A DNA stretch of 46,453 bases, taken from Elusimicrobia bacterium GWC2_61_19 (GTDB lineage: Bacteria > Elusimicrobiota > Elusimicrobia > Elusimicrobiales > UBA9959). Position numbers and translations under genes: made by a program. This document shows positions 1 to 46,453 of the stretch, one piece after another. The stretch covers positions 1 to 46,453 of the forward strand of contig MGUD01000004.1 of assembly GCA_001799795.1 (NCBI GenBank). Reading direction: 5' to 3'. Position 1 is the first letter of the stretch; the number at the start of each line of letters is the position of its first letter. Under the pieces are notes generated by a model, which was given only the letters and a program-made list of their open reading frames with translations, did no database searches and was not told the origin of the DNA.

Positions 1-1
1 C

Positions 2-955
2 GTGGTGCCGGTGCCGGACAAGCGCCTGGACGCGCTGTTCGACCTGTTCAAGCCGCCCAAGAAAGTGGCCTCCTATATAAAGTTCGTCGACATCGCCGGG
101 CTGATGAAGGGCGCCTCCAAGGGCGAGGGCCTGGGCAACAAGTTCCTGGCCAACATCCGCGAGGTGGACGCCATCGTGCAGGTGGTGCGCGTGTTCAAGG
201 ACCCCGACGTGGTGCACGTGCTGGGCGAAGTGGACCCGGTCCGCGACATCGAGGTCATCGAGACCGAGCTGATGCTGGCCGACATGGAGAGCGTGGACAA
301 GGCCATAGAGAAGAACGGGCGCGACCTTAAAGCCCGGACCAAGGACGCCGAGGAGAAGAAGGTGCGGCTTGAGGCCATCAAGAAGCTGCTGGCCGACGGC
401 AAGCCCGCCCGCGAGGCCGGCTACACCCTGGACGAAGTGCGCGACTTCAACCTGCTCACCGTTAAACCCGTTTTCTTCGTGGCCAACACCTCAGAGCAGC
501 CCGACCAGGCGGTCCTGGGGAAGCTCCGCGACTTCATAAAGGCCCGCGGCTCCATCCTGGTCGAGATCTCCGCCAAGATCGAGTCCGAGATCATCGAGCT
601 GCCCGACGAGGAGAAAGCGATCTTCCTTAAGGACCTGGGCGAGGATTACACCGGCCTCGAGAAGATGGCCATAGCCGGTTACAAACTGCTGGACCAGATC
701 AGCTTCTTCACCGCGGGCTCCGAGGACGAAGTGCGCGCCTGGAACCTGAAGCGCGGGCTGAAAGCCCCGCAGGCCGCCGGCCGCATCCACACCGACTTCG
801 AAAAGGGCTTCATCCGCGCCGAAGTCTACGCCTTCGACGACATCATGAAATATAAGGACGAAAAGACCCTCAGGGAAAAAGGCCTCATCCGCTCCGAAGG
901 CAAGGAATACGTGATGAAGGACGGGGACATCTGTTTCTTCAAGTTCAACGTATAG
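2..955 (+). CDS. ychF: Ribosome-binding ATPase/GTPase YchF (OLA1 family), 5'-truncated by window edge
   Basis: [40 protein letters not shown] and C-terminal TGS-like region (FFKFNV end); P-loop missing because the window starts inside the gene. Confidence 0.95.
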
Positions 956-964
956 CGCCGGGCG

Positions 965-2182
965 GTGAAGGCGCGGGGGCTGACCGTGAACGATCTGAAG
1001 CACGCAATAGACAAATACAACACCTTCGGCTACCGGCTCTTCATGGACACGCCCGCCTTCCGCGGGCTGCTGGCCCTGCGCAACAGGTCCTTCCGCAAAA
1101 AACTCCTGCTCGTTAACCTGCGGGACTCCGCCATGAGCGCGCACCTGGAGCGCGCCTTCGCGCGGGCGGCCGCCGCCCATGGGGCGACCGCGCTGGACGT
1201 CTTTCATTCTTTCGAGCACGACTACGGCCTGGGCCCGGCTGGCGGCGCCGCCGGCTTCAGAATAAAGTATTCAGGCATGGACAACCTGCGCGCCTTCTCC
1301 GGGCTTACCGCCTACAGCGCCGTCATCCTTGTGGACCTGCCCTACCGCGACGAAGACCTGCCGGCCTGGCTCTGGTTCGCCCTGCGCGCTCCCGGCGCCA
1401 AACACTTTATCGCCAACGACATCCTTATGCCGCCCGGCCACATTTTTGCCATGGACGTGGCGGAAAAGCTGGGCGTTTTCTCCGCTTTCAGCACCGCCGC
1501 GCTGGTTGACCAGCACAGCCGGGCGCAGTGGGGGCGCTTCGGCAGGCCGGGCCGCTTCCTGGAACGCCCCCTCGCGGTGGATTGCGACTACTACGCCCCA
1601 GCCGGCGCCGGCGCCGGGGACTATGTTTTTTCTTTCGGGCGGGCTGACCGGGATTACGCGCCGCTGATGGCCGCGGCACGGACCTTTCCGAAAGGGCTGA
1701 AGCTCAAGATCTGCACGGATCTCCCGGTGCGGGTCCCGAAAATCCTCGCGGGCCGCGTAGCGATCATAACCCAGCCCGTCGGCCCGGAAAAAATGAAAGA
1801 ATTCATCGCCGGCGCCGCCCTGGTGGCGCTGCCGGTCAGGCCCACCGCGCCCAACCCGGGCGCCGGGCTTACGGCGGCCCTCCTTTCGATGGCGATGGGC
1901 AAACTCACCATAACCTGCGGCGATCCGGTCGTTACCCGCTATCTTTCCGACGGCAAAGACTCTTTCCTCTACCGCGGGCTTACGCCGGCGGCCCTGTCGG
2001 CCTGCGTGCGCCGCTCCCTTGCCCTGACCCCGGCCGGGCGCGCGGCCGTCAGCGCGGCGGCCAGACGCACCGTCCTCAGGCGCTTCGACATGAACGCCTT
2101 CGCCGCCGGCCACCTGGCAACGCTGCTCGGCCACGAACCCGCCGAACGGCGGCGCGATAGTATTGTAAAATTACATTTGTGA
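965..2182 (+). CDS. Glycosyltransferase-like protein (GT-B type)
   Basis: 405 aa; late motif ALVALPVRPTAPNPGAGLTAALLSMAMGKLTITCGDPVVTRYL resembles a GT-B C-terminal domain; GTG start. Confidence 0.6.
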   Translation: MKARGLTVNDLKHAIDKYNTFGYRLFMDTPAFRGLLALRNRSFRKKLLLVNLRDSAMSAHLERAFARAAAAHGATALDVFHSFEHDYGLGPAGGAAGFRIKYSGMDNLRAFSGLTAYSAVILVDLPYRDEDLPAWLWFALRAPGAKHFIANDILMPPGHIFAMDVAEKLGVFSAFSTAALVDQHSRAQWGRFGRPGRFLERPLAVDCDYYAPAGAGAGDYVFSFGRADRDYAPLMAAARTFPKGLKLKICTDLPVRVPKILAGRVAIITQPVGPEKMKEFIAGAALVALPVRPTAPNPGAGLTAALLSMAMGKLTITCGDPVVTRYLSDGKDSFLYRGLTPAALSACVRRSLALTPAGRAAVSAAARRTVLRRFDMNAFAAGHLATLLGHEPAERRRDSIVKLHL

Positions 2183-4371
2183 GCCTGGACCTCAACTTAA
2201 ACCCCGCGCTGCTGCCGCAGCTCAATCTGAACCCCAAGCAGATGGAGGCGGTGCAGTATTTCGCCGGGCCGCTGCTGATCCTCGCCGGCGCGGGCACCGG
2301 CAAGACGAAGACCCTCACCTCGAAAATAGCGCTGCTGATCGCTTCCGGCGTTTCCCCCTCGCAGATCCTGGCCATCACCTTCACCAACAAGGCCGCCCAG
2401 GAGATGGTGCAGCGCGTGGGCAAGCTGGTGCCCTATTCCGGCGGCATGTGGATACACACCTTCCACGCGCTGGGCGCGCGCATCCTGCGCGCTCACGGCC
2501 GCCTGATAGGCGTAAAACCGGATTTCGTCATCTACGACGCCGACGACCAGAAAAAACTGATTGGCCTGGCCATGGACGAACTGGGCCTCGAGGCGGAAAA
2601 GAACAAAGCGCCGCTTTATTTAAGCCTCATCTCCCGCGCCAAGGACGACCTGCTCGACGCCCAGTCCTACCTGATCAACGCCCAGGCCGTCAACGACCCG
2701 GCCCGCCTGAAAGCCGCGCAGATCTATCACCGCTACCAGAAAAAGCTCACCGAGGCCGGCGCGCTGGACTTCGGGGACCTGATAGTCAAGATGGTGGAAC
2801 TTCTCAAAGAGAACGACGAGATACGCGGATATTTCCAGGAGAATTTCCAGTACATCCTGGTGGACGAATACCAGGACACCAACCACGCCCAATACGTGCT
2901 GATAAAAGACCTTTCCGCCAAACACCGCAACCTTTGCGTGGTGGGCGACCCCGACCAGAGCGTTTACGGCTGGCGCGGCGCGGACATCCGCAACATCATG
3001 GATTTCGAGAAGGACTTCAACGACGCTTTTACCGTGGTGCTGGAGCAGAACTACCGTTCCACCGCGCGCATCCTGCACGCGGCCAACGAGGTCATCAAGC
3101 ACAACAAGAACCGCCGCCCCAAGAACCTCTGGACCAAGGCCGACCAGGGCGAGGCGCCGGCGGTGCTGGAATACGCCAACGAGACCGACGAGGCGCGCGG
3201 CATCGTGGACGAAATTAAAACCCTTACGGCCAAGGGCGGCCTTACTTACAACGATATCGCGGTCTTTTACCGCACCAATGCCCAGAGCCGTTCCTTCGAA
3301 GAGGCCTGCCGAAGGTCGCGCATCCCCTACAGGCTCATCGGCTCCGTGCGGTTCTATGACCGCAAGGAAGTTAAGGACGTGCTGGCCTACCTGAAGCTGC
3401 TGACCAACCCCGCCGACACCATCAGCCTGCTGCGCGTGATCAACCTGCCGGCCCGGGGCGTGGGGAAAACCGCCCTGGACCATGTGCTGGCCTACGCGCG
3501 CCAGAAGGAAATGCCGCTTTACGACGCGCTGCTCAGCTGCGAACAGGTGCCCGATATAACCAACACCGCCCGGCGCGGCATAAAAGAATTCCTGGACCTG
3601 CTGGAAGGCGTGAAGGCCGACCTGTTCTCCGCCACGCCCTCCTCCATGCTGGCGAACATCCTGGAAAGATCCGGCTACTGGAAGATGACCGAGGACCTGG
3701 CGGAAAAAGAGCCGCAGGAATCCCTGGCGCGCCTGGGCAACCTGCAGGAACTGGTCAACGCCGTAAAAGAATTCGAGGAGCACTGCGTCAAGGAAGGCGT
3801 AGCCCCCACCATGCACAAGTACCTGGAGGAAGTCATGCTGTCCTCCCAGGTGGACAAGTTCAACACCGACACCTACGCCGTCACGCTGATGACGGTGCAC
3901 CTGGCCAAGGGCCTGGAATTCCCCGCCGTCTTCCTGACCGGCCTGGAAGAGAACCTTTTCCCCATCAACGCCGGCAACTCCTCCGAGGAAGAAATGGAGG
4001 AGGAGCGCCGCCTGGCCTACGTGGGCATGACCCGCGCGCGGCAGCGGCTGTTCCTCACCTGGGCCGGCACGCGCCGCATCTTCGGCACCACCTATCCCAA
4101 CCTGGCCTCGCGTTTTATTTTCGAGAGCAAAGTAGCCCGCGAGACCGTCAACCGCCCCGGCGAAGAGGACGTGCAGGTGCTCTCCTCTTACCAGCCGCCG
4201 CCCTCCATCCCGCGCATCGGCAAGAACAGGCGGATAATGCACCCCGTGCACGGACCGGGCCGGGTGGTGGACCAGATAGGCGCCGGCGAATTAGCCAAGG
4301 TCACGGTGGTGTTCGACAGCGGCGTGCGCCAGACCTTCATGCTGAAGTACGCCCCGCTGCAGCCTATTTAA
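2179..4371 (+). CDS. UvrD/PcrA-type ATP-dependent DNA helicase
   Basis: LAGAGTGKTKTLTSKIALLI, LVDEYQDTNHAQY, VVGDPDQSVYGWRGAD, TVHLAKGLEFPAVFLTGLEE, RRLAYVGMTRAR; GTG start overlaps the upstream TGA. Confidence 0.95.
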   Translation: MSLDLNLNPALLPQLNLNPKQMEAVQYFAGPLLILAGAGTGKTKTLTSKIALLIASGVSPSQILAITFTNKAAQEMVQRVGKLVPYSGGMWIHTFHALGARILRAHGRLIGVKPDFVIYDADDQKKLIGLAMDELGLEAEKNKAPLYLSLISRAKDDLLDAQSYLINAQAVNDPARLKAAQIYHRYQKKLTEAGALDFGDLIVKMVELLKENDEIRGYFQENFQYILVDEYQDTNHAQYVLIKDLSAKHRNLCVVGDPDQSVYGWRGADIRNIMDFEKDFNDAFTVVLEQNYRSTARILHAANEVIKHNKNRRPKNLWTKADQGEAPAVLEYANETDEARGIVDEIKTLTAKGGLTYNDIAVFYRTNAQSRSFEEACRRSRIPYRLIGSVRFYDRKEVKDVLAYLKLLTNPADTISLLRVINLPARGVGKTALDHVLAYARQKEMPLYDALLSCEQVPDITNTARRGIKEFLDLLEGVKADLFSATPSSMLANILERSGYWKMTEDLAEKEPQESLARLGNLQELVNAVKEFEEHCVKEGVAPTMHKYLEEVMLSSQVDKFNTDTYAVTLMTVHLAKGLEFPAVFLTGLEENLFPINAGNSSEEEMEEERRLAYVGMTRARQRLFLTWAGTRRIFGTTYPNLASRFIFESKVARETVNRPGEEDVQVLSSYQPPPSIPRIGKNRRIMHPVHGPGRVVDQIGAGELAKVTVVFDSGVRQTFMLKYAPLQPI

Positions 4372-4389
4372 CGCTCAGGACCGGATACA

Positions 4390-4806
4390 ATGCCCGAAAA
4401 CAAAAAAGAACACTCGGCCGGCGGCCTGCTGCTCGAGGACGGCAACGTCCTGCTGATAATGATGCGCAACCTCAAAGGGGAGAAGGTCTGGACCTTCCCC
4501 AAAGGCCACGTGGAACCCGGCGAGACCGCCCAAGCCGCGGCGCTGCGCGAAGTGGCGGAGGAGACGGGCTGGGACTGCGAAATAAAGTCGGATTTCTATA
4601 AAGCGGAATACTCTTTCCTGCGCGGCGGGGACATGGTGGACAAGGACGTGCGCTGGTTCCTGATGCGGCGCACCGGCGGCGACGGCGTGCCTAAAACACC
4701 CGACGAAATACTGGACATGAAGTGGTGCTCCCTGGCGGACGCCGGGAAAGAGCTGGTTTACCAGAGCGACCTCGCCATGCTGGACCTGCTCAAAAAAATA
4801 AAATAA
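4390..4806 (+). CDS. NUDIX hydrolase
   Basis: NUDIX box GHVEPGETAQAAALREVAEETGW. Confidence 0.92.
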   Translation: MPENKKEHSAGGLLLEDGNVLLIMMRNLKGEKVWTFPKGHVEPGETAQAAALREVAEETGWDCEIKSDFYKAEYSFLRGGDMVDKDVRWFLMRRTGGDGVPKTPDEILDMKWCSLADAGKELVYQSDLAMLDLLKKIK

Positions 4807-4847
4807 CCGCTCTCCGGCCCGTCAACCGAGCCCGACCCTTACATGAA

Positions 4848-4873
4848 AAACCCGCGCTTATTTTGCGCCGGGC
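4848..4873 (-). terminator. Putative intrinsic terminator overlapping the stop codon of the TP-methylase gene
   Basis: Minus strand GCCCGGCGCAAAATAAGCGCGGGTTTTT: imperfect GC stem followed by T5. Confidence 0.55.
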
Positions 4874-5568
4874 TTCTTTTTGATTTTCGGGGCGACGGCG
4901 GGGATAAAGAGGGTGTGCCTTTCGTTCAATTTGGACAACAACCCGGAGAAATCCCGCATATGCCCCTTTGTCACCCTGGGCTCGCCGCAGGCGACGGAAG
5001 CGCAATCGGCCAGGTAAACCTGCGCCGAGGGCGGGTATGCTTTGGCGGCCGCGGCTATGAATCTTTTTTTGGCGGCGGCGTTGGCCGGCCGGTTCAGCGC
5101 GCAAGGCACAAAGAAAAGCGTGTCCATGTCCGGCGTAAAGGCGCGGTCGTCCATTAATGTGGCGGTATCCACCACCCGCAGGCCGCGGATAGAAAAATTA
5201 TTCAGATTGAACAAGTTCACAATGGCGTCGAAAGAGGACACCGCGGCGAAAACCCTGACCCGCGCTTTCTTTTTTGCCGAGGCCGCCATCACTTCGGCCG
5301 CCGTCTGGTTAAGGAAAAGCGGGTTCCCATACGTCAGGAACCCCACCGTCTTGTGTTTTTTGAGCGCCGCGACCGCGGCCAGGGCGGCTTCACGGCGGCC
5401 CAGGCCTTGCGTCAGCTTCAGGCCGGGCGCGAATTTAGAAAAATGCCGCGCGCTGGCGGCGTCTAGGCAATGGGTGTAGATGGCCCCGCACTCGCGCATA
5501 GCCGCCAGCGTTTCCAATGTCAGTTGGCCAGGATAAAGACCGTAAGAGAAGATATATATTTTTTTCAT
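4858..5568 (-). CDS. Tetrapyrrole (corrin/porphyrin) methylase-superfamily protein, stand-alone
   Basis: 236 aa; N-terminal YIFSYGLYPGQLTLETLAAMRECGAIYTH, VGFLTYGNPLFLN and AAVSSFDAIVNLF fit the TP-methylase fold; start overlaps upstream stop (TAATG). Confidence 0.7.
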   Translation of the reverse strand: MKKIYIFSYGLYPGQLTLETLAAMRECGAIYTHCLDAASARHFSKFAPGLKLTQGLGRREAALAAVAALKKHKTVGFLTYGNPLFLNQTAAEVMAASAKKKARVRVFAAVSSFDAIVNLFNLNNFSIRGLRVVDTATLMDDRAFTPDMDTLFFVPCALNRPANAAAKKRFIAAAAKAYPPSAQVYLADCASVACGEPRVTKGHMRDFSGLLSKLNERHTLFIPAVAPKIKKKPGAK

Positions 5569-6983
5569 TAATTATTTTCCATCACCTCGAAGAAAGTAAA
5601 GGCCGGCCTGAAGAGGGGCCGCCCGCCCTTTATGGTCACCTTGTACTCCACCGGCCGCGCCAGCAGCCCCCACAGGAAGAACTGCGCGCCGCGGTTGAAC
5701 GAGGCGGCCCGGCTCACGAGGCGCTGCGCCTCGTCCATCGAAGCGGCCCTGGCGCCCAGGCCGGAAAGCGCGGCCGGCACATCTCCGGCCCCTGCGGCGG
5801 CGAGGGCCGCGTCCAGCGCCGGGACGCCGGCGGCAAGTTCGGCCCGGGCCGCCGGGTAGGGCGAAGCCGGGAAAAAAGCCGCCAGGTAACGGTAAATCAC
5901 ATAATCGTAAAAGCACGAGAAGCCGGGCGCCGCGGCGCGTTTCTTAAGGGCGAGCAGCCCGTTGTAGGCGGAATACCGCAGGTATATGGCGGCGAAGCCG
6001 GCTTCGCAAGCGCGCACGGTCCGCCCGAGGGCGCTGAAAGGCGCGGCCCCTGTCCCGATCTCTCCGGCCGACTTTTCCAGGCGCGCCCGCATAGCCGCCA
6101 CGTCGGACATCAACTTCTCTATTCCCGGCTCGCGGCCGAGGCCGCCCAGCAGGTCCGAAATAGCGGCCAGGTCGGCGGCGCGCGAGCGCAGGGCCAGCGC
6201 GGCCAGCCGCGAGCGCAGCGCCGCGCGGACGGCTTCCAGCCCGCGCGCTTCCCCCGCCGTTATAACGCCGCGCCCTTTGACCGCGGCGGCCGCCACCACA
6301 AAGGAGCTGTACTGCGCCAGCGCGGCGCCGTAGTCTTTTTCCAGCCCCGCCGGCCCCTTACCCGACGGGCCGCGCGCCGTTTCAAGCCAGGCGCCGGCCG
6401 CGGAGATCTCGCGCCCGAGACCTGCCTTATCAAGCCGGTAGTCCGCGTAGCTCAGGGAGAAGAAAGAAGTACCGCGGGCGCCCGCGTCCGCAGTTACGGC
6501 CGCGCCCTCCGGCTCGGCCTGCGGGCCCTCGTACAGCCGCCTGGCCGCCAGTTCCAGGGCCTCGCCGGAAACGGCGCGGTTGCCGGCGGCCGCGTTAAGG
6601 TCTTTTATCAGCGCCAGGAACACGGGATTTAATTTATAGGTGACCTCGTAAGACTCCAGGGGAGCGGAGGGCTTCCCGCCGCCGCGCAGGTGCAGGTAAA
6701 GTTTGGCCGCCTGCTCCGGCTCTTTGCTTATCCAACCCAGCAGGGCGCTCCTGACGTCCGCGTTGCTCTCCAGCCCGTCCAGGGCCACCAGTCTCCCGGC
6801 CATGCCGGCGGCTATTATCAGGTCGGCCAGTTCGCCGCGGAAAAAAAGGCTGGTCATCAGCCTGTCCTTTACCGCCGGCAGTTCTTCGGCCCGCGCGCTG
6901 GCAGGGATTATCTCCGGTTCCGTGGCCGACGACGCGCCCGGGGCGAGGGCGGCCAGCAGCAGGGAGCAGACGATAAGTTTCAT
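5568..6983 (-). CDS. Uncharacterised secreted/exported protein
   Basis: ORF track start (7253) is probably too long; ATG at 6983 gives signal peptide MKLIVCSLLLAALAPGASSATE and overlaps the upstream stop as TAATG. Confidence 0.75.
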   Translation of the reverse strand: MKLIVCSLLLAALAPGASSATEPEIIPASARAEELPAVKDRLMTSLFFRGELADLIIAAGMAGRLVALDGLESNADVRSALLGWISKEPEQAAKLYLHLRGGGKPSAPLESYEVTYKLNPVFLALIKDLNAAAGNRAVSGEALELAARRLYEGPQAEPEGAAVTADAGARGTSFFSLSYADYRLDKAGLGREISAAGAWLETARGPSGKGPAGLEKDYGAALAQYSSFVVAAAAVKGRGVITAGEARGLEAVRAALRSRLAALALRSRAADLAAISDLLGGLGREPGIEKLMSDVAAMRARLEKSAGEIGTGAAPFSALGRTVRACEAGFAAIYLRYSAYNGLLALKKRAAAPGFSCFYDYVIYRYLAAFFPASPYPAARAELAAGVPALDAALAAAGAGDVPAALSGLGARAASMDEAQRLVSRAASFNRGAQFFLWGLLARPVEYKVTIKGGRPLFRPAFTFFEVMENN

Positions 6984-8137
6984 TAGAGCCAGGACCGGAA
7001 GAGGTAGAGCAGTTTTGACGCGGCCTTGGAAGTGAGCGGTCTTTTTCTTACGTCTTCCAGGCTGACCGGCCTGGACAGTTTCAGGTCCTCCCTGAAAGTT
7101 CTGGCCATCGCCGCGCCGAAGGCGGCGCCGTAGACGCTCAGGTTGACCTCCAGGTTGTAATGCAGGCTGCGGTGGTCCAGGTTGTGGCTGCCGACGGAGG
7201 ACCAGACGCCGTCGATCACGGCGGTCTTGGAATGCAGTATGGGGCCCTGCCACTCGTAGAGTTTCACGCCGTTCCTTAGCAGGTGGCCGTACCTGGCCCA
7301 GGAAGCCCAGCGCACGTACGGGTGGTCCGTGTCCCTGGGCGCGATAACGCGCACGTCCACGCCCCGGCGGGCGGCTTTTACCAGGCGGCGGTAAACCAGG
7401 CGGTCCGGCAGGAAGTAGGCGTTGGTGATGTAAATATAATCCTCCGCCTTATCTATGGCGTAGCGGTAGCTGCGCCTTATGGACCGCACGTTGCGTATGC
7501 CGCCGGCCGACAGCACCGAGACCGGCGTGTCCCCGGCCAGCCCCGGCCGCGAGACCTGGCGCGGCGGCACGCGCTCTCCCGTCACGGGGGTGGAGGCGGT
7601 CCAGGCCTCCCAGAAGATCTTCTCCAATTCCGCTACGGCCGGCCCGCGCACTAGCGCCTGCGTATCTTTCCAGCCGCGCCCGCCCATGGACCTGGGCGCG
7701 TCGTACTCCGTGATATTGAAACCGCCGACGAAGGCCGCGCGGCCGTCCACGCAGACGGTTTTGCGGTGGTCGCGTTTTATCCAGTTCCAATAGGGCTTCC
7801 AGAAAATCACCGGGCGGAATTCGGCCACCCGCACCCCGGCCGCGGCCAGGTCCAGAAAGAAGTCGCGGTCCGTAAGAATAGACCCGACCGAGTCGTAGAT
7901 TAGATGGACGGCCACGCCTTCGCGCGCTTTCACTTTAAGCAGATCGGAGAAAGCCCGGCCGATGGAATCGTCGGAGAAGGCGTAGAATTCCAGCAGGATG
8001 GAATCCCTGGCGCCGCCTATGGCCGCCAGCATGGCGGAGAAAGCCGCCTCGCCGCCGGGCAGCAGTTCCACCCCGTTGGCGGCTAGCGCGCTTTCCGGCT
8101 GGGCGCAGTAGCGCCGCCAGTTCTCTTTTTCAGGCAT
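6983..8137 (-). CDS. Phospholipase D superfamily protein, cardiolipin synthase-like
   Basis: Two PLD motifs: HRKTVCVDGRAAFVGGFNITE and HSKTAVIDGVWSSVGSHNLDHRS. Confidence 0.92.
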   Translation of the reverse strand: MPEKENWRRYCAQPESALAANGVELLPGGEAAFSAMLAAIGGARDSILLEFYAFSDDSIGRAFSDLLKVKAREGVAVHLIYDSVGSILTDRDFFLDLAAAGVRVAEFRPVIFWKPYWNWIKRDHRKTVCVDGRAAFVGGFNITEYDAPRSMGGRGWKDTQALVRGPAVAELEKIFWEAWTASTPVTGERVPPRQVSRPGLAGDTPVSVLSAGGIRNVRSIRRSYRYAIDKAEDYIYITNAYFLPDRLVYRRLVKAARRGVDVRVIAPRDTDHPYVRWASWARYGHLLRNGVKLYEWQGPILHSKTAVIDGVWSSVGSHNLDHRSLHYNLEVNLSVYGAAFGAAMARTFREDLKLSRPVSLEDVRKRPLTSKAASKLLYLFRSWL

Positions 8138-9714
8138 AGTTCTTTTTTAGTTTTCGCAAGATCCGCGCGGTCATACTCCAGCAGCGCCCGCTGATAAGCG
8201 TTGCGCGCCGTAAGCGCCGGCGCGGTTTCCAGCACGCGCAGTTCGGCCGCGCACTCCCCGGCGCGGCCGGCGGCCCCCAAGACCCCGGCCAGGCCGATAC
8301 GCGCCCCGGCGTAAAAAGGCTCCAGCGCCAGCGCGGCCCTGAAACTCGCGGCGGCGCCCTCGAAATTACCGGCCGCGGCCAGCGCCCGCCCTTCCGCCCC
8401 GGCGGTGAACGGGTCCCTGGGCTTATCCAGCGCGACGGAGCGCAGCAGGGCCAGCGTCAAAGCGGGATTTTTACCGGCGCGGGCCTCGGCGTAGGAACGC
8501 AGCAGGAAGACCTGCCGGCCGCCGAACAGCCCGGCCGCCGGCGCCAGGACCAGGCCGGCCAGCAACAGCGCCGCCAGAGCGGCCCTGCGCTTTTTATCAG
8601 GTGCGAAGACGGCCCCGCCGGAGACCGCAAAACCCAGCGACCCCCAGAACAGCAGGCCCACGGCGCCCGAGTAGAAGATCATATCCGCCGCGCCCTGTAT
8701 AAAGACGGCCAGCGCGGCCAGTTTAAGCGGCAGTTTTTCGGTTGCGCCGCGCAGCAGTCCGCCGGCCGCGGCCAGCAGAAAGAATAAAGCCGCCGGCAAG
8801 CCGGCCTCCGCCGCCAGGTTGAACAATTCACCGTGCGCGTGCAGCGTGCCGTGGCCGAAATAGGAAACCCCGTCGAAATAAGGGAACTTGAAGATCTCGA
8901 AAACACGCTCGAACAGCCCCGGCCCCCAGCCCAGCAGCGGGCTGGCCGCGGCGGCCTCGAGCGCGGCGGCCCACAGGCGCGGCCGCGCGAAAGCGCGCGG
9001 GTCCGAGAATTTCAGAACGCCCTCCAATACCCCTTGCGGCAGCAGCGCCAGGGCGGCGGCCCCGGCCAGCACAAAGGCCGCCAGCGCCCGGCGGCGGCCG
9101 GAAACATAAAGCCCGGCCGATGCCGCCAGGAAGGCGGCCAGCAGCGCCCCGCGCGAACCCGCGGCCGCGAGCCCCGCCGCCAGCAGCAGCGCCAGAGCGG
9201 CTTTGAATATTTTTTCTTTCCCGCTTCCGCCCGTTAAAGCGGCCAGCAGCGCCGCCGGAAAAGCCGCGGCGCAGAAAGCCGCCGAATAATTGTGGTTCCC
9301 GCCGATAAACCCGGTAGCGCCGCCCAGAAAGACCCTCTGGACCAGCAGCACGGCCGCGGCGGCGGCGCCGATAACCAGTACGGCCGTCAGCCAGCCGTTC
9401 GCTCCTTCCTCCTGCGCCGAGGCCGAAAAGAAAACCAGCCCGAGGACGGCGTACCCGGCGAATATCCCGGCCGAAGCCGCGGGGTCCGGTGAAAAGACAG
9501 CGGCGGTCAGCAGCCAGGCGAAGAACAAGACCGGCGCGCGCAGCCCGCCGGAGCTTAAAGCGCCGGCGCGCAGAACGAACCAGCCCAGGAATATTACGCC
9601 GAACAGCAGCCAGGCCGCGTCGGACCGCAGTCCGCCCGCCGCCACGGCCAGCGCCAGAAATATCCCATGGGGATACGGCTTGGAGAACCAGGAGAACGGA
9701 GGGCGGCCTGTCAC
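8083..9714 (-). CDS. O-antigen ligase/polymerase (Wzy_C-like) membrane protein with C-terminal TPR-like region
   Basis: Multiple hydrophobic helices, GWGPGLFERVFE...HGTLHAHGELFNLAAEAGLPAALFF ligase motif; GTG start overlaps upstream TGA. Confidence 0.82.
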   Translation of the reverse strand: MTGRPPFSWFSKPYPHGIFLALAVAAGGLRSDAAWLLFGVIFLGWFVLRAGALSSGGLRAPVLFFAWLLTAAVFSPDPAASAGIFAGYAVLGLVFFSASAQEEGANGWLTAVLVIGAAAAAVLLVQRVFLGGATGFIGGNHNYSAAFCAAAFPAALLAALTGGSGKEKIFKAALALLLAAGLAAAGSRGALLAAFLAASAGLYVSGRRRALAAFVLAGAAALALLPQGVLEGVLKFSDPRAFARPRLWAAALEAAAASPLLGWGPGLFERVFEIFKFPYFDGVSYFGHGTLHAHGELFNLAAEAGLPAALFFLLAAAGGLLRGATEKLPLKLAALAVFIQGAADMIFYSGAVGLLFWGSLGFAVSGGAVFAPDKKRRAALAALLLAGLVLAPAAGLFGGRQVFLLRSYAEARAGKNPALTLALLRSVALDKPRDPFTAGAEGRALAAAGNFEGAAASFRAALALEPFYAGARIGLAGVLGAAGRAGECAAELRVLETAPALTARNAYQRALLEYDRADLAKTKKELCLKKRTGGATAPSRKAR

Positions 9715-11195
9715 CTGAACACCTCCGCCCGGCGGCGCTCCAGGCCGGCCGCGGCCTCCTCGCGGCCGGGCACCGAATAAATACGCTTCAGCGCGCGCCA
9801 GGAAGCCGCGCTGTAGCGGTTCTCCAGCAGGGACATCTCGAAATAAACCGCGGAGTTGAACCCCGCATCCTTCGCCGTCAGGTTGAGGCGGCCGAGGAAC
9901 TCCAGCGCCGGGGCCCTAAAAAGCTTCGTCTCAAGGGCCGGCCGCAGTTCGGCCTCCGCCCCCGCGGCGTCGCCGCGCACCGACGCGGCCAGCGCGCGGC
10001 CGCGCGCTTTTTCAAAAGCCAGGCTCCGGTAGTCCAAACCGAGCAGGGCCGCTTCGAACAAGACCGCCAGGACCAGCGCCGCCGCGGCCCAGCGGCGGGA
10101 AACCCTGATGGGCTCCCCGGCGGCGGCCTCCGAACTTAGTAGATAACAGAAAAGCCAGAAGTTTGCCGGCACCGAAAGGCCGAAATCCACCAGGGAATGG
10201 ACCAGCGCGGCTATTATGGAGTATTTTACCAGGCCGGTCCTGGTGCGGGCGGCGCGCAGCAGCAGCCAGAACCAGAGAATAGCCGCCGGCAGCCCGTTCT
10301 CCGAGAGGAACTCAAGATAATAGTTGTGCGCGTAAATAGCGTGTTCCCTGAAAACCCCTTCCGCCTGGAAAGCGGCCTGGGTCCAGGTAAAGGACGCGTG
10401 CCCGAAACCGGTCAGGGGGCGGGCCAGGAACATCTCCCAGGCGCTTCGCCACCAGGCCAGCCGGCCGGCCACCGAATCGGCCTGCAGCAGATAGAGCACG
10501 GGGAGGGCCAGCGCCGCCAGCGCCGCCAGCAGCCAGGCGTTCTCCCGGAGCTCGCCGCCTTTAAGCCGCTGCGCGGCATAAAAACCGGCCGTCGCCAGCC
10601 CGGCCAGCGCCGCGCCCAGGGACTGCGTCCAGACGACGAGGATGATCATCGCCCCGGCGCTCGGCCACAGCTTCCGCTCGAGGGCCAGCGGTATGACCAT
10701 CACGGCATAGAGGGCCAGCGCGTTAAGGTTGGTGAGCGGCGGCTGCGCGGCGAAATTTTTAAGGACGAAGGCCTGCAGCAGGGAAAAGCCGAAGATCAGC
10801 CAGGCGCCGGCTATGACCGCCCGGTCCGCCAGGGCGCGCTCCTCCTTGTTAAGGAAGGAGGCGAACACGAAGATCAGCAGGCCGGCCGCGTAGTTCCCCC
10901 ACTCGTTGAAGATATAACCGCGGAAGGGACTAAAGACGAGCGCCGCCAGGGTGAACGCCGCCGCGCCCCAAAGAAGACGGGACCTGCCGTCGAAAAGTCC
11001 GGCGGGCAGTCCGCGCTCCCTTAGGCCCAGCAACAGCCAGGCCAGGCAGGCGAGCAGGACGGCCTGCTGGAAAGCGAGCTGGAGCGGCAGGTCGAAGGCC
11101 GCCTGCAGCAGCGGGGACAGCGCCAGTACGGCGGAAAAAGTGTAGGCCAGCATTTTAATAAAAACAAAGGACCAGGTTTGCCCCTGGTCCTTCAT
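9711..11195 (-). CDS. O-antigen ligase/polymerase (Wzy_C-like) membrane protein, second tandem copy
   Basis: TGFGHASFTWTQ...HAIYAHNYYLEFLSENGLPAAILWFWLL; TM-rich. The true start could be 11153 (see findings). Confidence 0.82.
   Translation of the reverse strand: MKDQGQTWSFVFIKMLAYTFSAVLALSPLLQAAFDLPLQLAFQQAVLLACLAWLLLGLRERGLPAGLFDGRSRLLWGAAAFTLAALVFSPFRGYIFNEWGNYAAGLLIFVFASFLNKEERALADRAVIAGAWLIFGFSLLQAFVLKNFAAQPPLTNLNALALYAVMVIPLALERKLWPSAGAMIILVVWTQSLGAALAGLATAGFYAAQRLKGGELRENAWLLAALAALALPVLYLLQADSVAGRLAWWRSAWEMFLARPLTGFGHASFTWTQAAFQAEGVFREHAIYAHNYYLEFLSENGLPAAILWFWLLLRAARTRTGLVKYSIIAALVHSLVDFGLSVPANFWLFCYLLSSEAAAGEPIRVSRRWAAAALVLAVLFEAALLGLDYRSLAFEKARGRALAASVRGDAAGAEAELRPALETKLFRAPALEFLGRLNLTAKDAGFNSAVYFEMSLLENRYSAASWRALKRIYSVPGREEAAAGLERRRAEVFR
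11155..11192 (-). terminator. Terminator-like hairpin at the pilQ/Wzy_C junction
   Basis: Minus strand AAGGACCAGG-GGCAAA-CCTGGTCCTT then TGTTTTTATT: perfect 10-bp stem plus U-rich tail. Confidence 0.65.
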
Positions 11196-11213
11196 TCGGC
11201 GAACGGGTTCCTC

Positions 11214-13055
11214 TTAGTCCTCTATTATCCGCGGGGTCACGAAAATAAGGAGCTCCATCCTGGTGCGCGACATGGATTTCTTTTTGAAGAGATACCCGAG
11301 CAGCGGGATATCGCCAAGTATCGGCACCTTGAAGACGGCCTCCGACTGCGTGTCATGGATGAGGCCGCCGATAACTATGGTCTCGCCGTCGCGCACGATG
11401 ACGTTAGTGTCAGCGGAACGCGTATCTATGCCGGGCGCGCCGCCGGCCACGGGGGTGATGGTGGCGGAAGGCTGGCTGACGGACGGATTTATCTTCATCG
11501 AAATACGCCCGTCGGAGTTTATCGTGGGCGTAACCTTAAGGATGATGCCCGTGGTGAGATAGGTGACCTTGGTGGTGGAGATAGGGGGCGTGGCCGCCGT
11601 AACCTCGGTAGTGGTGTACGGGATCTGGGTGGTGATATTGATGTTGGCTTCTTTGTTGTTGAGCGTGGCCACCTTGGGGTCGCTGAGCACTTTGGCCTTG
11701 CCTTTCTTGGCGGCCGCGGTGATCACCGCGTCGAACATATAGTTGGACGCCACTTTACCCAGGCGGAAAGCGCCGTAGACGACGTTGGCCGGCAGGTTGA
11801 CACCGGTACCGCCGTTGCTGGCGGAGAACGGGGTAAGGGAGGCAGTTTTACCGCCCAAAGCCTCGGTGGGCGTACCAACGCCGGTGGAACCTATATAGCC
11901 GCCCTGCCTGTCGTCAGCGTAACCGGACCAGCTGATACCGTAGTCCAGGGAATTATCCAGGGACACCTCCACGAGCTTGGCCTCTATGACCACCTGCTTG
12001 GGAACGCGGTCCAGGCTGCGTATCAGGCGGGCGGTGGCGTCGAGACCCAGCGGCGTATCCGTCACGATCAGGGCATTATTGTTCTCGTCGGAGTTACAGC
12101 TCGCCTTGACGCGGCCTTCGGCGGAGGCCACCGCGTCCACCTGCGCTTTAACGTCGGCGGCCTTGGAGTAGCTTAGGAAGAATACCCGGGTCTGCTGCAT
12201 GGCCTTCTTCTGCTCGGCCAGGAAGGTGGCGGGGGAGGCGATGCGCAGGATATTGTCTCCGACCTGCTGCGCGGCAAGGCTCTTCACGTTGAGGATGGTC
12301 TTGAAAGCCTCGTCGAAAGGCACCTTGGCCAGGCTGATCGTCAGCGTGCCGGACACGTCGTCGCCGTAGATCACATTGATGCCGGCTTTGGCGGCCAGCA
12401 TATCTATCACCTCGCGGATATCCGCCTCGCTGTAATCGAAAGTTATAGGGTCGTGAGACAGATTGTCCATGATGCCGCGCGTCTGGGAAGCCGTGTAGGC
12501 CTTACGGGCGGAGGGCGGAGGAACGCTGGCGCGGTCGAGGTCGGCCGGCTTTATGGGCGCGGCTTCCAGGGTCATCTCTATCGGCTTACCCTGTGCCTGC
12601 CTGGCGTCGGGGGAAATAACGGTGACGCCGGCGGGCAGCGCGGCCGGGGCGTCCTTGACCGCCGGGCGCGGCGCGGGGCGCGCGCCTAGCATAACGATGA
12701 GTTCGGTGCCTTTGCGGGTTATTTCATAGGCGGTCTTCTGCGTCAGGTCCATGACCACGCGGGAAATACTGACCGGGCTGGTCTTGTACTGGCCCGTGCG
12801 CACGCGCTTCAGGGCCCGCCCGTTGACCGGGATCTCCTGCAGCGTCCGCATCCTGGCGTCCTGCAGCTCCAGCACAAGCTTGGAAGGATTCTCCATGGCG
12901 AAGACCTTGTATTGCACCGGCCGGTCGGTGGCGATGTACACATTGTCGGCCGAGACCCGCACCGACTGGACGGTGGCGGCCTCCACGGCGTAGACCACCG
13001 GGGCGTTCTGGGCAAAGAAAATGGCCGTAATGGCCAAAGTTATTATTTTTTTCAT
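11214..13055 (-). CDS. pilQ: Type IV pilus secretin PilQ (AMIN, STN and secretin domains)
   Basis: Secretin C-terminus VRDGETIVIGGLIHDTQSEAVFKVPILGDIPLLGYLFKKKSMSRTRMELLIFVTPRII; N-terminal AMIN-like region; signal peptide. Confidence 0.93.
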   Translation of the reverse strand: MKKIITLAITAIFFAQNAPVVYAVEAATVQSVRVSADNVYIATDRPVQYKVFAMENPSKLVLELQDARMRTLQEIPVNGRALKRVRTGQYKTSPVSISRVVMDLTQKTAYEITRKGTELIVMLGARPAPRPAVKDAPAALPAGVTVISPDARQAQGKPIEMTLEAAPIKPADLDRASVPPPSARKAYTASQTRGIMDNLSHDPITFDYSEADIREVIDMLAAKAGINVIYGDDVSGTLTISLAKVPFDEAFKTILNVKSLAAQQVGDNILRIASPATFLAEQKKAMQQTRVFFLSYSKAADVKAQVDAVASAEGRVKASCNSDENNNALIVTDTPLGLDATARLIRSLDRVPKQVVIEAKLVEVSLDNSLDYGISWSGYADDRQGGYIGSTGVGTPTEALGGKTASLTPFSASNGGTGVNLPANVVYGAFRLGKVASNYMFDAVITAAAKKGKAKVLSDPKVATLNNKEANINITTQIPYTTTEVTAATPPISTTKVTYLTTGIILKVTPTINSDGRISMKINPSVSQPSATITPVAGGAPGIDTRSADTNVIVRDGETIVIGGLIHDTQSEAVFKVPILGDIPLLGYLFKKKSMSRTRMELLIFVTPRIIED

Positions 13056-13106
13056 TTTTTATCTCTCCAAGACATCCCGCTTCCGCGGTTGCGCTGCCGG
13101 AAAAAA

Positions 13107-13562
13107 CTATTCCCTCTCGCGCAGGTTAAGCTGATGCACTTTTTTATCTTCGGTCAGAAATATAACCTGCTTCCCCTTGACCACGCCGGAGATCCCGGGC
13201 ATTATTTTCTTTTTTGAATCGAACAGGTGCCCGGCCCTTAGCGTGTAAAGCAGCCCGGTGGCCTGGTCCCGGAGCAGCGCCTGGCGGCCGCGGGAATCCT
13301 CGAGTATGCCCGTCAGCACAAGCCCGTAGACGGTAAAGGAGCCCTTCGCGACGCCCGGGGCGGAGGACTCGGTCCTCGCGGTCTTCCCGGTCCCCTTCTG
13401 GTCGCCGTAGACGGTGGCGGGCACCAGCGGGTCCCGCTGGTTTACCGGCCTGTACATCTGCTCCACGGTGGCAGCGGGGGTGGACACCTGTACCTGTGCG
13501 CGGGCGGGCGCGGCACAGGCCGTCAGCAGGGCGATCATCAGGAAGGCGGTATTGTTAGCCAT
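13107..13562 (-). CDS. pilP: Type IV pilus assembly protein PilP-like
   Basis: Position between pilO and pilQ; small exported protein with NQRDPLVP and YGLVLTGIL segments. Confidence 0.72.
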   Translation of the reverse strand: MANNTAFLMIALLTACAAPARAQVQVSTPAATVEQMYRPVNQRDPLVPATVYGDQKGTGKTARTESSAPGVAKGSFTVYGLVLTGILEDSRGRQALLRDQATGLLYTLRAGHLFDSKKKIMPGISGVVKGKQVIFLTEDKKVHQLNLRERE

Positions 13563-14106
13563 TGTATTGGTATGCCACCAGCGTGAACTGGGCGGTCACA
13601 GAAGTCTCCGCGCCGGCGGAGGCGCTCATGTTGAGCCCCTCGGAGGTCATTATTCTTTCCTCCAGGCCAAGGGCCGTCAGAAAACGCCCGATATCGTTAT
13701 AATTTCCAGACAGGCTTATGACGTAGGACACCCTGGTGAAATATTCCACCGGCGCGCTGCCGGAGGGGTTAATGGACTGAATATTTACTTTATATTTTCT
13801 GCTCAGGGCCGTTATGGTGCGCAGCAAGTCCGGCAGTTTCCGGTCGCGGGGCAGCTTCTTCTCGGCAGCTTCCTTCTCGGAGCGCAGGCTGGCCAGCTTG
13901 GCCTCCAGGTCCTTGTATTTGGCCTTCTGCATCTTGGCTTTATTGATGTCGGCCTCCATGGAGGCGACCTTTCTTGTGTTCTCCTCTATCTTCCTGGCCG
14001 TGGGCAGCCAGAAATAAAAGAGATACCCGTAAATGAACAGGCCGCCAAAAAGCACGCCCGCGAAGATCTGGCCCAGCTGCTCTTTTGTCAGTTTTATCTT
14101 ATCCAT
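13555..14106 (-). CDS. pilO: Type IV pilus inner-membrane protein PilO
   Basis: Single N-terminal TM, coiled coil, LPDLLRTITALSRKYKVNIQSINP...Y..SLSGNYNDIGRFLTAL. Confidence 0.85.
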   Translation of the reverse strand: MDKIKLTKEQLGQIFAGVLFGGLFIYGYLFYFWLPTARKIEENTRKVASMEADINKAKMQKAKYKDLEAKLASLRSEKEAAEKKLPRDRKLPDLLRTITALSRKYKVNIQSINPSGSAPVEYFTRVSYVISLSGNYNDIGRFLTALGLEERIMTSEGLNMSASAGAETSVTAQFTLVAYQYNG

Positions 14107-14110
14107 TTGT

Positions 14111-14662
14111 TCACCTGTAGGTATACTTCATGGTGATCGGGGCAGTGAAGCGCTTTCCCTCGTCCGTTTCGCTTACGGCGATTCCGCCGACGCCCACCTC
14201 GGAATAGGGCCCTGACGTCTCCAGGGAATTTATCCAGTAGGCCAGGTCATAGGCCGAATTGGAATTCACCGTTAAATTCACCTTCAGCGAATCCCCGCTG
14301 GGCGTGGTGCTCACGCCGTTGAACCAGATAGTGGACGGCAGGTCGCTGGTGAGGTCCTGCAGAAAATGGGTGTAGGTAAAGCGGCCCTTGTTGATGCTGG
14401 CGATGGAGTTCAGATAGCGCTGCACCTCGGCTATCTGCGCCTCGATGGCTTTGACCTGGTCGACGTCCTTCTGCAGCGCCTTCAGTTCTATCTCGCGCTT
14501 GGCCAGGGTGGATTCTATGGTGGTGGCGCGCGTTATATGCCAGAGCGACGCCAGCGCCACGCTGGCCACGATGATAACGCCGGCCAGCACGGCCTTGGCG
14601 ATAACGGCCTTGCGGTTTATCCGCTCGATGTATTCGGGGGGGATGAGGTTGATCCTGATCAT
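14111..14662 (-). CDS. pilN: Type IV pilus inner-membrane protein PilN
   Basis: MIRINLIPPEY start, TM, coiled coil, LTSDLPSTIWFNGVS. Confidence 0.88.
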   Translation of the reverse strand: MIRINLIPPEYIERINRKAVIAKAVLAGVIIVASVALASLWHITRATTIESTLAKREIELKALQKDVDQVKAIEAQIAEVQRYLNSIASINKGRFTYTHFLQDLTSDLPSTIWFNGVSTTPSGDSLKVNLTVNSNSAYDLAYWINSLETSGPYSEVGVGGIAVSETDEGKRFTAPITMKYTYR

Positions 14663-15768
14663 TCTTCCCAGTCCTTAAGCTTGCGCAGGGCCAGGCCCGA
14701 GGCGACCGCCAGGGAAGGCAGCACGTCCTTGGGCATGTTCTTCGGGGTCTCGGGGAGGAACGCGAGCGGGTTCATTATCTCCACCGGCACCTTGAACTCG
14801 GCGGAGAGGAACTTGGTGATATTACCGAGGTTGGCCATGCCGCCGGAAAGTATTATTTTCGAGATGGAATGGTCCACGCCCTGGGAGAGGTAGAAATCGA
14901 TGGAGCGAGAAACCTCCGTGTACAGGTCCTTCAGCACGCCGGAAGCGGCTTTTGAAACGGCGATGCCGTCGCGGTCGAAGGCCTCGATGGCGGCGGCCTT
15001 GTCCTCGTCGGACACGATCACGGCCTTGCCGCGCTTGACGGTTTCGGCGGCGGCGGCGTCCGTCTTGAGGACCTTGGCGATGGCTTTGTCAAAGGTGGCC
15101 CCGGCGATGAAGATATCGCGCACTACGCGCGTGACGCCCTGCGACACGATGGAAAGATTGGTCACCTTCTGGCCGATATTGAGCAGCAGCACGGAATTGT
15201 TCTCCCCTTTAGGCGCCAGCAGGTCGTAAAGGGTTTCCAGCGCGAAGGAATCCACGTCGATGATGAGCGGGTCGAGCCCGGCGCCGGTAATAATATCTAT
15301 CTTGTCCTGCACGGCATCCCGCTTGGCGGCCACCAGCACGGTATCCATCTTGGGTTCGCCGTTGTCGGAGGTTTCGTTAAGGATATAGTAGGTCAGGTTT
15401 ACGTCTTTGATGTCGAACGGGATGAACGGCTCGGCCTCGACGTTTATGGTCAGGGCCAGCTCTTTTTTTGAAAGTTTGGGAAGCTTGACGTAGCGCACTA
15501 TCACGGCGTTGCCGGAAATGGAGGCCGCGGCGTAGCGGGCCTGGATGCCCTTTTTCTTCAGATAGCTCTTTATTTCCTGGGAGATTATCGCCTTTTTCTC
15601 CTCGGGCGGGGTGTCCGCCTTTATGGCCAGCGGGATATAGCCCCAATCCTTGAGCTTCAGCGCCTTTTTCTCCTCGGCGAAACAAACTATTTTAACGGCG
15701 CAATTACCGATGTCTATACCCAATACCTCTTTGGGCGGGAACATCATTTTGGCCAGATTTGAAAGCAT
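14659..15768 (-). CDS. pilM: Type IV pilus assembly ATPase PilM (actin-like)
   Basis: VLGIDIGNCAVKIVCF, LLLNIGQKVTNLSIV, ILSGGMANLGNITKFLSAEFKVPVEIMNPL. Confidence 0.93.
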   Translation of the reverse strand: MLSNLAKMMFPPKEVLGIDIGNCAVKIVCFAEEKKALKLKDWGYIPLAIKADTPPEEKKAIISQEIKSYLKKKGIQARYAAASISGNAVIVRYVKLPKLSKKELALTINVEAEPFIPFDIKDVNLTYYILNETSDNGEPKMDTVLVAAKRDAVQDKIDIITGAGLDPLIIDVDSFALETLYDLLAPKGENNSVLLLNIGQKVTNLSIVSQGVTRVVRDIFIAGATFDKAIAKVLKTDAAAAETVKRGKAVIVSDEDKAAAIEAFDRDGIAVSKAASGVLKDLYTEVSRSIDFYLSQGVDHSISKIILSGGMANLGNITKFLSAEFKVPVEIMNPLAFLPETPKNMPKDVLPSLAVASGLALRKLKDWEE

Positions 15769-15839
15769 CTAGTTTTAAAAGCCCTCCGCGCTAACCCAAC
15801 CCGCGCTCGATTTCTACGCTACGACTCAGTTATAGAACA

Positions 15840-15867
15840 ATTATATTAAATAATTATTACAGGTCAA
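15840..15867 (-). promoter_or_regulatory. Sigma-70-type promoter for pilMNOPQ
   Basis: Minus strand TTGACC (15867-15862), N16, TATAAT (15845-15840), about 70 bp upstream of the pilM ATG. Confidence 0.75.
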
Positions 15868-15944
15868 TAGATTGTTTTCACAATTTCGGCGCCGCCCCCC
15901 CCCGTGGTTTTGCCGGGCCCGGCACTATTTGCTTAAATATCCGG

Positions 15945-16907
15945 ATGCGGGGCGCTATTATCGGTTTAAGCGGAAACGCCGAAAAACTTCTGGCCCCGGC
16001 CTTTCTTACGGCCGGTCACGAGGCCGCGTGCCTGTGCGGAGACTTGCTGGAACTGGAACAGGCCGGCCGCCTGTTCCCCCGGGCCGCCGCCTACGAAGAC
16101 AGCGAAACCATGTTCTCCAAAGAGGGCCGCCTCGATTTCGCCCTGGTACGCTGCGCCCCGGAACGACGCTTCAAAGCGGCGCTGCGCGCCCTTGAGAACC
16201 GGCTCCACGTGATCTGCGAAACGCCCTTTTGTTTTTCCTCCTCCGATCTTGAGGAACTGCGAGGCCTGGCCTCGAAGAACGGGCTTGTCCTGGCCGCGCT
16301 GCAGCCCTGGGAGAGGAGTTCGGCCTGGCTGGCGCTGGAGAAGATCCTGAACGGCGGCTTGCTGGGGAAAGTGCGCTGGGCGGAAGTCCAGCTGCTCCTG
16401 CCTGGCCCCGCGCCGGCGGGCGGAATTACGGCGGCCGCCGGATGGCCGGCTTTTTCAATGCTGCTGGGCGCCGTGCGGCTGCCCCCCACCGCCCTGGCGG
16501 CCAGGCTGACGCCGTCCCCGGAGCCGGGCGGCGCCCCTGGAGACTCGGCCGCGGCCTTCCAAGTCCACTTCAGCGGCGCGGACGGCTTCGTCCATCTTCT
16601 TTCAGGGAGCCACGCCGCCCGGACGCGCCTGGCCGCCGCCGGAGAAAAAGGCCGGGTGGACCTGGACGGCGGCATCCTGCGCCTGGACATAAACGGCGTC
16701 CCCCCGGAAACCATCCTTATGCGCGACAGTCTCTCCGACGCCGCGGACCAGCCGGAGCGGCTGGCCGGTGAGCTGCGGGACTTCTCGCTGGAAATAGAAA
16801 AAAAACTTCCCCCCGGCTCGGGCCTGCGCAACGCCCGCTACTGCGTCAAACTGCTAAAAAACGCCTATTACTCCGTCGCGGTCAAGTCCGCGGCGGTGCC
16901 TCTGTAA
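15945..16907 (+). CDS. Gfo/Idh/MocA-family oxidoreductase-like protein
   Basis: N-terminal Rossmann-like region, RLDFALVRCAPERRFKAALRALENRLHVICETPFCFSSSDLEEL and GLLGKVRWAEVQLLLPG. Confidence 0.75.
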   Translation: MRGAIIGLSGNAEKLLAPAFLTAGHEAACLCGDLLELEQAGRLFPRAAAYEDSETMFSKEGRLDFALVRCAPERRFKAALRALENRLHVICETPFCFSSSDLEELRGLASKNGLVLAALQPWERSSAWLALEKILNGGLLGKVRWAEVQLLLPGPAPAGGITAAAGWPAFSMLLGAVRLPPTALAARLTPSPEPGGAPGDSAAAFQVHFSGADGFVHLLSGSHAARTRLAAAGEKGRVDLDGGILRLDINGVPPETILMRDSLSDAADQPERLAGELRDFSLEIEKKLPPGSGLRNARYCVKLLKNAYYSVAVKSAAVPL

Positions 16908-16933
16908 CCCGGCTTTTTACACCGGGGAAAGCT

Positions 16934-17434
16934 CTATTTTTGAAGCGTGACTTCCCGGCTGTCCGGGTGCAGCACGCCCAGCAGGAACCGGCTCAGCCCC
17001 TCGCTGGCGCCGTATATCTGCAGGCCGGCCCGGGCCAGGAAGAACAGGGTGAACCCCAGGAAAAAAGACTGATAGACCCATTCAAAACCGCTTATGAACG
17101 GAAAAATGGCGGCCTGGAAGGCGTAGTAGGAGAAAAGCAGCGACAGGATCTTAACGATATTGCCGAAGAGCTCCCCGGCCCCGGCCATGAAATCCAGTAG
17201 TCCGTCCACGGCCGGGGCGGACTCGGCGCCGAATTTCACGAAAGCCGCCACCGCCAGGAAGGAAACCACGGCGTTAAGGAAAACGCTCACCGGCAGTTTG
17301 GCGCTGAAGAACGGCAGGGCCTGGGCGAAAGGCAGCTGCTCCACGAACCACCCCATAGCGAACAGCGTGAACAGAACGATAAGCGTTTTCACCGACTTTA
17401 CCAGCAGGGTCCTGAACAGGTCTTTTTTAGGCAT
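16934..17434 (-). CDS. Uncharacterised small integral membrane protein
   Basis: 166 aa with several hydrophobic helices; no family recognised. Confidence 0.6.
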   Translation of the reverse strand: MPKKDLFRTLLVKSVKTLIVLFTLFAMGWFVEQLPFAQALPFFSAKLPVSVFLNAVVSFLAVAAFVKFGAESAPAVDGLLDFMAGAGELFGNIVKILSLLFSYYAFQAAIFPFISGFEWVYQSFFLGFTLFFLARAGLQIYGASEGLSRFLLGVLHPDSREVTLQK

Positions 17435-17522
17435 ATTCGAAATCTACAAAATAACGCCTCCGCCCGCAACAGCGGCCGCCGCGCGGCCGAACCCGCTTAA
17501 ATATAATGTTAAATAATTATTA

Positions 17523-17552
17523 TTGAACTCGGCGGCTTTTTTGTGCTAGTAT
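17523..17552 (+). promoter_or_regulatory. Putative promoter of the 57-aa ORF
   Basis: TTGAAC-N18-TAGTAT with extended -10 TGC upstream. Confidence 0.5.
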
Positions 17553-17590
17553 AGGGACTTAAGCGCACAAGCGCGTGGAGGGAGCAAATT

Positions 17591-17764
17591 ATGATAGTAG
17601 AAAGAACCGAATACAAAGGCCAGCCCGTCCTCATACTCAAGAGGAACGAGAACGATAAATACCCGTTCTCCTTCGGCCTCTCCAAAGCCCGCCTCATCAT
17701 AGAGGGTTTTGAAGAGATCAAGAAGTTCGTGGCCGAAAACGACAACAAAGAAGAGAAAAAATAG
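17591..17764 (+). CDS. Small protein, 57 aa (absent from the supplied ORF track)
   Basis: ATG preceded by GGAGGGAGCAAATT; translation MIVERTEYKGQPVLILKRNENDKYPFSFGLSKARLIIEGFEEIKKFVAENDNKEEKK. Confidence 0.8.
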   Translation: MIVERTEYKGQPVLILKRNENDKYPFSFGLSKARLIIEGFEEIKKFVAENDNKEEKK

Positions 17765-17789
17765 TTTTTTCCTTCGGTCCGCACGTTAA

Positions 17790-18494
17790 ATGCCGTCAAA
17801 AACAGAACTGGCGATAGCCGGGTTTTATGACGGCATTTATCTTTTTTACGAAGCCGCCAACTCACTGCTGACCTTCGGCCTGGACCACTACTGGCGCGCC
17901 CGGGCGGCCGCCGCGGCTGCCCGGCTGGCCCCGGAGCGGTCAAAGGTCCTGGACGTCTGCTGCGGTACGGGGGACTTCTCGCTGGCCCTGAAAAAAGCCC
18001 TCGGCCCGGCCGCTGAGATCACAGGGGCCGACCTCAGCGCCGCCATGCTTTCCTCGGCGAAGGCCAAGCATCCGGGCATAACTTTCCTGCAGGCCGAAGC
18101 CAAGGAACTCCCCTTCCCCGACGGCGTCTTCGACCTGGTCACCATCTCTTTCGCCACGCGCAACCTGAACATAGACCGGGAGAAGATGCTGGCCGCCCTG
18201 CGCGAATTCGGCCGCGTGCTCAAACCGGGAGGGCTTTTTCTGAACCTGGAAACCACGCGGCCGGAGAACGCCGTTCTCTGGTCCCTGATGCGGCTCTATG
18301 TAAGATCCGTCATCGGGCTACTCAACCTGCTGTCCCCGAAAAGCCGCTCTTCCTATTCTTTCCTCAGGACCACCATCCTGACCTTCTACTCCGCCGCCCA
18401 ATTCTCCGCCCTGCTCTCCGAAGCCGGCTTCCGCTCCGCCTCCGCCGCTATTCTTTTTCCCGGCGCCGTCGCCGTTCACACCGCCCGCAGGTAA
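17790..18494 (+). CDS. UbiE/COQ5-like SAM-dependent methyltransferase
   Basis: KVLDVCCGTGDFSLALKK, GADLSAAMLSSAKAK, LPFPDGVFDLVTISFATRNL, REFGRVLKPGGLFLNLETTRPEN. Confidence 0.88.
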   Translation: MPSKTELAIAGFYDGIYLFYEAANSLLTFGLDHYWRARAAAAAARLAPERSKVLDVCCGTGDFSLALKKALGPAAEITGADLSAAMLSSAKAKHPGITFLQAEAKELPFPDGVFDLVTISFATRNLNIDREKMLAALREFGRVLKPGGLFLNLETTRPENAVLWSLMRLYVRSVIGLLNLLSPKSRSSYSFLRTTILTFYSAAQFSALLSEAGFRSASAAILFPGAVAVHTARR

Positions 18495-19124
18495 TTACCC
18501 GCGCGCCAGGCGCAGCCTGTTCCTTATCATCTTCAGGATCACAAAAGATTCCCTCTCGCGCTCCTCCAGCGCCCCGCCCAGGTAGGCGATGGTCTCCCGG
18601 CAGTCGGGGATGACCTTCTTTGAAAGCGCGTTGCAGCGGCGCTGCGTCCTTTTAAGCTCCCGCGCCAGGCGCAGCTCCGAAGTCTCCAGCCCCGCCAGTT
18701 CGGCCAGCGGCGGCAGGGCCGCCGCGAAGGCGCGGGCCGCGGCCGCCGCTCCGGCCGGCATGCCGCCTGGCCCGAAGGCCGCCGCCGGCAGGGCTGCCGA
18801 AGCCGAAGCCTCAGGCAGCTTCAGGCCCATCAGCCTGCGCTCCCGGACCTCTATTTTATACACCGGCTTAACTCCGAGCGCGGCCCTGTCCAGGGCCGCC
18901 GACCCGGCGTCCAATTCAGCCTCACGCAGCTCTGAAAAAGCCCGGGCCAGCGCGGCCCGGGCCAGCGCCTTCGCGCGCGCCGCGCGTCCGGCGCGCGCCG
19001 CCAGCTCCAGCAGCAGCAGCTCCTTCTTCTGGTCGAGCAGGGCAAAACCTTCGTCGGCGAAGACCAGCTGTCGCTTCAGCGCCAGCAGGGCGGATTTTGT
19101 CGCGGGCACGTCCATTAAAGCCAT
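18495..19124 (-). CDS. V/A-type ATPase subunit D
   Basis: DVPATKSALLALKRQLVFADEGFALLDQKKELLLLEL; C-terminal RRCNALSKKVIPDCRETIAYL. Confidence 0.92.
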   Translation of the reverse strand: MALMDVPATKSALLALKRQLVFADEGFALLDQKKELLLLELAARAGRAARAKALARAALARAFSELREAELDAGSAALDRAALGVKPVYKIEVRERRLMGLKLPEASASAALPAAAFGPGGMPAGAAAAARAFAAALPPLAELAGLETSELRLARELKRTQRRCNALSKKVIPDCRETIAYLGGALEERERESFVILKMIRNRLRLARG

Positions 19125-19130
19125 AAACCC

Positions 19131-20537
19131 CTACTCCTTGACCCTGGGCGCCTTCCCGTAATGTTCGGCCAACAGGCCGTCGCTTACCCGGTGCAGTTCC
19201 GAACGCGGCAGCAGCGACAGCATCTCCCAGCCCAGGTCCAGCGTCGCCTCTATCGGCCTGTCCTCATGTTCTCCCTGCGTCAGGAACCTTTTTTCAAAGG
19301 CCTCGCCGAACTTCATGTACACCTTGTCCCCGGCGCTGAGTTCCTCCTCGCCGATAATATCGGCCAGCGCGCGCACGCGTTTGACGTAGGCGTAGCAGGC
19401 GAACAGCTGGCTCGCCAGGGCCGGGTGGTCTTCGCGGGTATAGCCCTTGCCTACGCCGTCCTTCATCAGCCGCGACAGGCTCGGCAGCCCGGCGATGGGC
19501 GGGTAGACGCCACGCTGGAAGAGGTCCCGGTCCAGCACTATCTGTCCCTCGGTGATATAGCCGGTCAGGTCCGGTACCGGGTGGCTGATATCGTCGGACG
19601 GCATCGTCAGGATGGCGGTCTGCGTTATGGAACCGGGAGAGCCGTCGATACGCCCGGCGCGCTCGTAAATAGAGGCCAGGTCGGAGTAGAGGTAGCCGGG
19701 GTAGCCCTTGCGGCCGGGGATCTCCCCCCTGGCCGTGCCCACCTCGCGCAGGCTCTCGCAGTAATTGGTCATGTCCGTCAGCACCACCAGCACATGCTGC
19801 CCGCAGTCGAAAGCCAGGTGTTCGGCCAGCGTCAGCGCGGCGCGCGGCGTTAGCAGGCGCTCCACGCCGGGCGCGTCGGCCAGCGACAGGAACATCGCCA
19901 CGCGCCCCAGCGCCCCCGATGCGGCGAAATCCCGCATGAAGAAATCGGCCACGTCGCGCTTCACGCCCATCGCCGCGAAAACTATGGAGAACTCCTCGTT
20001 CCCGCCGGGCAGCTTCGCCTGCCGCACCAATTGCGCGCAGACGCGGTCGTGCGGCAGGCCGTTGCCGGAGAAGATCGGCAGCTTCTGGCCGCGCACCAGC
20101 GCGTTCATACCGTCTATGGCGGAAATGCCGGTCTGGATGAACTCGCGCGGGTAGCGCCGCGCCACCGGGTTAATGGGCGCGCCGTTCACGTCGCGCCTGT
20201 CTCCGGAGACGGCCGGAGGCCCGCCGTCGGCGGGCCGGCCCAGCCCGTCGAAAACCCGGCCCAGCATGTTCCTGGAGACCGGCAGGCGCAGACTTTCGCC
20301 CAGGAAACGCGCGCGCACGGTGCCGCCCGACAGCCCCTCGGTGCCTTCCAGCACCTGCACCAGGGCGTGCTCCGTGGAAATTTCCAGCACGCGGCCGAGC
20401 CGGGGGCGCCCGTCCGCCCCCTTTATCTCCACCAGCTCGTCGAAGCCGGCGTCGCGCACGCGCTCCACCACCACCAGCGGCCCCTCTATGCGCGAGGCGC
20501 CCAGGTATTCCAGCCCGCGGTCTTCCGCCCCGTTCAT
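19131..20537 (-). CDS. V/A-type ATPase subunit B
   Basis: [66 protein letters not shown]. Confidence 0.96.
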
Positions 20538-22324
20538 GCGGCCTCCCCGGCGGCCGTTATTTTACCGAGCGCTTCCAGCTCTCCGGCCACGCGCGCCGCC
20601 AGCCGCGCCAGGCCGTCCGTGTCGCCGCCGGTATACGCGGTTTTAGCGCGCAGTATCTCGGGCACGCACGGCAGGGCGGCCACCGCCGCCAGCGGCACCC
20701 CGGCCTTTACCAGGTCACGCCCGCCGCGGTAAAGGACCATGACCAGCCGCAGCAGCGCCGCCTGTTTTTCCAGCGGGCAGTAGGCGTCTTCGGGGTCGAA
20801 GGCGTTCTGCGACAGGAAAGCATCGCGCATCACGCCGCCGGCAAAAAGGAACAGCCGCTGGCTGTCGGGCAGGGAGTCCGGCCCGACCAGCCTGGCTATC
20901 TGCCGGTAATGCTCCTCGCGCTGCATTACCTCCATGGCCTCGTCGCGCAGCGCCCGCCAGCCCGGCGCCGCCAGCTCCCAGCTGGGCGCCACCTCGTCGA
21001 GATAGTCGGAATAGGACCGCAGCCAGTTTATGGACGGGTAATGCCTGGCGTTGGCGAGGTCCGTGTCCAGCGACCAGAACACGCGCGTGAACCGCCGGGT
21101 GTGCTGCGTGACCGGCTCGGAGAAATCCCCGCCCGGCGGGCTCACCGCACCCACGATGCTGACCGAGCCCTTATCCCCGCCCAAAGTGGTGACCGCGCCG
21201 CCGCGCTCGTAGAACTGGGCGAGGCGCGACGGCAGGCTCGCCGGAAAGCCCTCCTCCGCCGGCATTTCCTCGAGCCGGGCGGCCATCTCGCGCAGCGCTT
21301 CCGCCCAGCGGCTGGTGGAATCCGCGAACACCGCCACGTCGTAGCCCATGTCGCGGTAATATTCGGCCAGCGTTATGCCGGTATAGATGGAAACTTCGCG
21401 CGCCGCCACCGGCATGTTGGAGGTATTGGCTATCAGTATGGTCCGCTCCATCAAAGGCCGGCCGGTGCGCGGGTCCTTCAGCTCAGGGAATTCGCGCAGC
21501 ACCTCCGTCATTTCGTTGCCGCGCTCGCCGCAGCCGATGAAGATGATTATCCCGGCGTCGGACCACTTGGCCAGCTGGTGCTGGGTTATGGTCTTGCCGG
21601 TACCGAAGCCGCCGGGAATGCAGGCGGCCCCGCCTTTACCCAGCGGGAAGAAGGTGTCTATGATGCGCTGGCCGGTCACCAGCGGTTCGCTTACACGCCG
21701 CCGCTCCAGCACCGGCCGCGGCCGGCGCACCGGCCATTTCTGCAGCATTTTTATTTCCGCAGGCCCGGCGGGCGTGTCCACCACGGCGAGGACGTCGGTT
21801 ATAGCGTAACTGCCCGGCCCGGCGGCGGAGCGCACCGTGCCTTCCACGCCGGGCGGGATCAGCACCTTGTGCTCCACCAGCGGGGTCTCGGCCACAAGGC
21901 CGGCGGCCTGCCCGGCGGCCACCTTTTGCCCCGGCCGCAGCAGCGGTCTGAACTCCCAGCGGCGCCCGCAGTCGAGCGCGTCGGCTTTCTCTCCGCGCCG
22001 TATCCACGTGCCGCCCTGCGCCAGGAGCGCGGGCAGGGGCCGCTGTATCCCGTCGTAAATATTCCCGATGAGCCCGGGCCCCAGCCACATCGACAGCGGC
22101 GCCCCCGTGCGCTCCACGGGCGCGCCGGGTTTGAGCATGGAAGTGTCCTCGTAGACCTGCACCGTGGCCAGGTCCCCGGCCTGCCGCACCACCTCGCCCA
22201 CAAGACCCAGTTCTCCCACACGCACCACTTCGTACATGAGCGCGCCGCCCATCCCCTTGACCGTAACCACCGGCCCGCTCACGCGCGTTACCTCAGGCTT
22301 TCCTGTCTCTCCGGCGGTTTTCAT
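20534..22324 (-). CDS. V/A-type ATPase catalytic subunit A
   Basis: P-loop [77 protein letters not shown]. Confidence 0.97.
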
Positions 22325-22941
22325 ATTTTCCTCCCGCGCCCGCCGTCACCGCCGGGCAGCAGCCGCCCGCGCAGGCCCGGCCAGAACCTTTCCAGCCGGG
22401 CCTTAAAACTGTTATCCCAGTACTGCCGCTCCTCGCCGTCCCGCACCCTGACGCCGCCTTCGAGCCCCGGGTCCTCCTCGAAGGAAATAGCCAGAGACCC
22501 CCGCCCCGCCAACCGTTCTATTTCCGCGGCAAGTCCGCCGGCCCCCGCCAGCCCGCCCGCGCCCAGCGTGACCGTGAATGTCGTTCCTTCCATGCGGCTT
22601 ACCGCCTGCGCGGCCAGCGCCGCCTGCACACCCGGGGCGGTTTCGGTCTTCAACCGGCCCGAAGCTTCCTCTTTTACGGAGTCGAGCAGGTCCTCCATGC
22701 GGCGGGCGCGCAGGCGTTCGGCCACGGCCGGCACCGCCGCCAGCGCCGTCTCCCTGCGGCGCGCGGCCTCCTCCCGCGCCGCCGCCAGGCGCGCGGCCCT
22801 GTCCCCGAGCGCCAGTTCCCTGGCCGCGGAAACGATGGCCCCGGCCTCGGCCTCTGCGGCCGCCAGCAGGCCGGCGCTCTCGCGCCTGGCCGTTTCCAGT
22901 ATCGCCCTTTTAAGGGGCTCGGCACTTTCCGTCTTTTCCAT
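22321..22941 (-). CDS. V/A-type ATPase subunit E (peripheral stalk)
   Basis: Ala/Glu/Arg-rich N-terminal helix; position between F and A; start overlaps F stop (ATGA). Confidence 0.8.
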   Translation of the reverse strand: MEKTESAEPLKRAILETARRESAGLLAAAEAEAGAIVSAARELALGDRAARLAAAREEAARRRETALAAVPAVAERLRARRMEDLLDSVKEEASGRLKTETAPGVQAALAAQAVSRMEGTTFTVTLGAGGLAGAGGLAAEIERLAGRGSLAISFEEDPGLEGGVRVRDGEERQYWDNSFKARLERFWPGLRGRLLPGGDGGRGRKI

Positions 22942-23171
22942 CAGATCTCCACTATCAGCGGCCCGGCGCGTTCGAGCTTGATCTCATCAACCTGCGCTCT
23001 GACCAACGCCGCGGCCGCCGCCGTAATAATGATCACCCCGCAATCCTTACGCCCGGCAGCGAGCCGGAGGGCCTCGGCGGTCCCGCGCGCGTCGCGCACG
23101 ACGCCGGCCTCCACGCCGGCCAGACGCAGGCCGCGCGCGGTCTCCTCGTCGCCTATGCCGTAGAACTTCAC
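22941..23171 (-). CDS. V/A-type ATPase subunit F (short, 76 aa)
   Basis: MKFYGIGDEETARGLRLAGVEAGVV...CGVIIITAAAAALVRAQVDEI...GPLIVEI. Confidence 0.85.
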   Translation of the reverse strand: MKFYGIGDEETARGLRLAGVEAGVVRDARGTAEALRLAAGRKDCGVIIITAAAAALVRAQVDEIKLERAGPLIVEI

Positions 23172-23174
23172 AGT

Positions 23175-23504
23175 TCAGACCTTCTGAAGCAGCATCATGG
23201 CGATGACGAAGCCGAGCACGGCGAGACCTTCGGCCAGGGCCACGAACAGCAGACTGCGCATCAGCAGTTCCGGCTTTTCGGCCGCGGCGCCCATGGCCGC
23301 GGAACCGATGCGCCCGATGGCGTGGGCCGAGCCCAGCACGCATAAGGTCATCGTCAGCGCGGCTGCGAAGCCAAGCCCCACCGCGTTGCCGCCGGCCGGA
23401 CCGGCGGTTTCTCCTGCGGTCGACATGGCCGCCGAGGCCGCCGGGCAGAGCGCCGCTACGCAGAACACTGCCCCGGTCCACACCTTCGCTTTCTTGTTTC
23501 TCAT
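23175..23504 (-). CDS. V/A-type ATPase membrane rotor subunit K (single hairpin with N-terminal signal-like extension)
   Basis: GSAHAIGRIGSAAMGAAAEKPELLMRSLLFVALAEGLAVLGFVIAMMLL c-type hairpin with conserved Glu. Confidence 0.9.
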   Translation of the reverse strand: MRNKKAKVWTGAVFCVAALCPAASAAMSTAGETAGPAGGNAVGLGFAAALTMTLCVLGSAHAIGRIGSAAMGAAAEKPELLMRSLLFVALAEGLAVLGFVIAMMLLQKV

Positions 23505-23505
23505 T

Positions 23506-25419
23506 TTATGCCCCCTGTTTCAGGACGAACGGCCTGAACGGCCGCCCGCCGCCTTCGAAGAATTTACCGAAGAATTCGTAGTACTCGAGACGCAGCGCCT
23601 GCACCGCCGCCACCGTCCCCTCCAGCAGTATGGCCGCCGCGTTGCCGGCGACGATCGCCGCCAGGCCGGCCAGGCTGCCGGGGCCCCAGGCCTTGTCGGC
23701 GGCGGCCGCCAGCATATAGGCGGAAGCCACCAGCGCCGCGTGGCTCATCGCGTACGCGGCCAGACGGGCGAAACTCACCGTATTGGCAAGGTAGAGCAGG
23801 ACGCCCTCGAAAGCCCCTACCATCCCCTCGGCCAGGGCCTCCAGGCCGCTATCGCTTTTTTCTCCGGCGCGCCGTTTGATGAAGGCAGCGAGCGGTTCTT
23901 TCAGTGCCCAGCAGGCGAGGGCCGCGCCGATGACCGGTAATCCGAACCGCGGCTCCACTTTCCCCGCCAGCATGAATATGGCGCACCAGTAGAACAGCAG
24001 GCCAGCCGCGCCGAACCTGCCCAGGGCGGCGCCCAGCCTGTCGCCGGAGCCGGCGCGGTTCACTATATTCAGGACCACACCCAGACTGATGACGGCCGCG
24101 CCCGCCGCCAGCGCCGCCAGGACCATTACCAGAGGGTCGCCTTTCAGCGGGTCCCGCCACAAAGCGTATTTCTTGAAGAATTCCAATCCGAAAAAACTCC
24201 CGTAGACCAGCCCGAAGAACATGCCCGACAGGCCGCAATAGACGGCCATGCGCCCGGCGGCGCGCGCGGCCGCGCGGCCCTTTACGGCCAGCCAGAGTCC
24301 GCCGGCGCAGACCACCGCCCCGTGTCCGACGTCCCCGAACATGGCCCCGAACGTCAGGACGTAAACGATAGCCGCGAAAGCGGTCGGGTCCACTTCCCGG
24401 TAGCAGGGCAGGCCGTAAGCGCGCACTAGCTCCGTGAACGGCCGCAGCCAGGCCGGCGGGCGCAGCAGCACCGGCGCGCCGTCCTGCTCCGCCCCCTGTT
24501 CCAGAGCGCAGCGCCCGGAAGAGGCATCGCGCATTTCACGGCGCAGCGCGCCCGTTTCCAGGGCGGGCGCCCAGCCGGAAAGCAGCACCGCGGAGCCCGT
24601 CCTGGGCATGGCGCTCTCGGCCTCCAGCAGCCGCGCCTCTGTTTGCGCCGCGCCTTCTATGGCCGCCAGCGGCCCGGAAAACCGGCCGGCCAGTTCCGCC
24701 AGGGCCTGTTCGGCCGCGAGAAGCGCCTGGCCCTCCCTGCTTTCTTCCGACGAGAAAAACACCGACGCTTCCGCCAGCGTAAGCCCCGGCCTGACCGGCG
24801 GCGCCTCCGGTCTGAAGCCGGCGGCTCTCAGCTCCCCGGCCAGCGCCGCGGCGCGGTCACGGTCCGCCAGACCCAGCACCACCGTTCTGCCCCCATTTTC
24901 ACCCAACGGCACTATCAGACCTTTCTCCGCGCCGGCCGTAACCAGCGCTTTGAAGTTTTCCCGGGGCAGGCTGCCGGTGAAGCAGCGTATAAAAGAGAAG
25001 CCGGAGAGCCGGTCGGAAGGCAGCGGCAGGCCGGCATAGGGCGCTATTTTTTCCCGCGCCTCTACGGCAGCGGCCAACGCCTCTTTGGTCAGGCGCCGGC
25101 GCTCCAGAAGATATTTCGCCTCCGACTCCAGGCCGGACAACACGGCCGCGGCTTCGCCGAAAGTCATAGCTGTCGGAGAGGCGGCGCGCCTGGAGTTCGG
25201 CCCCAGGACCCGCCGCAGTTCCTCCGCCCTTGAGAGCATGTTCCGGCAGGAGGCCAGCGCCGCGGCGTTATCCGCGGGCGGCCTCGGCGCGGTCTCGGGG
25301 CCCTCCACCGCCCGTATGAGTTCCATGGCCCCCAGGCCGCCCAGGCGGCGCAGGACGGCCCTGGCGTCGGCGCCAAGCAGCGCCGCGCTCAGACGTTCCA
25401 TTTTTACAGGCCTAAACAC
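23506..25419 (-). CDS. V/A-type ATPase subunit I (a-type)
   Basis: 637 aa, soluble N-terminal half and TM half; TFGAMFGDVGHGAVV, GLVYGSFFGLEF, NTVSFARLAAYAMSHAAL. Confidence 0.95.
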   Translation of the reverse strand: MFRPVKMERLSAALLGADARAVLRRLGGLGAMELIRAVEGPETAPRPPADNAAALASCRNMLSRAEELRRVLGPNSRRAASPTAMTFGEAAAVLSGLESEAKYLLERRRLTKEALAAAVEAREKIAPYAGLPLPSDRLSGFSFIRCFTGSLPRENFKALVTAGAEKGLIVPLGENGGRTVVLGLADRDRAAALAGELRAAGFRPEAPPVRPGLTLAEASVFFSSEESREGQALLAAEQALAELAGRFSGPLAAIEGAAQTEARLLEAESAMPRTGSAVLLSGWAPALETGALRREMRDASSGRCALEQGAEQDGAPVLLRPPAWLRPFTELVRAYGLPCYREVDPTAFAAIVYVLTFGAMFGDVGHGAVVCAGGLWLAVKGRAAARAAGRMAVYCGLSGMFFGLVYGSFFGLEFFKKYALWRDPLKGDPLVMVLAALAAGAAVISLGVVLNIVNRAGSGDRLGAALGRFGAAGLLFYWCAIFMLAGKVEPRFGLPVIGAALACWALKEPLAAFIKRRAGEKSDSGLEALAEGMVGAFEGVLLYLANTVSFARLAAYAMSHAALVASAYMLAAAADKAWGPGSLAGLAAIVAGNAAAILLEGTVAAVQALRLEYYEFFGKFFEGGGRPFRPFVLKQGA

Positions 25420-26416
25420 CTTCGCCCTCCCGGGAATTGATCAGGCGCGCCCGAAATTCGGCCGCCGGCACGCCCAAACGAAGGCCTTCGGCCGCCGTTA
25501 TCAGATTGGCCGCCTCCAACCGCCTCAGAGCGGCGTAACCCGCGGCTATACCGAAATCCACATTAGAACCGCGGAAAGCCCTGTTGGCTAGACGCACGTA
25601 ACGCCTCCACCCGGCTTTCTCGGGGCCGCCGGCCGCGCCCTCCGCCGGGTCGAACACCAGCCCGGCGGCCAGGCCGAACGCCGCCTCCGGGTCCGGCGCC
25701 GTCAGCATCCGCGAAAATCTGCGGCGGCTTATGGCCGAACCGGGCACGTGCAGCGCCAGCAGGTCTTTTGCTTCAAAACCGTGAAAGAATTTACCGCGCG
25801 CTACCAGCGCCAGGTGGAAGATGTCCGCCTCCTGCGCCGCCAGGCCGCGGGCCGCGCTCCCGTCCGGGGCCGGCAGCACGGCGGCTCTGGCCAGCAGTTC
25901 CACAAAATATTCCCTGTCCGCCGCGGCCTCCAGAAAGAAGAGGTTGCCGGCGGCCCCGTACAGGCCATAGGCCCGCTCCAGGCTATTTCTCAGCGGCCCC
26001 GGGGGCAGCGCCGCCAGAAGTTCCGCGGCGCTCTTTGCACCCGCGGGGTCGCGCCCGTAAGCGCCAGGCCCGGCGCTGAGCCGCCGGATCTCGGCCGGCG
26101 GGGCCCCGGCGTAAATGCCCCTGATCATTACTTTTATATTTTCCAGCTGCAAGCGCGCCGCCAGCCACTCAAGAAAGGCGGCCCGCGTCTCCGCCAGCGC
26201 CCCGGCGATCCCGCGGATCTCCGCGAAAAGGTCCTCCGCCAGCCGCCGCTGTATGCCGGCGGAAGCCGAGATGCCGGCGCCGGGGAAAAGCGCGGCCGCC
26301 AGCGCCGCCTCCGACGCAAGGCCGCAAAACCCGTAAAGCCGGGCCCCTTCGGCCATACGGGCCCTGCGCCCGTGCAGCCGCGCGGCCAGGTGGTCCAGGT
26401 CTTTAATTGCGAGCAT
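25412..26416 (-). CDS. V/A-type ATPase subunit C (d-type)
   Basis: Helical protein of expected size (about 335 aa from ATG at 26416) with KVMIRGIYAG segment; position between G and I. The ORF track start (26446) probably over-extends. Confidence 0.8.
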   Translation of the reverse strand: MLAIKDLDHLAARLHGRRARMAEGARLYGFCGLASEAALAAALFPGAGISASAGIQRRLAEDLFAEIRGIAGALAETRAAFLEWLAARLQLENIKVMIRGIYAGAPPAEIRRLSAGPGAYGRDPAGAKSAAELLAALPPGPLRNSLERAYGLYGAAGNLFFLEAAADREYFVELLARAAVLPAPDGSAARGLAAQEADIFHLALVARGKFFHGFEAKDLLALHVPGSAISRRRFSRMLTAPDPEAAFGLAAGLVFDPAEGAAGGPEKAGWRRYVRLANRAFRGSNVDFGIAAGYAALRRLEAANLITAAEGLRLGVPAAEFRARLINSREGEGV

Positions 26417-26729
26417 TGCCCCCCCGCAGCACTTCTTCCACCACAAAGTCCACGGCGGCGCGTCTGTCCGCCCCCTGGAAAGGCGCGTTCTTCTCTATCT
26501 CCGCCGCGGCGGCGGCCAAAAGAGCTTCTTTTTCTCGCGCGGCCTCCGCCTGGGCGCCTTCTAAAACCCGTTCGGCCGCCTGCCGCGCCTCCAGCGCAGC
26601 GGCCTCCGTTATTTCCCGGGCCTTCTTCCCGGCCTCCAGGACCATGGCGCGGCCGTGCGCGGCGGCAGCGGCCACCAGGCGGCCGGCTTCGTCCTCGGCG
26701 GACAGTATAGCGGCTATAATTTCACGCAT
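26403..26729 (-). CDS. V/A-type ATPase subunit G/H (peripheral stalk)
   Basis: Short Ala/Glu-rich coiled coil at operon start. Confidence 0.7.
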   Translation of the reverse strand: MREIIAAILSAEDEAGRLVAAAAAHGRAMVLEAGKKAREITEAAALEARQAAERVLEGAQAEAAREKEALLAAAAAEIEKNAPFQGADRRAAVDFVVEEVLRGGNARN

Positions 26730-26848
26730 AAAGCGAAAAGCGAGCCGGCGGCAGCGCGTATAAACGCGCCTGCCGGAAACGATCTATATTGGTTGTTCCC
26801 CCAAGGTCAGATTAGCAAAACCGCCTCAAAAAAAGCAAGGGGAGGAAG

Positions 26849-26955
26849 GGGGACGCTCTTAGTTAATTAGTTTACTCAATACATATCGCGCTGCCGGCCG
26901 GACAGCGGCAGCGCGGGAGCAAAACAGCGTAAACTAATTAACTAAGAGCGTCCCC
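26849..26955. repeat. Palindromic element 1: perfect 27-bp inverted repeat with nested inner hairpin
   Basis: GGGGACGCTCTTAGTTAATTAGTTTAC (26849-26875) and exact reverse complement (26929-26955); inner stem CGCGCTGCCG/CGGCAGCGCG (26887-26896/26906-26915). Confidence 0.95.
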
Positions 26956-28079
26956 TATATTTTGATGATGATTTTTTTGCGGTAGAGCAGCCAGAAGGGC
27001 ACCAGCCACAGCAGCATGTAGGAGAAAGCGAAAGCCGCCGAGGCGTTGAGCGGCGACAGCCAGGCGCCGAAAACCCCGTCGCATATTATCACGCGCAGCT
27101 GCTCCGGCTCCGCCGCGCCGGCCACCGGCAGTTTGTAAAGCACCAGGAACTTCAGCAGGAAGATGGGCAGCATGTAGGCGGCGATGGCGTTCACGCCGAA
27201 GACCTCGAAGGGGCGGCCCCAGGCCTTTATCCCTTTCATCTCTACCAGCCAGTAGATAGCGGCCAGCAGCCAGAGCGCGAGCCCCGCCGTAAAAAGTACG
27301 TAGGAGCTGGTCCACAGGGCTTTGTTGAGCGGGAAGGCCAGCCCCCAAAGCCAGCCCGCCGCGGCGCTGACAAGCCCGGCGGCAAGCATGCCCCTCACTT
27401 TCTCGAACTGTGTCCGGCCGCTCCTCAGCCAGAGCCCGGTGAATACGCCCAACAGCGTGGTCGCCAGTGAGGGTATGGTGCTCAGCAGCCCCTCCGGGTC
27501 GTAGACGCCCCCCCTGTAAGTGTGCGCGCCCAGCACCACACGGTCCAGCCACGAGGCCAGGCTGCCTTCTTTTGTAAGTATGCCCGCGCCTATGCCCGGG
27601 ACGGGGATATAGGTCATGGCCAGCCAGTAGCCGAGCAGGGCCGCGGCGACTACCGCTATCTGCGTCTTCAGGCCGGTCTTGATGAACAGCAGGGAACCGA
27701 AGAAATAACAGATGGCGATGCGCTGCAGCACGCCCAGGATGCGGATGGTGGAGGGGTGATAGTTGGGAATGGCGTTGAGCACCATGCCGAAGGCGTAAAT
27801 AATGAGCGCCCGTTTGAGGATCTGCGGCACCAGGCCGGCTGTCGTTCCTTTTTCAAGCCGCCGCGCGAGCGAGAAGACTATGGAAACTCCGACGATGAAA
27901 AGGAAAAAAGGGAACACCAGGTCCGTCATGGTGCAGCCGTTCCACTCGGCGTGGTCCAGCTGGGCGTAGGCCTCGCGGTTGCCGGGCGTGTTGACTATGA
28001 TCATCAGGGCGATGGTAAGGCCCCGGAATACGTCCAGCGAGAGCAGGCGGGAGTTTCCCCGCGGTTCGGCGTTTTCCAT
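26955..28079 (-). CDS. Heparan-alpha-glucosaminide N-acetyltransferase (HGSNAT/NagX, DUF5009)-like membrane protein
   Basis: RLLSLDVFRGLTIALMIIVNTPG...HAEWNGCTMTDLVFPFFLFIVGVSI, GVLQRIAICYF. Confidence 0.88.
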   Translation of the reverse strand: MENAEPRGNSRLLSLDVFRGLTIALMIIVNTPGNREAYAQLDHAEWNGCTMTDLVFPFFLFIVGVSIVFSLARRLEKGTTAGLVPQILKRALIIYAFGMVLNAIPNYHPSTIRILGVLQRIAICYFFGSLLFIKTGLKTQIAVVAAALLGYWLAMTYIPVPGIGAGILTKEGSLASWLDRVVLGAHTYRGGVYDPEGLLSTIPSLATTLLGVFTGLWLRSGRTQFEKVRGMLAAGLVSAAAGWLWGLAFPLNKALWTSSYVLFTAGLALWLLAAIYWLVEMKGIKAWGRPFEVFGVNAIAAYMLPIFLLKFLVLYKLPVAGAAEPEQLRVIICDGVFGAWLSPLNASAAFAFSYMLLWLVPFWLLYRKKIIIKI

Positions 28080-28094
28080 TTTTCCCCCGGCTGG

Positions 28095-28520
28095 TTATTG
28101 TTTGTGCTTCTTGCGGATCTCGGCTATCTTAAGCCGCACGGCGGCGCGGCGCAGCGAAGCCTGGGCGGAATCCAGGTCTATGTCGGCCCCGCGCATCGCC
28201 AGGGTCTCACTGGCTTTCTGGTAGGCCTGGCGGGCGCGCTCCTCGTTGACCTCTTTGGCCAGCTCGGCGGCCTCCGCCATTATAAGCACCTTGTCCCTGT
28301 GGATCTCGGCAAAGCCGTTAAGCACGGAGAAGACCTCCTTGTGGGGGCCTTCCTTGTAATGCATCACGCCTTCTTTAAGCTGGACCACGAACGAGGCGTG
28401 GCCCGGCAGTATCCCCATTTCCCCGCCGAAAGCCGGGATCGTGACGAACTCCACCGGCTTGTCCGATAGAACGGTCTTCTCGGGGGTTACGATGGTAAGG
28501 AGGAGATGCTTTTTTTCCAT
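28095..28520 (-). CDS. atpC: F-type ATP synthase epsilon subunit
   Basis: TIVTPEKTVLSDKPVEFVTIPAFGGEMGILPGHASFV. Confidence 0.95.
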   Translation of the reverse strand: MEKKHLLLTIVTPEKTVLSDKPVEFVTIPAFGGEMGILPGHASFVVQLKEGVMHYKEGPHKEVFSVLNGFAEIHRDKVLIMAEAAELAKEVNEERARQAYQKASETLAMRGADIDLDSAQASLRRAAVRLKIAEIRKKHKQ

Positions 28521-28530
28521 ATCGCTTCCG

Positions 28531-29967
<1,437 letters not shown>

Positions 29968-29979
29968 TTAAAACCAGCG

Positions 29980-30882
29980 TCAACCGCCCAGCGCTTCCGA
30001 GCCGCTGACTATTTCATTGAGTTCGGTAGTGATCATCGCCTGGCGCGTCTTGTTCATCTTCAAAGTGAGGCCGTCTATCAGTTCGGAGGCGTTCTTGGAG
30101 GCGGACTCCATGGCGCTCATGCGCGCGGCCAGCTCTGCCGCCTGCGACTCCAGCAGCGTCCTGTAGAGCTGGGCCCCGATGTGGCGGGGCAGCAGCGCCC
30201 CCAGCAGGTCGCTTTTGCCGGGCTCGAAAGCGAACTCGCCGGAGCGGCGTTTTGCCGCGGCGTTATTCTCCAGGATGTGGCGCTTCAGCGGCAGCAATTG
30301 GTCCGTCACAATGCGCTGAGACACCATGGATTTGAACTCGTTATAGATGAGCGTAACGCTCTCCACGGGGTTTTCGAGGTAAAGTTTCAGTATCGCGTCG
30401 GACAGCAGCTGGGCGTGCACGTAGCCGGCCTTGGGGAAGATGCCCACCATCTCATGGCTTATCTCCATGTCCAGGCCCTTGAGGCGCCGCAGGAAGTCGC
30501 GCCCTTTGCGGCCCACCACCACCACGCGCACCTTACGGCCGCGGTTCTCGCGCAGCCAGGCCGCCGCGGCTTTCAGCAGGTTGGTGTTGAACGACCCGCA
30601 AAGCCCTTTGTCCGCCGTGACCAGCACCAGGCACAGGCTGCCTCCGGGGTGCCGCTCCTCGAACAGCGCGCCGGCCCCGGCAGCCGGGAGATCGCCCTCG
30701 GCCAGTTCGCCGTAGAGGTCCTCTATCAGGCGGTCCATCTCCCTGGCGAAAGGGCGTGAGGCCAGAATGGCGCCCTGCGCGCGCTTTATGCGCGCCGCGG
30801 CCACCATCTTCATGGCGTAGGTTATCTGTTTAATGCTCTTAACAGACGAGATGTGTTTTCTAATGTCGCGCAGTGAGGCCAT
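29980..30882 (-). CDS. atpG: F-type ATP synthase gamma subunit
   Basis: SLRDIRKHISSVKSIKQITYAMKMVAAARIKRAQ; ELIDGLTLKMNKTRQAMITTELNEIVSGSEAL. Confidence 0.97.
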   Translation of the reverse strand: MASLRDIRKHISSVKSIKQITYAMKMVAAARIKRAQGAILASRPFAREMDRLIEDLYGELAEGDLPAAGAGALFEERHPGGSLCLVLVTADKGLCGSFNTNLLKAAAAWLRENRGRKVRVVVVGRKGRDFLRRLKGLDMEISHEMVGIFPKAGYVHAQLLSDAILKLYLENPVESVTLIYNEFKSMVSQRIVTDQLLPLKRHILENNAAAKRRSGEFAFEPGKSDLLGALLPRHIGAQLYRTLLESQAAELAARMSAMESASKNASELIDGLTLKMNKTRQAMITTELNEIVSGSEALGG

Positions 30883-30888
30883 AGAACC

Positions 30889-31812
30889 TTAGATCCGGGT
30901 CTTTTCCAGTATCCCGACGTAATCCGCGATGCCGTCCTCCAGGCTCCACTCGGGCCGGTAGTTGAGCAGCGCCTTGGCGTTGCGCTGGTCGGCCTGGGTC
31001 TTGAGCTGCAGGAAAGCGTAGGGGTTGTCGAAGTATTCCGGCGCCAGGTCGGTTTTCATGGCCTTGTTCAGGGCCTCTATGACCTCGTTGAAATTGCGCG
31101 GCTTGCCGGTGGCGATATTGCAGACGCAGGACTTTGCCGCGTCGAGCGCGTTCAGGTTGGCGCGGACGAGGTCCTTGACGTAGACGAAGTCGCGCATCTG
31201 CTCGCCGAACTTAAAGACGCGCGGACGCTTGCCGGCTTTCATCTGGTTATAAAGCTGGAAAACCATGCTGGCCATCTTGCCCTTGTAATATTCGCGCGGG
31301 CCGTAGACATTAAAATAGCGCAGGCCTACGACGACCATGTCCTTGTGCTCGGCGGCGAAATCGCGCGCCACGTTGTCCATGATCGCCTTGGAGAAACCAT
31401 AGACGTTCTCCGGAGTCGGAACCTGGTCCTCGTGCATCGGGCACTTGGAATTGCCGTAAGTGGCGGCGGAAGAGGCGTAAATGACGCGCTTCACGCCGTA
31501 CTTGAGCGCGTAATCCAGCACGTTGCGGAAGGCGTCCACGTTGACGGCCATCATTTTCCGCTGGTCGGCCTCCGTGGTGTCCACCACCGCGGCCTGGTGA
31601 AACACCGCGTCCACCGCGCCCGCCCTGTCGAACCACTCGCGGGAAGCGATGTCGTCGGCGATAACGGTTCCGGAGAAGCCGAGCAGGTTTTTGTAATTAC
31701 CCGAGGAGAAATTGTCCAGCACCGTCACCTTCGCCTTGCGCTCGCCCTCGAGCGCGAAAACGAGGTTGGACCCGATGAATCCGGCGCCGCCGGTTACGAG
31801 ATATTTTTTCAT
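30889..31812 (-). CDS. NAD-dependent epimerase, ADP-glyceromanno-heptose 6-epimerase (HldD)-like
   Basis: VTGGAGFIGSNLVFALE; YGFSKAIMDN; LRYFNVYGPREYYKGKMASMVFQLYNQMKAGKRPRVFKFGEQMRDFVYVKDLV. Confidence 0.85.
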   Translation of the reverse strand: MKKYLVTGGAGFIGSNLVFALEGERKAKVTVLDNFSSGNYKNLLGFSGTVIADDIASREWFDRAGAVDAVFHQAAVVDTTEADQRKMMAVNVDAFRNVLDYALKYGVKRVIYASSAATYGNSKCPMHEDQVPTPENVYGFSKAIMDNVARDFAAEHKDMVVVGLRYFNVYGPREYYKGKMASMVFQLYNQMKAGKRPRVFKFGEQMRDFVYVKDLVRANLNALDAAKSCVCNIATGKPRNFNEVIEALNKAMKTDLAPEYFDNPYAFLQLKTQADQRNAKALLNYRPEWSLEDGIADYVGILEKTRI

Positions 31813-31820
31813 ATCAGCCC

Positions 31821-33356
<1,536 letters not shown>

Positions 33357-33383
33357 GGCCCGGCCCCGCGGCGGGACCCGGCC

Positions 33384-33944
33384 TTAATTAAATTTTCCGG
33401 CCAATTCCGCCGCGAGGGCCGCGAGCCGCCCCTTCACCGTGGCGTCTATCAGGGTGTCGCCTATCTGTATCTCAAAACCGCCTATCACGCGTTCGGTGGT
33501 TATATTGCGCAGGCCGACGCGCTTGCGCGAGACCCCGGCCAGCAGGGTCTCTATCCTTTTCATTTCGCCCGCCGACAGCGGGTAGCGGCTGAAGACGTCC
33601 GCGCGCACCAGGCCGCAAAAATTATCGTGGAGGCGCAGGCACTGCTGCATGATCTCCTCCAGCAGGTTGAACCGGCCGCGCTTCACCAGCAGCGCCGTGA
33701 AGGACGCCGCCGAGCCGGCGTGGCTGTCGCCCAGTATCTTTTCCAGCGCCTCTATTCTTACGGCACTGTTCACTACGGGATGGGTGAGGGTCTTGAGGTG
33801 GGGCCGCGCCGCCTCGAAAACCCGGCGCAGCCCGTTGAGTTTTTCCATGGAGGAGACCTCCAGGGCGTTGCCGAAAACCTTGCCGTCCAGGCCCATATAG
33901 GCCCTGGCGTAGCGCTTGGCAAGGATCTTGGCGTTCAGGTCCAT
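33384..33944 (-). CDS. atpH: F-type ATP synthase delta subunit
   Basis: AKRYARAYMGL; GGFEIQIGDTLIDATVKGRLAALAAEL. Confidence 0.92.
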   Translation of the reverse strand: MDLNAKILAKRYARAYMGLDGKVFGNALEVSSMEKLNGLRRVFEAARPHLKTLTHPVVNSAVRIEALEKILGDSHAGSAASFTALLVKRGRFNLLEEIMQQCLRLHDNFCGLVRADVFSRYPLSAGEMKRIETLLAGVSRKRVGLRNITTERVIGGFEIQIGDTLIDATVKGRLAALAAELAGKFN

Positions 33945-34466
33945 CTAGTTGTTCCCCAGCTTCAGGTCGGGCCTTTCCTTTTCGAGCTCGGCCAGGTACT
34001 TGTCGGCCAGGTCCGTGTTGGCCCGGTGGTCCAGCTGCTTGACCAGGATGCGCTCCGCGGTCAGCACCGACAGCTCCGCCACCTTGGCGCGCAGTTCGCG
34101 GGATGCTTCGGCTTTCTGCGCCTCGATCTCCCTGGTCGCCGACTCCACGATGACGCCGGCGCTGCGGCGGGCCTCCTCTATGAGCAGGTCCGTCTCTTTT
34201 TGCGCGGCCAGGCGGGCTTCGTCCATCCGGCTCTGGATCTCCGCCTTCAGGGCGGCCATCCGGGCGTCCAGCTCGGCCTTGAGCTTTTCAGCCCCGGCGC
34301 GGGCCGTTTCGGCCGAGTGGAGGTCGTGCTTTATGGCGCGCTCGCGCTCTTCGACGGCCTGCATCAGCGGTTTCCACGCCGTCTTCGACAGCACGAACAC
34401 CAGCAGAACGAAGCAGGTTATCGTCCAGAAAGTAAGGCCGAATTCGGGCCTGATCAATGCTTCCAT
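33945..34466 (-). CDS. atpF: F-type ATP synthase b subunit
   Basis: MEALIRPEFGLTFWTITCFVLLVFVLSKTAWKPLMQAVEERERAI; likely start at 34466, not 34508. Confidence 0.93.
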   Translation of the reverse strand: MEALIRPEFGLTFWTITCFVLLVFVLSKTAWKPLMQAVEERERAIKHDLHSAETARAGAEKLKAELDARMAALKAEIQSRMDEARLAAQKETDLLIEEARRSAGVIVESATREIEAQKAEASRELRAKVAELSVLTAERILVKQLDHRANTDLADKYLAELEKERPDLKLGNN

Positions 34467-34562
34467 GGTAACTCCTGGCCGGAAGTCCGGACCCCGGCGC
34501 CGCGGCAACGAGACGATGTCCCGTCTTTGCCTCGACGCCCGGCCCGCGACCCCGGACTTTCT

Positions 34563-34859
34563 TTAGTGCTGCGCCGAGGTGGTCTGCGCGGCGGCCGGAG
34601 CGGCTTCGCTCTTGGGCATGGCGAAGTTCATGACGGCCAGCAGACAGATGACCAGCGCGAAGAACGCGAGGCCTTCTATCAGGGCGGCCGCGATGATCAT
34701 CGTGGTGCGCAGGGCCGGGCCGGCTTCGGGCTGGCGGGCGGTGCCGTCGAGGGCGCCGGCGGCGAGCTTGCCGATACCGAGGCCCGCGCCTATCAGGGTA
34801 AGGCCGGCGCCGAGGCCCGCGCCTATGTAGCCGAGGCCGAGGAATGTCAAGTCGTTCAT
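34563..34859 (-). CDS. atpE: F-type ATP synthase c subunit
   Basis: GLGAGLTLIGAGLGIGKLAAGALDGTARQPEAGPALRTTMIIAAALIEGLAFFALVICLL. Confidence 0.97.
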   Translation of the reverse strand: MNDLTFLGLGYIGAGLGAGLTLIGAGLGIGKLAAGALDGTARQPEAGPALRTTMIIAAALIEGLAFFALVICLLAVMNFAMPKSEAAPAAAQTTSAQH

Positions 34860-34905
34860 GTGTACTACCTCCGTTAAAATATCGAACCGAAAAGCTTGCG
34901 CGCCC

Positions 34906-35670
34906 TTAGTGCGGGTGCATGGCCGAACCGGTGAAGATCGCCGTCAGGAAAACAAAAACGTACGCCTGCAGGAAAGCCACAAACAGCTCCAGCAGCAGCG
35001 TGAACAACACCAGCCCCACCGCTATGGGGGCCACGCCCAGCAGGCCGACGGCCACGCCGAACGAGCCAAAAATAAAGATGAAGCTGATGAAGGCCAGGAT
35101 GACGATATGCCCGGCGATCATATTGGCGAAAAGACGGATGGCCAGCGCGAAGGTTTTGGTCACCAGGCCCACCAGTTCTATGGGGAACAGCAGCGGGTAA
35201 AGCCAGCCCGGGACGCCTTTGGGAACGATATGGCTCAAATAACCTATCAGCCCCTGCTCTTTTATGCCGGCGAAATTGATCAGCGCGAAAGTGGTGAGCG
35301 CCAGGCCCGCCGTGACGGCGAAGTTGCCGGTGGCGGTGGAGCCGTAAGGCACCAGGCCCAGCAGGTTGAGCAGGAGGATGAAAAAGAACAGCGTGGAGAA
35401 GTAGCCCATGTAGGCCGCGCCCTTATGCCCCAGGTTCGGCACCACCACCTCGTCGCGCAGGAACAGCACTATTATCTCTATCATGGCCCTGAAAGGCGCG
35501 AGGGCGCGGGACTTGCTGCGTATGATCAGGGGGAACACCACCAGCAGGATGACGGAGGCGATGGCCATCATCAGCAGGTGTTTGGAAATAGGAAGCTTGA
35601 GCGGGCCGAAAACGGCCCAGGACCAGATATGGTCTACGATGTGGTGTTCAAGAATCTCTTTTAATCCCAT
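34906..35670 (-). CDS. atpB: F-type ATP synthase a subunit
   Basis: ALAIRLFANMIAGHIVI; LLELFVAFLQAYVFVFLTAIFTGSAMHPH. Confidence 0.97.
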   Translation of the reverse strand: MGLKEILEHHIVDHIWSWAVFGPLKLPISKHLLMMAIASVILLVVFPLIIRSKSRALAPFRAMIEIIVLFLRDEVVVPNLGHKGAAYMGYFSTLFFFILLLNLLGLVPYGSTATGNFAVTAGLALTTFALINFAGIKEQGLIGYLSHIVPKGVPGWLYPLLFPIELVGLVTKTFALAIRLFANMIAGHIVILAFISFIFIFGSFGVAVGLLGVAPIAVGLVLFTLLLELFVAFLQAYVFVFLTAIFTGSAMHPH

Positions 35671-35938
35671 TATATTTCAGCGGATACGCTTCAAAAACCA
35701 TCTGGACCAGGATCAGGGACGCCGCGAACGCGATTGTAATTATATATTTTTCATGGCGCAGCAGACAAACGGCCGCCACCAGAACGATCAGGCGCAGAAA
35801 AATACCGCCCACAAAAACGGAATAAAAAACGGCCTCGGACGCGGCCAGCGCTTTTTTAAGCGCCCACCGCGAGGCGCCCCCGCTCAAGGCGCCCAGCGCG
35901 GCCCCGTAAACGGCCGCCGCCAGAGCCGACCCTATCAC
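35648..35938 (-). CDS. Small membrane protein at AtpI position
   Basis: 96 aa, several TM helices, between atpZ-like and atpB, overlaps atpB start. Confidence 0.6.
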   Translation of the reverse strand: MIGSALAAAVYGAALGALSGGASRWALKKALAASEAVFYSVFVGGIFLRLIVLVAAVCLLRHEKYIITIAFAASLILVQMVFEAYPLKYNGIKRDS

Positions 35939-36147
35939 TTTCCGCCCCCGTTTTCCCTGGGGAACAATTCACGTATCACCAGATAAAATCCCGCGCCAAG
36001 ACCGCCGGCCGCCCCGCCCAGCATCAGCCAGGGCGCCGTCCCGGCTTTTTTATCCAGCTGATACCCGGCCCAGAAGCCCAGCAGCACGGCCACGGCCAGC
36101 TCCAGCCCTATCTGCGCGTACTTCCAGTAGCTCTCGGTCTCTTGCAT
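35935..36147 (-). CDS. AtpZ/AtpI-family small membrane protein
   Basis: YAQIGLELAVAVLLGFWAGYQLDKKAGTAPWLMLGGAAGGLGAGFYLVIRE. Confidence 0.85.
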   Translation of the reverse strand: MQETESYWKYAQIGLELAVAVLLGFWAGYQLDKKAGTAPWLMLGGAAGGLGAGFYLVIRELFPRENGGGK

Positions 36148-36223
36148 ACCGCTATTCTACATTTTTCCCGCCTCAAGGTTATCCGCCAACCGGCCCCAAA
36201 AATAAAATGGTAAAATTCTGGAC

Positions 36224-37939
36224 ATGGACGCCGCTGGCAAGAAGATACTCCTTGTGGAAAAAGACGCCGCCTCCGCGGCAGCGCTGACCTCTTTCCTGGA
36301 AAACCACGGCTACCTCGCCCGGACGGTCACCGATTACCGGGAGGCCCTCACGGCCGTGCAGAACTGGAAACCGGACCTGGTCATCCTGAACATCCTCATC
36401 CAGGCCTTCAGCCCCCTGGAACTCATCAACGAGATAAAGAAGGACCCGTTCACCGAGAACCAGAAGATCATAATCTTTTCCCAGACCCCCGAAACCGGCA
36501 TCGCCACCGGCCCGACGCCCGCGGTGCGCGGCTACCTCACCAAACCCCTGGATTTCGAGGCGCTGAAGGCGGCCCTGCAGAAGGCCCTGCCGGCGCCGGC
36601 CCCCGGCAGCCATGTGACCGTCATGGTGGCCGACGACGATACCGAATTTTCCGACCTGGTAAAGATGTTCCTGGAGGCCAATAACTACCGCGCTCTTGTG
36701 GTCAACGACGCCATGACGGTGCTGGACCGCCTGCGCGCCGACAAACCGGACGCGCTGCTGCTGGACCTGATGATGCCGAAAAAAGACGGCTTCGCCATCA
36801 TGAGCGAGATGCAGGACTCGGCGGACACCGCCGGCATCCCCATCATCATCATAAGCGGCCTGCGCCTGGAGAATTACCAGGAGCGCGGCATTCTTACCGG
36901 CCTGCCGGAGATAGTGGCCAGGGAGATCCCCGGCGACCTGCTTTTAAAACTGATAGAGGAACAGACCGCCCAGGGGAGGCCCGCCCAGCCCGGGGAGCCG
37001 CCCAAGGCGGTGCGCCCGCGCGTCCTGCTGGCGGACGACCAGACCGAACTGCTGCTGCTGATGAAGGAAATGGTGGAAGCCGCCGGCTTCGACGTCTGCA
37101 CGGCTAACGACGGGGTGGAAGCCCTGACCGCGGTTTTTGAGAACAACCCCGACATCATAGTTCTGGACCACAATATGCCGCGCAAGGACGGCCTGGAGGT
37201 GGCGCAGGACCTTAAGAACAACCCCATCTTCGCCCATATCCCCATCATCATCGTTACCGGCGCGGGCGACAAGCGCACCAAGCTCAAGGGCCTGAGCATG
37301 GGCATAGACGATTACCTGATAAAACCGGTGGACACCGACGAGCTGATAGCGCGCATCCGCATGATCCTGAAGCGCAACAAGCAGGTGCTGGACACCAACC
37401 CGCTTTCCAAACTGCCCGGCAACCCGTCGATACAGGCCCGGGTGGAGCGCGAGCTGCAGAAAGGCGGCGCCTTCGCCGTGCTGTACCTGGACCTCAATAA
37501 TTTCAAGGCCTACAACGACACTTACGGCTTCGAGGCCGGCGACCGGGTGCTGAAGGCCACCGCCAACCTGCTGGTGAAGCTGACCATCCAGAACGAGAAC
37601 TCGGAAGACTTCATCGGCCATATCGGCGGCGACGATTTCATCGTGGTCACGGATTACGCCCGGGCCGAAGACCTGGCCCGCCGCATAGCGGCGGCTTTCG
37701 ACGAGATAGCCCCCTCTTTCTACAGCAAGGCCGACCGCGACCGCGGGCACATCGTCTCCACCGACCGCCAGGGCGATATCAAGAAATTCCCCTTCCTGTC
37801 CATCTCCATCGGCATAGTGCAGAACAAGACCCGCACCCTGCATTCCTTCGCCCAGGTGAGCAATATCGGCACCGAGCTGAAGAAAGGCGCCAAGGCCGCT
37901 CCCAAGAGCCACTACATAATGGACCGCCGCACCGACTGA
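36224..37939 (+). CDS. Three receiver domains plus C-terminal GGDEF-family domain
   Basis: REC1 ILLVEKD...DLVILNIL (Asp to Asn), REC2 VMVADDD...ALLLDLMMPKKDG, REC3 VLLADDQ...IIVLDHNMPRKDG; GHIGGDDF. Confidence 0.93.
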   Translation: MDAAGKKILLVEKDAASAAALTSFLENHGYLARTVTDYREALTAVQNWKPDLVILNILIQAFSPLELINEIKKDPFTENQKIIIFSQTPETGIATGPTPAVRGYLTKPLDFEALKAALQKALPAPAPGSHVTVMVADDDTEFSDLVKMFLEANNYRALVVNDAMTVLDRLRADKPDALLLDLMMPKKDGFAIMSEMQDSADTAGIPIIIISGLRLENYQERGILTGLPEIVAREIPGDLLLKLIEEQTAQGRPAQPGEPPKAVRPRVLLADDQTELLLLMKEMVEAAGFDVCTANDGVEALTAVFENNPDIIVLDHNMPRKDGLEVAQDLKNNPIFAHIPIIIVTGAGDKRTKLKGLSMGIDDYLIKPVDTDELIARIRMILKRNKQVLDTNPLSKLPGNPSIQARVERELQKGGAFAVLYLDLNNFKAYNDTYGFEAGDRVLKATANLLVKLTIQNENSEDFIGHIGGDDFIVVTDYARAEDLARRIAAAFDEIAPSFYSKADRDRGHIVSTDRQGDIKKFPFLSISIGIVQNKTRTLHSFAQVSNIGTELKKGAKAAPKSHYIMDRRTD

Positions 37940-37950
37940 CGCAAAAAACA

Positions 37951-37971
37951 AGGCGCCCTCCCGGGGCGCCT
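37951..37971. terminator. Bidirectional intrinsic terminator between convergent genes
   Basis: AGGCGCCC-TCCCG-GGGCGCCT, A6 on the left and TCTTT on the right. Confidence 0.75.
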
Positions 37972-37993
37972 CTTTCCGCTCGCATTTTTCAGA

Positions 37994-39175
37994 TCAGATA
38001 CTGATAGACACCGGCTCCGGCACGTCCGGCACGGTGTAGACGGCCGGCTGCATCTGCCCGCCGCTCTGCCCGGGGACGTAGATAGCCGGCACCACCTTGA
38101 CCTTGCCCGGCTGCGGCAGCGCCATGGCGTCCATATATTTTTCCATCTCGGTCTGCGGGATCAGGCCTTTTAATTCGGATACAAGGGTCACATCCTCGCC
38201 TTCCCCGCCGTCCTGCGGGTAGACGTTGGCGCGGCCGGGCGTGTAAAGATAAGGATTGCGCGGGTCCTCCACCTCGGAGGAACCGGCGTCGTAGACAAAA
38301 TCCACGCCGCCGCGCACCAGGATCCCCTCTATCTTCATAGTCGCCATGTTGAAAACCGGGCTGCCGGAATTACCCTTAAAAGTGTCCAGGTCCGTCACAA
38401 AATAACCGGCGCGGGTCACGCTTCTGACGGAGGCCCCTTCTTCCTGCACCTTGACCGGCATGCCGGCGGGGTAGCCGATAACCCCCACTTTGGCGCCCTT
38501 AGCCACCGGAACGCGGCTTATGGCGAGGGGAGGCCGGCCGGTCACCTTGCGGTCCAGTTTGACCAGGGCGTAGTCTGCGCCCTTGCCTGAAACGGGGGCC
38601 TGGGTGCAGGCGCCGTCACGGCAGGTGAAATTGTGGCCCTCGCCGTCCTTGTCGGCCGGGTCCTGCACCCGCTGGGCTATTATCCGGCTGCAGGCATAGA
38701 CGTCCCGCGCCGGAAAAGCCGAGGGGGTCTCGCCGGCGCGCGTGGCGGCGTAACCGAAAACGAACTTGACCCTTTCGCAGGGACCGCCGCGCTCGTCCGG
38801 CTTGAAGCAATGCCCGGCCGTAAGCACCAGGTCCTCGCCCACCAGCACGCCCGAGCAGAAAGCGCCCACCGCCTGCCCGGCAAAGGGCTCGCCGGGCTGC
38901 AGGTTGTGTTTATCTTTAAGGGAAAGGGACTTAAGCCTGTAAACACCGGCGGCTTCGTCCTTTATGACGGCCCGGTCGGAGAACAGCGCGGCCGTGGAGT
39001 CGGCGAACTTGCGCATTATCTGCCCGGCCTGGTAGGGGTCTATGAGATTGTTGTCGCCGTAAAACGAGGTTTCCTCGGCCCGGACGCCGCTGCCGGCGCA
39101 CAATACGGACCAGCCGCCGGTCAGGGCCGCGGTCAGAAGGAGGATGGTGATCAAGCTGCGTTTCATAATGTGCAC
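37994..39175 (-). CDS. Secreted trypsin-like serine protease
   Basis: Signal peptide; catalytic motifs LTAGHC, ADYALVKLD, FKGNSGSPVFN; several Cys. Confidence 0.9.
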   Translation of the reverse strand: MHIMKRSLITILLLTAALTGGWSVLCAGSGVRAEETSFYGDNNLIDPYQAGQIMRKFADSTAALFSDRAVIKDEAAGVYRLKSLSLKDKHNLQPGEPFAGQAVGAFCSGVLVGEDLVLTAGHCFKPDERGGPCERVKFVFGYAATRAGETPSAFPARDVYACSRIIAQRVQDPADKDGEGHNFTCRDGACTQAPVSGKGADYALVKLDRKVTGRPPLAISRVPVAKGAKVGVIGYPAGMPVKVQEEGASVRSVTRAGYFVTDLDTFKGNSGSPVFNMATMKIEGILVRGGVDFVYDAGSSEVEDPRNPYLYTPGRANVYPQDGGEGEDVTLVSELKGLIPQTEMEKYMDAMALPQPGKVKVVPAIYVPGQSGGQMQPAVYTVPDVPEPVSISI

Positions 39176-39188
39176 CGTTGCTATTTAT

Positions 39189-39220
39189 ATTATGCGGTGC
39201 GGGTTGATATTTGTCAACCC
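39189..39220 (-). promoter_or_regulatory. Promoter of the serine protease gene with dyad over the -35 box
   Basis: Minus strand TTGACA (39217-39212)-N17-CATAAT (39194-39189); dyad GGGTTGA-N6-TCAACCC (39201-39220). Confidence 0.65.
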
Positions 39221-39273
39221 CTGGAGGGCCCAGGGCCGCCTGGGCCCTTAGGCCCGGCCTGCGCGGCGGGATA

Positions 39274-39310
39274 AATAAAAACGCCGCCCGCTTTTAACAC
39301 GGACGGCGTC
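39274..39310 (-). terminator. Intrinsic terminator of the SWIB-domain gene
   Basis: Minus strand GACGCCGTCCG-TGTTAAAAG-CGGGCGGCGTTTTTATTT. Confidence 0.7.
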
Positions 39311-39327
39311 AAGAGATAACAACCTGC

Positions 39328-39591
39328 TTATTTCTTTATGTTCTTGCTGATGATGGTGGCCAGGTCGAACATGGTAACCTGCTTCTTGTTGGCGAAAAGA
39401 GGAAGAAGCTTGGCATCGGCGTTGATGTTGCGCTTGTTCTTCTTGTCCTGCAGGTTGTTCTTCTTTATGTACACCCAGAGTTTCTTAACGATCTCGGTGC
39501 GGGGAAGGGGCTTCGCTCCAACCAGCGCGCCAAGGGTGTCGTTAGGGGTAACGGGGGCCATGAACTTCGAGTTTGCTTTAGCTGCGGGCAT
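39328..39591 (-). CDS. SWIB/MDM2-domain protein
   Basis: LGALVGAKPLPRTEIVKKLWVYIKKNNLQDKKNKRNINADAKLLPLFANKKQVTMFDLATIISKNIK; strong AAGGAGG SD. Confidence 0.92.
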   Translation of the reverse strand: MPAAKANSKFMAPVTPNDTLGALVGAKPLPRTEIVKKLWVYIKKNNLQDKKNKRNINADAKLLPLFANKKQVTMFDLATIISKNIKK

Positions 39592-39635
39592 TGTACGTCC
39601 TCCTTAAGGTCTTGCTTCAAATTACCCCTACATAT

Positions 39636-39661
39636 AACCTATTTTCCATTGGGAGTGTCAA
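39636..39661 (-). promoter_or_regulatory. Putative promoter of the SWIB gene
   Basis: Minus strand TTGACA (39661-39656) followed by TTATAT about 18 nt downstream. Confidence 0.5.
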
Positions 39662-39662
39662 T

Positions 39663-39768
39663 AGGGGGAGGGGACGCTGATGAATTGTTTCCTAATCGCG
39701 GGTAGTTTGCTCGAGACCTGCTGACGGCAGCGGAATTAGGAAACAATTCATCAGCGTCCCCTCCCCCT
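39663..39768. repeat. Palindromic element 2: perfect 34-bp inverted repeat
   Basis: AGGGGGAGGGGACGCTGATGAATTGTTTCCTAAT (39663-39696) and exact reverse complement (39735-39768), 38-nt spacer. Confidence 0.96.
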
Positions 39769-39777
39769 CCCCACCCA

Positions 39778-41358
39778 CTAGATCTTGGGACCGGCGCCGC
39801 TTATCGCTTTGCTGGTCACGTTGAATTTCTTAAAATTCGCCGCGAACAGCCCCGCCAGTTCTTTACACTTGGCGTCATAGAGCTTTTTGTCGGCCCAGGC
39901 TTCGCGCGGGTTCAGCACTTCGGCCGGCACGCCGGGGCACTTAGTCGGGATCTCGAAGCCGAACACCGGGTCCTTGGTGAATTTCACCTTGGCGAGCTTC
40001 CCGTCCAGCGCGGAATTAAGCAGGGCGCGGGTATGCTGGATGCTCATGCGCTTGCCCGTGCCGTAGGGCCCGCCGCACAGGCCGGTATTGATCAGCCAGC
40101 AGTCGGCCTTGTTGCCGCGCATTTTCTTCTCGAGCAGTTCGGCGTAAACCGAGGGATGGTGGCTCATGAACGGCGCGCCGAAGCAGGTGCTGAACGTGGC
40201 CTTGGGCTCTTTAATGCCCATTTCGGTGTTGGCCACTTTGGCGGTGTAGCCGCTTATGAAGTGATACATGGCCTGTTCGTAAGAGAGCCGGGCGATGGGC
40301 GGCAGCACGCCGAAAGCGTCGTAGGTCAGCATCACGATGTTCTTCGGGTGCGGGAAAGCCGCGCCCTTGATGGCGTTGTCTATGAATTCCAGCGGATAGG
40401 CGGCGCGGGTGTTCTCGGTGAGCGAACCGTCGTTGAGGTCCAGCGCGCGGGTCTCTTTATCGTACACCACGTTCTCGAGGATGGTGCCGAAGCGCCCCGT
40501 GGCCGCGTAGATCTGCGGCTCGGCCTCGGCCGACAGGTTGATGACCTTGGCGTAGCAGCCGCCTTCGAAGTTGAAAATACCGTTGTCGCTCCAGCCGTGC
40601 TCGTCGTCGCCGATCAGGCGGCGCAGCGGGTCGGAGGACAGCGTGGTCTTGCCGGTGCCGGACAGGCCGAAGAAAATAGCGGTGTCGCCGGCCTTGCCGA
40701 CGTTGGCGGAGCAGTGCATGGGCATCACGCCCTTAAGGGGCAGCAGGTAGTTCATCACGGAGAAGATGGATTTCTTTATCTCCCCGGCGTAGGCGGTGCC
40801 GCCTATCAGCACGGTCCGGGTCCGGAAGTTCACCAGGATGAAGGCGGCGCCGCGGGTGCCGTCCACTTGGGGCAGCGCGTGGAAGCCGGGCGCGTTGACG
40901 ACCGTGAAATCGGGGATGAAGCCGGCCAGGTCGGCGGCGGGAGGGTTTATGAACATATGCCCGGAGAACAGGCTGTGCCAGGCCAGTTCCGTGTACACGC
41001 GCACCCGCAGGCGGTTCTTGGGGTCGGAGCCGGCGTAGCAGTCGCGCTGGTAAACGTCCCTTACGCCCAAATAGGCCTGCACTTTGCCGAGCAGTTTGTC
41101 GAAGGCGGCCTCTTCTATGGCCACGTTCTGGTCGCCCCACCAGATATGCTTTTCGCTCGCGGGGTCCTTCACTATGAACTTGTCCTGCGCGGACCGGGCG
41201 GTGTGCTTGCCGGTGCGGGCGCACAGCGCGCCGCCGGCGGTGATGACGGCCTCTTTGTTAGTCACGGCGTGCTCGTAGAGCGCGGGGGCGGAAAGGTTCT
41301 TATATATCGTTTTTGAAGTCGTCAGTTCCGCGACGGCGGCGGGTGTTTTGGAGTCCAT
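39778..41358 (-). CDS. pckA: Phosphoenolpyruvate carboxykinase (ATP-type)
   Basis: FFGLSGTGKTTLSSDPLRRLIGDDEHGW, NFEGGCYAKVINLS, GGTAYAGEIKKSIFSVMNYLLP; start likely ATG at 41358. Confidence 0.96.
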   Translation of the reverse strand: MDSKTPAAVAELTTSKTIYKNLSAPALYEHAVTNKEAVITAGGALCARTGKHTARSAQDKFIVKDPASEKHIWWGDQNVAIEEAAFDKLLGKVQAYLGVRDVYQRDCYAGSDPKNRLRVRVYTELAWHSLFSGHMFINPPAADLAGFIPDFTVVNAPGFHALPQVDGTRGAAFILVNFRTRTVLIGGTAYAGEIKKSIFSVMNYLLPLKGVMPMHCSANVGKAGDTAIFFGLSGTGKTTLSSDPLRRLIGDDEHGWSDNGIFNFEGGCYAKVINLSAEAEPQIYAATGRFGTILENVVYDKETRALDLNDGSLTENTRAAYPLEFIDNAIKGAAFPHPKNIVMLTYDAFGVLPPIARLSYEQAMYHFISGYTAKVANTEMGIKEPKATFSTCFGAPFMSHHPSVYAELLEKKMRGNKADCWLINTGLCGGPYGTGKRMSIQHTRALLNSALDGKLAKVKFTKDPVFGFEIPTKCPGVPAEVLNPREAWADKKLYDAKCKELAGLFAANFKKFNVTSKAISGAGPKI

Positions 41359-41413
41359 GGTGCTACCTCTTTTGTTTGTAAGACTGGCGGGCATTTTAGA
41401 CCTCTTAGTCCGG

Positions 41414-42595
41414 TTAGTCCAGGATTTTACGGATGCGGGAAACGCCTTCCACGATGTCTTTTTCGGCGCCGCAGTAGCTCAGGCGCAGGTGGCCTTCCAG
41501 GCCGAACTCCATGCCCGGCACCGTCACCACCATGGCTTTTTCCAGCAGCATGTTGGAAAGTTTTGTCGAGTCGGGCTCGTAGGCGCTGAAGTCGGGGAAG
41601 CTGTAGAAAGTGCCCTGCGGCTTATGCAGCTTCACTTTCTTCAGCTTGGAAAGTTCGGCCACCATCACGTCCCGCTTTTTTTCCAGCCCGGAGCGCAGCT
41701 TGTCCACAAAACCGCTGCCTTCGCGCAGCGCCCCGGCCGCGGCCGTCTGGCTGAGGGCCGACGGGCAGGACGAAACCTGCGCCTGCACCTTTATCATGGC
41801 CTGGGTCAGGGCCTCGTTGGCCACGCTCCAGCCTATGCGGTAGCCGGTCATGGAGAAAGTTTTGGACACGCCGTTTATGGAAACTATCACGGAGTCGTTG
41901 AGCGGCCGTTGGGAAAAATTAAAGGCCGACGGGGCTTTCAGGCCGTCGAACACCAGGCGGTTGTAAATGTCGTCCATCAGCAGGTAGATATTGCGGTGCT
42001 CGCAGATCTCCACCATTTCCCGCACGAACTCTTCGGAATAGACCTGGCCGGAAGGGTTGTTGGGGCTGTTAAGGAGTATGGCCTTGGTGCAGCTGGTAAG
42101 GTGGGCCTCGATGTCGGCCGCGGACACCAGCAGCTCGCCTTTGGGCGGGCGCACTATGACGGGCGTGCCGTAAGCCAGGCGCACCATTTCCGGGTAGCTC
42201 ACCCAGTAAGGCGCGGGGAAGATCACCTGGTCGCCGGGGTCCACCACTGAAACTAGGAAATTATAAATGGCCTGTTTGGCGCCGGAGGCCACCACGATAT
42301 TTTTGGGGCCGGGCTTTACGCCGTAATGCGCCTCGGTGTAGGCGGCGATCTCTTTTTTAAGGGGAGCCGTGCCGGAGACGGGCGTGTAGCGCACAAAACC
42401 GGCGTCCAGCATTTTGCGGCTTTCTTCCAAGGCGCCGCCGGGTATTTTCTCTTCGGGTTCGCCGCCGCCCAGGTGGATGACGGGCTTGCCTTCGGCTTTC
42501 AGGTTGTTCGCTAATTCGTTGAGCTTAAGGGTGGCCGATTGGCCGAGGGAGAGGGCAAGTCTGCTGAGGTTCATAGGTGAAAGCGGGCACTTCAC
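41414..42595 (-). CDS. Class I/II pyridoxal-phosphate aminotransferase (AspC-like)
   Basis: NSPNNPSGQVYSEE, YLLMDDIYNRLVFDG, SINGVSKTFSMTGYRIGW. Confidence 0.93.
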   Translation of the reverse strand: MKCPLSPMNLSRLALSLGQSATLKLNELANNLKAEGKPVIHLGGGEPEEKIPGGALEESRKMLDAGFVRYTPVSGTAPLKKEIAAYTEAHYGVKPGPKNIVVASGAKQAIYNFLVSVVDPGDQVIFPAPYWVSYPEMVRLAYGTPVIVRPPKGELLVSAADIEAHLTSCTKAILLNSPNNPSGQVYSEEFVREMVEICEHRNIYLLMDDIYNRLVFDGLKAPSAFNFSQRPLNDSVIVSINGVSKTFSMTGYRIGWSVANEALTQAMIKVQAQVSSCPSALSQTAAAGALREGSGFVDKLRSGLEKKRDVMVAELSKLKKVKLHKPQGTFYSFPDFSAYEPDSTKLSNMLLEKAMVVTVPGMEFGLEGHLRLSYCGAEKDIVEGVSRIRKILD

Positions 42596-42607
42596 CGAAA
42601 AATTTTA

Positions 42608-42679
42608 AGGTGCGGGTGGGAATCGAACCCACGAATAAGAGTTTTGCAGACTCTCGCCTTACCACTTGGCCACCGCACC
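42608..42679 (-). tRNA. tRNA-Cys (GCA)
   Basis: GGTGCGGTGGCCAAGTGGTAAGGCGAGAGTCTGCAAAACTCTTATTCGTGGGTTCGATTCCCACCCGCACCT; full cloverleaf, U73. Confidence 0.96.
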
Positions 42680-42742
42680 GTAAAAATATCTTATCAAACT
42701 TTATGCCGCTTTCTCAATAAAGGCCGGCCCGCCGCGCCGGCC

Positions 42743-43606
42743 CTACTCCCGGGTTTCGCTTTTTACGCCGCCCTGTATGCCTATGACCACGTGCTTTATG
42801 GGCACCTTGCGGGAGGCCGCGGCCGCGGCGGTCCTGACCAGGGCCAGCAGGCCGCTGCAGCAGGGCACTTCCATGGTGACCACGGTGAGCGTGTTCACCT
42901 TGGCGTCCTCTATCAGGGCCTGTATTTTTTCGGCGTAGAGCTCCTGCCCGTCGTCCAGCTTGGGGCAGGCGATGACTATGGCTTTGCCCTTTATGAAGTC
43001 GTTGTGGAAGTTGCCGTAGGCGTAGGCCGTGCAGTCCGCGGCTATTACCACGTCGGCCTTTTCGAAGTAAGGGGCCATGGGCGAGGCCAGGTGCAGCTGC
43101 ACGGGCCACTGGCGCAGCTGGGACCTGGCGGCGGGGTCGGCGCCGTCCTCTTCACAGCCGCAGACTTCGCGCAGGTCCATGGTCCGCCCGCCGGGGCAGC
43201 CGCAGGGCTCATGCCCGCCGTGCCTGTGTTCTTTTTTCACAGCTTCCTCCATCGGGTTGGCTATCTTATGTTCTTTGAGGTAATCAAAAGCCTGCTTTAA
43301 GAATTTTTTCTGGGCGTGGTCCTTGAGATGTTTAAGATGGGCCTTGATAGTGTTGGGGCCCTGCTTCACCATCCCCTCCATCACCCTAACCTCGTCGTAC
43401 GGCACGGCTTCGCGTTCTTCTATCTTTATGGCGCCGCGCGGGCACTCGCCTATGCAGGCGCCCAGGCCGTCGCAGAGCAGGTCGCTTATCAGGCGGGCCT
43501 TGCCGTCTATCACCTGCAGGGCGCCCTCATGGCAGCCGGTCACGCAGTTGCCGCACCCGTCGCACAGCCGCTCGTCTATCTTGATGATCTGTCTTTTGGT
43601 TTTCAT
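42743..43606 (-). CDS. 4Fe-4S dicluster ferredoxin-like protein with additional Cys-rich region
   Basis: CDGCGNCVTGCHEGA and CDGLGACIGECPRGA; HRHGGHEPCGCPGG; EVPCCSGL. Confidence 0.88.
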   Translation of the reverse strand: MKTKRQIIKIDERLCDGCGNCVTGCHEGALQVIDGKARLISDLLCDGLGACIGECPRGAIKIEEREAVPYDEVRVMEGMVKQGPNTIKAHLKHLKDHAQKKFLKQAFDYLKEHKIANPMEEAVKKEHRHGGHEPCGCPGGRTMDLREVCGCEEDGADPAARSQLRQWPVQLHLASPMAPYFEKADVVIAADCTAYAYGNFHNDFIKGKAIVIACPKLDDGQELYAEKIQALIEDAKVNTLTVVTMEVPCCSGLLALVRTAAAAASRKVPIKHVVIGIQGGVKSETRE

Positions 43607-43998
43607 ATAAGGTCTTTTATCGTTATGCCTTCTATTTCGGAGATCAGGCGGGCCTCGACAGCCGCTATTTTATGGCGCAGCAGGCAGGCGCCGTGGTTCT
43701 GGCAGATCTTTTTGCGGAAGACGCAGTCGTTCAGCTTCAGCGGGCCCTGCAGCACCGCCACCAGGCCGGCCAGGGTTATGGTTTCCGGCCGGCGCGCCAG
43801 CGCGAAGCCCCCGCCCTTGCCTTTTACGGCAACCAATATGCCGGCCTTGTGCAGTTTCTGCATTATTTTACGGAGGAAAGGCCTGGTAACGCCTATCGTC
43901 CCTTCCATCTGCGCCACCGACACGGTCGGTTTATTGGCCCGGGCCATAAAAACCAGCGCCCTGGCCGCGTAATCTACATCTCTGTTCAGTAGTTTCAT
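43603..43998 (-). CDS. Rrf2-family transcriptional regulator
   Basis: DYAARALVFMARANKPTVSVAQMEGTIGVTRPFLRKIMQKLHKAGILVAVKGKGGGFALAR; Cys cluster DCVFRKKICQNHGAC. Confidence 0.93.
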   Translation of the reverse strand: MKLLNRDVDYAARALVFMARANKPTVSVAQMEGTIGVTRPFLRKIMQKLHKAGILVAVKGKGGGFALARRPETITLAGLVAVLQGPLKLNDCVFRKKICQNHGACLLRHKIAAVEARLISEIEGITIKDLI

Positions 43999-44009
43999 AA
44001 TGTATACAT

Positions 44010-44030
44010 ATGATACTGCATGGGTATCAT
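44010..44030. promoter_or_regulatory. Putative Rrf2 autoregulatory operator
   Basis: Perfect dyad ATGATAC-N7-GTATCAT ending 12 bp upstream of the Rrf2 start codon. Confidence 0.6.
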
Positions 44031-44128
44031 TATGTCAAGCCCTGTTTTCAGCGTCCCCAGGCCGCGCCGCCCACAGCCGCCTCGCCTCCAGCGGCTTTCT
44101 TTTGTAGAATAAGTCTATCGGAGGTTCT

Positions 44129-45196
44129 ATGAAATCATTAATTTACGCAGCCCTTCTCTTACTGCCCGGCCTCTGCCAGGCCGACACCTTTATAATGAAG
44201 GACGGGGCTAAACTGGACGGAGAGGTAACCGGGGAAATGGACGGTGCCCTACTGGTTAAAACCAAATACGGCTCGCTCACCCTGAACAAAGCCGACATCC
44301 AGGAACAGACGGCGGTTATTCCCGCGCTGGCCCCCGCCATTTCCGCGCAAGTCGCCACGGCTTTCTCCACTATGACCCCGGTGGCCGTTTCCACGGAGCC
44401 GCCCGTTGCCGCCGCGCAGCCCCAGGCCCCGCAGCAGATCAGACTGACTTTTACCAATATAAACCCCAGCACCTCCACGCGCCTGACGGTCTACACCGAA
44501 AACTGGGTGGCCATAGCCACCGAGACCTTCGACGCCGCCGGCGCGCTCACCGGCCTGGAAGGCGCCATAAAAGACGGCACCTACACCGAATATTACGACA
44601 CCGGCGCCCTTAAGACGGTAAAGACCATGGCCAACGGCAAAACCAGCGGCACCCTGAAGGCCTATTACCCCTCGGGCAAGGTGCAGATAGAGGCCTACTA
44701 CCTGGCCGGCGCCAAGGACGGCCCCTTCAAATATTTCGCCGATAACGGCCTGCCCCTGATGGAAGCCGCCTACCGCAACGACAAGCTCAACGGCTGGAAA
44801 AAAGAATTCGACGCGACCGGCCTCGTAACGGCCGAAACCTACTACATCGACGACCATGTGGCCGAACCGCCCAAGGCGCAGGCCGCCCCCGAACCGGAAA
44901 AGGAAACCGAATCCCTGGTAACGGTAAAGACCATGGCCCTCGCCCGCGGCGAGCGGTACTCCTTCCAGCTCAACGGCAAATACATCGGCAAAGCCCACCT
45001 GGACAAGGACTTCAACATCATAAGCCTCGAAGGCAAGATCCCCGACGGCGCCGTAAAGGTCTACACCAAGGAAGGGAAACTGAGCAAGGAATTCGTGTTC
45101 GAAGGCTCCGCCATTAAATTACTGCGGATCTACACAGAAGGCGGCCCGCTCAAAGCCGAATATTCTTTCAAGGACGATAAAGCAGTAAAAAAATAA
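44129..45196 (+). CDS. Secreted MORN/YwqK-like repeat protein
   Basis: Signal peptide; repeats YTEYYDTGALKTVKTMANGKTSGTLKAYYPSGKVQIEAYYLAGAKDGPFKYFADNGLPLMEAAYRNDKLNGWKKEFDATG. Confidence 0.82.
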   Translation: MKSLIYAALLLLPGLCQADTFIMKDGAKLDGEVTGEMDGALLVKTKYGSLTLNKADIQEQTAVIPALAPAISAQVATAFSTMTPVAVSTEPPVAAAQPQAPQQIRLTFTNINPSTSTRLTVYTENWVAIATETFDAAGALTGLEGAIKDGTYTEYYDTGALKTVKTMANGKTSGTLKAYYPSGKVQIEAYYLAGAKDGPFKYFADNGLPLMEAAYRNDKLNGWKKEFDATGLVTAETYYIDDHVAEPPKAQAAPEPEKETESLVTVKTMALARGERYSFQLNGKYIGKAHLDKDFNIISLEGKIPDGAVKVYTKEGKLSKEFVFEGSAIKLLRIYTEGGPLKAEYSFKDDKAVKK

Positions 45197-45219
45197 TCCA
45201 GCCGTTCCCGATAAAAAAA

Positions 45220-45249
45220 GGCCGTCCCCTTAACGAGGACGGCCTTTTT
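45220..45249. terminator. Intrinsic terminator
   Basis: GGCCGTCC-CCTTAACGA-GGACGGCC followed by TTTTT; A7 on the other side. Confidence 0.85.
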
Positions 45250-45255
45250 AAATAC

Positions 45256-45329
45256 TGGGCCCGGAAGGACTTGAACCTTCGACCCAACGATTATGAGTCG
45301 TTTGCTCTAACCAACTGAGCTACGGGCCC
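45256..45329 (-). tRNA. tRNA with CAT anticodon (elongator Met or Ile2)
   Basis: GGGCCCGTAGCTCAGTTGGTTAGAGCAAACGACTCATAATCGTTGGGTCGAAGGTTCAAGTCCTTCCGGGCCCA; full cloverleaf. Confidence 0.95.
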
Positions 45330-45383
45330 TTAAATCCGTTACTTCCGACCGAATAACCATATTAGCAATTTAAAAACCCCCGT

Positions 45384-46391
45384 TCAAACACTTTCGGGCC
45401 GTGAACCGCCCGCGGCCAGCGACATATCCTTGCGGTACTGGGCCACGGACCGGCGGGACAGCGCCACCCCGTGGCGCACCTTCAGCTCCACCCTCAGTTT
45501 CTCATCGCTCAGCTCCGGCTTTTCGGCGGCTATGGCGTAAAGCCGCTCCAGGTTAACCCGCTTGGCGCTGGGCAGCAGCACGCTCATGGGCGCCTCCGTG
45601 CCCCAGGGCAGCTGCACGGACTTGTTTCCCACCAGGCGGTTCAGCACGCTGGCGTCCACCTCCAGATTTTTCGCCAGCGTCTTCTGTGAAAGCGGCCGGC
45701 GCCGCCCCGGCTCCCCGGTCAGCAGATAATCGGTCTGTATGCTCAGCAGGATCTCCAGCGCGCGGTATAGCGTGGTCTTGCGCTTGTCGGCGAACTCCAC
45801 GCGCTTGAGGAGTTTCTCCACCCCCAGGCGCTCCGCCGGCGGCATGTCCGCGGTGAGCGCCGCCAGTTTCTCCTGGTCCACTTTGTAGCGGCCTTTCCAG
45901 ATCTCGCGGTGGAAGAAGGCCAGCACCGGCGCGCCGCTCTCAATTTCTATCCCGGCCACCGCGCTGAACACCTGCGCGGCCGGGGCCTCAGGGGCGCCCT
46001 CGAATTCCGCCTGTATGTAAGCCCGGTTCACAAAATCCCTCAGACGCCCGGCGTCGGCCACCGTAATATCGCATTCCTCCGCCCGCTCCACGTCGCTCAT
46101 GACCGCGTCTTTCAGGAAACAGGCCTCGAATTTCTCCTGGCCTATCCCCTGTATTATTCCCACCAGGTCGCCGCCGCCGTCGGCCAGTTCGGGCAGGTCC
46201 CCGCCGGAAAGCTTCAGCCCGTAACCGGCGTAGTTCCGGGCGGCGTAGCGGGCCGACGGGAACTCGGCCAGGTTGATGGCGCCGGAAGCCTTGAGCAGCG
46301 TAAAGAACCGGTTTCCCTCCAGCTCTTTTAAAACTTTCTCAAACTCTTCCTCCGGCATTTCAGCCATATGCGCCATTTTAAGCGCGCCCAT
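45384..46391 (-). CDS. Divergent sigma-54 (RpoN)-like protein
   Basis: LSQKTLAKNLEVDASVLNRLVGNKSVQLPWG resembles the RpoN HTH; C-terminal SRRSVAQYRKDM resembles the RpoN box ARRTVAKYRE. Confidence 0.7.
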   Translation of the reverse strand: MGALKMAHMAEMPEEEFEKVLKELEGNRFFTLLKASGAINLAEFPSARYAARNYAGYGLKLSGGDLPELADGGGDLVGIIQGIGQEKFEACFLKDAVMSDVERAEECDITVADAGRLRDFVNRAYIQAEFEGAPEAPAAQVFSAVAGIEIESGAPVLAFFHREIWKGRYKVDQEKLAALTADMPPAERLGVEKLLKRVEFADKRKTTLYRALEILLSIQTDYLLTGEPGRRRPLSQKTLAKNLEVDASVLNRLVGNKSVQLPWGTEAPMSVLLPSAKRVNLERLYAIAAEKPELSDEKLRVELKVRHGVALSRRSVAQYRKDMSLAAGGSRPESV

Positions 46392-46453
46392 TACGCTAGT
46401 CGGGCAAAACTGGACCAGAATTTAGGCTGACTTAAGGTGTATTTTGAAGGTAG

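Follow-up and report, generated by a model that had tools for sequence, protein, structure and literature searches.

The two long palindromes of the window, by which we mean the whole 46,453-nucleotide stretch of DNA analysed here, are probably non-autonomous derivatives of TIRYT TIRs that are moved in trans by two transposon copies residing on other contigs (C20 and C19) of the same genome. Each arm would consist of a tip that is cut by the HUH domain of the transposase and of two boxes that are bound by its DnaA-like domain. Computed support for this assignment comes from tips and stems that are common to the palindromes and the resident transposons, from a Y1 fold and a DnaA domain IV fold in the transposase, from tandem boxes in the arms, and from insertion-site polymorphism. 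The window is contig C4 of the Elusimicrobiota host assembly (G000), which comprises 1.36 Mb in 29 contigs and is 66% complete.

The palindrome referred to here as element 2 was found exactly where the earlier note had placed it, at positions 39663-39768, as a perfect 34-bp inverted repeat with a 38-nt spacer. Its arms (39663-39696 and 39735-39768, 34 nt each) are 100% complementary and lie 38 nt apart; no inverted repeat in the window is better. Folded as single-stranded DNA, it reaches -48.2 kcal/mol, compared to -15.8 +/- 2.7 kcal/mol for dinucleotide shuffles (z -12.2; 0/200), and because the fold is far more stable than that of the shuffles, the hairpin is not a product of chance. The mobile unit runs from tip to tip (39670-39761) rather than over the whole palindrome, and is assigned to TIRYT subfamily B as a short, non-autonomous element of the dimeric-TIR (MITE-like) kind, given that its arm equals the right TIR of the C19 transposon (28/28 nt). 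The outer 7 bp, AGGGGGA/TCCCCCT (39663-39669 on the plus strand, with 39762-39768), are absent from other copies and probably represent flanking DNA outside the mobile unit. On the plus strand, the left arm contains the tip GGGGACGCT (39670-39678), a putative cleavage end that is conserved in GGGGACG-class transposons, followed by the first and second of two tandem 8-mers, box 1 ATGAATTG (39680-39687) and box 2 TTTCCTAA (39688-39695), the register of which derives from the period-8 analysis described below. The 38-nt loop (39697-39734) is unique, with no second copy in the host genome or in 31 congeners. The right arm mirrors the left on the minus strand, with box 2 at 39736-39743, box 1 at 39744-39751, and the tip AGCGTCCCC at 39753-39761, after which a T forms a CT junction.

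Element 2 lies between two minus-strand genes: a pckA-like gene (ATP-type PEP carboxykinase; 39778-41394; PF01293, E 4e-217) ends beside it, and the 5' region of an 87-aa gene (39328-39591) adjoins it. A promoter-like sequence (TTGACA, 17 nt, GTTATA; minus strand, ~39630-39663) upstream of the 87-aa gene abuts the element and is conserved in about ten congeners. Two further identities for element 2 were considered and rejected, a terminator, as there is no T-tract and a terminator scan made no call at the element, and a known RNA family, as no Rfam family was found.

Element 1 (26849-26955) is the second perfect long inverted repeat of the window, with arms of 27 nt (26849-26875/26929-26955) that are 53 nt apart. 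It belongs to the same class but to subfamily A, carries the boxes TTAGTTAA/TTAGTTTA, and shows identity over 25 nt of the arm to both TIRs of the C20 transposon. Both elements begin with GGGGACGCT and end with AGCGTCCCC, and the observation of the earlier note that they have these tips in common while their inner stems are unrelated was borne out. The motif GGCAGCG is indeed present in both spacers, as had also been remarked, but this is a chance coincidence, the motif occurring at its expected frequency (22 in the window vs 22.75 expected). The loop of element 1 (26881-26921) holds a G+C-rich hairpin of its own (CGCGCTGCCG...CGGCAGCGCG). One further exact tip, at 44050-44058, stands in the window without a partner.

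More than two genomic copies exist, since the host genome contains at least 23 short palindromes with these tips. It also encodes three Y1_Tnp genes (profile match), all on other contigs, consistent with the earlier statement that no transposase lies in the window. Two of them are located inside tip-bounded elements with exactly the tips and stems described above, namely a 1142-bp transposon on C20 (subfamily A) and a 1136-bp transposon on C19 (subfamily B); the third, on C10, is without such tips. The C20 transposon has the stem of element 1 in both TIRs, and the C19 transposon has the stem of element 2 at its right end and a related stem, GATTCCTTGATTCCTAATT, at its left end. The arms of the C19 transposon are unlike, with 4 mismatches, and perfect pairing is therefore not strictly required. 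In subfamily A, 30 arms form 15 pairs with no solo arms, and 28 of the 30 are perfect over 25 nt. The C20 transposon would mobilize the short copies of subfamily A, and the C19 transposon those of subfamily B. The first base outside the tip is a T at 38 of 50 ends, yielding a CT junction; CT is the dinucleotide cut by characterized TnpA-REP enzymes (PMC8266576). The stop codon of the transposase falls within the right TIR (L008, 2424-2449; L010, ~2430-2458), so that the TIR encodes the last residues of the protein. On contig C5, two near-identical short palindromes with similar loops (G000:C5:5592-5671 and 7018-7097) bracket ~1.35 kb with a 279-aa ORF.

The closest known systems are the TIRYT/TIRtron elements of Di Nocera et al. 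2013 (PMC3733652), in which TIRs also recur as dimers, and TnpA-Y1 subclass 2.1.2 (Quentin et al. 2018, PMC6006769). As described in those accounts, such systems have a Y1 gene between long TIRs, a GGGG-type tip, extra single or dimeric TIR copies, a C-terminal Bac_DnaA_C-like domain, and a TIR that overlaps the 3' end of the gene, all of which are also seen here. Specifically, the host elements combine a Y1/HUH domain, flanks made of long TIRs, and a C-terminal HTH of the Bac_DnaA_C type, which along with HTH_23 and HTH_28 is among the types that characterize TnpA-Y1 subclass 2.1. The tip, GGGGACG[CT], agrees with the published TIRYT motif GGGGWSAS, as it is given there, at seven of eight positions, with G rather than A at position 7 of GGGGACGC/GGGGACGT. 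That motif is reported for the majority, not all, of TIRYT flanking repeats; since it is not universal, membership is argued from the protein and the organization of the TIRs. The term TIRYT itself is little used in the literature searched.

The earlier note had likened the palindromes to those associated with REP-type Y1 transposases, which was correct in that a Y1 system with many copies is involved, but the repeats are dimeric TIRs of the TIRYT kind. REPINs (Bertels and Rainey 2011, PMC3116915) are likewise short, hairpin-forming inverted doublets with ends conserved above the spacer and a Y1 protein acting in trans. They differ in that their REP ends carry GTAG and, in the GI type, in a fixed end-to-end distance and a partly conserved spacer (PMC3116915), whereas the arms described here are transposon TIRs, not hairpins, and the loops are mostly unrelated. 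An origin as REP/REPIN elements, that is, GTAG-type REP doublets spread by a RAYT (TnpA-REP), would account for the Y1 transposases in the genome and for hairpins formed by inverted doublets; TnpA-REP also provides the closest solved fold for the HUH part (4er8), and the NCBIfam model REP_Tyr_transpos matches. Yet the matches of both GGGGACG-class proteins fall under the cut-off (67.4 vs 80), no GTAG/CGTC guide tetranucleotide is present, the arm itself is not a hairpin, and the transposases sit within TIR-bounded elements. The flanks of the genes are 25-30-nt TIRs without an internal hairpin, with no GTAG-tagged REPs as in a REPtron. Taken together, this makes a REP origin highly improbable.

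Among 30 homologues of the transposase, the Y1_Tnp domain (PF01797) was detected in all 30 and Bac_DnaA_C in 21 at E<0.01; the alignment has invariant H60 and H62 (HUH) and Y119. The HUH/Y1 catalytic fold is common to the IS200/IS605 elements IS608 and ISDra2; their TnpA proteins bind subterminal hairpins and are not known to carry a DnaA-like domain, and the elements are not known to have long TIRs. An AlphaFold model of the C19 transposase has as its best fold match TnpA-REP with the REP hairpin (4er8, E 1.9e-6). When the C-terminal 80 residues were modelled alone (pLDDT 93), the 12 best PDB matches were all DnaA, among them the DnaA/DnaA-box complexes 1j1v (TM 0.80) and 3pvp (TM 0.78). A profile compared with PDB sequences likewise retrieved DnaA (E 1.7e-5). 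Positions were equated with those of DnaA through a hand alignment to the E. coli DnaA sequence, in which 55 of 63 proteins have R or K at the presumed equivalent of Arg399. Arg399 of DnaA contacts DnaA-box bases specifically (PMC7561715, PMC5043019). In the 2018 account (PMC6006769), the TIR motif is described as unlike a DnaA box, and the domain as one that may skip recognition or have evolved a new target.

The arms join a constant tip, GGGGACG[CT]T, at the end of the mobile unit to a tandem pair of 8-bp boxes. Across 47 inner arms from the genus, the self-match at period 8 was 0.709 compared to 0.313 after shuffling (z 20.5), and none of the other periods from 4 to 10 was raised in this set. 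The signal persisted in 12 non-redundant, mutually unlike arms (0.676 vs 0.297, sd 0.042) and in an independent, phylum-wide set of 23 non-redundant arms from other families (0.635 vs 0.292, z 12.1). TIR detection sought inverted rather than tandem repeats and should therefore not create a period-8 signal. The GGACG tip occurred in both arms of 32 of 33 phylum-wide transposons, and one lineage (ATTCCTA-ATTCCTA) has a period of 7 instead. Canonical DnaA boxes (TTATNMACA) were found 12 times in 96 elements with their 20-nt ends trimmed, where 0.30 were expected and at most 4 occurred in 500 shuffles. The canonical boxes listed have arm offsets of 24-26, in nearly every case 25 or 26, which corresponds to a third tandem unit in phase with the first two; three autonomous elements have a further canonical DnaA box in the TIR, at offset 26. 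In genome G022, hybrid arms (C7:39417, C9:92085, and C22:90556; L254, L259, and L262) set ATGACTAT-ATGACTAT opposite ATGACTAT-ATTCCTAA, which suggests that boxes recombine as modules. The tandem 8-mers, the in-phase DnaA box, and the covariation of boxes with the recognition helix described below are new relative to published TIRYT accounts, as far as those accounts describe the repeats.

Arms of short copies lie within 2 mismatches of a transposon from the same genome in 132 of 176 cases (permutation mean 29.9, maximum 92, p=0.0005), and arm distance tracks transposase distance (Mantel r 0.44). Partial Mantel tests gave 0.152 for the C-terminus given the core and 0.169 for the core given the C-terminus, and did not single out the C-terminal domain. 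When 226 protein columns were scanned against the 8 positions of the box, the top pair joined residue 304 (numbered on the C19 protein) to the first base of box 1; in the hand alignment, this residue presumably corresponds to D433 in the recognition helix of DnaA. Serine at this position is found with C in 12 of 13 cases, glutamine mostly with A, and D, E, or R with T in 7 of 7. In a tree built from the core domain, four of four changes between S and non-S fall on branches with a change between C and non-C, with a probability of ~1e-5 if branches were random. The runner-up pairs score nearly as high (0.65 vs 0.67), probably as a reflection of phylogeny, so that it is the position of residue 304 and the recurrent co-change, rather than the score, that carry the argument. 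The rule was fixed before a phylum-wide out-of-sample search in which, with several test cases near the training set, it was right in 11 of 16. Serine occurred with C in 4/6 compared to 2/27 otherwise (Fisher p=0.005), and glutamine with A in 2/2 (p=0.002); arginine occurred with T in just 3/6, and the rule thus fails in part. That residue 304 sets the first base of the box is accordingly treated as a lead, supported in part by these sequence comparisons.

Alternatively, the DnaA-box-like 8-mers could be incidental, with A+T-rich TIRs being read by the HUH core alone and the DnaA-like domain doing other work, such as targeting replication forks, as proposed in the account of Quentin et al. 2018 (PMC6006769). 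The arms do correlate with the core no less than with the C-terminus. Against this stand the exact period of 8 in divergent lineages, the canonical DnaA boxes in phase with it, the DnaA fold, and the covariation at a base-reading position of the helix, and we regard an incidental origin of the 8-mers as unlikely.

The earlier note had concluded from the compensated stems that selection acts on the fold or that a copying mechanism rebuilds the arm. Arm statistics could be computed directly on aligned arms, because the arms align without gaps, and they do not bear this conclusion out: the two arms of a copy agreed at 1523 positions compared to 1521.5 after shuffling of partners (p=0.31). If either process operated, variants within a family should recur on both arms; in the test for covariation between the arms of one copy, carried out within genome and family, they were mostly on one (58 one-arm variants vs 11 shared). 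The variation in the stems lies between families, each of which matches its own transposon. Fold selection on RNA or DNA, for example for bidirectional intergenic terminators, with compensatory mutation keeping the stems complementary, would fit the very stable hairpin and the terminator-like hairpins at the orthologous site in other species, yet it is most improbable in light of compensation that does not exceed family membership and of arms that match resident transposons. Rebuilding of the arms, with one arm of each copy templated on the other by fold-back copying or template switching, is also very unlikely. In its favour, bases just beyond the common 25 nt of subfamily A match between arms more often than expected (29 vs 18.3, p=0.001), but a test of this kind on data combined from four genomes and their families was null (66 vs 65.4, p=0.46), and mixed arms persist, with 68 of 112 copies perfect and the others not. 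The simplest reading is that the arms of one element agree since both are sites for the same protein.

Sequence comparison between species shows that insertions are species-specific, with empty sites in congeners. Seven congeners have an empty site at the position orthologous to the subfamily A copy located at C16:80463. The site orthologous to element 2 is empty in three congeners, is occupied by a terminator-like hairpin in several, and contains different palindromes in two. One of these, in G009, has the boxes CTTAGTTTTTGAGTTG, matching the G009 transposon L157; the other, in G001, is of another class (GGGGTCAGGTCTTGA). The DNA that separates pckA from its neighbour (39600-39775 and orthologous sites) holds different palindromes in three species, two of GGGGACG type and one of GGGGTCAGGTCTTGA type, and may be read as a place where palindromes land repeatedly or are tolerated. 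Transposase relatives were found in most congeners searched and palindromes in 23 of 32, the elements of congeners being related and hence not independent samples; relatives in named genomes were all from Elusimicrobia. Where ends could be detected, the TIRs of transposons of this class start with (A)GGGGACG or a one-base variant, and the inner stretch after GGGGACG varies between elements but is common to both ends of one element. In a check of generality on plasmids, the four Y1 matches examined were all core-only matches, with other TIR classes or none. Other Y1 elements (L105, L107-L111) have different TIR classes, some of them self-complementary double palindromes (GGGGACAGGCTACTTTTT..., GGGGTCAGACCCTGGGGTCAG..., AAAAAGGTGCC...).

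Loop length varies from almost zero to 61 nt, and nearly all loops are unique although the arms of subfamily A are identical, a pattern unexpected if whole copies simply transposed. Shared loops were found in a few pairs, namely the 52-nt copies at C14 and C17, two on C5, and a pair in G013, so duplication of entire copies is possible as well. Several sources of the loops were considered and rejected. Capture of host DNA was discounted because none of 16 loops had a second match in the 66%-complete host assembly, where ~10 would be expected if they had been copied from the host, and a search of the 31 congeners gave no convincing match for the 16 either. Pre-existing target sequence was rejected on the clean orthologous site of C16:80463 in seven congeners, and the transposon interior because subfamily A loops resemble neither each other nor that interior beyond shuffles. 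The loops may be filler DNA following breakage at the hairpin tip, or may stem from a long-lived pool of mobile copies in which loops drift and arms are kept by selection for mobility. The elements resemble bacterial MITEs (Nezha, RUP, NEMIS) in being short and non-coding with transposon TIRs, which here are those of an autonomous copy in the same genome. Classical MITEs are described as degenerate ISs (PMC3733652), whereas the elements here relate to a single-strand HUH transposase, with a separate loop in each short copy. As the comparison of subfamily A loops with shuffles gave no sign of an interior derived by internal deletion of the autonomous element, the short copies are termed MITE-like rather than classical MITEs.

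Based on these data, a simple model would suggest that single-stranded DNA is cut at the tips by the HUH domain, as by other Y1 enzymes, and that the tandem boxes are the binding sites of the C-terminal DnaA-like domain. A double-stranded array of boxes would form once the arms pair in single-stranded DNA. Since a DnaA-type domain binds duplex, which is present in single-stranded DNA only when the inverted ends pair, end pairing would condition recognition, and this requirement would favour short palindromes as substrates. Each transposase lineage would have shifted its box specificity, with the outcome that inner stems differ between families; the tip would be constant and the self-complementary stem variable because each transposase reads its own box. 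More generally, we tentatively propose, as a possibility somewhat short of an even chance, that a family of single-strand HUH transposases acquired the DNA-reading domain of DnaA, the initiator of chromosome replication, and with it an evolvable specificity for tandem DnaA-box-like repeats that become duplex only upon end pairing in single-stranded DNA.

What the DnaA-like domain does in TnpA-Y1 subclass 2.1 is a question left by the 2018 work, and the comparative data bear on it. If the proposal is true, end pairing, site recognition, and replication coupling would coincide in a single event, and a new specificity would evolve through a change of one recognition-helix residue together with the boxes. 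For hairpins in the same genome with common tips and different stems, the data offer a simpler account than selection on the fold, and the resulting caution about fold-selection readings may extend to other families of palindromic repeats.
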